Part shown: one piece after another, positions 1 through 57,677 of the stretch
Layout: each line of letters opens with the position of its first letter
How positions within the stretch are numbered: the stretch's first letter is position 1
Program-made: the position numbers and the translations under genes
Notes under the pieces: model-generated
The model's database searches: none
Told to the model about the DNA's origin: nothing
What the model saw: the letters and a program-made list of their open reading frames with translations, nothing else
Assembly (NCBI GenBank): GCA_003554785.1
Contig: PWHG01000057.1
Location: forward strand, 1 to 57,677
Length of the DNA stretch: 57,677 bases
DNA from: Candidatus Falkowiibacteriota bacterium
Lineage (GTDB): Bacteria > Patescibacteriota > Patescibacteriia > Patescibacteriales > UBA12465
Direction of reading: 5' to 3'

Positions 1-79
1 TATGACTAAAATTGACACTCAAAATAAGACGGATTTGGATCCCGCTATATCAAATATTCCTGCTAACAATAAACAAAAA

Positions 80-104
80 CAGACCTCTTGGTCTGTCTTT
101 GTCT
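80..104. terminator. Intrinsic terminator of the tRNA operon, possibly bidirectional
   Basis: A 6-bp stem (80-85 with 90-95) closes a TCTT loop. On the minus strand it is followed by a run of mostly T (complement of 70-79), so it fits as the end of the tig-smpB-ssrA-tRNA-Leu-tRNA-Gly transcript. The plus side is also T-rich and may stop a gene entering from the left edge. Confidence 0.6.
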
Positions 105-108
105 TGTG

Positions 109-180
109 AGCGGGTAACGGGAATCGAACCCGTCTCTTAACCTTGGCAAGGTCATGTAATAGCCACTATACCATACCCGC
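109..180 (-). tRNA. tRNA-Gly (GCC)
   Basis: On the minus strand the gene folds as a complete cloverleaf. The acceptor stem is GCGGGTA with TACCCGC, the T arm carries GGTTCGATTCC, and the anticodon loop TTGCCAA gives anticodon GCC. The discriminator base is T and no CCA is encoded, so a CCA-adding enzyme is needed. It lies 10 nt downstream of tRNA-Leu and just before a terminator, which makes it the last gene of the smpB-ssrA transcript. Confidence 0.95.
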
Positions 181-190
181 TTATTGCAAG

Positions 191-275
191 TGCCGCGGGG
201 GAGAATCGAACTCCCACGATAAAAAATATCATTGGATTTTAAGTCCAACGCGTCTACCAATTCCGCCACCGCGGC
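191..275 (-). tRNA. tRNA-Leu (TAA)
   Basis: This is a class II tRNA of 85 nt with a long variable arm. The acceptor stem is GCCGCGG with CCGCGGC. The anticodon stem TTGGA/TCCAA encloses the loop CTTAAAA, giving anticodon TAA. The discriminator is A and no CCA is encoded. It lies between tmRNA (12 nt upstream) and tRNA-Gly (10 nt downstream) on the same strand, so all three probably come from one precursor. Confidence 0.95.
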
Positions 276-287
276 CTTTTACAATTG

Positions 288-665
288 TGGAGATGATGGG
301 AGTTGAACCCATGTCTAATAAGTTCCTCTAAGCACATTTACAAAAATAGTTTAGTTTAAAATATTTCGTCTTAATCATATTAAACTAAACAAAATTGATT
401 AAGACTAGCTTCTTATTTTTCGAAATTAGCAAAGAAGCCTTGCTAATTTCTAAGTCTCAAATATGACACCGCGATCTAGCTCAGAGACAAAGCTAGGACG
501 ATGGTTGTAGCTATTAATTAAGCTGCAACAGGAGCGTAACTTGGAAGTTTCCAAGTAAACGCTTTGCCAGTTTTGGCAGTTATATTTTTAGGTTATTTTT
601 ACGTTTTAACCAAAACACGTTTTGAATGCTCAAATTCAATCTTATTATCGAATCCTGCCATCCCC
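288..665 (-). ncRNA. ssrA: Transfer-messenger RNA (tmRNA)
   Basis: tmRNA rescues stalled ribosomes together with SmpB. The 5' end GGGGATG (665 down to 659) pairs with the 3' CATCTCC (289-295), followed by discriminator A and no encoded CCA. The 5' domain carries the conserved CAGGATTCGA segment and the 3' end a T arm with GGTTCAACTCC. The tag reading frame runs from 577 to a TAA at 518-520 and encodes AKTGKAFTWKLPSYAPVAA, ending in the small hydrophobic proteolysis signal typical of tags. The first base of the mature RNA is also the last base of the smpB stop codon. The one-piece, non-permuted form is clear because both ends and the tag occur in standard order. Confidence 0.95.
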
Positions 666-1129
666 TATCTATATATTCTTTTTGTCAAAGTCCTGGTTTG
701 TCTTTCTATTTCCTTTCTCTTTAGGTCTTCTCGTTTGTCGTATTTTTTCTTTCCTTTAGCTAAAGCAAATTCAAGCTTTATCAAACCTCGTTTAGTATAT
801 ATTTTTACTGGTATTAATGTCAAGCCGGTTTGTTGGGTTTTGCCAATTAAATGACTGATTTCATTTTTATTTAGAAGTAGTTTTCTATCTCTTTTGGGAT
901 TATAATCATCAAGTTTTCCAGCAAGACGATATGGTGATATCTGAGCTTTAACTAAATATAGTTCTGATTTGTTGTTATTAGTTTTCCAGGCAATGTAGGC
1001 ACCACTTAGGTTAACTTGGCCATCTTTGACTGCTTTTACTTCATGACCCAGTAACATTAAACCAGCCTCATATTTTTCAAGTAGATGATAATCAAAACTA
1101 GCTCGTTTATTTTTGGCTAGAATCGGCAT
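665..1129 (-). CDS. smpB: SsrA-binding protein SmpB
   Basis: SmpB is the protein partner that carries alanyl-tmRNA to stalled ribosomes. The product has 154 residues. The start at 1129 is chosen because family members begin MPILAKNKRASFDY; a start at 1156 would add nine atypical residues. Visible family features are the N-terminal ILAKNKRA segment, the beta-barrel segment GHEVKAVKDGQVNLSGAY, and a basic C-terminal tail (KRKEIERQTRTLTKR) that enters the mRNA channel. The gene overlaps the end of tig by 23 nt and its TAG stop shares its G with the first base of ssrA, so the protein and its RNA partner are made from one transcript. Confidence 0.97.
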   Translation of the reverse strand: MPILAKNKRASFDYHLLEKYEAGLMLLGHEVKAVKDGQVNLSGAYIAWKTNNNKSELYLVKAQISPYRLAGKLDDYNPKRDRKLLLNKNEISHLIGKTQQTGLTLIPVKIYTKRGLIKLEFALAKGKKKYDKREDLKRKEIERQTRTLTKRIYR

Positions 1130-2408
1130 AATTCCATTCTTTGAGTTTTTTAACAATCTTATCGCTAAGTAGGGCGTGATTTAGGTGTCTTTTATATTCT
1201 AAACTATTGATTTGTTTTTGAGCTTCTTCTTGGCCGGCATAGGTTTTTTTGAGTTCTTCAATTTTATTATCAATTTCCTCGGAACTAACACTAATTTTTT
1301 CTTCTTTGCCGACTTCTTTTAGAATTAATGCGATTTTAATTCTTTTTACCGCATCAGGCATAAAATCTGTAAGCAACTGATCTTCAGTCTTTTTAAGGTG
1401 ACTTAGATAATCTTCAAATTTACCACCTTGAGCTTCTACGTTTTTCTTCATTTCTTCAAGCATTCCCTTGGCTTCATCTTTTACTACTTCTTCCGGAATT
1501 TCGCCAATATCACTTTTTTCAATTAAAGTTTCCATTAACTCTCTTTCTTTTCTCATTGATTCTTTTTTTTCTTTTTCCGCTAATACATTTTTCTTTATAG
1601 CTTCTTTTAACTCAGACATGCTGTTAAATTGTAGAGTTTTAGCAAAATCATCATTAAACTCTGGAACTTCTCTTTGTGTTACTTCTTTTACTTTAACGCT
1701 AAAGTCAACATTTTTTCCTGCTAAGTGTTTTTGGTGGTGGTCTTTTGGATATGTAAGGCTAAATTCTTTTGTTTCATCTTTTTTGGCACCAAGTAGTTTT
1801 TCATCAAAGCCGGGTAGAAAATAGTCTTTGCCTAAAACTACAGTTGTGTCTTTGCTTTCACCACCTTCAACTGGAGCACCGTCAATTGACATAGAGATAT
1901 CAAGAGTTAATTTATCTCCAGTTTCAGCTTGCCCATCTTTGGCTGACTCTTTGGCTTTCATTTCTTTTAATTGCTCTAGAGTTTTTTCAATTTCTTTATC
2001 ATCTACCTCATTTTGCTCATCTTTAATACTTAAGTCTTTATATTGACCTAATTTTACTTTTGGTAGCACGGGCATGGTTACCTTATAGGTAAAATCATTA
2101 TTGGGAGCAAGTTTAACTATTTCTACTTGAGGCTTTCCGGCTAATTGTTCACCTTCTAAATTTTTATCTAAAACTTCATCAATGGTAGCTCTAATTGCAA
2201 TGTTGGCGGATTCTTCTAAAATCGCCATTTCTCCAACTTTTTGTTTTAAGACATCGTAGGGAACCTTTCCTGGTCTAAAGCCCTCTACTTTTACATCTTT
2301 AGCAAGTTTTTGTGCTCCTTTTTCTAAATAAGGGTTAAACTCATCAAGACTGAGCGTAACTTCAAATTCAATTTGTGATTTTTCTAATTCTTTTTTGTTT
2401 GTTTGCAT
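1107..2408 (-). CDS. tig: Trigger factor, ribosome-associated chaperone
   Basis: Trigger factor binds the ribosome exit tunnel and shelters nascent chains. At 433 residues it has the usual family length. The N-terminal ribosome-binding domain contains the signature GFRPGKVP (residues 43-50), contacting L23. A FKBP-type peptidyl-prolyl isomerase domain lies at about 155-245 (VEGGESKDTTVVLGK, LPGFDEKLLGAKKDE), and the helical C-terminal chaperone arms fill the rest. It lies 60 nt downstream of the pyrophosphatase gene and overlaps smpB, so nascent-chain folding and ribosome rescue are transcriptionally linked here. Confidence 0.96.
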   Translation of the reverse strand: MQTNKKELEKSQIEFEVTLSLDEFNPYLEKGAQKLAKDVKVEGFRPGKVPYDVLKQKVGEMAILEESANIAIRATIDEVLDKNLEGEQLAGKPQVEIVKLAPNNDFTYKVTMPVLPKVKLGQYKDLSIKDEQNEVDDKEIEKTLEQLKEMKAKESAKDGQAETGDKLTLDISMSIDGAPVEGGESKDTTVVLGKDYFLPGFDEKLLGAKKDETKEFSLTYPKDHHQKHLAGKNVDFSVKVKEVTQREVPEFNDDFAKTLQFNSMSELKEAIKKNVLAEKEKKESMRKERELMETLIEKSDIGEIPEEVVKDEAKGMLEEMKKNVEAQGGKFEDYLSHLKKTEDQLLTDFMPDAVKRIKIALILKEVGKEEKISVSSEEIDNKIEELKKTYAGQEEAQKQINSLEYKRHLNHALLSDKIVKKLKEWNYADSSQK

Positions 2409-2471
2409 AATATATTTTATTTATTAATAATTTTGTTATTTCATTCTAACAGATAGATTTTAAATATCAAA

Positions 2472-3401
2472 TTAATTAAAAACATCTTTTATTTTTGGTG
2501 CCACTTGTTTTTTTCTGGAGATAACTCCTTTTATATAACAGGACTTATCTACAAAATTTACACCAAAAGCTTGATCTATTTTATTTTTATCATCACTAGC
2601 AATTAAAAACCAAGAGCCCTCATTAAGTATGTCGGTGATAAATAAAATAACACTGTGATAATTTTCTTTTTCTTTGATGTTCTCTAAAGCATCAAGAAGT
2701 TCACTTTTTCTCTTTTTAAAACTAGATAAATCTACAGTTTCTACTTGACCAATACCCACATTTTCCTGTTTAAAATTAAAATCCTTAAAGTCACTTTTAA
2801 TAATTTCTTTAGCTTTTAATTTTTCTACTGAAGAACGTATTTTAAATAATTGAGTTCCATAATTTTGCCAATCATCAACTCCTGCTAAATTAGCTAAATC
2901 TTTTATAATTTCTACATCTAGTTTTGTACAAGTAGGAGATTTAGTAATCACCGTGTCAACTAAAACTGCTGATAACATAGCAAGAGCTATTTTTTCTTCA
3001 ATTACTATTGAATGTTTTTTAAACTCTTGATAAATCAAAGAACATGATGCTCCCAGTGGTGCAGTTTTGAAATTTATTGGATAACTATACTGAAAATCTA
3101 TTTTATGATGATCTATTACTTCAACAATCTCAGCTTGTTCAATTCCAGCAACTGCTTGGGAGAACTCATTATGATCAACCATAATTACTTTTTTATCACT
3201 TAAATCTTGTAATAATACGGGAATAGAAAAATTAACTTGTTTTAAAACATGCTTAGTTTCTTCATTTAGATTTCCCGCTATAGCTGGTTGATAAATATCA
3301 GTATTTTCTAACTTATTTTTAAAATAAGAATAAGAGATGGCTCCAATAACACTATCTAAGTCCGGTGATTTATGACCAACTATATAAATTTTATTAGACA
3401 T
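2472..3401 (-). CDS. ppaC: Manganese-dependent inorganic pyrophosphatase (DHH family)
   Basis: This enzyme hydrolyses pyrophosphate to two phosphates and so drives biosynthetic reactions. The product has 309 residues, the family norm. Family II metal ligands are visible: GHKSPDLDS (H10, D14, D16), MVDHNE (D76) and the DHH triad at residues 97-99. A C-terminal DHHA2-type domain carries the substrate-binding SRKKQ segment near the end. It begins 3 nt after the nusA stop, so it is translated from the nusA transcript. The closest alternative is a general DHH phosphoesterase, but the paired DxD/DHH pattern and the RKKQ tail favour pyrophosphatase. Confidence 0.92.
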   Translation of the reverse strand: MSNKIYIVGHKSPDLDSVIGAISYSYFKNKLENTDIYQPAIAGNLNEETKHVLKQVNFSIPVLLQDLSDKKVIMVDHNEFSQAVAGIEQAEIVEVIDHHKIDFQYSYPINFKTAPLGASCSLIYQEFKKHSIVIEEKIALAMLSAVLVDTVITKSPTCTKLDVEIIKDLANLAGVDDWQNYGTQLFKIRSSVEKLKAKEIIKSDFKDFNFKQENVGIGQVETVDLSSFKKRKSELLDALENIKEKENYHSVILFITDILNEGSWFLIASDDKNKIDQAFGVNFVDKSCYIKGVISRKKQVAPKIKDVFN

Positions 3402-3404
3402 ATT

Positions 3405-4697
3405 TTATTTCTCATTATCTTTTTTTTCTTCATTGTCTTCTTCTGTTTCTTTAGTTTCTTCAATTTTTTTAGCATCTATATTTCCTTCACTGTCGGCCAC
3501 CTTTTTTTCTCCTTCAGTTCCAGCTTCAATAATATCTATTTTCCAGCCAGTTAATCTAGCCGCTAATCTCACATTTTGACCATTTTTACCAATCGCTAAA
3601 GACAACTTATCTGAACTAACTTTCACTTTAGCTTTTTCCTCTTTTTCATTTATTTCCAGATCAATTATATTAGCCGGAGCTAAAGAGTTGGAAATATAGA
3701 CAGCTGAATCATCACTGTATTCTATAATATCAATTTTTTCTCCCCCTAATTCGTTGATGATAGTTTGGATTCTAGCACCTTTTTGACCCACACAAGAACC
3801 AACTGGATCAACGTTTTCATCTTCAGTGTAAATAGCTACCTTTGAGCGAGACCCAGCCTCACGTGCTACTCCTTTTATTTCTATTAAACCATTGGAAATT
3901 TCTGGTATTTCTAAATAAAAAACTTTTTTAAGTATTTCCTCTGAGCGACGTGAAAGAATTACTTCTGGCCCTTTACCGCCCTCACGAACTTCTTTAATAA
4001 ACACCTTAATCCTTTCGCCAACACGATAATTTTCATTATAAACTTGTTCTTCAATCGGTAAAATACCAATGGCTTTTCCTAAATCAATAAACACTAAACG
4101 ACCTTCACGACGTTGGACTACACCACTAACAACTTCACTTTCTTTTTCTTTAAATTCACTTAATATTAAGTCTCTTTCCATTTCTCGAAGCTTTTGAATT
4201 ATTACTTGTTTAGCAGTTTGAGCTGCCATTCGTCCATAGCCTTCTGGAATTGGAAGTTCAGTGTATATTTCATCTCCAATTTTGGCATCATGTTTTAAGA
4301 TCTGAGCCTCTTTTAATTGTATATCAATTTTAGGATTAAATTTTTTCTCTTTTTCCTCTTCAACTTCTTCTACTTCTTTTTTTTCTTCTAAATCTTTTTC
4401 TGGTTTTTCTTTTTCTTGCTTTTCTTCTTTTTCTTTTTGATTACTTTTAGTGTCATATAATTGACGCCTCATTTCTTCTTCCTCTTCAATTGGCAAATCA
4501 TCAACAACGGTTTTAACGTCATAAATTTCTGTTTTACTGGTTTTAGGATCAAATTTTACTTTTATATTTTGATTTTTTTCACCATAATCTTTGCGATAGG
4601 CAGCTGCTAAAGCTAACTCAATAGTAATAATTACTGAATCATAATCTAAGCTTTTTTCTTCGCAAACTTGTTTTATGGCACTACTTAAATCTGTCAT
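3405..4697 (-). CDS. nusA: Transcription termination/antitermination factor NusA
   Basis: NusA binds RNA polymerase and nascent RNA and modulates pausing, termination and antitermination. Its 430 residues hold an N-terminal polymerase-binding domain (1-70 and about 120-185), an S1 domain (about 190-260, VVSGVVQRREGRLVFIDLG) and two KH domains (about 280-400, with GQKGARIQ and the IGKNGQNVRLA loop). A very charged Lys/Glu-rich insert at residues 71-119 splits the N-terminal domain, and a second acidic/basic stretch forms the tail. The gene heads the nusA-ppaC-tig-smpB-ssrA run. Confidence 0.95.
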   Translation of the reverse strand: MTDLSSAIKQVCEEKSLDYDSVIITIELALAAAYRKDYGEKNQNIKVKFDPKTSKTEIYDVKTVVDDLPIEEEEEMRRQLYDTKSNQKEKEEKQEKEKPEKDLEEKKEVEEVEEEKEKKFNPKIDIQLKEAQILKHDAKIGDEIYTELPIPEGYGRMAAQTAKQVIIQKLREMERDLILSEFKEKESEVVSGVVQRREGRLVFIDLGKAIGILPIEEQVYNENYRVGERIKVFIKEVREGGKGPEVILSRRSEEILKKVFYLEIPEISNGLIEIKGVAREAGSRSKVAIYTEDENVDPVGSCVGQKGARIQTIINELGGEKIDIIEYSDDSAVYISNSLAPANIIDLEINEKEEKAKVKVSSDKLSLAIGKNGQNVRLAARLTGWKIDIIEAGTEGEKKVADSEGNIDAKKIEETKETEEDNEEKKDNEK

Positions 4698-4725
4698 AAT
4701 TTTATATCTTTATTATTAATTAGAG

Positions 4726-4758
4726 AAAAAGCTAATTGTAATTACAACTAGCTTTCTA
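4726..4758 (-). terminator. Hairpin terminator after the PHP-domain gene
   Basis: A 12-bp stem with one mismatch (4728-4739 with 4744-4755, loop AATT) is followed on the minus strand by TTTTTCTCT. It sits downstream of the PHP gene, whose stop is at 4836, and upstream of nusA. A near copy of the element occurs at 6021-6052. Confidence 0.6.
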
Positions 4759-4835
4759 AGCAAATAATATCAAAATAATAATTAATTGTCAAAAAAATAA
4801 TCTTAAACATGTTAAATAAATAAAAAACTAATTAT

Positions 4836-5939
4836 TTAATTAAAAGAAGAAATAAATTTTTTAATATTGTCGTTTGATGAATTAATTATTTTTTCTGGAT
4901 CAATATTAAGTGATTTTAATAATTTGATTAATTCTAAGATTCTTTGAACTCCTTTAGCTCTACTAGGGTTTTTAATTTCCTCTGGTGTCGTACTGAAAAA
5001 ATCCTTGTTTTTATAATTTTCTAATTGACCAAGATGGTGAAAATCAAAAGTAATAGAATATTTTAAGTCTTTATATTTTGAAGCTTTTTTAAGAAGACTA
5101 ATATAATATTCCTTCACGGGATTAAAAGAAGAGAGGTTAATTTCAAAGCATTTTCCTTTTTCTTCCATTTTTTTTAACACCTCTTCCCAACTATCCCAAT
5201 ATCTCTTTTTTAATTCATTAAATAAAAGGTTATACTCTTTCATTTTTGGATCTTTAGCTTCAATTTTGCCAATTATTTGTTTAATTTTATCCCAATCTTG
5301 ATTTTCTTCTAATTTTTTTAAAACTGAACCAATTACTTCATCATTTTGATAATATTTTTTAAAATAATTCCAATCATTTTGATAAAATTCTATATGCCTA
5401 TATGGATGCCCGATTACATGAATATTTGGATTATTTATAGCTGAAAATAATGAATCTTTAATTTTCTCTGGCTCAAGCTTATCATCAATTTTATGACGTG
5501 AAGCAATCACTAAATCTATTTGAGATAATATTGAATCAGGAACATCTACAACAGCTTCGCCATTTTCATCAAACATAATGTTAACTTCTACTGCTTGAAA
5601 AGCTTGAGTCTTATATTTTTCAGATTCATTTATTTCATCGACTTCTTGTTTTTGTTTTAATAATGACTGACAAATTGGATGGTTTTCACTTAGCTTTTTG
5701 GGAGAATCAGGATCAGATGAATGTTCAGAAAAAAAGACAAACTCTAAACCAAGTTTCTCTGCATAAGAAAGAAGACGTCTAGAACTATGAACCATTTTCT
5801 CTTTACTTCCATCCTCCTCTAAACGATTACTGTGTAAACTATGAGAATGTGTCTCTCCTTTATAATAAAGCCAAATATCTTCTAACCATTCTTTTTTTTC
5901 TTTTTCTAAATTATTAAAGCTATTTTTTTCAAATTTCAT
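4836..5939 (-). CDS. PHP-domain metal-dependent phosphoesterase-like protein
   Basis: PHP domains are trinuclear-metal phosphoesterases such as histidinol phosphatase and polymerase proofreading domains. The product has 367 residues and no signal peptide. Candidate metal ligands are the T-H-S-H cluster (H31, H33, H36), SEH (E72, H73), a later SRH near 149, GHPYRH near 178 and DFHHLG in the last third, in an order that fits the PHP barrel. A PHP-typical opening (YKGETHSHS) replaces the usual DLHxHS. It is a single-gene unit flanked by two similar terminator hairpins. The substrate is unknown; a histidinol-phosphatase-like role is possible but not shown. Confidence 0.7.
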   Translation of the reverse strand: MKFEKNSFNNLEKEKKEWLEDIWLYYKGETHSHSLHSNRLEEDGSKEKMVHSSRRLLSYAEKLGLEFVFFSEHSSDPDSPKKLSENHPICQSLLKQKQEVDEINESEKYKTQAFQAVEVNIMFDENGEAVVDVPDSILSQIDLVIASRHKIDDKLEPEKIKDSLFSAINNPNIHVIGHPYRHIEFYQNDWNYFKKYYQNDEVIGSVLKKLEENQDWDKIKQIIGKIEAKDPKMKEYNLLFNELKKRYWDSWEEVLKKMEEKGKCFEINLSSFNPVKEYYISLLKKASKYKDLKYSITFDFHHLGQLENYKNKDFFSTTPEEIKNPSRAKGVQRILELIKLLKSLNIDPEKIINSSNDNIKKFISSFN

Positions 5940-6020
5940 ATGAATTTTATTTATTTTGTACCTAATTTAATATTACTATAAATATAGTATTTTTACCAAG
6001 TATTTGTAACTATTTAAATA

Positions 6021-6052
6021 AAAAAGCTAATTGTAATAACAACTAGCTTTCT
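6021..6052 (-). terminator. Hairpin terminator after the lone pilin-like gene
   Basis: The stem 6023-6050 has almost the same sequence as the hairpin at 4728-4755. On the minus strand it is followed by a T-rich run. It sits between the pilin-like gene (stop at 6088) and the PHP gene promoter, as expected for a terminator. Confidence 0.55.
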
Positions 6053-6087
6053 TAATTAATAAAAAATAATAATTAATTGTCAAAATT

Positions 6088-6531
6088 TTAGAGTGGAAGT
6101 TGTGGGTCAGCATAATGTTGATACCCTTCTACGATTGCTTCTAATCTTCTGAGGATAAAGTAACTAACTCCCCACGAAGTGGCCACTATAACTAAACCAA
6201 TAATTGCGTTTTTAATTCTATCTTTGGCTTTTTTAGTATTTTCCTGATTTCCACCTGAGGTCATCCACTGAAAACCAGATATAATTACTAAAACTAAGAA
6301 AATAATCGATAGAAACATTAAAACTACATTGATTATTCTAACAACAATTATTCTTGGATCTTGTGGTTCACTGTCTCCATAACCTACATCGGTAGCCTGT
6401 TCAAAAACATCCTGCTCTAAGTGGCTCGTTTGAGCATAAACTACAGAAAAACTAGAAAAGACTAAAAATTTAAAAGATAAAATCATTAACAATAACAAGA
6501 AAGCAAAAAAATGCTTTTTAAAATTTTTCAT
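6088..6531 (-). CDS. Type IV secretion pilin-like membrane protein (TrbC/VirB2-like)
   Basis: This 147-residue protein belongs to the small two-helix 'T4SS pilin' family abundant in CPR genomes. It has an N-terminal signal-like helix (about 10-33, ending VYAQ), a short soluble segment, helix 1 (about 63-88), a polar loop with the signature WMTSGGNQEN (89-98), and helix 2 (about 109-127). It is a distant copy of the seven-gene array at 45-48 kb and of the protein at 52.3 kb, but stands alone and is divergent to a pseudouridine synthase gene. Function in DNA uptake, secretion or surface filaments is inference from family membership. Confidence 0.8.
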   Translation of the reverse strand: MKNFKKHFFAFLLLLMILSFKFLVFSSFSVVYAQTSHLEQDVFEQATDVGYGDSEPQDPRIIVVRIINVVLMFLSIIFLVLVIISGFQWMTSGGNQENTKKAKDRIKNAIIGLVIVATSWGVSYFILRRLEAIVEGYQHYADPQLPL

Positions 6532-6592
6532 AAGCTTGAATTTATATTAACCTATTGCTATTATATAAAAACTTTTATAAAAAAACAAGTCA

Positions 6593-7369
6593 ATGTCTTT
6601 AAATAAAAACAATAAAAATATAAATTATAATATCATAGAAGAAACTGATGACTTTTTGGTGGTATATAAATCTCCCGGATTAATTGTTCACGGTGGTCAA
6701 GGAGTAAAAGAGCCTGCTTTATCTGATCTTTTAGTTTCAAGGTATCCAGAAATAAAAAATGTTGGTGAAGACCCAGATAGACCCGGTATTGTACACCGAC
6801 TTGATAAAGAAGTTGGTGGCTTGTTAATTGTGGCTAAAAACAATGAAAGTTTTTTCTTTTTTAAAGATCAATTTAAAAAACGAAAAATTAATAAAGAATA
6901 TAGAGCTTTAGTTTTTGGACAAATTATCAATGATTTTGACACTATTAATTTTCCAATTGCTCGATCAAAGAAAACTGGTAAAATGGCCGCCCTTCCTTTA
7001 TCTTCTAAAAATAAAGAAAAATTAAGCAATCGTGACAAAGGCAATATCAAATCACTTATGGCTTCAAAAGAAGCTCAAACCACCTTTACAGTCCTTAAAA
7101 GATTTGTTAACTATAGTTTACTAAAAATACAAATTAGCACTGGCAGAACTCATCAAATAAGGGTGCATATGGGCGCCTATGGTCATCCAATTGTTGGTGA
7201 TGATGTTTATGGAAACAAAAAATGCCGGGAAAAAAATAAAAAAATAAATCTTGAAAGAGTATTTCTGGAAGCCAACAAGTTATTATTTACTTATCTAGAC
7301 AAAAAAACTTATAGTTACGAATCAGATTTACCAGAAGATTTAGAAAATTTTTTAAATAATTTAAATTAA
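6593..7369 (+). CDS. RluA/RluD-family RNA pseudouridine synthase
   Basis: The enzyme isomerises uridine to pseudouridine in rRNA or tRNA. The product has 258 residues, starts directly with the catalytic domain (IIEETDDFLVVYKSPG) and lacks the N-terminal S4 domain of RluD. The catalytic Asp is D71 in the HRLD motif, and the family GRTHQIRVHM motif follows near residues 185-194. The RluA versus RluC/D target cannot be told from sequence. The gene is divergent from the pilin-like gene across a 61-nt AT-rich promoter region. Confidence 0.92.
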   Translation: MSLNKNNKNINYNIIEETDDFLVVYKSPGLIVHGGQGVKEPALSDLLVSRYPEIKNVGEDPDRPGIVHRLDKEVGGLLIVAKNNESFFFFKDQFKKRKINKEYRALVFGQIINDFDTINFPIARSKKTGKMAALPLSSKNKEKLSNRDKGNIKSLMASKEAQTTFTVLKRFVNYSLLKIQISTGRTHQIRVHMGAYGHPIVGDDVYGNKKCREKNKKINLERVFLEANKLLFTYLDKKTYSYESDLPEDLENFLNNLN

Positions 7370-7440
7370 ATTATTTTGACTTATTAATTTAGCTCTATTA
7401 TAATAAAATTAGTTTAAAAATTTATAAATTAAAAAAAAAT

Positions 7441-8439
7441 ATGATGAAAAAATATTTTTCTTTTCTTCTAGTTGCTCTTATGTTAGCAGCTACCCTAGCA
7501 CTTAGTGCCTGTAGCACTAATGATGAAGAAAAAACTTTTACTGAAGGGGAAAAAATAACACCAGAGGAGGCAACAGAAATTGCCGAAAACTTTATAAACG
7601 AACATTTAATGATGGACGAAACTCAAGTTTCAGCTTCATATGAAGGTGTTGCCTATGACATGTATCATTTAAAAATTAATATGGACCAACAAATGCCAGT
7701 TGATTCATTTATAACCAAAGATGGAAAACTATTTTTTCCTCAACATCTAGATATTGATGAAATCAGTGGCAATGAACCAGTAGCTACTGATAATGAAGAA
7801 CAAATGGCTGACGTTGAAGTTCCAAAATCAAGCGAACCAACAGTGGAAATGTTTGTTATGACATACTGTCCATATGGTACCCAAATTCAAAAAGGCATTT
7901 TACCAGTCTTAGAGGTAATTGGTGATGATATTGAATTTAAGCAAATGTATGTTGACTACGCCATGCAAGATAAAAAGGAATTAGATGAAAATCTACTTCA
8001 ATATTGTATTCAAGAACAAAGCACAGATGAGCTAGTTGCCTACCTTGAATGCTTTTTAGCTGAGGAAGATCAATCAGATAATTGCTTTAATCAAGTAGTC
8101 AGTAACCCAGAAACTGTTAGAACTTGTGTAGAAGAAACTGATGAAGAATTTGATGTTACTAAAAACTTTGAAGAAGAAATTGATTGGCGAGGTAACTTTC
8201 CAGGATTTAATGTTCACCAAGAAGAAGTTTCTATGTATGGAGTCGGAGGTTCACCAACTTTGATTATCAATGGTGTTGAAGTACCAGCTGATCGTGATGC
8301 AGCTTCTTTACTATATTCAATTTGTAATGCCTTTGAAGAAAAACCAGAAGGTTGTGATGCTGAGTTACCAGATACTCCTCCATCTCCTGGCTTTGGTTTT
8401 GAAACTAGTGGTGCAAACACAGTGGCTGCTTGCGGATAA
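7441..8439 (+). CDS. Thioredoxin-fold lipoprotein (DsbA/GILT-like)
   Basis: The product is a 332-residue secreted lipoprotein. A signal peptide ends in the lipobox LSAC (C24). After an 80-residue PepSY-like acidic stretch comes a thioredoxin-fold domain from about 135, with the active-site-like TYCPYGTQ (C143) and the cis-Pro segment GGSPTLIING near 270. The second active-site Cys of a CxxC is absent (CPYG), while several other cysteines follow and the protein ends in ACG. Start 7441 or 7444 cannot be separated (ATGATG). It could be a disulfide or thiol oxidoreductase of the envelope, or a binding protein; the single Cys makes a standard DsbA role uncertain. A perfect terminator follows. Confidence 0.75.
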   Translation: MMKKYFSFLLVALMLAATLALSACSTNDEEKTFTEGEKITPEEATEIAENFINEHLMMDETQVSASYEGVAYDMYHLKINMDQQMPVDSFITKDGKLFFPQHLDIDEISGNEPVATDNEEQMADVEVPKSSEPTVEMFVMTYCPYGTQIQKGILPVLEVIGDDIEFKQMYVDYAMQDKKELDENLLQYCIQEQSTDELVAYLECFLAEEDQSDNCFNQVVSNPETVRTCVEETDEEFDVTKNFEEEIDWRGNFPGFNVHQEEVSMYGVGGSPTLIINGVEVPADRDAASLLYSICNAFEEKPEGCDAELPDTPPSPGFGFETSGANTVAACG

Positions 8440-8464
8440 TAATTAGACAAAAAGTTAATTTAAC

Positions 8465-8495
8465 AAAAAACCCTGAGAGTTCTCAGGGTTTTTTT
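8465..8495. terminator. Bidirectional terminator
   Basis: A perfect 14-bp inverted repeat (8465-8478 with 8481-8494) has an AACCCTGAGA core, flanked by A-runs on one side and T-runs on the other. It lies between the convergent lipoprotein (plus) and gdhA (minus) genes and can stop both. Confidence 0.9.
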
Positions 8496-8521
8496 AATTT
8501 AATCTAATATTTTTCAATAAA

Positions 8522-9748
8522 TTAAATTCTACCTCTCCATTTTTCTGCCTTTAAAATTCTTTTAATAGCTATCATATAAGCGGCTTGCCTAAGAGATATT
8601 TTGCTGTTGAATGAATTGTAATAATTAAAAACCTCCTCCCAACTATTGTTCATTTTCTTTTCAAGCAAGTTTTCTAAATAATTGTTATCTAAAATTTGAC
8701 CAACTTTATTTTGTCCCCATTCAAAATAACTAGCGACTACTCCACCGGCATTGGTTAAAACATCTGGTATTACTAAAATATTATTTTCTTCCAATATTTT
8801 ATCAGCCAAATAATTAACCGGTCCATTGGCTAGCTCTAAGATATAATTAGCTTTAACGTCTTTGGCATTTTCTTCAGTGATTTGATCCTCTAGGGCAGCT
8901 AAAGCTAGAATGTCAGTTTCTAAAGTTAAAAGATGATCGTTTTCTATATTCTCTGCTTTTGTATAATCTTTTAAACTATTACCATTTTGTTTAAATTCTA
9001 TTAACTCTTCAACATCTAAACCTTCTTCATTGTAAACTCCTCCTTGGCTATCACTAATTGCTATAACTAAACAATTGTTATGATTTAGTTTTTTAGCTAA
9101 ATAAGCTCCAGCATTACCAAAACCTTGAATTACTACTTTTACCTTATTTTTCTTAGATAGAAAATTATTAATTACTTGATTGGCAACATAATAAGCGCCT
9201 TGTGCGGTGGCATCTTTTCTGATTTCCAGTCCTCCTAGTTCTATAGGTTTACCGGTTATCATACCGGGTTGATGAAAATTATTTATTTTTTCAAATTCAT
9301 CAAGCATCCAGGCCATAACTTGAGAGTTAGTGTAAACATCAGGAGCTGGTATATCTTTATTGTCACCTAAAAACTCGTGAAAGGCTTGAATATAGCCACG
9401 ACTAAGAGCTTCTAATTCTTTTTCATCTAAACCTTTAGGATTAATTTTTATACCTCCTTTAGCTCCACCATAAGGTAAATTAAGAAGTGAAGTTTTAAGA
9501 GTCATCCAAAAGGCTAAAGACTGAACTTCACTCTCAGATACATCTTCATGAAAGCGGATTCCTCCTTTTCCTGGACCCAATGTGTTGTTGTAAATTACCC
9601 GCCAAGCTGGATATTTTTTGCCATTAAGGCTAATATCTGCTTTTTTAGTTTGAATCGGTTTTGATAATAATTCTACCTCTCTTTCATTTAAATTAAGTAA
9701 AGCTTTTATATCATCAAGTCTTTTTTGATTATCAGTTTTTGTTTCCAT
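8522..9748 (-). CDS. gdhA: Glutamate dehydrogenase (Glu/Leu/Phe/Val dehydrogenase family)
   Basis: The enzyme oxidatively deaminates glutamate to 2-oxoglutarate or runs in reverse. The 408-residue product has the dimerisation domain with GPGKGGIRFH (58-67), the catalytic Lys in GGAKGGI (K97), PAPDVYTNSQVMAWM around 135, and a Rossmann NAD(P) domain with the GFGNAGAYLAKKL motif near 209. Family members include leucine and phenylalanine dehydrogenases, but the length and the PAPDV segment fit glutamate dehydrogenase. It starts 1 nt after trxA and is the last gene of the csoR/cstR-trxA-gdhA unit, an unusual partner for a thiol-responsive repressor. Confidence 0.9.
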   Translation of the reverse strand: METKTDNQKRLDDIKALLNLNEREVELLSKPIQTKKADISLNGKKYPAWRVIYNNTLGPGKGGIRFHEDVSESEVQSLAFWMTLKTSLLNLPYGGAKGGIKINPKGLDEKELEALSRGYIQAFHEFLGDNKDIPAPDVYTNSQVMAWMLDEFEKINNFHQPGMITGKPIELGGLEIRKDATAQGAYYVANQVINNFLSKKNKVKVVIQGFGNAGAYLAKKLNHNNCLVIAISDSQGGVYNEEGLDVEELIEFKQNGNSLKDYTKAENIENDHLLTLETDILALAALEDQITEENAKDVKANYILELANGPVNYLADKILEENNILVIPDVLTNAGGVVASYFEWGQNKVGQILDNNYLENLLEKKMNNSWEEVFNYYNSFNSKISLRQAAYMIAIKRILKAEKWRGRI

Positions 9749-9749
9749 A

Positions 9750-10082
9750 TTAACTTAATGATTGTTCAATTTCTTCTTTTAGAGCATCTTTGCTTTTCAT
9801 ACCAACAAATTCACCAATAACCTCACCATCTTTAAATAGTTTTAAGTTAGGAATACTTTGAACCTCATATTTAGCCGCTAATTCTTGATTATCAGCTTCT
9901 TCAGTATTAATTTTAACTACTTTAATTTCCTTTTCCATATCTTGGGCTAGTTCATCTAGAACTGGTGCCATCATGCGACAAGGCATGCACCATGAAGCCC
10001 AAAAATCAACTAAGACCGGTTTATCACTTTTTAAAACCTCGGCGTCAAAGTTTTCTTTTTTTAAGTCAATTGCTTTAGACAT
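9750..10082 (-). CDS. trxA: Thioredoxin with CMPC active site
   Basis: A 110-residue cytoplasmic thioredoxin, the general protein disulfide reductant. The fold elements are clear: VLVDFWASWCMPCRMMAP with the redox pair C32/C35, and the cis-Pro P78 in QSIPNLKLFKDG. The dipeptide between the cysteines is Met-Pro rather than the usual Gly-Pro, which would change the redox potential and partner choice. It lies 50 nt after the repressor gene and 1 nt before gdhA. Thioredoxin reductase is encoded separately at 38.2 kb. Confidence 0.95.
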   Translation of the reverse strand: MSKAIDLKKENFDAEVLKSDKPVLVDFWASWCMPCRMMAPVLDELAQDMEKEIKVVKINTEEADNQELAAKYEVQSIPNLKLFKDGEVIGEFVGMKSKDALKEEIEQSLS

Positions 10083-10132
10083 ATTTTTTGCATTTTTATT
10101 AAAAACTTTTTTAAAGTAGATTAATAAAAATC

Positions 10133-10378
10133 TTATTTTTTTAGTATTTCTTTTATAATTAATTCTAATTTATCCTTATTTTCTTTTTTTCCATCATCAA
10201 GCAAACACTCCTTTAGTTCGTCTTGAATAATTTTTTCAGATAAAGAAGAAAGGGCAGAGCGAATTGCTTTCAATTGAATTATTTTTTGAAAACAATCATA
10301 ACTTGAAGAGCTAGTATTTTTTTTAAAAGCTTCAAGTTGTCCAATAATATTATTTATTCTTTGCTCATTTGTTTTCAT
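10133..10378 (-). CDS. CsoR/CstR-family transcriptional repressor
   Basis: An 81-residue all-helical DNA-binding regulator of the CsoR/RcnR/FrmR/CstR family. The family core is recognisable: RINNIIGQLEAF, then C29 in YDCFQKIIQLKAI, then C58 in DELKEC. Copper-sensing CsoR uses Cys-His-Cys; here the His position is Glu (E54), leaving a two-Cys pattern as in the persulfide sensor CstR. A perfect 17-bp palindrome overlaps its promoter, which points to autoregulation. The predicted transcription start falls on the A of this ATG. It is co-transcribed with trxA and gdhA. Sulfide or thiol stress sensing is inference. Confidence 0.8.
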   Translation of the reverse strand: MKTNEQRINNIIGQLEAFKKNTSSSSYDCFQKIIQLKAIRSALSSLSEKIIQDELKECLLDDGKKENKDKLELIIKEILKK

Positions 10379-10384
10379 AACCCA

Positions 10385-10414
10385 ACACTAGCATACACCC
10401 TCCCAGGGTGTCAA
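10385..10414 (-). promoter_or_regulatory. Promoter of the csoR/cstR-trxA-gdhA operon
   Basis: The minus strand reads TTGACA (10409-10414), an 18-nt spacer, then TAGTGT (10385-10390) preceded by TGC as an extended -10. Seven bases further downstream is position 10378, the A of the repressor ATG, so the mRNA is predicted to be leaderless. Confidence 0.75.
10395..10411. promoter_or_regulatory. Palindromic operator ACACCCT-CCC-AGGGTGT
   Basis: A perfect 7-3-7 inverted repeat stands out as GC-rich in an AT-rich intergenic gap of only 39 nt. It fills the spacer between -35 and -10 and touches the -35 box. CsoR-family repressors are known to bind G/C-tract palindromes, so this is the likely autoregulatory site. 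Confidence 0.8.
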
Positions 10415-10417
10415 GGG

Positions 10418-11098
10418 TTAATCTTTTTTAAGCTCTATCCAGAGGTTATATTTATCTTCTTCTAAGCTTTTAATTTTAAATCCGGCGCTTTTAGCTAGGT
10501 TTTTTAAGCTTTTTTTGGAAAAAGCATGATAATATCTGGTAACTAGATTTTTTCCTTGATCTTTTTTCCAGGGAAACAATACATCGCCAAATTCTACTGG
10601 TTTTTTAAATAGTTTTTTAAAATAGGTTTTAAATACTAACAATGTTTTGCTTTTTCTTAGATTCCAGACGCTGATAATAATTTTTCCATTAGTATTTAAT
10701 CGTGATTTTATTTTTTTTAAAACTTCTAAGCGTTTTTCTTTGCTTGGTATATGATGAATAACGGCAATGGCAAAAATATAATCAAATTTTTCCTCTGGCA
10801 TTTCGTCAAAATTGCAAAGCTCAAATTTATGACTAGGCCAGTTTTTTCTAGCAATTTCAATTAATTGTTTTTCTTGATCACAACCCAGATAATCTATTTT
10901 TCTGTTATTAAAAGCTTTAAGCAGTCTTGCATTTCCACAACCTAAGTCTAAAATTTTAGAGTTTTCCGGCACTGCATCAGCCTTCTTTTGTAATTGTGGC
11001 CAGATAACTTTTTGTCTTGTTAAATTAAACTCAAAAGCAGTTTCTTGATAGCTATTTTTTACAATTTCTTCTAAATATTTTTTAGTTGACTCTTTCAT
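10418..11098 (-). CDS. Trm9/ALKBH8-like tRNA wobble-uridine methyltransferase
   Basis: A 226-residue SAM-dependent methyltransferase. Motif I is LDLGCGN (50-56). The order of further blocks follows yeast Trm9 closely: FNLTR (24-28) for FSxTR, AVIHHIPSKEKR (112-123) for AVVHHWSTRERR, SVWNL (143-147), GDVLFPW (171-177) for QDVFVPW, and RYYHAF (188-193) for RYYHLY. Trm9 converts cm5U34 to mcm5U34 in certain tRNAs. The gene is the last of an operon led by Elp3, which makes cm5U34, so the context agrees. No Trm112-like partner is seen in the window. A general methyltransferase is the alternative. Confidence 0.7.
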   Translation of the reverse strand: MKESTKKYLEEIVKNSYQETAFEFNLTRQKVIWPQLQKKADAVPENSKILDLGCGNARLLKAFNNRKIDYLGCDQEKQLIEIARKNWPSHKFELCNFDEMPEEKFDYIFAIAVIHHIPSKEKRLEVLKKIKSRLNTNGKIIISVWNLRKSKTLLVFKTYFKKLFKKPVEFGDVLFPWKKDQGKNLVTRYYHAFSKKSLKNLAKSAGFKIKSLEEDKYNLWIELKKD

Positions 11099-11099
11099 A

Positions 11100-12872
11100 T
11101 TAATAATTTCCTAAAAATTGTCTCTTTTTATTGTTTTCAGTCTTAAGAGTTTTACCTTGCATACAATTATCACAAACACCACAGTTTTTACTATTTCTTT
11201 CTCCAAAATAGTTTAGGATATAGACTTGTCGGCACATTTTTGTATAGACATAATTTTCTATTAAATCTAATTTTTCATAGGCTTTTCTAGCTTTTTCTTT
11301 TAATTTCTCCAAAGTTGGCATTAGCTCTTCTGGTTCCACTCTTTTAATTATTTTAATTTCCGTACCTCTAAAGGGTGGTCTAAATTCAATTAAGTTTTTT
11401 TCTGCTAAACTTTTAATTGCTCGCAGAAGTGAGTTTTTTTCCATTTTAAAGATTACAGCCGCTTCATCTAGAGAAAATTGCCAACCACTATCTACTTCTT
11501 GGCTTAATCTATCTTCAATTACCTCTAAAACCTTTTTTTGATTTTTAGCTCTATTGCTAACTTGTTCTTTAACTTCTTTGAAGTCAACTTTCTTTTTTAA
11601 AAAGGCGTTAGCCCTTCTTTCATTGGGGCGGCTTATGTAGTTTTCTTTTTCAAGTATTTTAAGGCAAGTTCCAATCGCCATTTCTGGAACTGATACTTCC
11701 ATATTTTTAGTAATTTCTGAGTAGGTAAATAAAAGATTATCTTGACCATATTCTTTTTCTTCATCCATTTGAAGAAGTAGGTCATAGACACTCATGACTG
11801 TGTCTGGACTGGGATTATCTCCTTGAATAAAGAATTCTTGTAAATATCTATCAGTTGCTGAGTGAAAAAGTAAACAGAAACTATCTTTCCCATCTCTTCC
11901 AGCTCTTCCGGCTTCTTGGTAATAGGCTTCAATTGTACCTGGTATATCGTAGTGAATAACAAAACGAATATTTTGCTTATTAATACCTAAACCAAAAGCA
12001 TTGGTGGCAACCACTACATCGGCTTCACTTTTCATAAACTGTTCTTGTACCCAAGATCTACTATCTGCATCTAGTCCAGCGTGATACTCAACTGCTTTAA
12101 TATTGAATTCATTTAAATAACTAACAATCTCTTCAGCTTTAGCTCTGGTGCCAACATAAATAATTCCGGTGCCTAATTCCGGGCCTTTGAAAAGTTGTAA
12201 AATTTTACTCATTTTCTGTCCACCAGAAACAGAAAGACTGGCAAAATGTAAATTTGGACGAGAGAAACCACTAACTATTAAATTAACATCTTTTAAATCT
12301 AATTGCTTTATAATATCTTCTCTAACTTCCTTAGTAGCAGTAGCTGTAAGAGCTAAAACTGGTGGCCTGCCAACTAAATCAATTGCATCTTTTAAACGAA
12401 TATAGCTAGGTCTAAAATCATGACCCCATTGACTTATACAATGAGCTTCATCAATAGCAAAAAGTGAGACTTTTAAAGTCTTTAATTGTTTTAAAAAAAC
12501 TTGACTATAGAAACGCTCAGGAGCAATATATATTAAACGATATTGTCCTGATTTCATATTTTCTAGTCTTTTTTCTATTTCTTTTGGACTAAGGGTTGAG
12601 TTAATATAAGTTGCTGGGATGCCGACATTATCTAAGGAATCAACCTGATCTTTCATTAAAGAAATAAGTGGTGATACTACTATAGTTATACCTTCTAAAA
12701 CTAAAGCTGGTAATTGATAAATCATTGATTTTCCGCCACCAGTTGGCAAAACGGCTACTGTATCTTGATTATTTAAAACACTATCAATAGCTTTTTCTTG
12801 ACCAGGACGAAAATTTTCATAATTAAAATGAATTTTTAGAAGTTCAATTATTTGTTTCTTTTTAACTATCAT
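11100..12872 (-). CDS. recQ: ATP-dependent DNA helicase RecQ
   Basis: RecQ unwinds DNA 3' to 5' in recombination and fork repair. The product has 590 residues. Helicase motifs are in order: Walker A LPTGGGKS (42-49), the DEAH box in the segment AIDEAHCISQWGHDFRPSY, the aromatic-rich loop, and QEAGRAGRDG (motif VI). A RecQ-C-terminal zinc site is formed by CRQVYIL and CGVCDNC near 548-568. A winged helix lies before it (about 430-500). No HRDC domain remains, as the protein ends just after the zinc motif. It overlaps folD by 4 nt and ends 1 nt before the Trm9-like gene. Confidence 0.95.
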   Translation of the reverse strand: MIVKKKQIIELLKIHFNYENFRPGQEKAIDSVLNNQDTVAVLPTGGGKSMIYQLPALVLEGITIVVSPLISLMKDQVDSLDNVGIPATYINSTLSPKEIEKRLENMKSGQYRLIYIAPERFYSQVFLKQLKTLKVSLFAIDEAHCISQWGHDFRPSYIRLKDAIDLVGRPPVLALTATATKEVREDIIKQLDLKDVNLIVSGFSRPNLHFASLSVSGGQKMSKILQLFKGPELGTGIIYVGTRAKAEEIVSYLNEFNIKAVEYHAGLDADSRSWVQEQFMKSEADVVVATNAFGLGINKQNIRFVIHYDIPGTIEAYYQEAGRAGRDGKDSFCLLFHSATDRYLQEFFIQGDNPSPDTVMSVYDLLLQMDEEKEYGQDNLLFTYSEITKNMEVSVPEMAIGTCLKILEKENYISRPNERRANAFLKKKVDFKEVKEQVSNRAKNQKKVLEVIEDRLSQEVDSGWQFSLDEAAVIFKMEKNSLLRAIKSLAEKNLIEFRPPFRGTEIKIIKRVEPEELMPTLEKLKEKARKAYEKLDLIENYVYTKMCRQVYILNYFGERNSKNCGVCDNCMQGKTLKTENNKKRQFLGNY

Positions 12873-13675
12873 TTACTTCGTTGATTATTTCGTCGACGAT
12901 GTATTTCTAAAACATTTTTAAATAAAAAAGCGATTGTCATCGGACCAATACCACCTGGTACTGGAGTGATATAGCTAGCATGATCTTCTAAGTCAGAAAA
13001 ATCACAATCTCCATAAACCTTTTTTTCTAGTTTTGTGATGCCAATGTCAATAACTACTACTCCTTTTTTAAGCATATCTTTTTTAAGATATTTTGGTTTA
13101 CCTTTTGCAGTTACAACTACATCCGCTTTTTTTAAATCTTTTTTATCTAAAATTTTTAAATTAAAATTTTCTAAAACTTTTTTTGCTTCTTGACCAAAAA
13201 TTTCGGAATTATATAAAACACAAACGGTTTTATAATTTTCATCTAAACCAATTTCTTCAAGAGAGGCTCCAATAGCAGCCATTACTGGGGAAATAATATA
13301 ATCAGGGTGATCTAAGCGAAAACCATCAACATCTTTTCTTTTATCAATTGCATTTATTATCTTTTCAGTTGAAAATTTCTCCGGTAGTGGCAGTTGTACT
13401 AAAATACCATCAATTAAATTATCTTGGTTTAAAAACTCTATTACTTTAATTAACTCAGCTTCATCTACATCTTTTTCAATCTTATAGGTGTGGGTATCAA
13501 TACCGACTTTTTTTGCTTCTTTTTCTTTTAATTTAACATAAAGCTCTGAGTCTTCTCTGTCACCCACTAAAATAATAGCTAAATTTGGTCTTGTTTTAGA
13601 AAAACTAGCTATTTGCTTAACTAAATCATCTTTTATTTTTTCAGCAATTTTTTGTCCATCAATTTTTTTAGCCAT
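12869..13675 (-). CDS. folD: Bifunctional methylene-THF dehydrogenase/cyclohydrolase FolD
   Basis: FolD interconverts 5,10-methylene-THF and 10-formyl-THF. The 268-residue product is slightly shorter than the usual 280-300. Family signatures are visible: the catalytic Lys region YVKLKEKEAKKVGI, GILVQLPLPE, KDVDGF and the C-terminal PVPGGIGPMTIAFL. It starts 2 nt after the glyA stop and overlaps recQ by 4 nt. Next to glyA, it forms a one-carbon module within the elp3 operon. Confidence 0.95.
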   Translation of the reverse strand: MAKKIDGQKIAEKIKDDLVKQIASFSKTRPNLAIILVGDREDSELYVKLKEKEAKKVGIDTHTYKIEKDVDEAELIKVIEFLNQDNLIDGILVQLPLPEKFSTEKIINAIDKRKDVDGFRLDHPDYIISPVMAAIGASLEEIGLDENYKTVCVLYNSEIFGQEAKKVLENFNLKILDKKDLKKADVVVTAKGKPKYLKKDMLKKGVVVIDIGITKLEKKVYGDCDFSDLEDHASYITPVPGGIGPMTIAFLFKNVLEIHRRRNNQRSK

Positions 13676-13677
13676 AA

Positions 13678-14919
13678 TTAATATGCAAGTGGAAATTTTT
13701 TACACAAAAATTTTACTCTATCTTTTATTTTATTTAATTTTTCATCATTATCTTTTTCTTTTAAGCTTTGATCTATTAACTCTACTACTTCTTGCATTTC
13801 TTTTTCTTTTAAGTCTCTAGTGGTTAAGGCGGCGCTACCTAGTCTTAAACCTGATGGATTAAAAGGTGGACTAGGGTCATTGGGGATAGTTGAACGAGAA
13901 ACTGATATACCTACCTTTTCTAAGGTTTTTTCAGCTTCTCTCCCAGAAATGTTTTTATTTCTTAAATCTAAAATAAATAGATGATTATCAGTTCCTCCGC
14001 TAACCACCTGGTAGTCTAAGTTTTTAAATCCTTCTACTAAAGCTTTAGCATTTTTTATAACTTGTTTTGAATAATATTTAAACTCTAAACTTAGAGCTTC
14101 TTTAAAGCAAACTGCTTTAGCTGCGGTTACGTGGTCATGAGGCCCGCCTTGAATACCAGGAAAAACCGCTCTATCAATTTGTTTAGCATATTTTTCTTTA
14201 CACATTATAATAGCTCCTCTGGGACCACGAAGAGTTTTATGAGTAGTAGTGGTAACTACATCAAAAATTTCTACTGGATTTTTTAAGAGTCCTGCAGCTA
14301 CTAGACCTGCAATATGGGCAATATCGGCAAAAGTATAGGCCTTGATTTCATTGGCAATTGATTGAAAGGCTTCCCAGTCAATTTCACGAGAGTAGGCACT
14401 GAAACCGGCAATAATCATTTTTGGTTTTTCTTTTAAAGCAATTTTTCTAACTTCATCCATATCAATTAGACCACTTTTTTCATTTACACCATATTGTACA
14501 AAGTCATATAAACGGCCTGAGAAGTTTACCTGATGGCCGTGAGATAAATGACCACCATGATCTAACTTTAAGCCCAAGACCTTATCATTTGGCTCCAGTA
14601 GCGCCATATAGACTGCTAGATTGGCTGGAGAGCCAGACAATGGCTGTACGTTTACATGTTCTGCATTAAATAATTTTTTAGCTCTTTTTATAGCTAAGTT
14701 TTCTATCTTATCAACTACTTGGTTGCCACCATAATATCTTTTCTCGGGATAGCCTTCACTGTATTTATTAGTTAAAACAGAAGACATAGCCTCTAGCACA
14801 GCTAGAGAAACATAATTTTCTGAAGCAATTAATTCTAACTCATTTTGCTGTCTTTTTAGTTCTTGATTGATTATAGAGCTTGCTTCTTTGTCAATTTTGT
14901 TTAATTTTTTTGCACGCAT
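13678..14919 (-). CDS. glyA: Serine hydroxymethyltransferase
   Basis: A PLP enzyme that converts serine plus THF to glycine plus 5,10-methylene-THF. The 413-residue length is standard. Key segments are LIASENYVS near 30, the substrate/PLP region YPEKRYYGG, and the PLP-lysine motif TTTTHKTLRGPRG near 225-237. It lies 24 nt downstream of elp3 and 2 nt upstream of folD on the same strand. Confidence 0.97.
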   Translation of the reverse strand: MRAKKLNKIDKEASSIINQELKRQQNELELIASENYVSLAVLEAMSSVLTNKYSEGYPEKRYYGGNQVVDKIENLAIKRAKKLFNAEHVNVQPLSGSPANLAVYMALLEPNDKVLGLKLDHGGHLSHGHQVNFSGRLYDFVQYGVNEKSGLIDMDEVRKIALKEKPKMIIAGFSAYSREIDWEAFQSIANEIKAYTFADIAHIAGLVAAGLLKNPVEIFDVVTTTTHKTLRGPRGAIIMCKEKYAKQIDRAVFPGIQGGPHDHVTAAKAVCFKEALSLEFKYYSKQVIKNAKALVEGFKNLDYQVVSGGTDNHLFILDLRNKNISGREAEKTLEKVGISVSRSTIPNDPSPPFNPSGLRLGSAALTTRDLKEKEMQEVVELIDQSLKEKDNDEKLNKIKDRVKFLCKKFPLAY

Positions 14920-14943
14920 ATTTTTAATCCTAATTAAATAGCT

Positions 14944-16593
14944 TTACTTTGTCAAAACTTTTATCATATAGCTTTTTACTAGCCGATAATTTAATTGACG
15001 ATAATAACCTCTTACTCCAACTCCAGAAATAACGGCTATTTTTTTAGCCTTATTTAAAACCGCAATTTCTTGAGCTTTTTTCATTAACATTTTACCCAAT
15101 CCTTGATGTTGAGTTTTTTTGTTTTTTTCTCCAACTGGCACTAATTGGCCATATACATGAAGTTCTCTTACAATTGCTTTAGCAATCGGACTGTTTTCAT
15201 CAATTCGCAAACGACAAAAGCCATACAATGTTTTTTTATCTAAACTATTGATGCTAATAAAATATTCTGCTCCTTGAGAAGATAAATATTTATCCATATC
15301 AAGCCGATATTTCTTAACTTGTTTTTCTCTAGCTTCACGGCAACGAATACATCTACACTTAACCCCACCTTCTTTCATGATTTGTCTTAAGTTAGTAATT
15401 TTATTGCCAGCAATAATTGATTCACCTGGTATATCTCTAATTAATCTAATAATTCTTACATAAATAGGAACTTCGGCCTTACAGTCAATAATTAATTTCT
15501 TTAAGGTTTCATCTGAATATGGTTTATATTTACCTTGCTTGTACCATCTGTAGAGCAAACTATTTTTAGTAACAACAGTTGGATAAAACTTAATTTGATC
15601 TGGTTGCCACCTTTGATCAGAAAACAAGTCTTTAAACATAGCTAAATCTTTTTTAGCTGAAGATCCTGGTAGTCCAGGCATTAAATGATAGGTTAACTTA
15701 AAACCATAGTTTTTAAGTAATTTACTGGCTCTGGCTATTTCATCTACCCCATGACCTCGTTTGTTTAGCTTTAAAATCTTATCATCTATTGCTTGAACAC
15801 CAATTTCCACTCTAGTACAACCCATTTCCCGCATTCTCATTATTTCTTTTTCATCAATAAAGTCTGGTCTAGTTTCTAAGGTTAAGCCAATTATTTTATA
15901 ACTAGATTTTTCATTTTTATTTTGTTCTTTTTTTAATAAAGTTTTTAGCTCTTTTAGGGATAAGTTTTGTTTAAAGGGTGATTTAATTTTTTGTTTAAAA
16001 GCCTGAGACCAATCATTTTTTTGATTTTTTTTAATTTTTAAATAATCATTGCAAGCTCTATAGCAGTTAAGTATATACCAATATTGATATTTTTCTGGCA
16101 AATTGCTCCAAGTTCCACCAATTACAATTAACTCAATTTTATTGGGTTCATGTCCGATTCTTTCCAGGGCCATTAACCTTAATATTACCTGTTTAAAAGG
16201 ATTATAGTCACAACGAATAGCCCGCATTACTGCTGGCTCATTGGAAAGATAACTAACTGGCACTTCCTTTTCTGTGGGGCAATAAGCACAATTGCCAGGA
16301 CATGGATATGGTTTAGTTAAAACCGCTACTGGCGCAATTCCAGACATAGTTCTAATAGCTCTTTTTCTTATTAATCTCTCAAACTCAGGGTTTTTCTCAA
16401 TTTTTCTAGTTTCTAGCAAATAATTATAATAATCTAAAAGATCAGAATTAAGTAAATTATCTATTTTATGTTTTTTTATAATTTCTCTTTTTTTGGCAGC
16501 TAGAGCCTGGCTATCTTTAATTAAGTTAAGCTTAAAATTGAAAAAATCTCTAATTGCCTCATCTTTATTTGTTTGTGAAATATTTTTTTTCAT
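14944..16593 (-). CDS. elp3: Elp3 family tRNA U34 carboxymethyltransferase (radical SAM-GNAT)
   Basis: Elp3 uses acetyl-CoA and radical SAM chemistry to make cm5U at tRNA wobble position 34. The 549-residue product has an N-terminal tRNA-binding region (1-90), the radical-SAM cluster cysteines C98, C102 and C105 (CPGNCAYC), the Elp3 signature EPAVMRAIRCDYNP just after, and a C-terminal GNAT acetyltransferase domain (about 430-549) with the acetyl-CoA motif QHQGLGKMLM. Bacterial Elp3 acts without the other Elongator subunits. It heads the operon elp3-glyA-folD-recQ-Trm9-like and is divergent from the bactofilin-like gene. Confidence 0.93.
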   Translation of the reverse strand: MKKNISQTNKDEAIRDFFNFKLNLIKDSQALAAKKREIIKKHKIDNLLNSDLLDYYNYLLETRKIEKNPEFERLIRKRAIRTMSGIAPVAVLTKPYPCPGNCAYCPTEKEVPVSYLSNEPAVMRAIRCDYNPFKQVILRLMALERIGHEPNKIELIVIGGTWSNLPEKYQYWYILNCYRACNDYLKIKKNQKNDWSQAFKQKIKSPFKQNLSLKELKTLLKKEQNKNEKSSYKIIGLTLETRPDFIDEKEIMRMREMGCTRVEIGVQAIDDKILKLNKRGHGVDEIARASKLLKNYGFKLTYHLMPGLPGSSAKKDLAMFKDLFSDQRWQPDQIKFYPTVVTKNSLLYRWYKQGKYKPYSDETLKKLIIDCKAEVPIYVRIIRLIRDIPGESIIAGNKITNLRQIMKEGGVKCRCIRCREAREKQVKKYRLDMDKYLSSQGAEYFISINSLDKKTLYGFCRLRIDENSPIAKAIVRELHVYGQLVPVGEKNKKTQHQGLGKMLMKKAQEIAVLNKAKKIAVISGVGVRGYYRQLNYRLVKSYMIKVLTK

Positions 16594-16683
16594 TTTTTTA
16601 TTTGCTTTTAAGTTTCTTTTTTCCTATAATTTTTAATGTAGATTAAGATTAACATATAAATATTAAAAATTAAACAAGAATTT

Positions 16684-17811
16684 ATGAAAAAAATCAATCT
16701 TGTATATATTATTTTAGCTTTATTTTTGTTAATAGCTATTCCGGTTAGTGTAAAAGCTATAAATTGGCAAAATGAGGAAAATATAATTATTTCAGAAGGT
16801 GAAACCGTTGATGGTAATTTATATTTTTTCTCAGAAGAAGTAGTTGTTGATGGGAATGTAAATGGTGACTTAATTGGAGTCACTAATAATTTAACTGTAA
16901 ATGGTAGAGTTGAGGGTGACGTGCTCGCAATTGTACAAAATCTTAATTTCACTGGCGAAGTAGTCGGTAATATTCGTCTAATTGGCAATGAAGTTAATAT
17001 TAAAGGTTCTATAGGAAGAAACCTTAATCTTATAGGTACCAATGTTTTTTTATCTAACAATAATAAAATTAACTGGGATGCTTTAATTTTGGCTAATAAT
17101 CTAGATATGAGAGGAGAAATCGCCGGTAATTTATATGGATTAACAAATAGTAGTTTTTTAAATGGAGAAATTAAAAGAGATGTTAATATTATAATTAGAA
17201 ACAAGGAAGAGGGCTTGGTTTTAGGGGAAAGTTTGAAAATAGGCAATAATTTATTCTATCGCTCAGCTAATAAGGCTAACACTTCACCAGAAGCCAGTAT
17301 AGCTGGTGATACAGAATTTAAAGAATTAGCTAAAAAAAATGTCTATCAATTTATTTGGTCCTTGATTTATGGAATTTTTTCAGCGATTTTAATTGGTTTA
17401 CTCTTAATTCATTTATTTAAAAAACCATTTCGACAAAGCAGTGAAAATATATACCAAAAACCGTTCCTGAGTTTAGCTTGGGGAACCCTTTTTGTTATTA
17501 TTCTACCAATTATTTTAATTATTTTAGCCTTTACTGTTATTGGTTTACAATTGGCTTTAATTTTATTATTTATATGGCTAGCTATAATTTTAAGTTCAAA
17601 AGTAATTTTTGCCTACTTTGTTGGTAGACTTTTGTTTAATAAAATAATTAAAAAACCAAAAACTCAAGCTATATGGAAAATGATATTTGGGATTATTATA
17701 GCCTGGATTCTTTTTTCTTTACCTTTTATTGGTTCATTTTTACTATTTTTAGCTACTTTGCTTGGTTTTGGTAGTTTTTTCCTATACCTTAAAAATTTAA
17801 ATCAATCTTAA
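16684..17811 (+). CDS. Bactofilin-like beta-helix protein with membrane C-terminus
   Basis: A 375-residue envelope protein. A signal peptide (about 1-26, ending VKA) is followed by a right-handed beta-helix of repeated short units at about 32-185 (VDGNVNGDLIG, VNGRVEGDVLA and similar), as in polymer-forming bactofilins. The C-terminal half has four hydrophobic helices (about 215-237, 255-280, 283-312, 332-365). This places the repeat domain outside the cytoplasm, unlike classical bactofilins. It is divergent from elp3 and its stop is 1 nt before the phosphohexomutase gene, so the two are probably co-transcribed. A scaffold role in the envelope is inference. Confidence 0.65.
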   Translation: MKKINLVYIILALFLLIAIPVSVKAINWQNEENIIISEGETVDGNLYFFSEEVVVDGNVNGDLIGVTNNLTVNGRVEGDVLAIVQNLNFTGEVVGNIRLIGNEVNIKGSIGRNLNLIGTNVFLSNNNKINWDALILANNLDMRGEIAGNLYGLTNSSFLNGEIKRDVNIIIRNKEEGLVLGESLKIGNNLFYRSANKANTSPEASIAGDTEFKELAKKNVYQFIWSLIYGIFSAILIGLLLIHLFKKPFRQSSENIYQKPFLSLAWGTLFVIILPIILIILAFTVIGLQLALILLFIWLAIILSSKVIFAYFVGRLLFNKIIKKPKTQAIWKMIFGIIIAWILFSLPFIGSFLLFLATLLGFGSFFLYLKNLNQS

Positions 17812-17812
17812 T

Positions 17813-19177
17813 ATGAATTTTAATCCTAGTATTTTTAAAGCTTATGATGTTCGTGGAATTTTTGATCAAGACTTTGATCAAGATTTTGCCTATCATCTCG
17901 GCTTAAGTTATATTGCTTTTTTAAAAAAAGAAAATAATAACTTAGAAAAAAAACAAATTAAAGTTGTCGTCGGTCAAGATATGAGACTATCCTCACCAGT
18001 TATTTCTGAGCATTTAATTAAAGGACTTATGGCTTCCGGTGCCGATGTTTTAGATATTGGTTTAGTTTCCACCCCTACTTTTTATTTTTCTGTCTCTCAT
18101 TTAAAAGCCGATGGTGGTTTAATTGTTTCTGCTTCTCATAACCCTAAAGAGTGGAACGGATTTAAGGTTGTAAAAGAAAAATCTCTTCCAATTGGACTAG
18201 AAACTGGTCTTGATTGGATAAGGGATAATGTGAAAAAGGTTGAGGCTTCTTCTTCTGCTGGTAAATACACTAAGATTGAAAATATTTTAGAAGAGCAAAT
18301 TAAACACGATCTCTCATATGTTGATACCGGTAAGATAAAAAATTTAGAAATTGCCGCTGACCCGGCAAACAGTATGGGAGCTCCATTTTTGTTAGCTCTT
18401 GAAGAAAAATTATCAATTAAACTTAAAAAAATAAATTTTGATCTTGATGGTACTTTTCCAGCCCATGAAGCTGATCCTCTAAAATCTGAAAATTTAAAAG
18501 ATTTACAGGAATTTATTAAAAATAATTCAGTTGATCTAGGAATAACTACCGACGGTGATGGTGATAGAGTTTTCTTTTTAGATGAAAAAGGAGAATTAAT
18601 TTCCCCAGCCATTATTAGAGGAGTTTTGGCTAAAATATTTTTAAAGGAAAAACCGGGATCTAAAATCTGTTATGACATTCGCCCAGGGAAAATAACAGAA
18701 GATTTAATTATTGAAAATGGTGGTATTCCTATTAAAACAAAAGTCGGGCATTCTTTAATAAAAAGACAAATGATAAAAGAAGGAGCTTTTTTTGCCGGAG
18801 AATCATCTGGTCATTTCTTCTTAAATTTAGATATTGGTTGTTTTGAAATGCCAGTAATTATGATTGCAAAATTATTAATAGAATTATCTAATACTAATTT
18901 AAAAGCTAGTCAATATTTTTCTGCCTATGATAAATATTTTCACTCTGGTGAAATAAATCGATTAGTTGAAGATAAAGAAGAAGTATTTAAAAGAATTGCT
19001 CATAATTTTAAAGACGCTGAAATAGATTACCTTGATGGTGTTAGTATAGAATATCCTAATTTCTGGTTTAATGTCCGGGGATCAAACACAGAAAATAAAA
19101 TAAGATTAAATTTAGAAGCTAGAGATGAAAAAACGATGTTAAAAATGAGAGACGAAGTTCTTAAATTAATAAATTAA
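17813..19177 (+). CDS. manB: Phosphomannomutase/phosphoglucomutase
   Basis: An alpha-D-phosphohexomutase, moving phosphate between C6 and C1 of mannose or glucose for nucleotide-sugar synthesis. The 454-residue product shows the phosphoserine loop SASHNP (catalytic S108), the Mg2+ loop DGDGDR near 246-251, the sugar loop FAGESSGHF near 328 and the phosphate-binding C-terminal RGSNTENKIR. The exact sugar is not decided by sequence. It follows the bactofilin-like gene by 1 nt and precedes a strong terminator. Confidence 0.92.
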   Translation: MNFNPSIFKAYDVRGIFDQDFDQDFAYHLGLSYIAFLKKENNNLEKKQIKVVVGQDMRLSSPVISEHLIKGLMASGADVLDIGLVSTPTFYFSVSHLKADGGLIVSASHNPKEWNGFKVVKEKSLPIGLETGLDWIRDNVKKVEASSSAGKYTKIENILEEQIKHDLSYVDTGKIKNLEIAADPANSMGAPFLLALEEKLSIKLKKINFDLDGTFPAHEADPLKSENLKDLQEFIKNNSVDLGITTDGDGDRVFFLDEKGELISPAIIRGVLAKIFLKEKPGSKICYDIRPGKITEDLIIENGGIPIKTKVGHSLIKRQMIKEGAFFAGESSGHFFLNLDIGCFEMPVIMIAKLLIELSNTNLKASQYFSAYDKYFHSGEINRLVEDKEEVFKRIAHNFKDAEIDYLDGVSIEYPNFWFNVRGSNTENKIRLNLEARDEKTMLKMRDEVLKLIN

Positions 19178-19191
19178 ATACTTTAGAAATA

Positions 19192-19221
19192 AAAAAAGAA
19201 CCAAAATTTTGGTTCTTTTTT
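19192..19221. terminator. Bidirectional terminator
   Basis: A perfect 15-bp palindrome with AAGAACCAAAA arms sits between the convergent manB-like (plus) and DUF4342 (minus) genes. A-runs and T-runs flank it on the two sides. Confidence 0.9.
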
Positions 19222-19231
19222 AATTGAGAGT

Positions 19232-19507
19232 TTATTTTTTCTTTTCCACAATTATTGAACATTCGCTAATTAAAGCTGCCATTGCTCCCAGAGCTGCAAA
19301 TATTGGAGCAAAAACAGTGCCTACAACTGCTACTGTTATTGGAATTTCCATTAAGGATTTTCCTTTTTTATTTTTTATAATAATTCGTCGAACATTTCCT
19401 TCTTTGATTATTTCTTTTACTTTTTCTACTAACTCTTTTCCTTTTACTTTATACTCTTCATATTTTTCTTCCTTTTTTTTATTTTTTGTTTGTTTTTTTT
19501 GAGCCAT
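19232..19507 (-). CDS. DUF4342-like small protein
   Basis: A 91-residue protein of unknown role. A Lys-rich start (1-18) is followed by a helix VEKVKEIIKEGNVRRIIIKNK and a hydrophobic Ala/Val-rich segment (about 50-80) that may insert in or associate with membrane. The pattern 'KVKELIKEGNVRRIxIKxxxGxxLxEIPLTxGV' is that of DUF4342. It begins 10 nt downstream of the two-helix sensor-like gene on the same strand and ends at the shared terminator. Confidence 0.75.
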   Translation of the reverse strand: MAQKKQTKNKKKEEKYEEYKVKGKELVEKVKEIIKEGNVRRIIIKNKKGKSLMEIPITVAVVGTVFAPIFAALGAMAALISECSIIVEKKK

Positions 19508-19517
19508 ATTTTTATAA

Positions 19518-20225
19518 TTATTTATTATTATTATTATTTTTATTACAATTTAAAGAGGAAAAAACTAAAAACATCATCTCTAATTGATTTATTACTGATT
19601 GAATAAAAAATCTTTCTTCTTCATTTTTTAATTTTATTGGTAAAATACAACAAGCTTTAATGCTTAAATTTTCTTGTTCTGATACTATTATAGTACAATT
19701 TTTTAGGTTACAAGTTTTATTTAATATATCTTTGTTATTAATTTCAGGCAAACTATTGTTCTTCTTTGCTCGATTTTTTTTATTTTGTCTTATTGTTTTT
19801 TTATTTTCTAAATTTATTATTTTTAAATAAACCCAGTCCGCATCTACCATGCTCAGTATTTTTTCTGATAAAAAGTCAAAAACCTCATTCATTTCTTTTT
19901 TGTTTTTTGGATATTTTTTAAAGTTTGAAAAGGCTCTTTTTATTTCATCAATCTGTAGGTTTAATGAACCAATATACTTAAAAGTTTCCTGTAATCTTTC
20001 CTCTAAACTTCCTTGATATTTTTTTAATCTTCTAAATTCTTGGAAATACAAGAAACTGGCGGCGTAGATAAACATTAAAAAGAAAAATATAATAATAGTT
20101 TCCCAAATCTCACTTCTCATTCCCAATAAATCATCACTGACAAGCCAAGGAGTGGATAAAACTAAAAGGGAACTCAAAACTATAATTAATATTAATATTT
20201 TTTTTACGATTTTCTTTTTAAACAT
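19518..20225 (-). CDS. Two-helix membrane protein with coiled coil and GAF-like domain
   Basis: A 235-residue protein I cannot assign to a known gene. Two N-terminal transmembrane helices (about 7-27 and 38-61) are followed by a coiled-coil linker (about 62-100) and a cytoplasmic domain (about 105-230) with a conserved-looking MVDADWVYLKI strand and CCILPIK. The layout resembles sensor proteins in which a GAF-like domain follows a membrane hairpin, but no output domain is present. It is followed by DUF4342, with a gap of 10 nt. Confidence 0.45.
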   Translation of the reverse strand: MFKKKIVKKILILIIVLSSLLVLSTPWLVSDDLLGMRSEIWETIIIFFFLMFIYAASFLYFQEFRRLKKYQGSLEERLQETFKYIGSLNLQIDEIKRAFSNFKKYPKNKKEMNEVFDFLSEKILSMVDADWVYLKIINLENKKTIRQNKKNRAKKNNSLPEINNKDILNKTCNLKNCTIIVSEQENLSIKACCILPIKLKNEEERFFIQSVINQLEMMFLVFSSLNCNKNNNNNK

Positions 20226-20270
20226 ATATGTTTATATTATAACATAAAAAAATAAATTTTATATATAAAT

Positions 20271-20300
20271 AAAAAGCCCTTATATAGAAGAGCTTTTTAT
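20271..20300 (-). terminator. Terminator of the truB-glmS-yibE/F-sigma operon
   Basis: A stem of AAAAAGC with GCTTTTT (20272-20278 with 20292-20298) and an inner CTT/AAG pair. It lies 20 nt after the stop of the putative anti-sigma gene, with T-rich sequence on the minus side. Confidence 0.65.
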
Positions 20301-20318
20301 TTCTGGGTTTTAATAAAT

Positions 20319-21905
20319 TTATTCAATTGGCATTATTCTATAAACATCATCTTTCTGAATTTCTCTTGCGTTTTCTGGTTCTTGATCAGGAGCTATTCTT
20401 GGCATTGGTAATATTTCTACATCATTTCCTGTTCTTTCTTCTATTTTTTTAAGGCTATTTCTAAACACTTCTTCTATTAAAGGAATAACTATGTTTTGTC
20501 GATTAAAATATTGATCGGGTTTTTCACTGATAGGAAAAACTAATGCCGGTAAAAATATTTCTGAACTACTTTGCTTATCTAGACTTGGTAGCCAAGTTCT
20601 AACTAAAGCTATTTCAGGGTCTGATAATTTTACTTCTATTGAATTATTTTCACTTTGTCGATAAAAGTGTGGATTAATTCCACCTCTTTTTAATAGAGGA
20701 TTAATTTCGTCTAAGTTATCAATTAATTTATAAGGAGAACTTACTAGATTTGATGAATTGATATTATAAACTAGACTTGAAACCATCTCTTCTCTAATAT
20801 TTATACCTACTTTTATTCCTTCAGGATTTCCATTATTATCAACAACAACCTTATCATCAATAATTAAAGGATAAACTATTTGGGCTTGCTCAGGATAGCT
20901 ATGATCGGGATTATTTTCTGGATTATTAATTCTCTCTAGTGTTTGCTCACTTATTAGAGCCTGACTATGATTTTTTAAGTCAACATTATAGTTGGCAATA
21001 AATTCATTGGCTATACTTATCAGCTGGCCTTCTGATAGCATATCAGCTCTGTCTAGCTTTAAACTATCTAAACATTCTCTATCATAACAATCCTTATACG
21101 GCTGTGGCCAGTTTTGCCAATTGCTATATACAGATATTGTATTGTTACCTAGATTTACTGAAAGTGAATAGCCATAAGGTTTTTCCTCAACCATATTAAA
21201 GTGTTTTAATTCCTTTTGAGAAAAATTATCTAGGCTAATTGGAAGACCGGAAAACGAACTTAATACTCTAGCTCCTTGGTTGGCTAAACGATTATCACTA
21301 ACTCTACTATAAACAAGATTAGAAATATCATCTAAATTAATTTCTTCTAATTTTTCTCCTTCATAAACATAATGATAATTTTTTTGCTCAACAATTGGAT
21401 GAGGCATAATTGATATATCATCAACTTGTGAAGGCATATCCTCAGCTGTTTCTCCTAAGCCAAGAACTGAAGTAGAATCATCAGCTATTTCAGCCTCCAT
21501 CTCACCTGAATCTGATTGTCTTAAATCAATATCTAAACTACCAAAGGCTCTTTCTTCTAAAACACTAATTTTTTGTGATGAATCTTTTTTAAAATCGTTT
21601 AATATAAAATTAGGAAATAAAAAAACCGCCAGCAGTATTACTATTGCTGCTCCTGCAGAAACATAACTAAGTTTTTGCCAAAAAAATACCTTTTTTTCAT
21701 CTTTTTTTTCTAAATTTTCAATTTCAGTAAAAACTTTTTCTTTTAAGCGATTAACAAACTCTTGGTTTAATTTTATCTCGGGTTCATTTTCAATCATTTC
21801 TTCAATAAGTGATTTAATTTTTTCTTCTTCTTTCTTTAAAGAGGAATCAATTAAATAAATATCCTCTAATATTTTTTGCACTTTAATGCTTGTTTGTTTG
21901 GTCAT
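20319..21905 (-). CDS. Single-pass membrane protein, putative anti-sigma factor
   Basis: A 528-residue protein. The cytoplasmic N-terminus (1-75) is helical and charged; one transmembrane helix lies at about 80-102, and a large extracytoplasmic part (103-528) follows. Position directly after an ECF sigma gene (5-nt gap) and this topology are those of anti-sigma factors, though no zinc HxxxCxxC motif is visible. The extracytoplasmic region is unusually long and rich in polar residues, with repeated beta-type segments, and could be the sensing domain. The family is not recognised, so the anti-sigma role is inferred from context. Confidence 0.5.
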   Translation of the reverse strand: MTKQTSIKVQKILEDIYLIDSSLKKEEEKIKSLIEEMIENEPEIKLNQEFVNRLKEKVFTEIENLEKKDEKKVFFWQKLSYVSAGAAIVILLAVFLFPNFILNDFKKDSSQKISVLEERAFGSLDIDLRQSDSGEMEAEIADDSTSVLGLGETAEDMPSQVDDISIMPHPIVEQKNYHYVYEGEKLEEINLDDISNLVYSRVSDNRLANQGARVLSSFSGLPISLDNFSQKELKHFNMVEEKPYGYSLSVNLGNNTISVYSNWQNWPQPYKDCYDRECLDSLKLDRADMLSEGQLISIANEFIANYNVDLKNHSQALISEQTLERINNPENNPDHSYPEQAQIVYPLIIDDKVVVDNNGNPEGIKVGINIREEMVSSLVYNINSSNLVSSPYKLIDNLDEINPLLKRGGINPHFYRQSENNSIEVKLSDPEIALVRTWLPSLDKQSSSEIFLPALVFPISEKPDQYFNRQNIVIPLIEEVFRNSLKKIEERTGNDVEILPMPRIAPDQEPENAREIQKDDVYRIMPIE

Positions 21906-21910
21906 ATTTT

Positions 21911-22501
21911 TTAGTTGGCGGAGATTATTAAATATATAAATAACGATAAAGGAATTTCATGTTTTAAGTTTTTAACTGCTCGACAAAATATCATTTTAGC
22001 GTTTGCTTCTTTCTTTTTTATTATTTGTGATATTTCCCTATAACTTAATTCATGCCAGACTCTCAAAATAACAACTTCTCTTTGGTCTGCTTTTAATTTT
22101 TTAAGAGCTTTTTTAATAACTTCTTTTTTTTCTAAATTTTCTATATCTTTTTCTGTGTTATTATCAGCTTTTAAGCCCCATATATCATCTAATCCACTTT
22201 CCTCACGCTTAAAACGATAATGATCAGCTATTACATTTTTTGCAATCTTATATAACCAAGCAGAAAAATAATTATTTTCGGGATTAAATTTTTTTAAATT
22301 AGAAACTGCCTTTAAAAAAACCGTGCTTACTAAATCCTCGGTATTTTGCTGATGTTTTACTTTAAAAAATATGTATTTATATATTTTTTCTACATAAAAA
22401 TCATATAGAGGAGAAAAATTTTCCCATTTCCCTTCTTGGCAAAGAATGATTAGTTGTTTTTCATTTTCTTTCATATTCTTTTGCTCTAATTTATATAACA
22501 A
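21911..22501 (-). CDS. ECF-type RNA polymerase sigma factor
   Basis: A sigma-70 family ECF factor of 196 residues. Region 2 spans about 25-95, with TEDLVSTVFLKAVSNL and the -10-reading part WLYKIAKNVIADHYR. Region 4 is a helix-turn-helix at about 135-180 (LKADQREVVILRVWHELSYREISQI). Regions 1 and 3 are missing, as in ECF factors. The start may instead be the Met at residue 10 (22474). The downstream gene is a membrane protein fitting an anti-sigma factor. The short hydrophobic tail (SLFIYLIIS) is unusual. Confidence 0.88.
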   Translation of the reverse strand: MLYKLEQKNMKENEKQLIILCQEGKWENFSPLYDFYVEKIYKYIFFKVKHQQNTEDLVSTVFLKAVSNLKKFNPENNYFSAWLYKIAKNVIADHYRFKREESGLDDIWGLKADNNTEKDIENLEKKEVIKKALKKLKADQREVVILRVWHELSYREISQIIKKKEANAKMIFCRAVKNLKHEIPLSLFIYLIISAN

Positions 22502-22526
22502 TTAATTTATAGAAAAGTAACAATAA

Positions 22527-23639
22527 TTATTTATTATTATTATTTAAAAACCAAGTACTTAAAAGAGTTGATATTGGCATAACTAAAAATACCCCCATTA
22601 CTCCCACTAAAGTACGGACTATTTCTGTGGTCACTTCTTCATTATTAATAATTTGACTAAAACTTAAGAAAGGTTCTTGCCCTAAACTAAATAATAATAT
22701 TAAAGGCAAAGATGCTCCCACATAAGCTAAAAACAAAGTATTAGTAATAGCTCCTAGATGTGAACGACCAATTTTCAAGCCAGATTTAAAAACTTGCTTG
22801 TTATCTAAATTAGGATTAGCTGATTTAATTTGTTCTACAGCTGCTACTTGACCTATTGCCATATCATTTATGACGCCTAAAGCACCAATTATAATAGCAG
22901 ACAATAAAAGACCTCTAAAGTTAATTTCTACATCAATTGATTCAATTAAATAAATAATTTCTCCTTGAGCAGTTCCAGTTAAACGTGTTAAATAAGTAAA
23001 CAAAAAAGCTAAAATACCAGTAATTAACAAAGATAAAGCAATACTTAAAACTGAAATATGGGAGCTTTTTTTCCAACCTTCGGTTAAATAAACTATTAAA
23101 AATAATATTAAAAATACAACTAAAATACTAACTAAAATAGGATTATAACCCTGTAAAATTAAAGGTATTAATACTTTCAAAATTACTAAAAAACTAAAAA
23201 CCAGTGATAATAATGCCTTAAAACCTTTAATGCCACCAATTAATAACAAAATAATTGTAAATGTTATTACTAAATACCATAAACCATTACTTCTTACATA
23301 ATCAGTTACATAATAATTAGCCCCTCCTTCTTCATCAACTAATCTCATCACAAAAACTTTATCTCCTGTTTGATAATAATTATTTATAACTACATCAATA
23401 TCTCCAATTCCATAAAAATTCACTCTTTCCCCTTTTTTATCTCCTTCTAATAATAACAATTCTAAGTTTTGCTGCGTTACCTCTTTTTCACTTGGTCTGC
23501 TAATTTGCTTTTCTTCTAAAACTCTTAAAACTTCTGCTTTAAAAATTTCCTCATCGCTTTCTTTAGATTTTACATTTTCCAAACCTAAAAAAAAGCTGGA
23601 AATTAATAAAAATAATATTAATATTTTTTTTATTTTCAT
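22527..23639 (-). CDS. YibE/F-like multipass membrane protein
   Basis: A 370-residue membrane protein of the YibE/F family. A signal-like helix (1-20) and an extracytoplasmic beta-rich part (25-125, with GDIDVVINNYYQTGDKVFV) are followed by about seven transmembrane helices. Family members have been linked to secretion and exporter-like functions, but no biochemical role is certain. It starts 4 nt after glmS, and the sigma gene follows 25 nt later. Confidence 0.78.
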   Translation of the reverse strand: MKIKKILILFLLISSFFLGLENVKSKESDEEIFKAEVLRVLEEKQISRPSEKEVTQQNLELLLLEGDKKGERVNFYGIGDIDVVINNYYQTGDKVFVMRLVDEEGGANYYVTDYVRSNGLWYLVITFTIILLLIGGIKGFKALLSLVFSFLVILKVLIPLILQGYNPILVSILVVFLILFLIVYLTEGWKKSSHISVLSIALSLLITGILAFLFTYLTRLTGTAQGEIIYLIESIDVEINFRGLLLSAIIIGALGVINDMAIGQVAAVEQIKSANPNLDNKQVFKSGLKIGRSHLGAITNTLFLAYVGASLPLILLFSLGQEPFLSFSQIINNEEVTTEIVRTLVGVMGVFLVMPISTLLSTWFLNNNNK

Positions 23640-23643
23640 ATAT

Positions 23644-25452
23644 TTACTCTACTGTAACAGATTTAGCTAAATTTCTTGGTCTGTCAACATTTAAATTTTT
23701 TAAATCAGCAGTATGGTAAGCTAAAAGTTGTAAGGGAATAGAATTAACTATACCGGCTAATTCTGTAGTTGTTTTTGGTACATAAACTACATAATCTGAC
23801 AATTCAATTAGTTCTTTCCTTTTTTCGTTAGCAATAGTTATTATTTTACCACCTCTAGCTTTAATTTCTTGCATATTACTAATTATTTTTTCCAATAACT
23901 CGTCTTTTGTGGCTAAAAATAAACTAGGCAAATCTTTATCAATTAAAGCAATGGGTCCGTGTTTAATTTCTGCAGCCGGATAACCCTCTGCATGTATATA
24001 AGATATTTCTTTTAATTTTAATGCCCCCTCCAGTGCAACCGGAAAATTTATACCTCTACCTAAATACAGGAAGTTGTTAATAGAGTTAAATTTTTTAGCG
24101 ATTTTTTTAATCTGTTGATTTGTTTTTAAAACTTCTTCAACTAACTGCGGTAATCTTTTAATTTCTTTAATAGTTTTTTTATCTAATTTTTCTCCCTTTT
24201 CTTGTTGCAAATATAAAGACAAAAGCAGAAAAGCTAAAACTTGAGAACTAAAAGCTTTTGTACTAGCGACACCAATTTCAGGTCCGGCGTGAAGATAAAC
24301 TCCTGAGTTAACTTCTCTTGATATAGTAGAGCCCACCACGTTTACAATACCTAAACTATCGGCTCCTTTTAAATTAGCTTCTCTTAGAGCTGCTAAAGTG
24401 TCGGCAGTTTCTCCTGATTGAGAAACGGCTATAAATAAATCATTTTTTCCAACCACGGGATTTCTGTATCTAAATTCTGAAGCATAATCAACCTCAACTG
24501 GAATATTTGTATATTTTTCAATAAAATGTTTACCAATTAAACATGAATGCCATGACGTACCACAAGCACAAAGTATTATTCTTCGCCATTTTTTATTTTT
24601 TAAATTTAAAGACAGCTTTATTTCTTCATCTTTTAAGCGACCAGCAAGTAAGTTTCTTAAGCTTTGTGGTTGATCAAATATTTCCTTAAGCATGAAATGT
24701 TTATAATTTCCTTTTTCAATTTGTGCCGCCTCAAGTTTAAGTTCAATAATCTCAAAATCTACTTCATTGCCAATATAATCTTCAATTACAAAATCTTTTC
24801 CATTAATTTCTGCTAATTGTTTATCTTTTAAGTATATTATTTTTTTAGTTTCTGACATTAAAGCTAAAGGGTCAGAAGCTACAAAAGTTTCATTTTTTCC
24901 AACCCCAATTACTAAAGGTGAGCTATTTCTTGTTGCAATTATTTTATTTGCTTGTTTATCTATTACTGCCAAACCATACGATCCTTCTATTAATTTTACA
25001 GTTTTTTTAACCGCTTCTTTTAAGTTTCCTTTGTAGAACTTAGAGATTAAATGAGCAATAATTTCAGAGTCTGTTTCTGATCGCAATTTAACTTTATCTT
25101 TTTTTAATATTTCTTTTAAGCTATCATAATTTTCAATAATTCCGTTGTGAACAATAGCAATTTTATTTTCTGAATCTAGATGAGGATGAGCATTGATTTT
25201 ACTTGGCGAACCGTGAGTTGCCCAACGAGTGTGGGCTATACCTATATTATATTTAGATTCTTTTATTTTTTCATTTTTTATAGCTTTTTCTAATTCATTT
25301 ACCTCGCCTTTTCTTTTAATAGTTAAAAGTTTACCATTGTTTGCTAAACAAAGACCAGCGCTGTCATAACCTCTATACTCCATCTTTTTTAAGCCTTTAA
25401 TCAAAATAGGTTCTGCGGCTTTGTTGCCAATATAACCAATAATTCCACACAT
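23644..25452 (-). CDS. glmS: Glutamine-fructose-6-phosphate aminotransferase
   Basis: GlmS makes glucosamine-6-phosphate from fructose-6-phosphate and glutamine, the first committed step of peptidoglycan sugar synthesis. The 602-residue product has the N-terminal nucleophile C2 (MCGIIGYIG) of the glutaminase domain, the YRGYDSAG loop, and two SIS isomerase domains (about 285-420 and 455-590) with the SQSGETADT loop and the C-terminal KSVTVE. No glmS ribozyme is visible; the gap to truB is only 5 nt. Confidence 0.97.
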   Translation of the reverse strand: MCGIIGYIGNKAAEPILIKGLKKMEYRGYDSAGLCLANNGKLLTIKRKGEVNELEKAIKNEKIKESKYNIGIAHTRWATHGSPSKINAHPHLDSENKIAIVHNGIIENYDSLKEILKKDKVKLRSETDSEIIAHLISKFYKGNLKEAVKKTVKLIEGSYGLAVIDKQANKIIATRNSSPLVIGVGKNETFVASDPLALMSETKKIIYLKDKQLAEINGKDFVIEDYIGNEVDFEIIELKLEAAQIEKGNYKHFMLKEIFDQPQSLRNLLAGRLKDEEIKLSLNLKNKKWRRIILCACGTSWHSCLIGKHFIEKYTNIPVEVDYASEFRYRNPVVGKNDLFIAVSQSGETADTLAALREANLKGADSLGIVNVVGSTISREVNSGVYLHAGPEIGVASTKAFSSQVLAFLLLSLYLQQEKGEKLDKKTIKEIKRLPQLVEEVLKTNQQIKKIAKKFNSINNFLYLGRGINFPVALEGALKLKEISYIHAEGYPAAEIKHGPIALIDKDLPSLFLATKDELLEKIISNMQEIKARGGKIITIANEKRKELIELSDYVVYVPKTTTELAGIVNSIPLQLLAYHTADLKNLNVDRPRNLAKSVTVE

Positions 25453-25457
25453 AAATA

Positions 25458-26156
25458 TTAGTTTATTATTTTTTTAAAATATAGTTTATTATAATTATCT
25501 TTTTTAATTTGTTCTAAATTATAAGCTTTTTTAAGTTTATATGGTCCAATTTTAACTCTTCTGAGAGAAAATAAATGACCTCCACAATAAAGTTCAATTC
25601 CTAAATCATAAGCTAATGATCGAATATAGGTGCCTTTACTACATTCAATTTTAATTTTTAATATTGGCCATTTATATTTAAGTTTTTTTATACTTTTTAT
25701 TTCTATTAAACTCGGCTCTCTATCTATAACAATATCTTGTCTAGCTAGCTTATATAATTTTTCTCCTTTATATTTTTTTGCACTATACATTGGTGGCATT
25801 TGCTTTTGCTCACCAATAAACTTTTTAATAGCCCTTTTTACTAATTTCTTTTTAATTTGTTCTCCCTTATATTTCTTAATTATTTTACCTTCTCTATCAT
25901 AAGTATCAGTTTTTTCTCCTAATTTAATTTCAGCTATATAAGTTTTATCTAAATGACTATAATTACTAATTTTTTTTGTAGCTTGTCTTCCAATGGCAAT
26001 AATTAACAAACCTTCAGCTAAAGGATCAAGCGTTCCCGCGTGACCAATTTTTTTAACATCAATTATTTTTCTTAGTTTATCTACAACATCATGACTACTT
26101 AAACCTAGGGGTTTATTTATCAATAAAAAGCCATGATTGTTTTCTTGTTTTATCAT
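25458..26156 (-). CDS. truB: tRNA pseudouridine(55) synthase TruB
   Basis: TruB makes the universal T-loop pseudouridine 55. The 232-residue product has the family opening GFLLINKPLGLSS, the catalytic Asp D44 in HAGTLDPLAEGLL, and the PPMYSAKKYKGE segment. It is shorter than the E. coli protein, as the C-terminal PUA domain is missing. It is the first gene of the truB-glmS-yibE/F-sigma operon. Confidence 0.94.
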   Translation of the reverse strand: MIKQENNHGFLLINKPLGLSSHDVVDKLRKIIDVKKIGHAGTLDPLAEGLLIIAIGRQATKKISNYSHLDKTYIAEIKLGEKTDTYDREGKIIKKYKGEQIKKKLVKRAIKKFIGEQKQMPPMYSAKKYKGEKLYKLARQDIVIDREPSLIEIKSIKKLKYKWPILKIKIECSKGTYIRSLAYDLGIELYCGGHLFSLRRVKIGPYKLKKAYNLEQIKKDNYNKLYFKKIIN

Positions 26157-26191
26157 ATATTTATTAATATATTAGCATATATGGAAAATAA

Positions 26192-26218
26192 AAAAAATCG
26201 CTGTTTAAGTGATTTTTT
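26192..26218 (-). terminator. Terminator after the small membrane-protein gene
   Basis: AAAAAATC (26192-26199) pairs with GATTTTTT (26211-26218), with an inner CT/AG pair. It lies between the truB start and the small ORF stop on the minus strand. Confidence 0.6.
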
Positions 26219-26240
26219 ATAATCTAATTTATTTTATAAA

Positions 26241-26414
26241 TTAAAATGCCAAAGATTCAATTTTCCAACTTAAGTCAAATAAGGATAGAAAAATAATCAC
26301 TGAAACAATAATACCAACTATAAAACCTGATAAAGAAGAAGCGATCACTGTTCCGACTTTCCATTTATATTCCCTTTGGCTGCTTGAAATAAAATCTTTT
26401 TTAATGTTTTTCAT
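26241..26414 (-). CDS. 57-residue single-pass membrane protein
   Basis: This is a short ORF with ATG at 26414 and TAA at 26241. The translation begins MKNIKKDFISSSQREYKWK, then has a 22-residue hydrophobic helix (about 22-44, GTVIASSLSGFIVGIIVSVI) and a short polar tail. The charge pattern (Lys-rich N-side) suggests an inside N-terminus. A TATAAT-like sequence lies about 30 nt upstream and a terminator just downstream, so it appears to be a monocistronic gene. No family is recognised. Confidence 0.6.
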   Translation of the reverse strand: MKNIKKDFISSSQREYKWKVGTVIASSLSGFIVGIIVSVIIFLSLFDLSWKIESLAF

Positions 26415-26473
26415 AATAATGTTTTAATTTTTAAATAATTATATATTTATTATAACATAATTTTTTAAAATAA

Positions 26474-26499
26474 AAAAACATATTTATAAATATGTTTTT
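26474..26499 (-). terminator. Terminator after the structured RNA / fic region
   Basis: A perfect AT palindrome of 13-bp arms (AAAAACATATTTA with TAAATATGTTTTT) is followed on the minus strand by TTTATTTT. It lies downstream of the GC-rich element at 26509-26580, as expected for its transcription end. Confidence 0.65.
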
Positions 26500-26508
26500 G
26501 CTAAAAAT

Positions 26509-26580
26509 GGGTGGCTTCGTGGAGAACATTAGAACTAAAATGATGGATGTAAAGTATATTCCGCAAGTTTACCCCACCCC
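26509..26580 (-). ncRNA. Possible structured small RNA of unknown class
   Basis: In a 207-nt gap between fic and the small membrane protein, this stretch has a much higher GC content than its surroundings. Read on the minus strand, GGGTGG near the 5' end pairs with CCACCC at the 3' end. Next, CTT-GCGGA pairs with TCC-CG-AAG, with a GGTAAA bulge on the 5' side, and ACAT pairs with ATGT around the apical loop. A terminator hairpin follows 10 nt later. I checked it against SRP RNA, 6S and tRNA and found no match. The strand choice rests on the terminator only. Confidence 0.4.
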
Positions 26581-26622
26581 TTGACTCACTATTATTTTAA
26601 ATAAATTTTCTATGAAAAGATT

Positions 26623-27663
26623 TTATTTCTGAAAATAATTATTTACCGCATCTTCCAATTGCTCAATAAATATCTTTTTAAAATAAGAAATATTATTTGT
26701 CTCATAAAATAATACAACCGCCTTTTTATATTCTTCAACATCAACAATTCTATAAGAAAGTGGAATAGAATTATGAGCCAGCAAAATAGCATTCGATATC
26801 ATCCTAGAGGTTCTCTTATTTCCATCCTCAAATATTTGAATATAAGATATAAGAATAGAGGCTAACAAGGATTTTTCAAAAAAAGATTCTTTTTTATTTA
26901 TTAAGTCAACCATATTCTGCATCGCCTCCCTAACCTGCGCTTCATTATCTAGTGGTCTATAGTTTGTACCGGTAATACCAACCCCCTCTTTTCTAACATT
27001 TCTAGTGATTCTTAATTTTTTAGTTAAAATAGAGTGAATATATTCAATGTCGGCAGAATGTAATTTAACAAATCTTTCTTTGTTTTGAATTGCCTCATTA
27101 AAAGCATCTTTATGATTGAGTATCATTTGGGTTTCATCTGCGGTTTTTCCTTTTCCAATAATATTATTTTTAATTAATGCCTCGGTACCTAAAAGCGAAT
27201 AAGTATTACCTTCTATTACAGATGACTTCCAAGAAAATTCAATCATAATTTTTTCCAACTCTTTATTAATAATTGTCTGACTATTATATTCAGAAAAATT
27301 CTTAATAAATTTTTTATGTAACTTTTGTAGTTTATCGTTTTCTTCTATTGTAAAAATATAGTTTTTTAAAACATTAAATATTTCAAAATTAAATCTTTCT
27401 TTTATTGTTCTTTTAAAATATGGTGTTTCAAAATATTTTTCAACATCAACGTCTTCTATGATTTGATTTTTTTCTGACAAAGAATAGGTTACATAAGCGC
27501 CGGAACCTGTTTTTTTTAAAAAACCCTGATTAAACAAAAAGGTAAGGTCTCTAGTTATAGTCTCTCTTGAATATTCATTATTAAAAAAAATAAGCAAATC
27601 TTTGTTTTTGAAAGAAGTGTTTTTTTTAGCAAATTCTATAATTTTTTCTTGTCTGTTGTTCAT
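26623..27663 (-). CDS. Fic-family protein with winged-helix domain, active-site His replaced
   Basis: A 346-residue Fic-type protein. An N-terminal winged helix (1-62, DeoR-like, with YSRETITRDLTFLFNQGFLKKTG) precedes the class II inhibitory helix motif SSVIEGN (147-153) and the Fic core. The core motif normally reads HPFxxGNGR; here it is QIFEDGNKR, with Gln at 276 in place of the catalytic His. The Asp/Asn/Lys/Arg part is kept. The domain may therefore bind nucleotides without AMP transfer, or have another activity. The promoter has a duplicated 31-nt element. A regulator role through the winged helix is inference. Confidence 0.7.
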   Translation of the reverse strand: MNNRQEKIIEFAKKNTSFKNKDLLIFFNNEYSRETITRDLTFLFNQGFLKKTGSGAYVTYSLSEKNQIIEDVDVEKYFETPYFKRTIKERFNFEIFNVLKNYIFTIEENDKLQKLHKKFIKNFSEYNSQTIINKELEKIMIEFSWKSSVIEGNTYSLLGTEALIKNNIIGKGKTADETQMILNHKDAFNEAIQNKERFVKLHSADIEYIHSILTKKLRITRNVRKEGVGITGTNYRPLDNEAQVREAMQNMVDLINKKESFFEKSLLASILISYIQIFEDGNKRTSRMISNAILLAHNSIPLSYRIVDVEEYKKAVVLFYETNNISYFKKIFIEQLEDAVNNYFQK

Positions 27664-27669
27664 AAAAAG

Positions 27670-27698
27670 ATTATATCATTATTGCGTCATTAATACAA
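27670..27698 (-). promoter_or_regulatory. Promoter of the Fic-like gene
   Basis: The minus strand has TATAAT (27670-27675), a 17-nt spacer and TTGTAT (27693-27698) as -35. Seven bases after the -10 is 27663, the A of the ATG, so the mRNA is probably leaderless. ATTGCGTCA boxes lie in the spacer (27681-27689) and upstream of the -35 (27703-27711). Confidence 0.6.
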
Positions 27699-27785
27699 GC
27701 TTATTGCGTCAATTTAAATAAAATTATTCAAAAACATCTTTATTATAAGGATTTTTATTGCGTCATTAATACAAGCTTATTGCGT
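27679..27785. repeat. Duplicated 31-nt element with four ATTGCGT(C/T)A boxes
   Basis: Two identical 31-nt units occur at 27679-27709 and 27755-27785. Each contains two direct ATTGCGT(C/T)A boxes 22 nt apart (27681, 27703, 27757, 27779). The first two flank the -35 of the Fic-like gene. The two-helical-turn spacing suits a dimeric or tandem DNA-binding protein such as the winged-helix product itself. No gene lies from here to the tRNA-His terminator at 27896. Confidence 0.75.
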
Positions 27786-27895
27786 TAATTAATTAAAATA
27801 TTGTACGTTAAATTAGAATTCAATTTTTTAAGATTAAGGACTAAATAAGACGTATTACTGGTTAGAGCTTTTGTTTAGTGATTTAGGTTATATAA

Positions 27896-27929
27896 AAAGA
27901 CCTATTTATTAAGATTTAGATAGGTCTTT
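27896..27929 (-). terminator. Terminator of the tRNA-His transcript
   Basis: AAAGACCTAT (27896-27905) pairs with ATAGGTCTTT (27920-27929). On the minus strand it is followed by TTTATAT. It ends the methyltransferase-tRNA-Arg-small protein-tRNA-His run. Confidence 0.75.
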
Positions 27930-27936
27930 ATTTCTG

Positions 27937-28009
27937 GGTGGCTAGAGGGAATCGAACCCTCACTTTCGGAACCACAATCCGATGTTCTAACCGTTGAACT
28001 ATAGCCACC
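27937..28009 (-). tRNA. tRNA-His (GTG)
   Basis: A complete cloverleaf on the minus strand. The anticodon stem TCGGA/TCCGA encloses TTGTGGT, anticodon GTG. The His-specific extra G at -1 is encoded (28009) opposite the discriminator C. No CCA is encoded. It lies 20 nt downstream of the small Cys-rich ORF and directly before a terminator. Confidence 0.93.
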
Positions 28010-28028
28010 ATATTTAATTACCTGTGTC

Positions 28029-28160
28029 TTAATTACATTTTCTTGGACAACTAGAGCAATCACAACCAAGTGGTAAATCATTAAAAATTTCTTCAGCTTC
28101 TTTTTGATTCTTTTTGTTTTTATTTTCTTCTTGTGTGTTTTTATTTTTTTCTTTTGTCAT
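28029..28160 (-). CDS. 43-residue Cys-rich small protein
   Basis: This short ORF has ATG at 28160 and TAA at 28029. It has a very polar Lys/Asn/Glu-rich N-terminus (1-24) and a C-terminal segment LGCDCSSCPRKC with four cysteines in a compact cluster, suited to binding a metal such as zinc or to disulfides. It is placed between tRNA-Arg (20 nt upstream) and tRNA-His (19 nt downstream) on the same strand. No family is recognised. Confidence 0.5.
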   Translation of the reverse strand: MTKEKNKNTQEENKNKKNQKEAEEIFNDLPLGCDCSSCPRKCN

Positions 28161-28180
28161 ATATTTAATATTTAAAAATG

Positions 28181-28252
28181 TACGCCCAGAGGGAATCGAA
28201 CCCCCATATCCAGCTTAGAAGGCTGGTGTTCTATCCATTGAACTATGGGCGC
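28181..28252 (-). tRNA. tRNA-Arg (TCT)
   Basis: A complete cloverleaf on the minus strand. The anticodon stem CCAGC/GCTGG encloses CTTCTAA, anticodon TCT. The first acceptor pair is G-T, otherwise GCGCCCA pairs with TGGGCGT. No CCA is encoded. It is 34 nt downstream of the methyltransferase stop. Its U34 makes it a candidate target for the Elp3/Trm9-like pair. Confidence 0.92.
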
Positions 28253-28286
28253 TTTTACTTTATTGATATTACTAAATTAATTTTTT

Positions 28287-29066
28287 TCAGTCAACCAAAC
28301 CACCTCTTTGTCTTAAAACCTCAAAAGCAAAAACAGCCACACTAACAGATACATTTAAAGAATCTAGATCTTTTCTGATTGGAATTTTTACCAAACTATC
28401 TGCTTTTTTAAACCAAAAATCAGACAAACCAAAAGCTTCACTGCCAAAAATTAGAGCGGTTGATTTTTTGAAGTTAGTGTCGTAATAACTTTTTCTAGAT
28501 TTTGAGCTAGTAGCTAAAATATTTAATTTATTATTTTTTAACCAATTATACGTTTCTTCTTGTTTAGCTACAACAGTCTTAGTGCTAAACACCATACCTG
28601 TACTTGCTCTAATAACATTAGGATTGTAGGGATCAATTTTTTGATCATTTATTATAACTGCATCTGCTTTAACAGCACTAGCTGTTCTAATTATTGCTCC
28701 TAAATTACCTGGTTTTTCCAAACCTTCTAAAATGATAATAAACATTTCTTTTTTAGAATTAATGTCTTTTAAAGTAAAATTACTTGGTTTTACTAATGCT
28801 AACCAACCATCTGGGTTTTCTGGGTAGGCTATTTTTTTAAAAACTTTTTCACTTAATTGAGTTTTATTGAGTTTAAAATCATAATCTTCCTTAATTAACT
28901 CCGGACAAAAAAATAATTCTTGTATTTTAAAATTAGAGTTATAGGCCTCTTTAATTTCTCTTAAACCATCAACAAGTACCAATCCAGTCTTTTTTCTTTT
29001 ATTAGACTTTCTTAGTTTTATTAAATCCTTAATTTTTTGATTTTGAGTGCTTGTTATTTTTGACAT
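28287..29066 (-). CDS. SpoU/TrmH-family RNA 2'-O-methyltransferase
   Basis: A SAM-dependent rRNA or tRNA 2'-O-methyltransferase of the SPOUT superfamily. The 259-residue product has the trefoil-knot motifs: EGLEKPGNLGAIIRTA (motif 1), LIFGSEAFGLS (motif 2) and LDSLNVSVSVAVFAFE (motif 3), with an N-terminal substrate-binding part. RlmB-like and TrmH-like specificity cannot be told apart. A TATAAT ends 7 nt before the ATG, so the mRNA has no or a one-base leader. The transcript continues to tRNA-Arg, the small Cys-rich ORF and tRNA-His. Confidence 0.9.
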   Translation of the reverse strand: MSKITSTQNQKIKDLIKLRKSNKRKKTGLVLVDGLREIKEAYNSNFKIQELFFCPELIKEDYDFKLNKTQLSEKVFKKIAYPENPDGWLALVKPSNFTLKDINSKKEMFIIILEGLEKPGNLGAIIRTASAVKADAVIINDQKIDPYNPNVIRASTGMVFSTKTVVAKQEETYNWLKNNKLNILATSSKSRKSYYDTNFKKSTALIFGSEAFGLSDFWFKKADSLVKIPIRKDLDSLNVSVSVAVFAFEVLRQRGGLVD

Positions 29067-29073
29067 ATCTCTA

Positions 29074-29103
29074 ATTATAGCTTAATCTTTAATTTTTAAG
29101 CAA
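29074..29103 (-). promoter_or_regulatory. Promoter of the TrmH-like gene
   Basis: On the minus strand TTGCTT (29098-29103), 18 nt and TATAAT (29074-29079). The expected start falls at 29066-29067, the ATG itself or one base before it. It is a third case of a likely leaderless mRNA in the window. Confidence 0.6.
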
Positions 29104-29146
29104 ATCTTGATATAATATCTTTATATAAAACTTTTATTTTGTATAT

Positions 29147-32005
29147 ATGCCTGCTCCACACTTAAAACCAAAAACAATTCCTAAATCTGAATTTTGGAAA
29201 AGTAAACAAAAACCAAAAAAGAAAGGAAAAAATAATAAAAAAAAGTCTTGGAAAAAAAGGCTTTTATTAGCTTTTTTATTATTGCTTTTAATTGGTAGTG
29301 TTAGTATTTTTTTAATAATTGCTTGGCTTTCTCGTGATTTACCTAATCCTGACCAATTAATTGATAGAGAAATAGCACAAACCACTACTATATATGATAA
29401 AAGCGGTGAACATGTTTTATATGAACTTCATGGTGATGAAAAAAGAACTTTAATGGATTTAGATGATATACCGAACCATGTAAAACAATCTACTATAGCT
29501 ATAGAAGATAGAAATTTTTATCGTCATCGTGGTTTTAGTGTATGGGCAATTATGCGTACTCTTGCTACTAATTTACTGCGCGGACAAAGGGCTGGGGGTT
29601 CTACATTAACACAGCAATTTGTAAAAAATGCGATTTTAAGCCCTGAAAAAAAATACTCTCGTAAAATTAAAGAATTAGTTTTAGCTCAAAGAATTGAAAG
29701 TAGATTTTCTAAAGATGAAATACTGCAAATGTATTTAAATGAAATTCCTTATGGCTCTAATGCTTATGGTGTCGCTGCAGCCAGTCAAAAGTATTTTAAT
29801 AAAAATATTGTCGATATTAATATAGCTGAAGCAGCTATACTAGCCGCTCTACCACAAGCTCCTAGTTTTTATTCACCTTATGGTCCAAATAAGGATATTT
29901 TACTAGGCAGAAAGGATTACATCTTAAAAATCATGCATGAACAAGGCTATATTACAGAACAAGAAAAAAATGCGGCACAAAGTTATGATATTGAATTTGC
30001 TAAACCAGAAACAAACATTGAAGCCCCTCATTTTGTTATGTATGTTAGAAGTTTATTAGCTGAAACTTACGGAGAAAAAACAATTGAACAAGGAGGTTTA
30101 AAAATATATACCACTATTGACTGGGATTTACAAAAAAAAGCAGAAAGTATTGTAAAAGAAAAAATTAATGAATATGGAGAACAACATCAAGCTACTAATG
30201 CATCTTTAGTGAGTATTGATCCAAAAACCGGTCAAATTTTAGCCATGGTTGGCTCTTATGATTTTTTTAATAGCGATATTGATGGTCAAGTAAATATAGC
30301 TTTAAGTAATAGACAACCCGGTTCATCCCTAAAACCTTTAATATATGCTTCTTTATTTGAATTAGGTTACACTCCAAATACAATTTTATATGATGTAGAA
30401 ACAAATTTTTCCACAAATCCAAATCAATCATACATCCCTCGTAATTATGATAATCAAGAAAGAGGGCCCGTGGATATTAAAACTTCTTTAGCTAGTTCTT
30501 TTAATATACCAGCTGTAAAAGCTATTTATTTAGCTGACATAGAAAGAGTTTTGGATTTAGCAGAAAATATGCAATATAGCACCTTTAAAGATAGATCAAG
30601 ATTTGGATTAGCTTTAGTGTTAGGTGGAGGTGAAGTTAAATTATTAGAACATGTTAATGCCTACAGTGCTTTCGCTAGAGAAGGTATTTTAAATGAACAC
30701 GCTTCAATTTTAAGAGTTGAAGATAGAAATGGTGATATGTTAGAAGAGTATCAATCAAAGGAAAATAAAGTTCTAACTAAACAAAGTGCTAGAAAAATTA
30801 ATAGCATCTTAAAAAACGATCAAGCTAGAGCAATTACATTTGGATTAAATAGTTTATTAAATTTTTCTGACAGAGAAGTTGCAGTAAAAACAGGAACTAC
30901 TAATGATTTTCGTGATGCCTGGACAGTTGGTTACACACCCTCAATAGTCACTGGTGTCTGGGTTGGAAATAGTAATAATGATAAAATGGCCCGCGGAGCC
31001 GGCGGTAGTACTGTAGCAGCTCCTATATGGAAGGATTTTATGACCTATGTTCTTAAAGATCATCCCAAAGAAACTTTTAATACCCCAGAAGACATGAAAA
31101 CCGGTAAAGCTATTCTAGATGGTGAAATTGAAATTGAAAAAGATACTTATTTAGTTGATTCAATAACTGGATTTTTAGCTGATGAGAATACTCCAGAAGA
31201 ATTAATAGAAGAAATAGAAAGATATAAACATCACTCTATTTTACATTATGTAAATCGAGATGATCCATTAGGACCAAGACCTGATAATCCTGAAAATGAT
31301 ACTCAATACAATATTTGGGAGGAAGCTATTTCAGAGTGGGAAAAAGAAGATGAAGAGTTTGAAAATTTTCAAGTTCCTAAAAAAGGAGATGACTCAAGAT
31401 CACCAGAAAATATACCAAATTTAGAAATTATAAATCCAGGTGAAGGGGAAATTATAAATAGTAGTCAATTAATTGTTAACATAGAAGCTCAGGCTAATCG
31501 TGATATTGTTTTAACTGAATATTCAATAAACAATATTTTATGGGAAAGAAAATATCAATTACAAGAAGTTATAGCAAAAGATATTAGTTTCTTATCTAGT
31601 GGTAATCATCAATTAAAAATTAGGGTTTGTGATGATATTTATAATTGTCAATCTAAAACAGTTAATTTTATTTTAAATAATCCTAATGAAATAAATCTAG
31701 AAGAAGCGTCAGTTGATATAATTTATCCTTCTAGTGGGGTTAGTTTAAATGAAGTTGATTTTCCTTTAAATATAAATCTAAATTTAAATAGCCCATTGTC
31801 AATATCATCAATTAATCTATATCTTGAAAATAAAAATGAAGATAAAAAAGAATTATTAAATAATATTTTAATTGGAGATGAAAATGAAATAACATATAAT
31901 CTTGAAAATAAGCCAAGTTCTGGCAACTATAGTATTAGTGGAGAAATATTTACCTGGACTGATGAGAAAATAAAAATTGATCCAATAAATTTAATAATAA
32001 ATTAA
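29147..32005 (+). CDS. Class A penicillin-binding protein (transglycosylase/transpeptidase)
   Basis: Polymerises and cross-links peptidoglycan outside the membrane. The 952-residue product has a Lys-rich cytoplasmic N-terminus (1-42), one transmembrane helix (about 43-63), a GT51 domain (about 90-270) with the EDRNFYRHRG and GGSTLTQQ motifs, and a transpeptidase domain with SxxK at S393-K396, SFN near 450 and KTG at 581-583. A C-terminal extension (about 740-952) contains Ig-like beta repeats (INPGEGEIINSS, IIYPSSGVSLNE). It is monocistronic, with a TATAAT-type promoter about 35 nt upstream and a strong terminator downstream. Confidence 0.96.
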   Translation: MPAPHLKPKTIPKSEFWKSKQKPKKKGKNNKKKSWKKRLLLAFLLLLLIGSVSIFLIIAWLSRDLPNPDQLIDREIAQTTTIYDKSGEHVLYELHGDEKRTLMDLDDIPNHVKQSTIAIEDRNFYRHRGFSVWAIMRTLATNLLRGQRAGGSTLTQQFVKNAILSPEKKYSRKIKELVLAQRIESRFSKDEILQMYLNEIPYGSNAYGVAAASQKYFNKNIVDINIAEAAILAALPQAPSFYSPYGPNKDILLGRKDYILKIMHEQGYITEQEKNAAQSYDIEFAKPETNIEAPHFVMYVRSLLAETYGEKTIEQGGLKIYTTIDWDLQKKAESIVKEKINEYGEQHQATNASLVSIDPKTGQILAMVGSYDFFNSDIDGQVNIALSNRQPGSSLKPLIYASLFELGYTPNTILYDVETNFSTNPNQSYIPRNYDNQERGPVDIKTSLASSFNIPAVKAIYLADIERVLDLAENMQYSTFKDRSRFGLALVLGGGEVKLLEHVNAYSAFAREGILNEHASILRVEDRNGDMLEEYQSKENKVLTKQSARKINSILKNDQARAITFGLNSLLNFSDREVAVKTGTTNDFRDAWTVGYTPSIVTGVWVGNSNNDKMARGAGGSTVAAPIWKDFMTYVLKDHPKETFNTPEDMKTGKAILDGEIEIEKDTYLVDSITGFLADENTPEELIEEIERYKHHSILHYVNRDDPLGPRPDNPENDTQYNIWEEAISEWEKEDEEFENFQVPKKGDDSRSPENIPNLEIINPGEGEIINSSQLIVNIEAQANRDIVLTEYSINNILWERKYQLQEVIAKDISFLSSGNHQLKIRVCDDIYNCQSKTVNFILNNPNEINLEEASVDIIYPSSGVSLNEVDFPLNINLNLNSPLSISSINLYLENKNEDKKELLNNILIGDENEITYNLENKPSSGNYSISGEIFTWTDEKIKIDPINLIIN

Positions 32006-32015
32006 ATTATAATAT

Positions 32016-32049
32016 AAAAAAACAGATAAAAATTTTTATCTGTTTTTTT
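32016..32049. terminator. Bidirectional terminator
   Basis: A perfect palindrome with 17-base arms centred on AAAAATTTTT, flanked by A- and T-runs. It lies between the convergent PBP (plus) and dnaN (minus) genes. Confidence 0.9.
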
Positions 32050-32061
32050 TATTTCTATTTT

Positions 32062-33174
32062 TTATTGTCTAATTGGCATTATTATATATAGGTAATTTTT
32101 TTCTTGTTTATTTTTTAATAAACAAGGTGTTTGTGGATCTATTAACTTTACAATTACATTTTCACTAGATAAATTATTTAAACCATCTAGTAAGTACCGA
32201 TAATTAACTGTTATATCATTTTTTTCACCTGTTATATTAGCTGGTAAGTTTATGTTTGTTTCTCCACTTTGACCAGAAGAAGAACTTATTATTACCTGTT
32301 TATCATCAACAACTATCATTACATCATTTATTCCGGTTTTAGTAAAAAGTGATGATGCTTTTATAGCTCTAATTAATTCTTCTTTATTTAATTCTACTTC
32401 AGTAGAATATTTATTAGGTATTATTTGTTTATAGTCAGGATAATTTCCATTTATTAATCTTGAAACTATGTTTACAGAATCAAAATCAAAAAGAATTTGA
32501 TTTTCAGAAAGACAGATTTTAATATCTTCTTTTTCATTATTAACAAAAGTATTTAATATTCTTAAAAGTTCTTGAATTGTTTTAATAGGAACAATTACTT
32601 TTTTATCTTTTAAATTATTTTTTTTAACTTCTATTGTTTTTTCTGCTAAACGGTAACTATCTGTAGCCGCTAAAGTTAAGTTATTATCATTAAAATCAAA
32701 CAATACACCTGACAGTTCAGGACGATTATCACCAACGGCAGCAGAAAATGATACTTTAGTTAAAATATCTTTAAAAGTAGATATATCTAATAAACAATAT
32801 TTATCTTCTTTTATTAAGGGTATTAAAGGAAAGTCTTTTGTTGTTTCACCTTTAATTTTAGTTTTATAATTATCACATTTAATTGATAAATTTTCATCTT
32901 TTTTTTCTATAGAAACTTTTTCCCCTGGTAATAAATTAATATAATCATTTATTATTTTTGACTCAACTGTATATTCACCTTCCTTTTCAACTTTACTCCT
33001 AAATTTATGAATTATTCCAATTTCTAAATTTGTACTAATTAATTCTACCTCATTACTTTTATGAGTTCTAATTAATATATTATTAAGAATAGGTAAATTA
33101 ATATTTTTTACACTTACATTTCCTACAATATTTAATCCTTTTTTTAAGTTGTCTTGTAAGCTTATAAATTTCAT
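32062..33174 (-). CDS. dnaN: DNA polymerase III subunit beta (sliding clamp)
   Basis: The beta clamp encircles DNA and tethers polymerase III. The 370-residue product shows three repeated clamp domains and the typical VKNINLPILNNILI opening, LSGVLFDF in the second and a C-terminal IMPIRQ matching the family's MP-R ending. It is downstream of dnaA with a 220-nt gap, the classic origin-linked arrangement. Confidence 0.96.
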   Translation of the reverse strand: MKFISLQDNLKKGLNIVGNVSVKNINLPILNNILIRTHKSNEVELISTNLEIGIIHKFRSKVEKEGEYTVESKIINDYINLLPGEKVSIEKKDENLSIKCDNYKTKIKGETTKDFPLIPLIKEDKYCLLDISTFKDILTKVSFSAAVGDNRPELSGVLFDFNDNNLTLAATDSYRLAEKTIEVKKNNLKDKKVIVPIKTIQELLRILNTFVNNEKEDIKICLSENQILFDFDSVNIVSRLINGNYPDYKQIIPNKYSTEVELNKEELIRAIKASSLFTKTGINDVMIVVDDKQVIISSSSGQSGETNINLPANITGEKNDITVNYRYLLDGLNNLSSENVIVKLIDPQTPCLLKNKQEKNYLYIIMPIRQ

Positions 33175-33394
33175 ATGTTTTTTTATTTAATATATATAAA
33201 ACAATAATAACAATAAGACCTGGGGAAATGTTGATAACTAAATTTTAGTTAATTAATTAGGGCTTATTTTTTATTATTAACTGTTAATTGTCATGTTAAT
33301 AAATAATCTATAAATATGTGGATAAATAATTAATTTTATTTTATTAACATTTAATGAACAAATTATTAACTCTCAATTAACAAGTTATCAATAA
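33175..33394. other. Candidate replication origin (oriC) between dnaA and dnaN
   Basis: A 220-nt gap, very AT-rich. It contains a perfect DnaA box TTATCCACA on the minus strand (33317-33325), a near box TTATCAACA (complement of 33232-33240 region) and TTATCAATA close to the dnaA stop (33383-33391). Together with the gene order rpmH-dnaA-dnaN this supports an origin. Box number is low, so the active origin may also include the dnaA-rpmH gap. Confidence 0.55.
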
Positions 33395-34768
33395 CTAATT
33401 ATTAATTAATTGTTTAATAGATTCAACTTCTTGTTTCACTCTTTCATTATTATTTTCTTTTATCTCTTTGTTAATCTTATTATAAGCATGCATAGCGGTT
33501 GTATGATCTCTACCTCCCATTGCCTCTCCAATACCTGGGTATGATGATTGTAATTCTTCTCTTATTAAAAATATAGCAATTTGTCTTGGCCAAACTAATT
33601 CTTTTTTTCTTCCAACACCAGTTAATTCTTTATAATTGAGTTCATAAAATTTTGCTACTGCTTCTATAATTTCTTTAGGGGAGAGAGATTTGGTTTGAAT
33701 ATTTGAAACATAATCTCCTAAAACTTGTTTTACGCTTTTAAGATCTGGTGAAGTTTCACGCATTTGATGCCATACAATAATTTTATTTAAAGCACCTTCT
33801 AATTCTCTTATATTATTTTTAATATTGTTAGCTATATAATTAACTATTTCTTCATTTAAAGAATAATTTTTTTCTTTCAATTTAGTTTCAATAATAGCTA
33901 TTTTGGTTTCAATATCAGGTTTTCCCACGTCAGCAACCATTCCTGATTCAAATCTGGAAATTAGACGTTTTTCAATAGCAGGAATTGATTTTGGTGGTCT
34001 ATCAGATGTTAGAACAATTTGTTTATCACTTTGTTGTAGTTCATTAAAAGTATGGAAAAATTCTTCCTGGGTTCCATCTTTTCCACCCATAAACTGTACA
34101 TCATCAATTAATAATAAATCAACTTTACGATAAACATTTTTAAATTCTTTAGCTTTACCGGTGTGAACTGCTTGAATATAATTATTAGTAAATTTTTCAC
34201 TAGTAGTATATAAAACTTTATTAGTTTGTTTTATTATTTCATTACCAATTGCCTGAAGTAGATGTGTTTTTCCTAAACCAACACCACCATAAATAAAAAG
34301 CGGGTTATAAGACTTTCCTAGGTCTTTAACTACCGCTTGACAGGCTGCATAAGCTAATTCATTCCCTTTACCGACTATAAAAGTTTCAAATAAATATTTT
34401 GGATTTAAACCGAATTTTCCATTAGTGTTATTTTTATTAATATTAATATTTATTTTTTTATTTTCTGGTACTGATTCTTTTTCAATACCTAATATTTTTT
34501 CATTTGAATTATTAACTTTTTTTAATTCTACTTTATAAATTACTTCATTTATTTTTTTTTCTGTTATTCTTTCAAGAGAACTTAATATATTTTTATGATA
34601 TTTTTCTTCTAACCATTTTTTTACAAAAGCGCTTGGAACACCAATAACAACTTTATCATCATTAATTGAATCAAGAAAAGTGTCTTTAAACCATGTATTG
34701 AAATTTATCCTTGATAGGTTAACTTCAATTTCTCCTAAAACTGCTTCCCAAATTTGATCATTATTCAT
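33395..34768 (-). CDS. dnaA: Chromosomal replication initiator DnaA
   Basis: DnaA binds origin boxes and melts DNA to start replication. The 457-residue product has domain I (1-90, interaction), a low-complexity linker (about 95-120, Asn/Lys-rich), the AAA+ domain with Walker A GGVGLGKTH and Walker B LLIDDVQF, and domain IV with the DnaA signature GGRDHTTAMHAYNKI for box binding. It is divergent from rpmH across 181 nt and has a good promoter. Confidence 0.97.
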   Translation of the reverse strand: MNNDQIWEAVLGEIEVNLSRINFNTWFKDTFLDSINDDKVVIGVPSAFVKKWLEEKYHKNILSSLERITEKKINEVIYKVELKKVNNSNEKILGIEKESVPENKKINININKNNTNGKFGLNPKYLFETFIVGKGNELAYAACQAVVKDLGKSYNPLFIYGGVGLGKTHLLQAIGNEIIKQTNKVLYTTSEKFTNNYIQAVHTGKAKEFKNVYRKVDLLLIDDVQFMGGKDGTQEEFFHTFNELQQSDKQIVLTSDRPPKSIPAIEKRLISRFESGMVADVGKPDIETKIAIIETKLKEKNYSLNEEIVNYIANNIKNNIRELEGALNKIIVWHQMRETSPDLKSVKQVLGDYVSNIQTKSLSPKEIIEAVAKFYELNYKELTGVGRKKELVWPRQIAIFLIREELQSSYPGIGEAMGGRDHTTAMHAYNKINKEIKENNNERVKQEVESIKQLINN

Positions 34769-34794
34769 ATAAAAGTAATTTATTTTCTTTTTAT

Positions 34795-34823
34795 ATTATA
34801 GAGAATAAATATAGAATAAACAA
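34795..34823 (-). promoter_or_regulatory. Promoter of dnaA
   Basis: Minus strand TTGTTT (34818-34823), a 17-nt spacer, and TATAAT (34795-34800). The start lies about 20 nt before the ATG. The rest of the 181-nt dnaA-rpmH gap holds the rpmH promoter (TTGACC near 34894) and no gene. Confidence 0.7.
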
Positions 34824-34949
34824 GGGTGGTATATGTTCAAAAGATGTTAATAAAAAGGGGATAAGTTTTGAAATAATGGTTTTATAAAAGATTGACCAAT
34901 AAAAATAATCGTGATAATCTTATTTTAGTTTAAATAGTAATAGATATAT

Positions 34950-35087
34950 ATGCCGAAAAGAACTTATCAGCCTAATAATAGAAAAGCCCAAAAAAAGCAT
35001 GGATTTAGAAAAAGAATGAGTACTCAAGTGGGTAGGGCGATTATAAAAAAAAGGCGACAAAGACAAAGAAAGAAGTTAACTAAATAA
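34950..35087 (+). CDS. rpmH: 50S ribosomal protein L34
   Basis: A 45-residue, strongly basic ribosomal protein beginning [12 protein letters not shown] and containing the family block [18 protein letters not shown], then a K/R-rich tail. It lies just upstream of rnpA (11-nt gap) and divergent from dnaA, exactly as in most bacterial origin regions. Confidence 0.97.
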
Positions 35088-35098
35088 TCATTTGGCAA

Positions 35099-35440
35099 AT
35101 GTTGCCCCAAAAAAATCGACTAAAACTAAATAGCGATTTTTCTAAATTATTTAAAACCGGCCATAGTAATTATGGGCGGTTTATTGGAGTGAAAATAAAA
35201 GAAAATAATGAAGAACTAAATAAGTATGCCGTTGTAGTAAGCAATAAAATAAATAAAAGTGCTGTTAGAAGAAATTATATTAAGAGAAAAATAAAAGAGA
35301 AAATAAGAGAAATAGATAAAAGTTGTAAAAAAGGATTTAATTGTGTTATTATAGTTTTATCAGATATAAAAGAAGATGATTATTTAGAAGTAAAAAAAGA
35401 AATAATTAAAATTTTTACTAAATTAAAAATTATAAATTAA
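35099..35440 (+). CDS. rnpA: Ribonuclease P protein component
   Basis: The protein subunit that aids the RNase P RNA in tRNA 5' maturation. The 113-residue product has the opening [13 protein letters not shown] and the RNR-like segment [16 protein letters not shown] near 60. The family RNR motif is slightly changed to RRN. It is 11 nt after rpmH and 1 nt before yidD. Confidence 0.93.
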
Positions 35441-35441
35441 A

Positions 35442-35699
35442 ATGAAAAATCCATTTCGATATTATCCGCGTTATCTAGTAATTTTTATTATAAAAATATA
35501 TCAAAAAACATTATCTTTTGACCATGGACCACTTAAATTATTTTACCCCCATGGCTTATGCCGTTTTGCGCCAACTTGCTCTGAGTACGGTATTAAAGCA
35601 GTAGAAAAATACGGTATTTTTAAAGGTGGTTTTTTAACTGTTAAAAGAATTATAAAATGTAATCCATTTAATAAAGGTGGCCACGATCCTGTGCCTTAA
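35442..35699 (+). CDS. yidD: Membrane protein insertion efficiency factor YidD
   Basis: An 85-residue protein that supports YidC in membrane insertion. The signature [17 protein letters not shown] (about 45-61) and [18 protein letters not shown] near the end are typical, with a short N-terminal amphipathic helix. It is longer than average because of its N-terminal extension. It lies 1 nt after rnpA, and its stop is 10 nt before the likely yidC start. Confidence 0.95.
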
Positions 35700-35709
35700 T
35701 CAAATCTAT

Positions 35710-36477
35710 ATGATACAATTTATTCTGCAAATATTTCACGTCTTATTTTTTCAACCAATTTTAAATTTATTAGTTTTTCTTTATAGTACAATATCTTTTC
35801 AAGATTTAGGTATAGCTATAATTCTTTTAACTATAATTATTAAAGCTGTCCTTTTCCCTTTATCTAAAAAATCAATAAAAATTCAAAAGTCAATGCAAGA
35901 GATTCAGCCAGAAATTGAAGAAATAAAGAAAAAATATAAAGACAATAAAGAAGAGCAAGGGAAAGCTTTAATGCAGTTATATAAAGATAAGAAAGTAAAT
36001 CCATTCTCTTCATGTTTACCCCTTTTAATTCAACTTCCCTTCTTAATCGCTGTATTTAGAGTATTTCGTAGTGGAGTAGATGAAAACTTAGATTTAGTTT
36101 ATCCATTTTTAAGTGATTTTCAACCTGAAAGTATAGATTATTTAGCTTTTGGTTTTTTTAATTTAGAAACACCAAGTATTGTAATGGCAGCATTAGCAGC
36201 CGGTGCTCAATTTTGGCAAGCTAAAATGATGTTGAAACGAAAAAAGAAAACAAAAGTAGTTACAAATTCTGATGATAAAGAAAATAAATCGGAAGGTATG
36301 GCAGAGATGATGAGCAAACAAATGCTTTATTTCATGCCTGTTATTACTATTATAATTGGTTCACAACTACCCGGCGGTTTAACTCTTTATTGGTTAGTAG
36401 TAACTTTATTAACAGGACTACAACAGCTCTATATATTTAAACAAACTAATCAAAGTGAAGAAATAAAAAAAGCATAA
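35710..36477 (+). CDS. yidC: Membrane insertase YidC/Oxa1
   Basis: YidC inserts and folds membrane proteins. The start at 35710 (255 residues) is chosen because an upstream in-frame ATG at 35677 lies within yidD and would add 11 atypical residues. The Oxa1-type core is visible: LLTIIIKAVLFPLSKKS, a basic coiled loop (60-95), and PFSSCLPLLIQLPFLIAVFRVF. Five hydrophobic helices fit the Gram-positive/Oxa1 layout without the large periplasmic domain of proteobacteria. It is the last gene of rpmH-rnpA-yidD-yidC. Confidence 0.93.
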   Translation: MIQFILQIFHVLFFQPILNLLVFLYSTISFQDLGIAIILLTIIIKAVLFPLSKKSIKIQKSMQEIQPEIEEIKKKYKDNKEEQGKALMQLYKDKKVNPFSSCLPLLIQLPFLIAVFRVFRSGVDENLDLVYPFLSDFQPESIDYLAFGFFNLETPSIVMAALAAGAQFWQAKMMLKRKKKTKVVTNSDDKENKSEGMAEMMSKQMLYFMPVITIIIGSQLPGGLTLYWLVVTLLTGLQQLYIFKQTNQSEEIKKA

Positions 36478-36495
36478 ATTTATCTAATATTAAAT

Positions 36496-36525
36496 AAAAA
36501 ATCCACGTAATTAGTGGATTTTTTT
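36496..36525. terminator. Bidirectional terminator
   Basis: AAAAAATCCAC (36496-36506) pairs with GTGGATTTTTT (36514-36524). It ends yidC (plus) and the lipid-kinase-like gene (minus). Confidence 0.85.
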
Positions 36526-36544
36526 ATTTATTCAAAATTATAAT

Positions 36545-37279
36545 TTAAAAAAGCCGGTTCTTTCCTACAATAACATTTAATTTATTTTTAACTAAACTAA
36601 TATTAGTAGGTAAATTAATAGATTTAGCATTATCAAGTGTTAGTTGAGCATCTCCATTTACTTTTACTTGGTCACATTGAAAATAACTTAAATCATTATT
36701 TTTACCATTGATTAAAATTTTTACTTTTTCCTTATTAAAATTAAAATCTTTATTTAATAATTGCGGGTTGTCATTAAGGTTGTAGATGTTTAAATGATTT
36801 TTTTCTTTTATTTCTATCTTAAAATCATTAATATCAAGGCCTATTTGTGGTTTGATAATTTCTGCTTTATTAATAAAAAAAGATTTTCCAGCTAGTCCAA
36901 TATTAATTTTTTCAATTCTTCTAGCTAAAATAGTGTTACAAGCCTCTTCTTCTTTTTCAATACCTAAAGATCTAGCAATAGATTGATTATCACCGATGGG
37001 TATTAAAGAAAAAAGAATATTTTTTAAAAATAAATCACTTAAACTGTCATCTACTAGGGCGCTTACCACTTTATTAGCAGTTTCATTGTTACCAACCGCA
37101 ATAATATTTTTAGCTCCGTTTCTTACCTCTTGGTGGACTAAAGAATTGATATTTTTTATTGAACCTAAGCGAATTATTTTTCCATTAAGTCCTAAGTCTG
37201 TAAGTCTAATTTCAATTTTATTAAGAACTCGATTGTAACGGCTTTTATTTAAAAAGTCGTCATAAACAAAAAGATTCAT
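36545..37279 (-). CDS. Diacylglycerol-kinase-like protein with degenerate nucleotide motif
   Basis: A 244-residue protein with the two-lobed layout of DAGK/lipid kinases. The GGDGT nucleotide motif is replaced by VGNNETANKVV near 80-90, while the later PLGTxNDxAR motif is approximated by LIPIGDNQSIARSLGI near 112-127. The C-terminal half is a beta-sandwich as in YegS-type kinases. Loss of the GGDGT glycines and Asp makes normal phosphotransfer doubtful. It lies 8 nt after the bactofilin gene. Alternative: a lipid-binding relative or a divergent NAD kinase-like protein. Confidence 0.55.
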   Translation of the reverse strand: MNLFVYDDFLNKSRYNRVLNKIEIRLTDLGLNGKIIRLGSIKNINSLVHQEVRNGAKNIIAVGNNETANKVVSALVDDSLSDLFLKNILFSLIPIGDNQSIARSLGIEKEEEACNTILARRIEKINIGLAGKSFFINKAEIIKPQIGLDINDFKIEIKEKNHLNIYNLNDNPQLLNKDFNFNKEKVKILINGKNNDLSYFQCDQVKVNGDAQLTLDNAKSINLPTNISLVKNKLNVIVGKNRLF

Positions 37280-37287
37280 AACTTAAT

Positions 37288-37701
37288 TTATTTATTACTA
37301 CTATTTTGTTCAGGTGTTTCCGGGTTTTTCTTTTCTTTTTCTTTGGGGTTTTCGGAATTAATAGTCATTTGACCTTTAACTAGAGCGCCCCTAGAGATTG
37401 AAATTTCTCCACACTCTACATCGCCAACAATTTTAGCTTTTTTTCCAATTGATAGGTAATTTTTAACTTTTAAATTCCCCTGAATTTCACCATTAATAAT
37501 AGCTTCCTTAGCTTCGACGTTGGCAGTTACCTTTGCTTTTTCACCGATCAATAAATTAGCGGCAGTTTTAAGAGATCCATCTAATTTTCCCTCAATTATT
37601 ACGTTTCCTTGACCATTAAAATTCCCTTTTACCTTTATTGAGGCGCCAATAATTGTTTCTGCATCCTTAAAATTTTCTAATTTTTTTTCTTTATTAAACA
37701 T
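37288..37701 (-). CDS. Bactofilin (polymer-forming cytoskeletal protein)
   Basis: Bactofilins polymerise as beta-helices and scaffold wall-modifying enzymes. The product has about 137 residues from Met at 37701 (an ATG at 37716 would add five residues). It shows regular strand repeats (IGASIKVKGNFNGQG, IIEGKLDGSLK, INGEIQGNLKV) over about 25-115, and a disordered Lys/Glu/Pro-rich tail. The lipid-kinase-like gene follows 8 nt later on the same strand. Confidence 0.85.
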   Translation of the reverse strand: MFNKEKKLENFKDAETIIGASIKVKGNFNGQGNVIIEGKLDGSLKTAANLLIGEKAKVTANVEAKEAIINGEIQGNLKVKNYLSIGKKAKIVGDVECGEISISRGALVKGQMTINSENPKEKEKKNPETPEQNSSNK

Positions 37702-37846
37702 AAATTTAATAATCATCTATTTAAGTAGATGTTAATTATTATTAATAATTTTATACTAATATTATTATATTTTAAATAAAGGATTTTGTAAAGACTATTG
37801 AAAAAAATATTTAAATAATATATAGTAATTATATTAAACCCATCAG

Positions 37847-37918
37847 GTCCCCATAGTTTAATGGATAAAACAAGAACCTCCTAAGTTCTAGATCTAGGTT
37901 CGATTCCTGGTGGGGACA
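37847..37918 (+). tRNA. tRNA-Arg (CCT)
   Basis: A complete cloverleaf on the plus strand. GTCCCCA pairs with TGGGGAC, discriminator A, and the anticodon loop CTCCTAA gives CCT. No CCA is encoded. It is followed by tRNA-Ala 69 nt later, with a palindromic hairpin between. Confidence 0.93.
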
Positions 37919-37962
37919 CAAAAAAAGATATTTGTCAATATTATAACAGTAATATGCACAAT

Positions 37963-38178
37963 ATGTTCCTCAAGGAACATTTATTGAGGGCCATTAGCTC
38001 AGTTGGCTAGAGTGCTTCCATGGCATGGAAGAGGTCAAGGGTTCGAGTCCCTTATGGTCCACAAGTTTTTTAAATTATGTTCCTTAAAGAACATTTATTA
38101 ATATAATATATCACTTAATAAAAAATTTATATTAACTTTAAAATTGAAAATAATTTAGATATGTTCCTCAAGGAACAT
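37963..38178 (+). repeat. Three copies of an 18-nt palindrome ATGTTCCTCAAGGAACAT
   Basis: Copies at 37963-37980 and 38161-38178 are identical; 38077-38094 has two changes that leave ATGTTC/GAACAT paired. They flank tRNA-Ala on both sides and precede trxB. They could be processing hairpins between tRNA and mRNA or binding sites of a regulator. No gene lies in 38062-38234 apart from these and the trxB promoter. Confidence 0.75.
37988..38061 (+). tRNA. tRNA-Ala (GGC)
   Basis: A complete cloverleaf on the plus strand. GGGCCAT pairs with ATGGTCC, discriminator A; the anticodon stem CTTCC/GGAAG encloses ATGGCAT, anticodon GGC. No CCA is encoded. It sits between two copies of the ATGTTCC palindrome. 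Confidence 0.93.
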
Positions 38179-38234
38179 TAGCTATTATAAACTTAAGTCT
38201 AAATAAACGTGGACTTATATATTAAAATAAAAAT

Positions 38235-39149
38235 ATGTACGATTTAATAATCATTGGTGCAGGACCGGCTGGTCTCTCAGCCTCAATCTATGCAACTAGA
38301 CGAGAATTATCAACATTAATAGTTAGTCGAGAAATTGGTGGACAAATTATATGGGCAAATGAAATTGAAAATTATCCAGGTTTTAAAAATATAAGCAATT
38401 TTGATCTTATAATGCGCTTAAAAGAGCATGCTTTAGCTTTTGGAGCTCAATTAGCAGAAAAAGAAGTTGAAAAAGTAATCAAAAATTCTAATAATTCTTT
38501 TACAGTAGTAACAAATGATAATGAATATAAAGCCAAAACAATTATATTGTCACTAGGCTTAATTCCAAAACAGCTTAAAATATCCGGTGAAAATGACTTT
38601 AATGGTAAAGGAATCTCTTATTGTGCTAATTGTGATGGACCTTTTTATAGGAATAAAAGGGTGGCGGTTGTTGGCGGAGGAAACTCCGCTTTTGATGCAG
38701 CTGAAGTTATGTCTAAAATTGCTGAACAAGTTTATATTATTAATCGTTCAGAAAATTATAAAGCCTTTGAAGCACTTGTTAATAAAGTAAAAAAGATTGA
38801 AAATATTGAAATAATAAACAACGCAATCCCTAAGGAAGTAAATGGTAATAATAAAGTAGAAAAGCTAATATATACGGACAAAAATACTAATAAAGAGGGA
38901 GAATTAAGTCTTGATGGAATATTTATTGAAATTGGGCGAAAAGCTAACACAAAAATAGTTGATCATTTAATAGAAACTGATGATTTTGGGCAAATAATCG
39001 TAAATAAAGACAAAATGACAAAAACATCTGGTTTGTTTGCCGCTGGCGATGTAGTTAGTGGTAATTTTAAACAAATTCCAATCGCTAGTGGTCAAGGGAC
39101 TGAAGCTGCATTGGCTGCTTATCAGTTTATACAAGAAAATGAAAGCTAA
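38235..39149 (+). CDS. trxB: Thioredoxin reductase
   Basis: A flavoprotein that uses NADPH to reduce thioredoxin. The 304-residue product has the FAD motif GAGPAGLSAS (8-17), the redox pair C130/C133 in YCANCDGP, the NADPH motif VVGGGNSAFDAAE near 144-157 and the C-terminal FAAGDV. The thioredoxin partner is encoded with the CsoR/CstR-like repressor at 9.8 kb. Three palindromes lie upstream. The glycosyltransferase follows 24 nt later. Confidence 0.95.
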   Translation: MYDLIIIGAGPAGLSASIYATRRELSTLIVSREIGGQIIWANEIENYPGFKNISNFDLIMRLKEHALAFGAQLAEKEVEKVIKNSNNSFTVVTNDNEYKAKTIILSLGLIPKQLKISGENDFNGKGISYCANCDGPFYRNKRVAVVGGGNSAFDAAEVMSKIAEQVYIINRSENYKAFEALVNKVKKIENIEIINNAIPKEVNGNNKVEKLIYTDKNTNKEGELSLDGIFIEIGRKANTKIVDHLIETDDFGQIIVNKDKMTKTSGLFAAGDVVSGNFKQIPIASGQGTEAALAAYQFIQENES

Positions 39150-39173
39150 TTTTGGCTAATATTAAATAAATTT

Positions 39174-39881
39174 ATGATTTCTGTTATAATTCCTACTTTA
39201 AATGAAGAAAAAAAATTATCAAATATATTAAATGATCTCAAAAATCAAGATTTCCTAAATTATGAAGTGATTGTGTCAGATGGTAATTCTAAGGATAAAA
39301 CTCAATTTATAGCTAGACAAAATAATTGTAGATTAGTTGTTAGTGATATTAATAGCCCTGCCCATCAAAGAAATAAAGGAGTAGAAGAAGCAAAATACCT
39401 AAATTTATTATTTTTAGATGCAGATAGTCGAATTCCAAGAAATTTTTTAAAAAATGCTTACAATGAGTTTATAAAACGAGATTTAGGAGTTGCCAGCTTT
39501 TATTTACGTTTTAATTCAAAAAAGTTTATTTATAAAATATATAATTTTTTATATAATTCCTTTTGCTTTGTTTTTCAGTATTTTAAACCTCTGTCAGTTG
39601 GAGCAGCGATTATGGTAAAAAAAGAAAAACATAAAAAAATCAATGGTTTTGATGAAACAATTTATGTAGGGGAAGATCACGAATATGCTAGGCAAATTAA
39701 AAAAATTGCAAAATTTAGAATGTTAAAGTCCACTTTTTTTTATTTCTCCCCCAGACGTTGGGAAAAAGAAGGCCATATTAAATCACTTTTAAAAATATTT
39801 AAAATGTCACTGTATATGACCTTTTATGGACCAATTAGAAAAAAAATTGTTGATTATGAATTTGGAGATTTTAATAAATAA
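39174..39881 (+). CDS. Glycosyltransferase family 2 protein
   Basis: A 235-residue GT2-type transferase. The nucleotide-sugar motif SVIIPTLNEE (3-12) and DGNSKDKT, then the DxD-like LDADSR (about 82-87) are visible, and GEDHEYARQI near 165 fits the acceptor region. Two weak hydrophobic segments lie near 125-145 and 205. The gene lies 24 nt after trxB and its stop overlaps the terminator start. The substrate is unknown; envelope polysaccharide assembly is likely. Confidence 0.85.
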   Translation: MISVIIPTLNEEKKLSNILNDLKNQDFLNYEVIVSDGNSKDKTQFIARQNNCRLVVSDINSPAHQRNKGVEEAKYLNLLFLDADSRIPRNFLKNAYNEFIKRDLGVASFYLRFNSKKFIYKIYNFLYNSFCFVFQYFKPLSVGAAIMVKKEKHKKINGFDETIYVGEDHEYARQIKKIAKFRMLKSTFFYFSPRRWEKEGHIKSLLKIFKMSLYMTFYGPIRKKIVDYEFGDFNK

Positions 39882-39912
39882 AAAAACAGTCTAAATTTAG
39901 ACTGTTTTTTTA
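39880..39912. terminator. Bidirectional terminator
   Basis: A perfect palindrome around AACAGTCTAAATTTAGACTGTT with A- and T-runs on the two sides. It begins inside the glycosyltransferase stop codon and also ends the lgt-tRNA-Gly transcript on the minus strand. Confidence 0.9.
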
Positions 39913-39917
39913 TGATG

Positions 39918-39990
39918 AGCGGGTAAGCGGAATCGAACCGCCATCTTCAGCTTGGAAGGCTGACATAATAAACCATTATACGATACCCGC
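39918..39990 (-). tRNA. tRNA-Gly (TCC)
   Basis: A complete cloverleaf on the minus strand. The anticodon stem TCAGC/GCTGA encloses CTTCCAA, anticodon TCC; discriminator T; no CCA. It lies 18 nt downstream of the lgt stop and just before a terminator. Confidence 0.93.
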
Positions 39991-40008
39991 AGATAAAAAC
40001 ATTATATA

Positions 40009-40836
40009 TTAGTTATTTTTTCTAGTCAATTGTTTTTTAAAAATTGCTGTAAATAAAATTATTAATGCAAAAACAGCAGTTATTATAGAAAATATTTGTG
40101 GCCAGCGTAATATAAAAATTTCAGGCGTTGGATCAAGACGAATAAATTCAAGACTAAACCTTACTACTGAATATAAAAATAAATATATAGAAAAAATAAT
40201 TTTACCAAGATTATTAAGATTAATCTTATTCTTTAATTTAAAAATTAATATTAATAATATTATAAATGTAATTAAACTGCCTATACTTTCATATAAAAAA
40301 GTTGGGTGAAAATATTCATATTGAATAAATCCAGCTACTCGATTTTCAATACTTATGGGTATTGCCCATGGTAAGTTTGTAGGTAAGCCATATAATTCTT
40401 GATTAAACCAATTACCAAAACGACCAATAGCTTGACCAAGAGCAAGGCCAGGTGCAATAACTGCACTTAGTCGCCAAAAATTAAGATTTCTTCTTTTTGC
40501 AAAAAAATATAAATAAATTAAACCAAAAACTATAGCTCCATGAATTGCTAAACCACCCTCCCATATTTTAAAGATAGCTAATGGATTGGTAAAATAGTAA
40601 TTCCACTCTAAAAAGACTTCATATACTCTAGCACCAACAATTGCCCAAATAATTAACCAAAAAGCTAGATCATTTAAATCATCTTTTTTAAGTTGAAAAT
40701 ATTTTGATAGTTTTAAGATTAAAAAATAAGCAAGAGTAATTGCAATTGCAATTACTAGTCCATACCAATATAGAGTAATTGGTCCAATTTCCAGAAGTAT
40801 ATTTGATGGTTGCCAATTATGAAGAATGTGAAACAT
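40009..40836 (-). CDS. lgt: Prolipoprotein diacylglyceryl transferase
   Basis: Lgt attaches diacylglycerol to the lipobox cysteine of lipoproteins such as those at 7.4, 44.3 and 54.1 kb. The 275-residue product has seven transmembrane helices and the signature GRFGNWFNQELYG near 145-157. The gene is framed by tRNA-Leu, whose 3' end is 7 nt before the ATG, and tRNA-Gly 18 nt after the stop, so tRNA processing would cut out a nearly leaderless lgt mRNA. Confidence 0.95.
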   Translation of the reverse strand: MFHILHNWQPSNILLEIGPITLYWYGLVIAIAITLAYFLILKLSKYFQLKKDDLNDLAFWLIIWAIVGARVYEVFLEWNYYFTNPLAIFKIWEGGLAIHGAIVFGLIYLYFFAKRRNLNFWRLSAVIAPGLALGQAIGRFGNWFNQELYGLPTNLPWAIPISIENRVAGFIQYEYFHPTFLYESIGSLITFIILLILIFKLKNKINLNNLGKIIFSIYLFLYSVVRFSLEFIRLDPTPEIFILRWPQIFSIITAVFALIILFTAIFKKQLTRKNN

Positions 40837-40843
40837 AAATTTG

Positions 40844-40927
40844 TGCGAACGGAGAGACTCGAACTCTCACGGGTTTTACCCCACTTGGTCCTAAGCCAAG
40901 CGCGTCTACCAATTCCGCCACGTTCGC
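40844..40927 (-). tRNA. tRNA-Leu (TAG)
   Basis: A class II tRNA of 84 nt on the minus strand. GCGAACG pairs with CGTTCGC; the anticodon stem CTTGG/CCAAG encloses CTTAGGA, anticodon TAG. The long variable arm is present and no CCA is encoded. Its 3' end lies 7 nt before lgt. Confidence 0.93.
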
Positions 40928-41021
40928 ATTTACATTATTAGTTATAGCGTAAAATTAAATTTTAGTAAAGTCTAAAATTATGTTATAATATATAAAAATA
41001 AATATAATGTAATAAAAAAGT

Positions 41022-43436
41022 ATGAAAAAAAATAAAAAAAGAAATTTTATTAAATTTTTTAATCAGTTAAATAATAATAATGTAGCTTTAGTAGGAGGTA
41101 AAAACGCCTCTTTGGGGGAGATGTATCAAAAATTAACCAAGGAAGGAGTTTTAGTTCCAAATGGTTTTGCCACAACCTCAGAAGCCTTTAATTATTTCCT
41201 AGAAGAAGCCGGTCTTAAAGATAAAATTAAAAAAATATTATCAGATTTAAATATAAAAGATGTAAAAAATTTAATGTCTAAAGGTAAAAAAGTAAGAGAT
41301 CTTATATTAAAGGCTGATTTACCTAAAGACTTTGAGGAAGAAATTATTAAAGCTTATAGTAAACTATCTAAGGAAAATAAGGTTAAAAATGTTGATGTCG
41401 CAGTTAGATCAAGTGCTACCGCAGAAGACTTGCCAGACGCCTCTTTTGCTGGACAACAAGAAACCTTTTTAAATATTAAAGGAGAAAAGGAGCTATTATT
41501 AGCAGTAAAAAAATGTATTGCTTCTCTATATACCAATAGAGCGATCTCCTATCGTACTCACAGAGGTTTTGATCATTTTGCTGTCTCTCTTTCTGTGGGA
41601 ATACAAAAAATGGTGAGAGCTGATTTAGGCTCATCAGGAGTAATGTTTACGATTGATACTGAGTCAGGTTTTGATAAAGTTGTGATGATTAATTCAATTT
41701 ATGGTCTAGGAGAAAATATTGTTCAAGGTAGAGTAAATCCAGATGATTTTTATGTTTTTAAACCCACAATGTCTATTATCTCCAAAAATATTGGTTTAAA
41801 AAGTGAAAAGATGATTTATAATAAAGGTAAAAAAAGCGTTAAAAACATACCAGTTACTCATAAAGACAAAATTAAAGCTTCAATTAGTGATGAACAAGTA
41901 AAAACTTTAGCTAAGTGGGGGGTAATTATAGAGAAGCACTACAAACGTCCTATGGACATAGAATGGGCCCTAGATGGTAGAAATAATAAATTATATATAA
42001 CTCAAGCTAGACCAGAAACAGTCCAAAGTCAGGCAGATACTAATTATTTAGAAAGATATCATTTACCTAAAAAAAGTAAAGTTTTAGTTTCTGGTCAAAG
42101 TGTTGGCAGTAGAATTGGAAAAGGCGAAGTTAATCGAATAATGAGTGTAAAAGATATTCATGATTTTAAAGCCGGACAAGTTTTAGTAACCGACATGACT
42201 GATCCTGATTGGGAACCAATTATGAAAATTGCTTCTGCGATTGTAACTGATAAAGGAGGTAGAACTTGTCATGCTGCTATTGTTTCTCGGGAATTAGGTA
42301 TTCCATGTATCGTAGGAACAAATAATGCCACCAGAATTTTAAAAGGTAAACAAAAAGTAACAGTTAGTTGTGCTCAAGGAGAAGAAGGATATGTATATAA
42401 AGGTGAATTAGATTTTAAAGTTAAAAAAGATAATATTAAAAAATTACCTAAACCAAAAACAAAGATAATGATGAATGTGGGTGATCCAGATATTGCTTTT
42501 GCTAATGCAAAATTACCTAATGATGGTATAGGTCTAGCTCGTTTAGAATTTATAATTAACAACTACATTAAAATTCATCCATTAGCTTTAATTAATTATA
42601 AAAGATTAAAAAATAAAGTAGCTAAAAATAAAATAACTAAATTAACTGCTGGTTATAGCGATAAATCACAATATTTTGTTGATCGTTTAGCTTATGGAAT
42701 CGCGATGATTGCATCATCGGTATATCCTAAAGAAGCAATAGTCAGGTTGTCAGACTTTAAAACTAATGAATATGCTAATTTAATAGGAGGAACTGCTTTT
42801 GAACCAGAAGAAGCTAATCCAATGATTGGATGGCGAGGTGCAAGTCGGTATTATTCGCAAGAATTTATAAAAGCTTTTAGGTTAGAGTGTAAAGCGCTTA
42901 AAAAAGTTAGAGATGAAATGGGATTAAAAAATGTAAAAATAATGGTACCTTTTTGTCGAACTGTCGAGGAGGGAAAAATGGTCTTGAAAATTATGAATGA
43001 AGAAGGCTTAAAAAGAAAGAAAAACGGTTTAGAAATTTATGTTATGGCTGAATTACCGGTAAATATAATACTGGCAGAAGAATTTGCTCAAATATTTGAT
43101 GGGTTCTCAATTGGGTCAAATGATTTAACCCAATTAACTTTAGGAATAGATAGAGATACGGGACCAAATTTAAGTATAGTCGGTAAATCTAATGAAAAAA
43201 ATCAAGCGGTTAAAGAGTTGATAAGTCAATTAATCAAAAAAGCTAAGAAAAAGAAGAAGAAAGTAGGAATATGCGGACAAGCGCCAAGCGACTTTCCAGA
43301 CTTTGCAGAATTTTTAGTTAAAAACAATATTGACAGTATTTCCCTAATACCTGATTCAGTTTTAAAAACAATATTGACGGTTGATAAACAAGAAAAGAAA
43401 AATAAAAGTAAAAGTTTTCTGTCTCTATTTTTCTAA
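41022..43436 (+). CDS. ppsA: Phosphoenolpyruvate synthase
   Basis: Makes phosphoenolpyruvate from pyruvate and ATP. The 804-residue product has the N-terminal ATP-grasp domain (ALVGGKNASLGEM near 20; AVRSSATAEDLPDASFAGQQ near 127), the swivelling phosphohistidine domain with GGRTCHAAIVSRELGIPCIVGT, and the PEP-binding barrel with the catalytic Cys in GICGQAPSD near 748. The AT-rich upstream region has two TATAAT-like sequences. It gives a gluconeogenic or PEP-supplying step in a genome with few metabolic genes here. Confidence 0.95.
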   Translation: MKKNKKRNFIKFFNQLNNNNVALVGGKNASLGEMYQKLTKEGVLVPNGFATTSEAFNYFLEEAGLKDKIKKILSDLNIKDVKNLMSKGKKVRDLILKADLPKDFEEEIIKAYSKLSKENKVKNVDVAVRSSATAEDLPDASFAGQQETFLNIKGEKELLLAVKKCIASLYTNRAISYRTHRGFDHFAVSLSVGIQKMVRADLGSSGVMFTIDTESGFDKVVMINSIYGLGENIVQGRVNPDDFYVFKPTMSIISKNIGLKSEKMIYNKGKKSVKNIPVTHKDKIKASISDEQVKTLAKWGVIIEKHYKRPMDIEWALDGRNNKLYITQARPETVQSQADTNYLERYHLPKKSKVLVSGQSVGSRIGKGEVNRIMSVKDIHDFKAGQVLVTDMTDPDWEPIMKIASAIVTDKGGRTCHAAIVSRELGIPCIVGTNNATRILKGKQKVTVSCAQGEEGYVYKGELDFKVKKDNIKKLPKPKTKIMMNVGDPDIAFANAKLPNDGIGLARLEFIINNYIKIHPLALINYKRLKNKVAKNKITKLTAGYSDKSQYFVDRLAYGIAMIASSVYPKEAIVRLSDFKTNEYANLIGGTAFEPEEANPMIGWRGASRYYSQEFIKAFRLECKALKKVRDEMGLKNVKIMVPFCRTVEEGKMVLKIMNEEGLKRKKNGLEIYVMAELPVNIILAEEFAQIFDGFSIGSNDLTQLTLGIDRDTGPNLSIVGKSNEKNQAVKELISQLIKKAKKKKKKVGICGQAPSDFPDFAEFLVKNNIDSISLIPDSVLKTILTVDKQEKKNKSKSFLSLFF

Positions 43437-43453
43437 ATATAATTTAAGATAAC

Positions 43454-43483
43454 AAAAAATCCTGAGAAATATCAGGATTTTTT
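43454..43483. terminator. Bidirectional terminator
   Basis: AAAAAATCCTGA (43454-43465) pairs with TCAGGATTTTTT (43472-43483), loop GAAATA. It separates the convergent ppsA and 3D-domain genes. Confidence 0.9.
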
Positions 43484-43502
43484 ATTTTTAAAACTAAATA
43501 TA

Positions 43503-44126
43503 TTAGTTTATGTGTTGTACGATTTCAATTCTTGCTCGCCTTACACCAAACTCAATTGCATCTTGTTTTTCTAACATCCAAATATCAACTCTACTAGGAT
43601 ATCTTTTATTCATGCGGTCACGAACAATAAAAATTCTATCACCAAAAAGCTCAGGTATCTTTACTTTAGTGCCAAATTTCAAAAAGTTGGCTGCAATTGT
43701 GTCTTCAACTCCATGATTGCAAACATTAAAGCCATTAGCAGTAATACAGGGCTGATCATTGGTTTGCTCAGGTAGTGAATTATAAGCAGTAAGCGTATGA
43801 ACACTAGAGCTAATAATAATTTCTTCCTCAATTTTTTCATCAACAATTACCTCTTTCTCTTCAACAACCTCTTCTTTAGCTATAGCATAATGAGTATTTT
43901 CAAGATGATGGCTGTTTATATAGTTTAAAACAGATATATCAACCTGTTTGCTTTTAGATATACCAGCTAATTTAATATTATTTACTTCACTGGCAACAGC
44001 TTCATTAGCTAATTGAGGTGAAAAAAATAATAAAAATTGAAAAACACAAGCAATTACTAAAAATATAATCGATTGAGGTTTCCTTCCAAAAGGAATTACT
44101 TCTTCTAACATTTTTTCTATTTTCAT
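43503..44126 (-). CDS. Membrane-anchored 3D-domain protein (putative cell-wall hydrolase)
   Basis: A 207-residue protein. A transmembrane helix (about 18-36) anchors it, a Glu-rich linker (85-105) follows, and the C-terminal half (about 110-205) is a 3D domain, named for conserved Asp residues: LTAYNSLPEQT, ITANGFNVCNHG, FIVRDRMNKRYPSRVDIWM. In the RpfB/YabE/YorM groups this fold cleaves or binds peptidoglycan. It has a consensus promoter and a terminator-like hairpin in its leader. Confidence 0.8.
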   Translation of the reverse strand: MKIEKMLEEVIPFGRKPQSIIFLVIACVFQFLLFFSPQLANEAVASEVNNIKLAGISKSKQVDISVLNYINSHHLENTHYAIAKEEVVEEKEVIVDEKIEEEIIISSSVHTLTAYNSLPEQTNDQPCITANGFNVCNHGVEDTIAANFLKFGTKVKIPELFGDRIFIVRDRMNKRYPSRVDIWMLEKQDAIEFGVRRARIEIVQHIN

Positions 44127-44137
44127 ATTTTAAATAA

Positions 44138-44170
44138 AAAATCCCGCTATATTAACAAGCGGGGGATTTA
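44138..44170 (-). promoter_or_regulatory. Terminator-like hairpin in the 5' leader of the 3D-domain gene
   Basis: AATCCCGCT (44140-44148) pairs with AGCGGGGGATT region (44158-44168), and on the minus strand the stem is followed by TTTTTTATTT. It lies just 10 nt before the ATG at 44126 and within about 10 nt of the predicted start of transcription, so it may act as an attenuator or as a 5' stabilising hairpin. Confidence 0.55.
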
Positions 44171-44179
44171 TAACCTCAA

Positions 44180-44208
44180 TTTATAGCATTAAGTTTTAAA
44201 TATGTCAA
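44180..44208 (-). promoter_or_regulatory. Consensus promoter of the 3D-domain gene
   Basis: Minus strand TTGACA (44203-44208), a 17-nt spacer and TATAAA (44180-44185). It is one of the best sigma-70 promoters of the window. A DnaA-box-like TTTTCCACA lies next to it (44216-44224, complement). Confidence 0.8.
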
Positions 44209-44230
44209 CAATAATCTGTGGAAAACATTA

Positions 44231-44262
44231 TTGACATAAATAAAAAAAGATGATACTATAAT
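44231..44262 (+). promoter_or_regulatory. Promoter of the foreign-looking lipoprotein gene
   Basis: TTGACA (44231-44236) is followed by TACTAT at 17 nt (44254-44259) or TATAAT at 20 nt (44257-44262). A strong Shine-Dalgarno sequence AAAGGAGG follows near 44309-44316, rare in this window. Confidence 0.6.
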
Positions 44263-44323
44263 ATGATGTCAAAATCGTACATTTAAAATTAAAAAAAATA
44301 TTAACCAAAAAGGAGGACATATC

Positions 44324-45211
44324 ATGAAAAAGTCAGTAATTTTTTTAATCATTGCAATTGTGTTTATTACCACCTCATCTTGCCAAAGTTACAGGCGAGG
44401 CGTCCAGTTTCACTCCGGTGATAAAAATACCTCTGTTATTGATGACCAGATGTCTCTGACAGAGGAAAAGAAAACTGAGTATCAAATAGAACTCAGGAGG
44501 TTAAAAAGAGAAAGAGGCAACTTGATTAACTCAAGCAAAGACGAAAATCTCTCTGAAATAAAACGGCTGGAAAATGCAAAAAAAAGGCTGGAGCATCAAT
44601 TAAAAGATCTCCAAAACAACCCGCAAAAATTTGAGGGAGATCGCCTTTTGAGTGAAATTGAGGACTTAGAGTCTAAAATTTCACAAAAAGAAGAAAGACT
44701 TCAAAGCCTTTATGAATCAAGCAATTACCCGAGTGAGGCTAAGGTGCTTGACGAAAGGATTTCTGAAGTTGAAGATCTCTTGTTTGACCTTCAACTTGCT
44801 GAGGATAAAATGATTGTTCGTATGAACAGTCAAGACGAGCTTGACTATTTCCAGGGAGATATACGCAACGGTCAAGAGGCCGCCAATGCGTATATGCTCA
44901 TGAAATGGGTGTCTAGCGATGGTAATAAAATTAATGATTCTTCTCAAAGTAATTTTGAAGGGATAATTATTAATGAATACCATCAATCAGTAACCGCAGT
45001 AATAAAGCATAGTAATGGTTACAAAATACTTCTTAGACTAGAGCCTAAGTCTGAAGAGGTAATAAAATTACCTTTTCCAGGTGAGTACATATCATATTTT
45101 GAGGGTAACTTTGGCCGATCAAATTATGTCAGTCATAATGTTACTCCAACCGGAAAAGTATTAGCTAATGACAGAGAGTATGACTTTCTGTTAATTAAGC
45201 ATCGATACTAG
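44324..45211 (+). CDS. Coiled-coil lipoprotein with unusual base composition
   Basis: A 295-residue lipoprotein; the signal peptide ends in the lipobox TSSC (C20). Residues about 45-150 are a Lys/Glu-rich coiled coil, and the C-terminal part (160-295) is a mixed domain of unknown family (VTAVIKHSNGYKILLRLEPK). Codons such as CTC, CGG, AGG and GAG are more frequent than in neighbours, and an AAAGGAGG Shine-Dalgarno sequence precedes the start. Recent transfer is plausible. I do not recognise the family; a cell-surface role follows from the lipobox only. Confidence 0.6.
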   Translation: MKKSVIFLIIAIVFITTSSCQSYRRGVQFHSGDKNTSVIDDQMSLTEEKKTEYQIELRRLKRERGNLINSSKDENLSEIKRLENAKKRLEHQLKDLQNNPQKFEGDRLLSEIEDLESKISQKEERLQSLYESSNYPSEAKVLDERISEVEDLLFDLQLAEDKMIVRMNSQDELDYFQGDIRNGQEAANAYMLMKWVSSDGNKINDSSQSNFEGIIINEYHQSVTAVIKHSNGYKILLRLEPKSEEVIKLPFPGEYISYFEGNFGRSNYVSHNVTPTGKVLANDREYDFLLIKHRY

Positions 45212-45225
45212 ACGAGCAAAAAAAC

Positions 45226-45253
45226 AAAAGCGCTAAAAATATTTAGCGCTTTT
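45226..45253. terminator. Bidirectional terminator
   Basis: AAAAGCGCTAAA (45226-45237) pairs with TTTAGCGCTTTT (45242-45253). It lies between the lipoprotein (plus) and the end of the pilin array (minus). Confidence 0.9.
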
Positions 45254-45277
45254 TTTAAAATCTTTATATATTTTAAA

Positions 45278-45700
45278 TTATGGTCCTCCACTTGCTCCTC
45301 CTCCACTACCCATGCCAAATCCAGCAAACATCTCAAGTTGGTTGAATACAAACCAGGTAATCGCATAGGCAGCTAAGACTATAATTAACCCAATAACAGC
45401 ATCTTTTAGAGACTTTGAGGCTTTAGTAACTGTTTCTTGGTTTCCTCCAGCAGTCATCCATTTAAAGCCAGCTATAATAACTAAAATAAGGAAAATAGTT
45501 GCCAGGAATGATAAAACTAATTGAATTATAAAGCCAATAGTTACTCCAATTGGCACATTGCTAACCCCGGCTCCCTCTCTAACGTTTCCGACATGGCTAT
45601 CCATTATTTCCCCTAAACTACCATTACTTTCTGCCTTAAGAAATATTGTTGGAAAAAACAATATGTTTATAAAATAAAATAATTTAGCTAAAATTTTCAT
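45278..45700 (-). CDS. Pilin-like membrane protein 7 of the array, Gly-rich tail
   Basis: The last of seven tandem paralogues (140 residues). A signal-like helix (about 5-22), a soluble segment with SHVGNVREGAGVSN, helix 1 (about 53-80), the loop WMTAGGNQET (81-90), then helix 2 (about 101-119). It alone has a Gly/Ser-rich tail (GFGMGSGGGASGGP). The Trp-Met-Thr and Gly-Asn-x-Glu loop residues are shared with the others. Family: T4SS pilin/TrbC-like. Confidence 0.82.
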   Translation of the reverse strand: MKILAKLFYFINILFFPTIFLKAESNGSLGEIMDSHVGNVREGAGVSNVPIGVTIGFIIQLVLSFLATIFLILVIIAGFKWMTAGGNQETVTKASKSLKDAVIGLIIVLAAYAITWFVFNQLEMFAGFGMGSGGGASGGP

Positions 45701-45704
45701 ATAT

Positions 45705-46115
45705 TTAAATATTACTTAACCAAAGATTAACAATTATACCCCATATACCCCAAGAGCTAACTACTATGATAAGGCCTATAATTGCTTGGGTTAAAATGGA
45801 TTTTGCTTTAGCAACTTCTTCTTCGTTTCCTTGAGCAGTCATCCAGCGAATACCGGAATAAATAGATAAAGCAAGAAAGATAACTGATAAAAGACCTAAA
45901 ACGCCATTAATTAATAAAGCAACAGTATCCATAACTGTGTTAGTGTCAGTATCAGCACTATATGGACCATCATCACCAGAAGCAATATTTTCTAGAAAAG
46001 ACATAGGTCCTTGATTATCTGTTACTTCTTGCTGTCCAAAAACAAAAAACGGGAGGGTTAAAAAAATAATAATAATCAATAAGGCAAAAAAGTTGAGAGT
46101 GATTATGTTTTTCAT
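45705..46115 (-). CDS. Pilin-like membrane protein 6 of the array
   Basis: 136 residues. A signal helix (about 9-27, ending VFGQ), an acidic segment (28-62, DGPYSADTDTNT), helix 1 (about 63-88), the loop WMTAQGNEEEVAKAK (91-105) and helix 2 (about 111-130). It starts 6 nt after protein 5 and ends 4 nt before protein 7. Divergence from its neighbours outside the loop suggests separate roles rather than recent duplicates. Confidence 0.82.
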   Translation of the reverse strand: MKNIITLNFFALLIIIIFLTLPFFVFGQQEVTDNQGPMSFLENIASGDDGPYSADTDTNTVMDTVALLINGVLGLLSVIFLALSIYSGIRWMTAQGNEEEVAKAKSILTQAIIGLIIVVSSWGIWGIIVNLWLSNI

Positions 46116-46121
46116 AGTATG

Positions 46122-46568
46122 TTAAAATTGATTAATTATTTGTAAAATTAAAGCCCAAAAACCCCAAGAGACAGCGACAATAAAAATTCCAATAATACTT
46201 TGTTTTAAAGCTGACTTGGCTTTAGTAACTTGTTCTTCATTACCAGCAGCGGTCATCCAGCGAATACCGGAGATAATAGTTAAAATTACAAAAACAACTC
46301 CTAGTATTGAAAGTAGCGCGTTTATTAAAGTACTAACAATACCAGATAAAAGATCATCTTCTTCGACAGGATCAGTTTTAAAGCCACTTTCCTCAGCTAT
46401 TTCTTCAACGGTTGAGCCTTCCCCAAAAGAATCTTGTAAACTTCTTGTTTCATTTGTTTGATTTAGATCATCTTGATCTTCATTGTCTTGAGAAAAAGCA
46501 AGGATGGGAAAAAATAAAAAAAGACAAGAAAGTAGTGTTAAAATTATTTTTTTATTATTTTTAAACAT
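46122..46568 (-). CDS. Pilin-like membrane protein 5 of the array, long acidic ectodomain
   Basis: 148 residues, the longest of the array. The signal helix (about 7-25) is followed by an acidic stretch of about 45 residues (26-72), then helix 1 (about 76-102), the loop WMTAAGNEEQVTKAK (104-118) and helix 2 (about 124-141). The acidic segment is expected to be extracytoplasmic. It starts 4 nt after the gene before it. Confidence 0.82.
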   Translation of the reverse strand: MFKNNKKIILTLLSCLFLFFPILAFSQDNEDQDDLNQTNETRSLQDSFGEGSTVEEIAEESGFKTDPVEEDDLLSGIVSTLINALLSILGVVFVILTIISGIRWMTAAGNEEQVTKAKSALKQSIIGIFIVAVSWGFWALILQIINQF

Positions 46569-46572
46569 AAAG

Positions 46573-46971
46573 TTATTCGATTTGACTGACGGGATCTTGC
46601 CAGGTTATATCAAGGATAAATTCAAGAATTAAATAAGTAATAGCATAAGCTGCAACTACAATAATTAAGCCAATTAAAGAATCAATAATTATTTTTTTAG
46701 CTTTATTTACTTTCTCATCATTTCCCTGAGCTAACATCCAATTTATACCACCATATATGATAAGAATCATAAAAATAACTCCAACTAAACTAAGAACTAA
46801 GGTAATATTTCTAGATAAAGTTTCTTCTATTGTATTTTCCTGAGATTCTAAATCGTAACCAGCAGGTCCAGCGGTGTCACTTAAACCGCTATCATCTATA
46901 AAATCATAAGCAAAAACAGAAGTAGTAAATGAAAAAATAATTATAAAAAGGGAGACAATAAGATATCGCAT
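46573..46971 (-). CDS. Pilin-like membrane protein 4 of the array
   Basis: 132 residues. A signal helix (1-20, ending VFAY), helix 1 (about 54-76), the loop WMLAQGNDEKVNKAK (78-92) and helix 2 (about 97-119). Here the Thr of the WMT motif is Leu. It lies 8 nt after protein 3. Confidence 0.82.
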   Translation of the reverse strand: MRYLIVSLFIIIFSFTTSVFAYDFIDDSGLSDTAGPAGYDLESQENTIEETLSRNITLVLSLVGVIFMILIIYGGINWMLAQGNDEKVNKAKKIIIDSLIGLIIVVAAYAITYLILEFILDITWQDPVSQIE

Positions 46972-46979
46972 AAATTATT

Positions 46980-47378
46980 TTAATTAATCAGTTGCTCGCC
47001 AATAAAAGAGGTTATAACATAAGCCCCTAAAACAACAATTAAACCTAAAGTTGCATTAATCATTAAACTTCTAGCTTTTTTAACTTGTTCTTGATTACCT
47101 CCGGCTGTCATCCAAGTTAAGCCAGCATAGATCATTAATATTAAAAATAACACACCTACAAAAGATAAGATAAAGCCAACAATTTGGCCAGTTCTGGTTT
47201 GTAAAAAATTATCTTCTTGTTCATCAACTTGATCTTCAAAAGGATCAATGTGTCCAGCGGTTGTATTTAAACCATAACCAGAATCAGCAGGATTTTCACT
47301 TAAAGCCATATTTCCATTAAATAAAAATAAAGAGAAGATAAAAATAGGAAATATTAATTTTAAAAATTTGAAATTCAT
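46980..47378 (-). CDS. Pilin-like membrane protein 3 of the array
   Basis: 132 residues. A signal helix (about 6-25), a soluble segment with acidic EDQVDEQED (48-56), helix 1 (about 64-87), loop WMTAGGNQEQVKKAR (89-103) and helix 2 (about 107-126). It starts 10 nt after protein 2. Confidence 0.82.
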   Translation of the reverse strand: MNFKFLKLIFPIFIFSLFLFNGNMALSENPADSGYGLNTTAGHIDPFEDQVDEQEDNFLQTRTGQIVGFILSFVGVLFLILMIYAGLTWMTAGGNQEQVKKARSLMINATLGLIVVLGAYVITSFIGEQLIN

Positions 47379-47388
47379 AAATATAAAA

Positions 47389-47766
47389 CTAAGGCCAAGT
47401 CGTTATATCTGCAACTTGAGTTATAACAAATGTGCTGATTCCCCATGAAAGTAAAATAATAATTAAACCAATCAAACCGGCTATTAAAATCTTTTTTGCT
47501 TGACCAACTTGCTCTTGATTACCACCTGAAGTCATCCATTTAAAGCCACCAACTAAAACAACAACAACAGAAATAATACCTAAAAAAGTTAAAACCAAAT
47601 TTATTATTTTAACAGTAACTACCCTCGGGTCTTCGTTGCTAAGATGAATATTTCCTTCTTCAATCATATCAGTACCAAGTCTATCTGCTAGTACTAAGGT
47701 AGGGGTAATTAAAAAAACTAAAAAAGAAATTATTAAAATTAATTTAGATATTTTATTATTTAACAT
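47389..47766 (-). CDS. Pilin-like membrane protein 2 of the array
   Basis: 125 residues. A signal helix (about 7-27, ending VLAD), a short soluble part, helix 1 (about 51-76), loop WMTSGGNQEQVGQAK (77-91) and helix 2 (about 95-116). It shares the segment NEDPRVVTVKIINLVLTFLG with the lone copy at 6.1 kb (QDPRIIVVRIINVVLMFLS), so the two are close relatives. Confidence 0.82.
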   Translation of the reverse strand: MLNNKISKLILIISFLVFLITPTLVLADRLGTDMIEEGNIHLSNEDPRVVTVKIINLVLTFLGIISVVVVLVGGFKWMTSGGNQEQVGQAKKILIAGLIGLIIILLSWGISTFVITQVADITTWP

Positions 47767-47780
47767 AATTTACATATAAC

Positions 47781-47843
47781 ACTGCCTGAGGCGCCAATTT
47801 TGATGCCCCAGACAGTGGTTCCCAACTAAATTATTTGAGAACC
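47781..47843 (-). promoter_or_regulatory. Double hairpin between pilin genes 1 and 2
   Basis: Two stems in the 83-nt gap on the minus strand. One pairs 12 bases (47781-47792 with 47805-47816). The other pairs seven (47817-47823 with 47837-47843). Neither has a T-run, so they look like mRNA stability or partial termination elements rather than a full terminator. Confidence 0.6.
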
Positions 47844-47849
47844 ATTGAT

Positions 47850-48230
47850 TTATTGAGCAAGGTCAGGGATTGTTGTTAAAACCCAAGTACTAATACCCCA
47901 AGCTAGTAGAACAATCACTAAACCAATTAAACCTCCTATTAATAATTTTTTAGCTGCTCCAACTTTTTCTTCATTTCCACCGGCGGTCATCCATTTAAAG
48001 CCACCAATTAAGACAATCACAACTGCTACTAAACCTAAAAAGGATAGCACTAGGTTTATAATACCAACAGCTGCACTCCTTGGTTCTACATTTCCATCTA
48101 ATTCTAAGTTACCCATTGCTGGATCATTAATGCCATAAGGATCATCACTTTGAGCATTAGAAATGGCTGGTGCTAATAGTAAAGCAAATAGAGACATGAC
48201 TAACATTCCTTTTATTAATTTTTTAATCAT
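47850..48230 (-). CDS. Pilin-like membrane protein 1 of the array (probable major product)
   Basis: 126 residues. A signal helix (about 7-26, ending SNAQ), a short segment, helix 1 (about 53-78), loop WMTAGGNEEKVGAAK (80-94) and helix 2 (about 98-117). It alone has a strong Shine-Dalgarno sequence (AAAGGTGGTGA, 48237-48247 complement), and is separated from gene 2 by two hairpins. This suggests the highest expression of the seven, as for a major pilin subunit; that is inference. It has a possible promoter TTGTTA-17-TAAAAT further upstream. Confidence 0.85.
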   Translation of the reverse strand: MIKKLIKGMLVMSLFALLLAPAISNAQSDDPYGINDPAMGNLELDGNVEPRSAAVGIINLVLSFLGLVAVVIVLIGGFKWMTAGGNEEKVGAAKKLLIGGLIGLVIVLLAWGISTWVLTTIPDLAQ

Positions 48231-48357
48231 AATTCACCACCTTTCTAGTATTAATTTTTTTATATTAAAATTTTAACATATTATTTAAAATATAACAATA
48301 AAAATTAAAAAATAAAATAATAAGTATGTTATAATAATATTAACTTATATTAAATTT

Positions 48358-49965
48358 ATGAATTTTAAAAAAATATTATTATTTATTTTAATTTTAAGTG
48401 TTGTTTTTTATTTATTTTCATTATTATTAAATAACTCTTATTCATATTTAGACCCAGATTTAGGTTGGCATTTTAAGGTAGGTGAAGATATTTTAGAAAA
48501 AGGTGATGCACCAAGACTTAATCACTATAATTTTACATTACTTAATGAATCCTGGATTGATCATGAATGGTTAATGGAAGTTTTAATGTATTCAATATAT
48601 GATTTTTCTTATTTATCACTACATTTATTTTTTGTTGTTATAGCTCTCTTAGCTTTTTTTATAGCCATAATTCCAACTCTAAAAGAATATAAATATAGAC
48701 CAGCAGTTTTTTTTGCTGCAGCTTTACCCTTAATTTTTGGTATATATATTTCAACTCCTCATTTAGGTTTGCGACCTCAGGAATTTGCTTTACTTTTTAC
48801 TTCTATTTTGCTTTTAATAATTTATAATTATGAAAAAAAAGTAAATTGGAAGTATTTATTTATTTTACCCATATTATTTTTTGTTTGGGCTAATTTACAT
48901 GGTAGTTTTATTTTAGGTTTAGGGCTTTTATTTGCTTGGTTTTTTATAAAAGTTATATTTTTTAATAAGTATTTTTATAAATTATTTAATAAATTAAAAT
49001 TGCAAGCAGGCAGACAATTAGAAACAAAGGAAAGAAAAATATTTTCTTTATTTTTAGTGATTACAATAATTTTTACTCTCCTAAACCCCTATGGCTTTGA
49101 TCTGTATTTATCTCTTTTTGAGTATAGTAATACTTACTATTTAAGCAATATTGCTGAGTGGTTATCGCAATTTTCTTATCCATTTAAATATAATCAATTA
49201 TTATATCTAACAATTAGCTTGGCAATGGTTTTAATATTTATATTTTTTGAACCAGTAAAAAAAAGAGGTAAATTGAATATTTGGTCTTTATTTATATATT
49301 TTTTCTTTTTAATTTTAGCTTTTAAGTCCCGAAGACACTTTCCTTTGTTTGTTATTGTTAATTTAGGTTTTTTTACTCAAATTCTTCTTTTTTATGGACA
49401 AGAATTCAAAAAGTTGAAACCCCCGAAGTTTTTATTTATTATAAATTCCTTTATTGTTATTATAATCACTATTCTTTTATCTTTTAATTATTTTAAAACT
49501 ATAAATTGGCACCAAGATCCTTTTAATAATTTTTGTTATAATTACCCTTGCGAGGCGGTTTCATTTATGAAATCAAGCGATGATTTAAAAGACCTGAATC
49601 TATATAATCATTATGGCTGGGGAGGTTATATGATTTGGATGTATCCAGAAAAACTATTATTTATCGACGGTCGAATGCCACATTACCCTTATAATGATAT
49701 AAGTATATTAGAGGAATACAATAAATTTAAAAGTGAAGATGAAAAGCAAATAGAAAAAATGATTGATAAGCATGAAATCGAATTATTTTTGCTCAAATCA
49801 CACTTTAGAGAAATTGAATTTAAAGCTTGGGAAAATTTTTTGTTTGGCTTTAATGATGAAAATATTATCTATAGAAACAACTTAATTGACTATTTAAATC
49901 AATCAACTAGTTTTAAAAATATTTATGAAGATAAAACAGCTATAATATTTAAAAAAATTAATTAA
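48358..49965 (+). CDS. Multipass membrane protein, GT-C-like glycosyltransferase family
   Basis: A 535-residue membrane protein with about ten transmembrane helices. The first extracytoplasmic loop has DPDLGWHFKVGEDI and WIDHEWL, a pattern of GT-C-type transferases with an acidic catalytic loop. A C-terminal soluble part contains NLYNHYGWGGYMIW and LLFIDGRMPHYP, which recur in this family. The donor would be a lipid-linked sugar. The GT2 gene follows 4 nt later and could make the polyprenyl-phosphate sugar donor. Confidence 0.6.
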   Translation: MNFKKILLFILILSVVFYLFSLLLNNSYSYLDPDLGWHFKVGEDILEKGDAPRLNHYNFTLLNESWIDHEWLMEVLMYSIYDFSYLSLHLFFVVIALLAFFIAIIPTLKEYKYRPAVFFAAALPLIFGIYISTPHLGLRPQEFALLFTSILLLIIYNYEKKVNWKYLFILPILFFVWANLHGSFILGLGLLFAWFFIKVIFFNKYFYKLFNKLKLQAGRQLETKERKIFSLFLVITIIFTLLNPYGFDLYLSLFEYSNTYYLSNIAEWLSQFSYPFKYNQLLYLTISLAMVLIFIFFEPVKKRGKLNIWSLFIYFFFLILAFKSRRHFPLFVIVNLGFFTQILLFYGQEFKKLKPPKFLFIINSFIVIIITILLSFNYFKTINWHQDPFNNFCYNYPCEAVSFMKSSDDLKDLNLYNHYGWGGYMIWMYPEKLLFIDGRMPHYPYNDISILEEYNKFKSEDEKQIEKMIDKHEIELFLLKSHFREIEFKAWENFLFGFNDENIIYRNNLIDYLNQSTSFKNIYEDKTAIIFKKIN

Positions 49966-49969
49966 TTAT

Positions 49970-50704
49970 ATGCAAGTATTAATATGTTTGCCAATAAAAG
50001 ATGAAGAAAAGATATTGAGAAAAAATGTAGAGATATTAATGAGTTTTTTAAATAAAAAAAACTGGCCTTTTACTTACCAAATAGCCTTAATGATTAATGG
50101 ATCAACTGATAAGTCAAGAAGTATCGCAGAAAAATTGTCTGAAAAATATAAGAATGAATTAAAGGTTTTAGAAATAAAGGAGGGGGGTAAAGGACGGGCA
50201 ATAAAATACTGTTTTGATAGCTTTTTAGATAAAGATGTTTTGGTTTACATGGATGCTGATTTGGCCGTGTCACTAGAAAATTTAAAAGACTTAATAATGC
50301 CAATTGTTAAAAATGAAGCTGATTTTGTGTTAGGTTCACGTATGCTTAAAAATTCAAAAACAAATCGCAGTATTTATAGAAGCTATACATCTAATATATA
50401 TAATTATCTAACTAAAATTTTGTTTAGTCATAATTTAACTGACTTTCAATGTGGATTTAAGGCAATTAAATCAAATGTATATAAAACTATAAGACCGCAA
50501 TTAAAACACGATTCATGGTTTTTTGACACTGAATGGATAATTTTAGCTTTATCTAATAATTTTAAACTTAAAGAAGTAGCGGTAAATTGGCAAGACAATC
50601 GTTATATTAAAAGAAAGAGTTCAGTTATGACTATAAAGTTAGGTTTAATTTTTTTTAAAAATTTAATTAAATTAAAATTAAGAAATAAAAAACCTACTAA
50701 TTAA
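49970..50704 (+). CDS. GT2 glycosyltransferase, polyprenyl-phosphate mannosyl/glucosyl transferase-like
   Basis: A 244-residue cytoplasmic or membrane-associated enzyme of the DPM1/GT2 type. Visible: CLPIKDEEKILRKNV (6-20), GGKGRAIKYCFD near 76-87, the DxD motif YMDADLA near 96-102, SRMLKNSK, and TDFQCGFKAIK near 163. DPM1-like enzymes load a sugar on a polyprenyl phosphate, and the upstream GT-C-like protein could use it. It is 4 nt after that gene. Confidence 0.8.
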   Translation: MQVLICLPIKDEEKILRKNVEILMSFLNKKNWPFTYQIALMINGSTDKSRSIAEKLSEKYKNELKVLEIKEGGKGRAIKYCFDSFLDKDVLVYMDADLAVSLENLKDLIMPIVKNEADFVLGSRMLKNSKTNRSIYRSYTSNIYNYLTKILFSHNLTDFQCGFKAIKSNVYKTIRPQLKHDSWFFDTEWIILALSNNFKLKEVAVNWQDNRYIKRKSSVMTIKLGLIFFKNLIKLKLRNKKPTN

Positions 50705-50721
50705 ATTATTAGCAGGTTTTT
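50687..50721. terminator. Bidirectional terminator
   Basis: AAAACCT-CTAAT pairs with ATTAG-AGGTTTT. It begins inside the GT2 gene end (stop at 50704) and separates it from the convergent membrane-protein gene. Confidence 0.8.
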
Positions 50722-50730
50722 AGTAATTTT

Positions 50731-51117
50731 TTATTTGGGAATATATTTATCAAAACTTTTCTTTTTTTCGGCATCTTCTTTTCTTTTTGGGATTTTTCTA
50801 AGATGTTTAATAAGAAAATAAAGCCAGGTAACTATTAAAGCAAACCAAAGTATAAGCCAAAACCTAGCTGAAAGAAAAGGTACTTCTTGCCAACTAAAAA
50901 AGAATAATAGTAAACCTATCATTAAATTACTAGCAGAGAAATCATAAAACCTACGCCAAAATGATCGATAAATTTTCCTTTTTCTTTTAAAATAAAAAGC
51001 AAAAGCAGATAAAATTAGAAATATAACTAAAACTCCTAAAAACAAGGAATTAAAAATTTCTAGCATAGCTGGTGGTCTTAAATTAAGCCAAAAAGACCAG
51101 GTTAAAAGATTGTTCAT
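50731..51117 (-). CDS. Small multipass membrane protein
   Basis: A 128-residue protein of unknown family with three clear transmembrane helices (about 22-44, 64-80, 84-105) and a Lys-rich tail (106-128). It is the last gene of the operon of solute-binding protein, pilin-like protein, RodZ-like protein and methyltransferase, starting 2 nt after the last. No catalytic motif is visible. Confidence 0.55.
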   Translation of the reverse strand: MNNLLTWSFWLNLRPPAMLEIFNSLFLGVLVIFLILSAFAFYFKRKRKIYRSFWRRFYDFSASNLMIGLLLFFFSWQEVPFLSARFWLILWFALIVTWLYFLIKHLRKIPKRKEDAEKKKSFDKYIPK

Positions 51118-51119
51118 AA

Positions 51120-51677
51120 TTATAATTTATTAAATATTAAAGCAAAATGGTACGGTCCAGGATTAAACTCTTCAATTAATTTTAGACCTAATTTAGGAGC
51201 TGTTTCTTTTACAGCTTCTGGGTTTACTCGCCTATTGGGCTCTGGCCCTAAAGGAGAAGCGGTTAATTGCCAATCAACTATTAGCAATAGACCATTTGTT
51301 TTTAACATTCTAATTGCTTCTTGTAAAATTTCTTTTCTGTTATTTGATTGGTTTAATACATTTACGATTAAGACTATATCAAGAGAAGAAGAGTTAATTT
51401 TAGTTCCCTTAAAAATCTCTAAGTCACTCCAAATCGCTTTAACTTGTTTTAAATTGTGTTCCCAGGCTGACTTTTTTACATCTTCCACTGTATCTTGCAA
51501 AATGTCAACCGCGTAAACCAAACCATTATCACCTACTCTTTCTGCTAAAGGTTTTACAAAATATTCAAATTTACCGCATCCCAAATCAGCTACTTTAAAT
51601 GATTCTCTAATTTTTAATTTATTTAATATAAGGTTTATATCAAATAATTGATTATTATTTTTTTTCATATTATTCAA
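51120..51677 (-). CDS. Class I SAM-dependent methyltransferase
   Basis: A 185-residue methyltransferase. Motif I is VADLGCGKFEYF (27-38), motif II-like VYAVDILQDTVEDVK near 54-68, and LDIVLIVNVLNQ near 99-110 fits the post-I strand. The substrate is unknown; it belongs to the broad UbiE-like class. The start codon overlaps the end of the RodZ-like gene by 8 nt. Confidence 0.8.
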   Translation of the reverse strand: MNNMKKNNNQLFDINLILNKLKIRESFKVADLGCGKFEYFVKPLAERVGDNGLVYAVDILQDTVEDVKKSAWEHNLKQVKAIWSDLEIFKGTKINSSSLDIVLIVNVLNQSNNRKEILQEAIRMLKTNGLLLIVDWQLTASPLGPEPNRRVNPEAVKETAPKLGLKLIEEFNPGPYHFALIFNKL

Positions 51678-52329
51678 CTAATATTTGTTTTTCAATGATA
51701 TTTTCTTGGCTATACTTTTTTTGAGAAATAATAACTATTTCATTAATACCTTGTTTTAAATCAATGCCGGTAGAGAAATTTCCGTTATTTTCTAAAAATA
51801 TAGTTTTTCCATTTATAGTTAATTTTGCACTAGGATCGGTTTTGCCAGAAATATTGATTTTTTGTTTTTCAATTGTGATATTGTCTTTTGGTTCATGGAT
51901 AACTAACTCCGGCATTTCCCGGGCTTTTAAAAGGTAAAAAGATAAATAAGAAAAAAAAGCTAAAATAATTAAAACCAATAAAATATTGCGAATTATTTTC
52001 GGAAAAACTAGAAAATTTTTACGTTTTATCTGTTTTTTAGAAAAAGGATTATTTTGTGGATTTTCTAATGCAAAGGGTGTTTTATTTAATATTTCTTCGG
52101 GATCAATTTGTAAAAATTGAGCATATTTTTTTATAAAATTTTTCCCATATAATCCAGAAGGTAGGACAGAAAAGTTTTCATTTTCCATGGCAATTAAATA
52201 ATCTTGTTTAATGCCAGTTTTATAAGCTGCTTGTTTTAAATTTAAATGAAGAGAGTTTCTAGCTTGCCTTAATCTTTCACCGGCCTTTTCTTCAATGTTG
52301 ATTTTCTTTTGTGTAAAAACTGGTGTCAT
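51670..52329 (-). CDS. RodZ-like HTH membrane protein
   Basis: A 219-residue protein. An N-terminal XRE-type helix-turn-helix (about 15-80, with RLRQARNSLHLNLKQAAYKTGI and YLIAMENENF) is typical of RodZ, which connects MreB to the envelope. One transmembrane helix lies at about 112-131, and the extracytoplasmic part (135-219) is a small beta domain (SGKTDPSAKLTINGK). A shape-related role is inference; no mreB is in the window. It starts 2 nt after the pilin-like gene. Confidence 0.75.
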   Translation of the reverse strand: MTPVFTQKKINIEEKAGERLRQARNSLHLNLKQAAYKTGIKQDYLIAMENENFSVLPSGLYGKNFIKKYAQFLQIDPEEILNKTPFALENPQNNPFSKKQIKRKNFLVFPKIIRNILLVLIILAFFSYLSFYLLKAREMPELVIHEPKDNITIEKQKINISGKTDPSAKLTINGKTIFLENNGNFSTGIDLKQGINEIVIISQKKYSQENIIEKQILVE

Positions 52330-52331
52330 AT

Positions 52332-52727
52332 TTATATATTAATGAAACTTCCATCCCAATCTACATTTAAAGCGCTCAATACAAAACTAATTATTAAAAA
52401 ACTTGTGAATACAATAATTAAGCCAATAACAGCAGCTTTAATAATTCCCTTAGCTTTGTTTACTTGTTCTGTGTTGCCAGATGAAAGCAAAAACATAAGT
52501 CCACCATAAATAAAAAATAGCAAAGCTAAAGATCCAACAAAACGTAAAATTAGATCTGAGGCTCTTATTATCAACTCAACAAAATCATTAAGCTTATAAT
52601 CACCAGTTTCATAAGCAGAGCCGTTTTTTCTTTCTGGTGTTATTAATGATTGTGCACTACTAATATTTGCTATAAATAAAAATAGATAGGATATTATTAG
52701 CTTGACACTATATTTTATAATTTTCAT
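52332..52727 (-). CDS. Pilin-like membrane protein (ninth copy in the window)
   Basis: 131 residues with a signal-like helix (about 8-25), helix 1 (about 55-80), loop FLLSSGNTEQVNKAK (81-95) and helix 2 (about 99-122). The Trp-Met of the array loop is replaced by Phe-Leu, but Gly-Asn-x-Glu-x-Val-x-x-Ala-Lys is kept. It lies 2 nt after the solute-binding lipoprotein and 2 nt before the RodZ-like gene. Confidence 0.78.
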   Translation of the reverse strand: MKIIKYSVKLIISYLFLFIANISSAQSLITPERKNGSAYETGDYKLNDFVELIIRASDLILRFVGSLALLFFIYGGLMFLLSSGNTEQVNKAKGIIKAAVIGLIIVFTSFLIISFVLSALNVDWDGSFINI

Positions 52728-52729
52728 AT

Positions 52730-54106
52730 TTATCTAATAGTTTGATTTACTCTTGATGCACCTGTATTTAAAATATTAATTAATTCTTCTTCTGTATTTA
52801 AAGCATCTTTAACCATGGTCTTTATAGCAGTTTCTGCAGACTCTGGATTTCTACCTCTATACCAACTATCTGCAGTTAATAATTGATCAATAAAAACTCT
52901 TATTTCTTCATTTTCTTGACTTTGCCTATCAACTAATGAGCGAAGAGCTGTTGGCCTATTAGTACTTTCTAAATAACTAGTTACTTGTTCTTCTTGGGTA
53001 GCAAATTTAATAAAGTCCCAAGCTTCGTTTATATGTTCACTTTTATGGGAAACTACTTCTACCCAATAATTAGCAAAATTAATACTGTAGGGGCTGTTTT
53101 CAATTTGTGGTAATTTAGATACGGAAAAGTTTAAACGTGGTGATAAAGATTTTATAGTATCTAAGTGGTATGAATAACCAAACATAATAGCAAGATTACC
53201 TTGGCTAAACATTTCTATAGAATCAGGTAAACTCTCATTCCAAGAATAAACTTCCTTATTTATACTAGCAAAATCAGTATAAAATCTTAGAGCTTCAAGT
53301 CCGGGATTGTAATCACGTCCAGACATTGCTTCTGGAATTCTTTGGAAGGTAACTTGATTGTTTCTCATCATTTCTGCACCATTTTGCATCATTAAAATTG
53401 ATAAAATATCAGTAGATCTCTCAATATTATCAGCTCCTCCCATAGCTACACCTGCTTGAACAATATTTTGATTAGCATCTTGTCTAGTTAAATTGCGGAC
53501 ATTTTCTTGAAAAGTACGATTCCAGTAAGCTGGTGGATTTGTGATACCAGCCCGATTGAACAAATCACGATTGTAATACATTGCTAGAGTGTCAACTGAA
53601 AGTGGAAGACCATAAATTTTTCCATCATCTAAAACTACGTCTTTGGAAACAACATCTAAAAAGACGTTACTTAATTCATTTGCGCTTAAACTCGGATTTT
53701 CTCTTATTTGCGGAACTATTTCTTCTTTAATGGTGCCAACATTAACTAAATAAGCCATTCTGGTTACTGGAGGCATAGGAGCTATTTTATTTTCATATTT
53801 TTTCATCCAAGTGTTGTGAATAGAGAAAATATCTGGCCCCCTATCTTCAGCTAAAGCGTGTAAAATTTCAGTTTCATATTCATCATAACGAAGTTTTCTA
53901 TAGTTAATGGTTATATTAGGATGTAGGGCGTTGTATTTTTCAATTATTTCTTGAAAATCATCTTTACCATCAAAAACACGCCAATAGTTTAAGGTAATTG
54001 GCTTCATCTTTTCTTCAGCTTCTCTGTTTGTCGTGGTTTTACAGGCAGTAGTGACAAAAAGCAAACTAAATATAAAAATAAATAGAAGGACTATTTTTTT
54101 GTTCAT
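52730..54106 (-). CDS. Extracellular solute-binding lipoprotein (ABC family 1)
   Basis: A 458-residue periplasmic-binding type lipoprotein. The lipobox is TTAC (C22). The family 1 sugar-binding fold is visible: EIIEKYNALHPNITINY, DIFSIHNTWM, LPLSVDTLAMYYNRDLF, and the domain-crossing YWVEVVSHKSEHINEAWDFIKFA. No ABC permease or ATPase is near. It leads an operon with a pilin-like, a RodZ-like, a methyltransferase and a small membrane protein, so a role other than uptake, such as sensing or adhesion, is possible. Confidence 0.88.
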   Translation of the reverse strand: MNKKIVLLFIFIFSLLFVTTACKTTTNREAEEKMKPITLNYWRVFDGKDDFQEIIEKYNALHPNITINYRKLRYDEYETEILHALAEDRGPDIFSIHNTWMKKYENKIAPMPPVTRMAYLVNVGTIKEEIVPQIRENPSLSANELSNVFLDVVSKDVVLDDGKIYGLPLSVDTLAMYYNRDLFNRAGITNPPAYWNRTFQENVRNLTRQDANQNIVQAGVAMGGADNIERSTDILSILMMQNGAEMMRNNQVTFQRIPEAMSGRDYNPGLEALRFYTDFASINKEVYSWNESLPDSIEMFSQGNLAIMFGYSYHLDTIKSLSPRLNFSVSKLPQIENSPYSINFANYWVEVVSHKSEHINEAWDFIKFATQEEQVTSYLESTNRPTALRSLVDRQSQENEEIRVFIDQLLTADSWYRGRNPESAETAIKTMVKDALNTEEELINILNTGASRVNQTIR

Positions 54107-54173
54107 ATAAAAATCAATTATTATTATTTGTTTTATTATTATAGCAAAAAATAATAATTAAAGTAAATAAATT

Positions 54174-57100
54174 TTATTTTTTGTTTTCAATTTTCATAGC
54201 TTCTTCTAGCTTTATGCTTAGCAACCTTGAAATTCCGTCACTTTGCATTGTTATTCCGTATAAAATTTCTGCTCTTCTCATTGTAGCTCGATTGTGAGTT
54301 ATAATAATAAATTGAGTTTGGCTGGATAAATCTTCTAGTATTTTAGCTAGTTTTTCTGAATTAGCTTCATCTAAGGCAGCATCAACTTCATCTAAAACTA
54401 CAAACGGAGAAGGATTAACATTAATAATTGCACAGATTAAAGCAATAGCAGTTAATGCCCTTTCTCCACCAGAAAGCATAGCAATTGATTGAATTTTTTT
54501 GCCTGGTGGTATGGCGTGTATATCAATTCCGGATAAACCTAGAGCACTTCTTTTTCGCCATTTTTTACTTTTATTGTTTTTATCATCATCTTCGCCTTCT
54601 TCTTTTTCCTTTTGTTTGATGATTTGAGCCTGACCACCACCAAATAAAATAGTGAAGTATTGATTAAATTTTTCAGCAATAACTTTAAATTCTTTTTCAA
54701 ATCGTGATTTTATCTGTTCATCAAGTTGAGAAATAATTTTTTCTAAAGAATTGATAGCTTCATTTAAATCATTGGTTTGTTGAACTAAAAAATCATATCT
54801 TTCTTTAGTTTTTTGGTATTCACTTTCAGTTTCTGGATCTAAACTTCCAATTTGTTCTAATTGTTTTTTATAATTACTTATTTTTTTTAGTAATTGAGAA
54901 TAATCAATTTCTTCTGGATTAATGTCTTTTACTTCTAAGGGTTTTTTAATATCAATTAAATTCAAATTCTCATTTTTAATAGTTTCTTCTAAATCTTCTA
55001 ATTTAGTTTCTTGTCGTGTGGCCTCTAATTGATATTGATGTAATAATGTGTTGTTTTTTTCTATAATCGATCTTAGATCATCAGCCCTTTTTTGGTTGTT
55101 AATTAATTGTTCTTTTTCAGTCTGACGTTTATTAGCATATTCTTCTAGAGATTCTTTAATAGTTTTTATATCTTTTTCTAAAGTCACAATTTTTTTCTCA
55201 ATTTTATCTTTTTGTGTTTTTAGTTCATCTTTGGAGGCAATATTTTGACTACGATTTATTTTGTCTTCAATATCTTCAATTTCTCTTTTGATATTAAAAT
55301 AATTCTGTTCCAGTAATTTTATTTTTTCTTCTTTACTGGAAATTTTAAAGCGACAATCATTCAATTTTTCCTTTAATTCTTCTTTTTCCTTGTTTAATCT
55401 TTGGCTTAACTTATCTATATTTAAATTTTCTAAAAAGTCTTTTTTTTCTCTGATTTTATCTTGTAATTGAGATTTTTCCTTTTCTAGTTCATTAAATTCT
55501 TGATCGTTTAAAATATTATCTGCTTCTTTTTTAATTGTTTTTAATTGTTCTTCTAATTCTTTCTTTTTAGTTTCTTTTTGTTCTTTTTCTCTAGTTTTTT
55601 GAGATAAATGCCATTTTGTATTGTTTAAATCTTCATTTTTTCCTTGTCTTTTCTCGCTTAAGGAGATAATATCTTCTTGAGTATCTTTTATTTTTGCCAA
55701 CAATTTTTCTTCATCAAAACCTACCAATTCTTTGACTTTTTCTTTAAAGTTTTGTCTGGCTTTAGTTATTAGCTCTTTAATTTTTTCTAGATTTTTTTCT
55801 TTTTCTATTTCTTTTAAATCGTTTAAAAATTGATTTATTTCTTGGTTAATAGTTTTTTTACCAATTCCTTGTTTTGATTTTTCTTCAATTTCTTGATTTA
55901 AGTGTTTTAAAGTTTCTCGCTTTTCTTTAATTGATTTATCAAAAACATTTAATTCGTTTTCTAGTTTTTCTACCTTTTTTATATAATCATCAAGATTATA
56001 TTTAGATAAATCAGTATTATTTTCTTCTATGGATTGTTTTAAAGAATTTTCTGTTTCTTTGTTTTTTTGGAAGTCATAATTATTTTTTCTTTCCATTTTT
56101 GATTCCAAAACAGTATTGGTGCGAATTAATTTTTCTTGTAATTGATTTAATTCTTCCCAAGTTCTTTCTTTTTTTTCTTTATCTTTTTCTAATTGGCTAG
56201 ATTCTGATTGTAATTTTTGCCAATTCGCTTTTAATTCTTCTTCTTTTTTTAATAATTGATTAGTTTTTTCTTCTTCTATTTGGTTTTTTATATCCTTTTT
56301 TTTGTTTAGTAACTCGTCTTTTTTGTTATTTAACCAAGATAGATCATAATTTCCTTGATTTTCTAAATTTAAAGAAATTTCTGTTTGAAGTTGAACTTGT
56401 TTTTTTACTAACTGATTTTTCTTCTCATGTTTTTCTTTTATCTCCTCCTTTAAAGCTTCTTCTTCAGGACTAATTGTTAATTGACTAAATTTTTTATTTT
56501 CTTCCAAGGTTTTTTTTAGTTCTTTTTCCTTCTTGCTTATTTTTTCTTCTAAGCTTAGGATTTCTTGATTTAGATTTTCTAGCTTTGAGGCATATTTATG
56601 ATAGAAATGATTATAATATATATGTTGACTATTTTTTAGATCTGTTTCTAGTTTATCTCTCTTTTTAATTTTTTCTACTTGTCTAGTTAAGGTTTTTAAG
56701 CGAGGACTAATTTCAGTCAATAACATTTCTAGTTGACTTAAATTATCATAACTTTTTTCAAGCTTATTTAAAGCTCCATCTCTTTTAATTTGAAATGACT
56801 TAACTCCAGTAGCTTCATCAAAGAATTCTTTTTTTTCTGTAGCGCTGGTATTTAAGAAGTTTTCCACTAAACCTTGTCCAATAATGCTATAGGTTTTTTG
56901 TCCGATATTAGCTTTGGCTAATAAAATTTGAATATCTAAAAGACGAACTCGATTATTATTTATTAAATATTCACTGTCTCCGTTTCTAGTTAAACGGCGA
57001 GTGATAATTAATTCATCATAATCAAAAGGCGAGATTTCATTTGTATCTTTTTTTTCTCCTTTTTTGTCTTTTTTTTCGTTTTTCAAAAAGAGTGAAACCT

Positions 57101-57356
57101 CCGCTATTCCTAAACGACTTTTTTTATTAGAACCAGAGAAAATAATATCTTCTCCCTTTTTTCCTCTTAAGGTTTTAACACTCTGTTCCCCTAAAACCCA
57201 GCGAACTGCGTCAGCTATATTTGATTTGCCCGATCCATTGGGACCAACTATAGAGGTAATACCTTTTTTCCCATCTTTGGACTGAGCAGAGAATTCCAAC
57301 TTGTTTTTATTAGCAAAAGATTTAAAACCTTGAATTTCTAATTTTTCTAAATACAT
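54174..57356 (-). CDS. smc: Chromosome segregation protein SMC, without a recognisable hinge
   Basis: SMC organises the chromosome with ScpA/B. The start at 57356 is chosen because the family opening is MYLEKLEIQGFKSF; an ATG at 57380 would add eight residues. Walker A GPNGSGKSN and the R-loop region are N-terminal, and signature LSGGERALTA and Walker B VVLDEVDAALD are C-terminal. The middle, about residues 170-870, is almost wholly coiled coil; the globular hinge with its glycine-rich dimer motif is not visible. A short break (about residues 486-545, IGKKTINQEINQFL to KELVGFDE) lies where it should be. At 1060 residues it is shorter than most (about 1150-1200). Confidence 0.9.
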   Translation of the reverse strand: MYLEKLEIQGFKSFANKNKLEFSAQSKDGKKGITSIVGPNGSGKSNIADAVRWVLGEQSVKTLRGKKGEDIIFSGSNKKSRLGIAEVSLFLKNEKKDKKGEKKDTNEISPFDYDELIITRRLTRNGDSEYLINNNRVRLLDIQILLAKANIGQKTYSIIGQGLVENFLNTSATEKKEFFDEATGVKSFQIKRDGALNKLEKSYDNLSQLEMLLTEISPRLKTLTRQVEKIKKRDKLETDLKNSQHIYYNHFYHKYASKLENLNQEILSLEEKISKKEKELKKTLEENKKFSQLTISPEEEALKEEIKEKHEKKNQLVKKQVQLQTEISLNLENQGNYDLSWLNNKKDELLNKKKDIKNQIEEEKTNQLLKKEEELKANWQKLQSESSQLEKDKEKKERTWEELNQLQEKLIRTNTVLESKMERKNNYDFQKNKETENSLKQSIEENNTDLSKYNLDDYIKKVEKLENELNVFDKSIKEKRETLKHLNQEIEEKSKQGIGKKTINQEINQFLNDLKEIEKEKNLEKIKELITKARQNFKEKVKELVGFDEEKLLAKIKDTQEDIISLSEKRQGKNEDLNNTKWHLSQKTREKEQKETKKKELEEQLKTIKKEADNILNDQEFNELEKEKSQLQDKIREKKDFLENLNIDKLSQRLNKEKEELKEKLNDCRFKISSKEEKIKLLEQNYFNIKREIEDIEDKINRSQNIASKDELKTQKDKIEKKIVTLEKDIKTIKESLEEYANKRQTEKEQLINNQKRADDLRSIIEKNNTLLHQYQLEATRQETKLEDLEETIKNENLNLIDIKKPLEVKDINPEEIDYSQLLKKISNYKKQLEQIGSLDPETESEYQKTKERYDFLVQQTNDLNEAINSLEKIISQLDEQIKSRFEKEFKVIAEKFNQYFTILFGGGQAQIIKQKEKEEGEDDDKNNKSKKWRKRSALGLSGIDIHAIPPGKKIQSIAMLSGGERALTAIALICAIINVNPSPFVVLDEVDAALDEANSEKLAKILEDLSSQTQFIIITHNRATMRRAEILYGITMQSDGISRLLSIKLEEAMKIENKK

Positions 57357-57462
57357 AAAAAATAGTAAAACCGGAAACATGATAAGTGCCGGTAAAAATT
57401 TGTTTTTAATTATATCAATATTATAGTATAATTTTAAAAGAAAGAAAAATAATTATAAATCT

Positions 57463-57677
57463 ATGATAATTTCAATTTCTGGATCGCAAGGCTCAGGAAA
57501 AAGCACAATGGCTAAAAAATTAGCTGCTAAGTTAAATTGGCCACGTTATTATATAGGGGCCCTTAGAAGGCATGCGGCTCTTAAAAGAGGTTTGACACTG
57601 GCTCAGTACAATAAACTAGGAGAGAAAGATTCTAAAACAGATATTGAAGTTGATTTTTATCAAAAAGAATTAGGAGA
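57463..57677 (+). CDS. cmk: Cytidylate kinase-like protein, partial (5' part)
   Basis: The first 71 residues of a P-loop nucleoside monophosphate kinase; the rest lies beyond the right edge. The P-loop GSQGSGKSTMAKKLA (7-21) is followed by IGALRRHAALKRGLTLAQYNKLGEKD, the pattern of the archaeal-type CMK group (start, RGxSLxEFNxxxEED). It would phosphorylate CMP/dCMP. It is divergent from smc with a TATAAT-like promoter in the 106-nt gap. Confidence 0.7.
   Translation, partial: MIISISGSQGSGKSTMAKKLAAKLNWPRYYIGALRRHAALKRGLTLAQYNKLGEKDSKTDIEVDFYQKELG

Follow-up and report, generated by a model that had tools for sequence, protein, structure and literature searches.

In the 57,677-nt stretch of DNA analysed here (the window; contig PWHG01000057.1 of assembly GCA_003554785.1), the last base of the smpB stop codon is also the first base of the tmRNA encoded by ssrA. 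What is new, from sequence comparison, is that overlaps of this kind recur in many Patescibacteria and that a promoter for ssrA appears to be embedded in the smpB coding sequence. We consider it probable that smpB and ssrA constitute a compacted unit characterized by an embedded ssrA promoter, RNase P trimming at G1, a stop-less read-through message and an overlap that is tolerated; within this picture, we infer that the promoter is active, that the smpB message is cleaved and that SmpB is tagged.

The genes for trigger factor, SmpB, tmRNA, tRNA-Leu and tRNA-Gly are arranged head to tail (Table 1, in which minus-strand features are given in forward coordinates). The smpB product matches PF01668 over its full length and carries a C-terminal tail, which identifies it as a SmpB protein, and it is the single SmpB in the whole assembly. 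The tail, ending in LTKRIYR, is of normal length, within the range of the relatives, and the 3′ end of the gene reads ...TTG ACA AAA AGA ATA TAT AGA TAG on the minus strand. At its other end, smpB shares 23 nt with tig (1107-1129) and thus overlaps a neighbour on both sides. The first clear terminator of the unit follows tRNA-Gly, with a predicted fold of -21 kcal/mol (z -7.8).

The RF00023 match to ssrA covers the whole model (positions 1-374; 149 bits, E 1e-59). In the acceptor stem, GGGGATG (665-659) pairs with CATCTCC (295-289) over 7 bp, in a register that places the G3-U70 wobble at 663:291 and A73 at 288, that is, the alanine identity elements. With G1-C72, G3-U70 and A73 in the tRNA-like domain and a tag reading frame, ssrA encodes a one-piece tmRNA; G3-U70 was also found in 230 of 231 related tmRNAs, in a scan that maximizes acceptor pairing and rewards the wobble. 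Because ARAGORN and Rfam agree and both the 7-bp stem and the alanine-identity register point to the same nucleotide, G665 is assigned as G1 of the tmRNA and, at the same time, as the base that completes the stop codon, which bears out the overlap proposed in the preliminary description; a tmRNA 5′ end at any position other than 665 is rejected on the G3-U70 register. The 3′ end of ssrA (285-288) reads ACAA, CCA not being encoded, as in several relatives of its family; ACCA is encoded in many other tmRNAs of the class.

Table 1. Features of the smpB-ssrA locus and the RNase P protein gene of the window
Feature	Position	Strand	Details
Trigger factor (tig)	1107..2408	-	PF05697, PF05698, PF00254
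smpB CDS	665..1129	-	ATG 1129-1127, TAG 667-665; 154 aa; PF01668, E 1e-48
-35 hexamer TTGACA (apparent)	818..823	-	In smpB codons Leu-Thr
-10 hexamer TATACT (apparent)	794..799	-	In smpB codons Tyr-Thr; 18-nt spacer
Shared nucleotide	665	-	Third base of smpB TAG = tmRNA G1; RNase P predicted to cleave at 666/665
tmRNA (ssrA), one-piece	287..665	-	ARAGORN 665-287; RF00023 665-285
Tag reading frame AKTGKAFTWKLPSYAPVAA*	518..577	-	ARAGORN, gene positions 89-148
tRNA-Leu(UAA)	190..275	-	ARAGORN; downstream of ssrA, same transcription unit
tRNA-Gly(GCC)	108..180	-	ARAGORN; final gene of unit
Intrinsic terminator 3′ of tRNA-Gly	66..103	-	ACAGACC-AAGA-GGTCTGT, then T-rich tail
rnpA (RNase P protein)	35099..35440		

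The gene junction was compared across tmRNA loci from relatives of the class, an even sample of the phylum and 80 named loci from GTDB genomes, the nearest of these last being Falkowbacteria and other Parcubacteria-group genomes. This gave 245 unique smpB-ssrA pairs, nearly all from Patescibacteria, with spacers of up to 450 nt. The tmRNA 5′ ends of the relatives were anchored on the GGGG acceptor start; ARAGORN had misplaced two of them (L172 and L315), and L172 was set to +7. The two genes overlap by 1 to 24 nt in 16 of the 245 pairs (about 6%), and in 69 more the spacer is only 0-15 nt long. With d denoting the spacer length, negative for overlaps, the value is -1 in the window, G010, G032, G113 and G321; -8 in G045, G160, the second copy of G019, G233, G249 and a Gribaldobacterium; -10 in G147; -12 in G171; -21 in G190; and -24 in G007 and G014. 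A further case at -12 (L201), a smpB fragment at a contig edge, was left out of the 16. The short overlap values are set by the tmRNA itself: within GGGGATG, the incoming frame can end early only through G1 in TAG or through U6-G7-A8 as TGA, and the smpB frame of G045 ends at precisely this UGA, formed by tmRNA positions 6-8. The full 7-bp acceptor stem is kept in every overlapping locus examined. The assembly G019 holds two different tmRNAs and two SmpB matches (L125, L140), the duplicate being either a second copy or contamination.

An arrangement of this type has been described in Carsonella, where smpB and ssrA overlap and tmRNA maturation has been proposed to yield a stop-less smpB mRNA (Hudson, Lau and Williams 2014, PMC4131195), so that the idea of such a message is not original to this study. 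This is credited by Hudson et al., as cited there, to Mao 2009 (PMC4131195), and they reported it nowhere outside Carsonella (PMC4131195). As in Carsonella ruddii, the smpB stop of the window extends at least to nucleotide 1 of the co-directional tmRNA, the frame enters ssrA, a stop-less mRNA is predicted, the genome is reduced, and only some strains or relatives share the feature. Unlike in Carsonella, the window case belongs to the Patescibacteria, in which many separate lineages are affected, and it combines a normal SmpB C-terminal tail with an intact tmRNA. A search of the literature on ribosome rescue in the CPR found nothing on a smpB-ssrA overlap.

The distribution of the overlap does not resemble that of a conserved device. 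In the sister genus g2, which contains the nearest relatives of the window, d is +2 in four loci, +3 in one and +4 in another, with TAA, TAG or TGA as the stop, and in genus g5 one member has -1 and the others +5 to +34. When the overlap was mapped on a SmpB tree with 231 rows, 15 of which have it, 14 changes were required, compared with a mean of 14.7 after shuffling; well supported branches force 7 or more of these changes. The overlap labels are unclustered, without the conservation among close relatives looked for in a selected device of the arfA type. Nor is the overlap in excess: 5 unique loci have d = -1, compared with an average of 4.9 for each position from d = 0 to 13 and with about 6 predicted were the gene boundary immaterial, and the spacer distribution passes zero without a step. 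A neutral model with random tails even predicts 28 overlaps where 15 were seen, although this model is crude, tail length and spacer evolving together, and is not taken as proof of selection against overlap. Because the overlap is not conserved and does not exceed a smooth spacer distribution, it fits recurrent compaction, tolerated and not evidently selected, as far as the compared sequences go. The single-base overlap of the window probably arose through small deletions in an already short spacer and would have been tolerated rather than selected; in the alignment, it looks like a loss of 3 bases, from AGA-TAA-TC/GGGG to AGA-TA/GGGG (the slash preceding the GGGG of the tmRNA), plus another small loss upstream. 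An exception worth testing is genus g8, in which both members, G007 (L113) and G014 (L076), whose SmpB proteins are 87% identical, read 24 nt into the tmRNA. SmpB of these two ends in GDARHRQ, residues written by the tmRNA 5′ arm.

The likely consequences for the smpB message follow from the anatomy of the junction. As no terminator would fit between smpB and ssrA, a message begun upstream of smpB should also enter ssrA. RNase P would trim the tmRNA leader exactly at G1 (665), and a smpB-ssrA read-through transcript trimmed in this way would lose the last base of TAG and become stop-less, ending in ...AGA-UA, so that the A site would hold just two bases. A ribosome at this cut end would be a substrate for trans-translation, and the product, until tagged, would be a complete SmpB, with Arg154 as the last sense codon. 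As for the processing machinery, rnpA lies in the window, and RNase P RNA is present in all 20 other relatives searched; it was not found in the window's own assembly, which is 82% complete. A single protein with a release-factor domain was found, a class-I factor of 368 aa that is read as RF1 from context. Neither an ArfB-like protein nor RqcH was found in the genome, and thus the assembly, at 82% completeness, shows no backup rescue.

It is a serious possibility, which we would nevertheless put at less than even, that the overlap leaves the smpB message unaffected, either because translation precedes completion and folding of ssrA or because the cut message is degraded at once, so that almost no ribosome reaches the cut end. 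This explanation is compatible with compaction and denies only the stop-less step. According to the sequence, formation of the acceptor stem needs about 370 nt of further transcription, which would leave time for translation, and the smooth passage of the spacer distribution through zero is likewise what would be expected if overlap made no difference. Messages usually outlast their own transcription, however, which counts against it.

The preliminary description went further and suggested that the stop-less message provides feedback on the SmpB level. The loss of the complete stop codon is indeed predicted by the anatomy, but the comparison of relatives lends no support to the feedback, which we regard as unlikely to have been selected for. 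Under such a scheme, with tmRNA-SmpB plentiful, RNase P would render smpB mRNA stop-less and SmpB would be tagged and destroyed, whereas under scarcity untagged SmpB would accumulate. The same logic operates for ArfA in Escherichia coli, where RNase III cleavage generates a stop-less arfA mRNA and the regulation has been shown experimentally (PMC3985003). In both systems, processing ahead of the stop creates a trans-translation substrate (here a predicted one), the difference being that the cut considered here is the normal 5′ maturation of tmRNA and, like any regulation through it, is predicted from sequence. The multiple origins of the overlap and its persistence in genus g8 speak for feedback, as does the fact that the truncated SmpB would retain its whole conserved tail. 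Against it stand the spacers of sister genera and of most of genus g5, on which feedback as a conserved device fails, the lack of any excess of overlaps over neutral expectation, their lower number than in the random-tail model, and the failure to find, in the 82%-complete genome, an ArfB-like or RqcH protein that could release untagged SmpB.

The second component of the compacted unit is the apparent promoter. The sequence TTGACA-18-TATACT (823-794) is the best minus-strand promoter in a consensus scan, with 11 of 12 matches. Such a scan returns as many sites in shuffled as in real sequence and is no evidence by itself; hence, it is the comparison among relatives that carries the case. At the same codons, TTGACA is exact in 150 of 197 relatives and TATACT in 142 of 197. 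In pairs with d of up to 150 nt, the Leu codon of the -35 element is TTG in 92% of cases, compared with 23% as the background of those genes; the adjoining Thr codon is ACA in 74% against 29%, and the Thr codon of the -10 element is ACT in 95% against 35%. When 93 smpB columns were ranked by departure from the codon background, these three came first, fourth and second, respectively. When ACT is replaced as the second codon of the -10 element, AAT or AGT predominates, a different residue that keeps TATANT. Of the 192 pairs that have d of at most 150 nt and carry the LTxxPxxxY motif, 170 match both hexamers at 5 or more of 6 positions (170 out of 218 when every pair is included). No such match to both occurs in 25 smpB genes that have 1.2 kb or more of downstream sequence but lack ssrA, a group of which about 15 are Patescibacteria and part is from other phyla. 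A 26th row (L019) was excluded from that group, as it has ssrA at +5. The association between adjacent ssrA and the element is strong in a raw Fisher test (p 7e-16); after correction for the tree, 3.3 pairs stand for it and 0.1 against, too few for significance.

That the TTGACA and TATACT codons merely reflect codon or protein constraint is very improbable: they do encode the conserved protein motif LTLxPxKxYT, but the preference for TTG is far above that elsewhere in the same genes, the codons shift to CTN/ATC and TAC in smpB genes without downstream ssrA, and the residues after Tyr are mostly Thr, Asn or Ser, encoded by ACT, AAT or AGT, all of which fit TATANT. The element thus has the -35 and -10 hexamers, a spacing within 16-18 nt and the conservation beyond coding constraint that are expected of a sigma-70 promoter. 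In the wider phylum sample, it is less frequent, occupying the standard place in 19 of 33 adjacent pairs. Adjacent pairs without the embedded element often have a near-consensus promoter closer to ssrA (L120, L146, L171, L177, L351, L391, L395), such as TTGACA-17-TATAAT in L177, which suggests promoter turnover. Most likely, the embedded element is the ssrA promoter, kept throughout the class and in some of the wider phylum. The literature searched contained no earlier case of an ssrA promoter inside the smpB coding sequence. In Streptomyces, ssrA also lies 3′ of smpB and relies for most of its transcription on a separate promoter (PMC2635970); the window shares the gene order and, apparently, the separate promoter, which differs in lying within the smpB coding sequence and so constraining smpB codons.

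In the compacted unit as we picture it, the ssrA precursor is predicted to start near 787, with a leader of about 120 nt, and would span ssrA, tRNA-Leu and tRNA-Gly before ending at the terminator near 80-66. Given the apparent promoter inside smpB, most tmRNA need not derive from full-length smpB mRNA. The embedded promoter and the shared stop/G1 nucleotide could together be read as a built-in SmpB controller in Patescibacteria: polymerases crossing smpB would compete with the internal ssrA promoter, RNase P would turn finished smpB messages into substrates of their own system, and the SmpB:tmRNA ratio would be set without a regulator protein. We consider such a controller quite unlikely.

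Overlap of smpB and ssrA is no longer confined to Carsonella, which overturns the published statement to that effect, and nature offers around ten independent instances for testing the predicted feedback, among them a closely related pair of which one member has the overlap and the other lacks it (G045, L129, at -8, and G090, L149, at +3, whose SmpB proteins are 92% identical). Across the class and in some of the wider phylum, the promoter of a core small RNA apparently resides in the coding sequence of its partner protein, where it would dictate the choice of SmpB codons and even residues. Streamlined genomes would thereby provide, in the embedded ssrA promoter, a strong example of dual coding.

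Follow-up and report, generated by a model that had tools for sequence, protein, structure and literature searches.

A tandem pilin array with mostly fixed slots and a conserved RNA element suggests a single heteromeric filament with A1 as its proposed major pilin

Little is known of how uncultured Patescibacteria contact and exploit their hosts; a pilin array of this type is among the few parts that have been proven essential. Seven consecutive pilin-like genes at 45278-48230 on the minus strand of the window, which is the whole stretch of 57,677 nt that was analyzed, raise the question of what such an array is for. Tandem arrays of this kind are already known: 441 arrays of VirB2-like pilins have been published for Patescibacteria, and antigenic or host variation was suggested as their role, drawing a parallel to Bartonella and Anaplasma (Quinonero-Coronel et al. 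2025, PMC12102498). The array described here resembles an inventory of components for a single mixed surface filament, not a collection of interchangeable variants. We favor, with modest confidence, an explanation in which it encodes the subunits of a single heteromeric VirB2-like filament that has the product of the first slot (A1) as its major subunit and works with a T4SS core located on another contig. If the slots are indeed fixed subunits with a set ratio, then it amounts to a well-defined machine, each part of which can be given its own assignment, and not to an antigenic library.

The seven ORFs are arranged head to tail and encode 125-148 aa each. An initial annotation had described them as tandem paralogs, had placed two more copies at 6088 and 52332, and had stated that such proteins are assigned to T4SS pilin families in CPR genomes. 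These points hold, as the nine copies in the window are mutually homologous (blastp E ~1e-8 to 1e-40) and each scores above the curated cut-off of PF18895 (T4SS_pilin). The same annotation had allowed that the copies might be unrelated by alignment or might occur in relatives only as scattered single genes, and neither is the case, since the alignment joins all nine and relatives carry the same array. Compared along the whole alignment, the array members are 27-52% identical to the first gene. Their C-terminal two-helix part is conserved and their N-terminal ectodomains differ, in agreement with the strong divergence outside the loop that had been pointed out. The shared loop motif, W-M-(T/L)-x-x-G-N-x-E-x-V-x-x-A-(K/R), is present in most copies but is not exact in three of them: the copy at 45278 ends in A-S rather than A-K/R, that at 6088 has T for V, and that at 52332 has F-L for W-M. 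From the second gene onward the genes are spaced by 4-10 bp and are therefore probably co-transcribed. A consensus scan finds an ordinary intrinsic-terminator-like hairpin with a T-run just 3' of the array (45226-45253, minus strand). Beyond the window there are at least two further pilin-like copies, one on contig C13 (52155-52550) and a 265-aa variant on contig C54.

An AlphaFold2 model of the product of the first gene (pLDDT 83.6) has two long, confidently predicted helices at residues 50-82 and 87-125 with a turn at the conserved G-N. The sequences and this model agree on an ordinary N-terminal hydrophobic stretch plus a C-terminal two-helix hairpin, and the conserved loop, which in the model forms a short turn between these helices, most likely lies on the cytoplasmic side. 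A charge count that excludes the values for 45705 gives acidic ectodomains in most copies and a mildly basic loop, as would suit a hairpin with both its N and C termini outside. Each subunit would be exported by Sec and then span the membrane with its two helices folded into a hairpin; the acidic N-terminal ectodomain would face outward, and the GN loop would form the turn on the cytoplasmic side. The VirB2/TrbC/TraA pilins (PF04956) are alike in having a signal peptide, two helices, and a short cytoplasmic-type loop, but they differ in that no significant sequence or fold match links them to the array proteins. The best PF04956 score among the nine copies (E 0.19) lies below the cut-off, with 12.4 bits against 27.9 for the first member; a PDB sequence search links none of them to any VirB2 or TraA pilin of solved structure; and a Foldseek search with the predicted model gives no PDB match at E <= 0.001, a two-helix hairpin being too plain a fold to decide the matter. 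These comparisons consequently do not establish a VirB2-type filament. All nine copies also match the Mycoplasma ICE pilin-like Mbov_0395 family (NF045849, best E 5e-11), with the first array member at 30.3 bits under a curated cut-off of 40. None of the array proteins has the combination that characterizes T4P, a class III prepilin signal and one N-terminal helix.

The initial annotation had seen no secretion genes near the array. This is true of the 57,677-nt window, where neither VirB4 nor PrgI was found, but it does not extend to the genome. The genome-wide search for VirB4 that it had proposed locates VirB4 (PF19044, E 2e-27), PrgI, and a TrsD-like protein on contig C1, while the array is on contig C15. 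The genes on C1 are ordered orf209, orf882 (with several membrane helices), orf343, orf490, PrgI/VirB3, orf240, VirB4, and orf205, followed by radA. A TrsD homolog, a relative of the VirB4 N-terminal portion, has been reported at the position of orf240, and we infer from this position that orf240 is TrsD-like. The radA/recG context of virB4 is the one published for ABY1, which is probably the class of this uncultured ultrasmall bacterium; it is related to Falkowbacteria, and its other relatives are Magasanikbacteria, Uhrbacteria, Kuenenbacteria, and Kerfeldbacteria. The gene row is conserved throughout the family, and most of its parts also occur in other families of the class. In its tandem, divergent PF18895 genes and its genome with VirB4, PrgI/VirB3, and a TrsD-like protein, the locus is like the published Patescibacteria arrays (PMC12102498), which are defined by at least two tandem pilin genes (seven here) of low mutual identity in a genome with a VirB4-type T4SS. 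It differs from them in lying away from virB4; such proximity, which was found for 1135 of 1948 published assemblies (PMC12102498), is not a required feature. The array of Southlakia epibionticum ML1 has six VirB2-like pilins (PMC12857230) that are likewise structurally similar but divergent in sequence, and unlike the array here it sits inside the T4SS cluster, where the pilin series is essential (Wang et al. 2023, PMC10633639).

This separation bears on whether the proteins serve a secretion motor at all. They could instead form an envelope complex or a short membrane scaffold that is independent of the T4SS motor, in which case "pilin" would be a misnomer. PF18895 matches are present in all 39 family genomes (6-18 each) and in 144/144 sampled genomes of the class (2-18 each), which supplies the copy counts in relatives that had been called for, and an HMM finds VirB4 in 135 of the 144 (94%). 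Genomes that lacked a VirB4 match were searched again by another HMM and by a protein query, as well as for PrgI and the TrsD-like protein. These searches recovered a VirB4 fragment in one genome (G110) and PrgI with a TrsD-like protein at a contig end in another (G103), leaving seven of the 144 that have pilins and in which neither VirB4 nor a TrsD-like protein was found. Pilins kept in these seven genomes, one of which (G161) is a single contig of 946,732 bases (947 kb) with 13 pilin matches, would suit a motor-independent scaffold, as would the location of the array away from virB4 and the lack of a fold or sequence link to solved pili. However, the other six are fragmented assemblies, VirB4 accompanies the pilins in 94% of the class, the VirB4 operon of another genome (G126) itself holds two pilin-domain ORFs, and the Southlakia pilins are both essential and part of a T4SS cluster (PMC10633639). 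We accordingly regard a scaffold of this type as unlikely. In the heteromeric filament that we favor, assembly would use the VirB4 motor.

The seven genes could be recent duplicates or could represent older classes that are tied to position. We built a slot tree of 186 pilin sequences with arrays fetched from relatives and tested slot labels on 16 six-gene arrays from seven genera, for which the minimum possible number of changes is 5. The labels need 9 changes on this tree versus 54-70 after shuffling within genomes. A bootstrapped tree of 103 rows needs 11 changes and has pure clades for A1 (support 100/100), A5 (74/82), and A6 (99/96), while the A2 clade (89/78) contains all 16 members and two rows from outside the slot. 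In this tree A3 and A4 are mixed or poorly resolved and are not clean ortholog classes. Between genera, identity is highest for A1 (52%), reaches 42-45% for A2, A3, A5, and A6, and falls for A4 to 34%, the same value as the background between different slots. From these sequence comparisons, the array slots are mostly old, position-specific ortholog classes and not recent duplicates.

Class HMMs assign the array here the order A1-A1-A2-A3-A5-A5-A6. Its first gene (47850-48230, minus strand, as are all of the following) matches PF18895, is placed in A1 by 31 bits, and falls in the A1 clade. The second (47389-47766), which has 51% identity to the first, is assigned to A1 by both class HMM and tree and represents an A1 duplication. 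The third gene (46980-47378) belongs to A2 by 55 bits and by the tree. The fourth (46573-46971) is assigned to A3 by 30 bits, a class that is weakly resolved in the bootstrapped tree. The next two (46122-46568 and 45705-46115) are both A5 by class HMM and tree, and the first of them has the longest and most acidic ectodomain. The last gene (45278-45700) is assigned to A6 by 39 bits and groups with the A6 clade. Applied to arrays left out of their building, the class HMMs give mostly A1(A1)-A2-A3-A4-A5-A6 for Falkowbacteria-type arrays and mostly W9-S13-A1 followed by other genes for Magasanikbacteria and Uhrbacteria. Many score margins of downstream genes are small outside the family, and A2-A6 are not clearly recognizable there.

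Fixed slot classes argue against the published suggestion (PMC12102498) that such an array is a variation cassette of interchangeable VirB2-like pilins, diversified for different hosts or for escape from recognition, because exchange or turnover would scramble the slots. Four slots instead form pure or nearly pure ortholog classes across genera, and their order is fixed. The strongly divergent ectodomains, the duplication of A1 and A5 in this genome, and the fact that A4 genes are no more alike across genera (34%) than genes of different slots are what a cassette could explain. It is largely contradicted at the family level and we consider it quite improbable for the array as a whole, but it may apply to slot A4. 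The initial annotation had proposed a complex of several subunit types; the distinct types are borne out by the slot orthology, and the filament that they may build is a further step. In our preferred explanation, A2, A3, A5, A6, and two detached copies would be minor or position-specific subunits of the filament.

These detached copies are the gene at 52332-52727 (minus strand; PF18895, tree, and class HMM), which belongs to class W9, and the C13 copy, whose class is S13. Both classes occur within arrays in Magasanikbacteria and Uhrbacteria, where the W9 class-mates are early array genes. We think it more likely that W9 and S13 were detached here by the putative break-up of a longer ancestral array than that they were gathered into arrays elsewhere. 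Magasanikbacteria arrays have up to 13-15 pilin-domain ORFs by our count, compared with a published range of 2-11 genes (PMC12102498). The other detached gene in the window (6088-6531, minus strand; PF18895) is designated W8, and the tree places it within the A1 clade.

The 83-bp gap between the two A1 genes (47767-47849, minus strand) contains an intercistronic RNA element made up of two abutting hairpins at 47843-47817 and 47816-47781. The median gap in family arrays is 104 bp behind A1 versus 4 bp elsewhere, and the A1 gap folds with z scores of -5.6 to -7.9. Across an alignment of 20 sequences, 24 of the 25 pairs have changed on both sides and 90% of cells pair, values that none of 500 shuffles reaches. 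When the partners are slid by 1-3 columns, only 36-48% of cells pair, a control that favors the structure because it was derived from the same alignment but differs by a large amount nonetheless. A covariance model (R1) finds the A1 gap alone in a scan of the window, with other matches at E 0.7 or worse, and it matches this gap on both strands because the element is palindromic. It also locates the element behind A1 in held-out arrays (L075, L081/L130, L116, L121, and L122). A dispersed repeat was considered and rejected on account of the single site in the window and the same-site matches in relatives, and an Rfam search with the element gives no family match. Gaps with z < -3 occur behind A1 in 17/21 cases in the family and 26/45 outside, compared with 0/74 and 6/177, respectively, for other gaps, most of which are too short for a hairpin. 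The strong hairpins behind A1-class genes outside the family are mostly unrecognized by R1. The element is specific to the site behind A1. In one genome with two A1 copies (G008), it sits behind the second copy, and the gap after the first shows no structure.

We propose A1 as the major pilin because this conserved element follows it. A stable stem-loop located 3' of a selected gene inside an operon is the hallmark of selective RNA processing and stabilization (SRPS), which is, by analogy, the closest known role for the element. In SRPS operons, stem-loops behind selected genes set subunit ratios (PMC4423207, PMC8219983), and the cip-cel operon (PMC4423207) is similar in that it encodes a multi-subunit complex and has a stem-loop following selected genes. 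The element here differs from those operons in being a covarying double hairpin at a fixed position in one operon family. The tandem hairpin would protect the upstream mRNA or cut it off, yielding more A1 than A2-A6. This suggests that A1, encoded at 47850 and duplicated at 47389, is an over-produced major pilin, and the element would then flag the probable major pilin in each genome.

The same ratio of A1 to A2-A6 could arise if the hairpin, instead of stabilizing mRNA, acts on transcription as a leaky terminator or attenuator. Its strong stems and its position directly behind the first gene would be appropriate for this function. No U-tract or T-run was found behind these stems, though, while the ordinary terminator at 45226-45253 that closes the array has a T-run, and a long covarying double hairpin exceeds what termination needs. 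A plain terminator was judged less likely for want of the U-tract, and we view the leaky terminator or attenuator as doubtful, if somewhat less so than the motor-independent scaffold. This alternative bears on a single step and partly coincides with the filament explanation.

Most slots being fixed ortholog classes and an RNA element behind A1 set this array apart from the published description (PMC12102498). As far as we have searched, slot orthology, the RNA element, and giant pilin-domain proteins in relatives go beyond the published account; the few papers on the subject that a literature search returned do not mention them, which is not proof of novelty. The initial annotation had included neither the RNA element nor the giants. 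We suggest tentatively, and with more doubt than we attach to the filament itself, that a filament of this type is class-wide, with at least eight fixed pilin classes (W9, S13, and A1-A6), a subunit ratio set by a new, covarying RNA element behind the major pilin gene, and the giants as adhesins that serve as pilin subunits themselves by way of an A1-like N-terminal domain.

No giant pilin-domain protein was found in this assembly, which is 82% complete. A weak match at C13:60599 was first taken to be a truncated giant and then rejected as a polytopic membrane protein that has no pilin motif. Many family genomes encode pilin-matching ORFs of ~830-900 aa and of 1,500-2,400 aa or more, and the largest among class members reach 4,681 aa. 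The pilin domains of the giants fall in the A1 clade together with W8 at 6088. The giants may act as tip, side, or membrane-anchored adhesins, and giant Ig-like proteins that carry a pilin domain would offer candidate host-binding tips. One such giant, in genome G013, has, by Pfam, an N-terminal pilin domain followed by Big_5 and TIG Ig-like domains.

The pilin array of the window lies about 10 kb from a segment (window 32062-36477) whose proteins read as DnaN, DnaA, RnpA and YidC. Judged from this gene content, the array is probably close to the replication origin. On contig C54 of the same genome, a divergent 265-aa pilin-domain protein is encoded at L040:9824-10621, and its gene is flanked on both sides by pyruvate:ferredoxin oxidoreductase-type subunit genes. 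The related genome G008 has a second array of five divergent pilin genes (G008:C36:2836-4874, L094) that fits poorly to every slot class.

Two Magasanikbacteria arrays (L150 and L125) contain 13-15 pilin-domain ORFs each, which exceeds the published range of 2-11 for Patescibacteria (PMC12102498), and some of their ectodomains are far longer than those in the window's array. Giant proteins also carry the T4SS_pilin match; they measure about 830-2,400 aa within the family and reach 4,681 aa across the class. Two such ORFs in G013 (contig C4, L042:2617-8469 and L042:8511-11201) place this domain N-terminally, followed by Ig-like Big_5/TIG domains, and comparable giant ORFs are present across many family genomes.

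The single-contig genome G161 (946,732 bases) retains a pilin array and pilin-domain giants (L168; G161:C1, about 187545-193935). Neither VirB4 nor the TrsD-like protein was found in this contig, and PrgI gave only a sub-threshold match. Finally, a Falkowbacteria-type array is present in a record titled Planctomycetota (JALOQQ010000001; L130, G021:C76), which suggests that this assembly is mislabelled or mis-binned.
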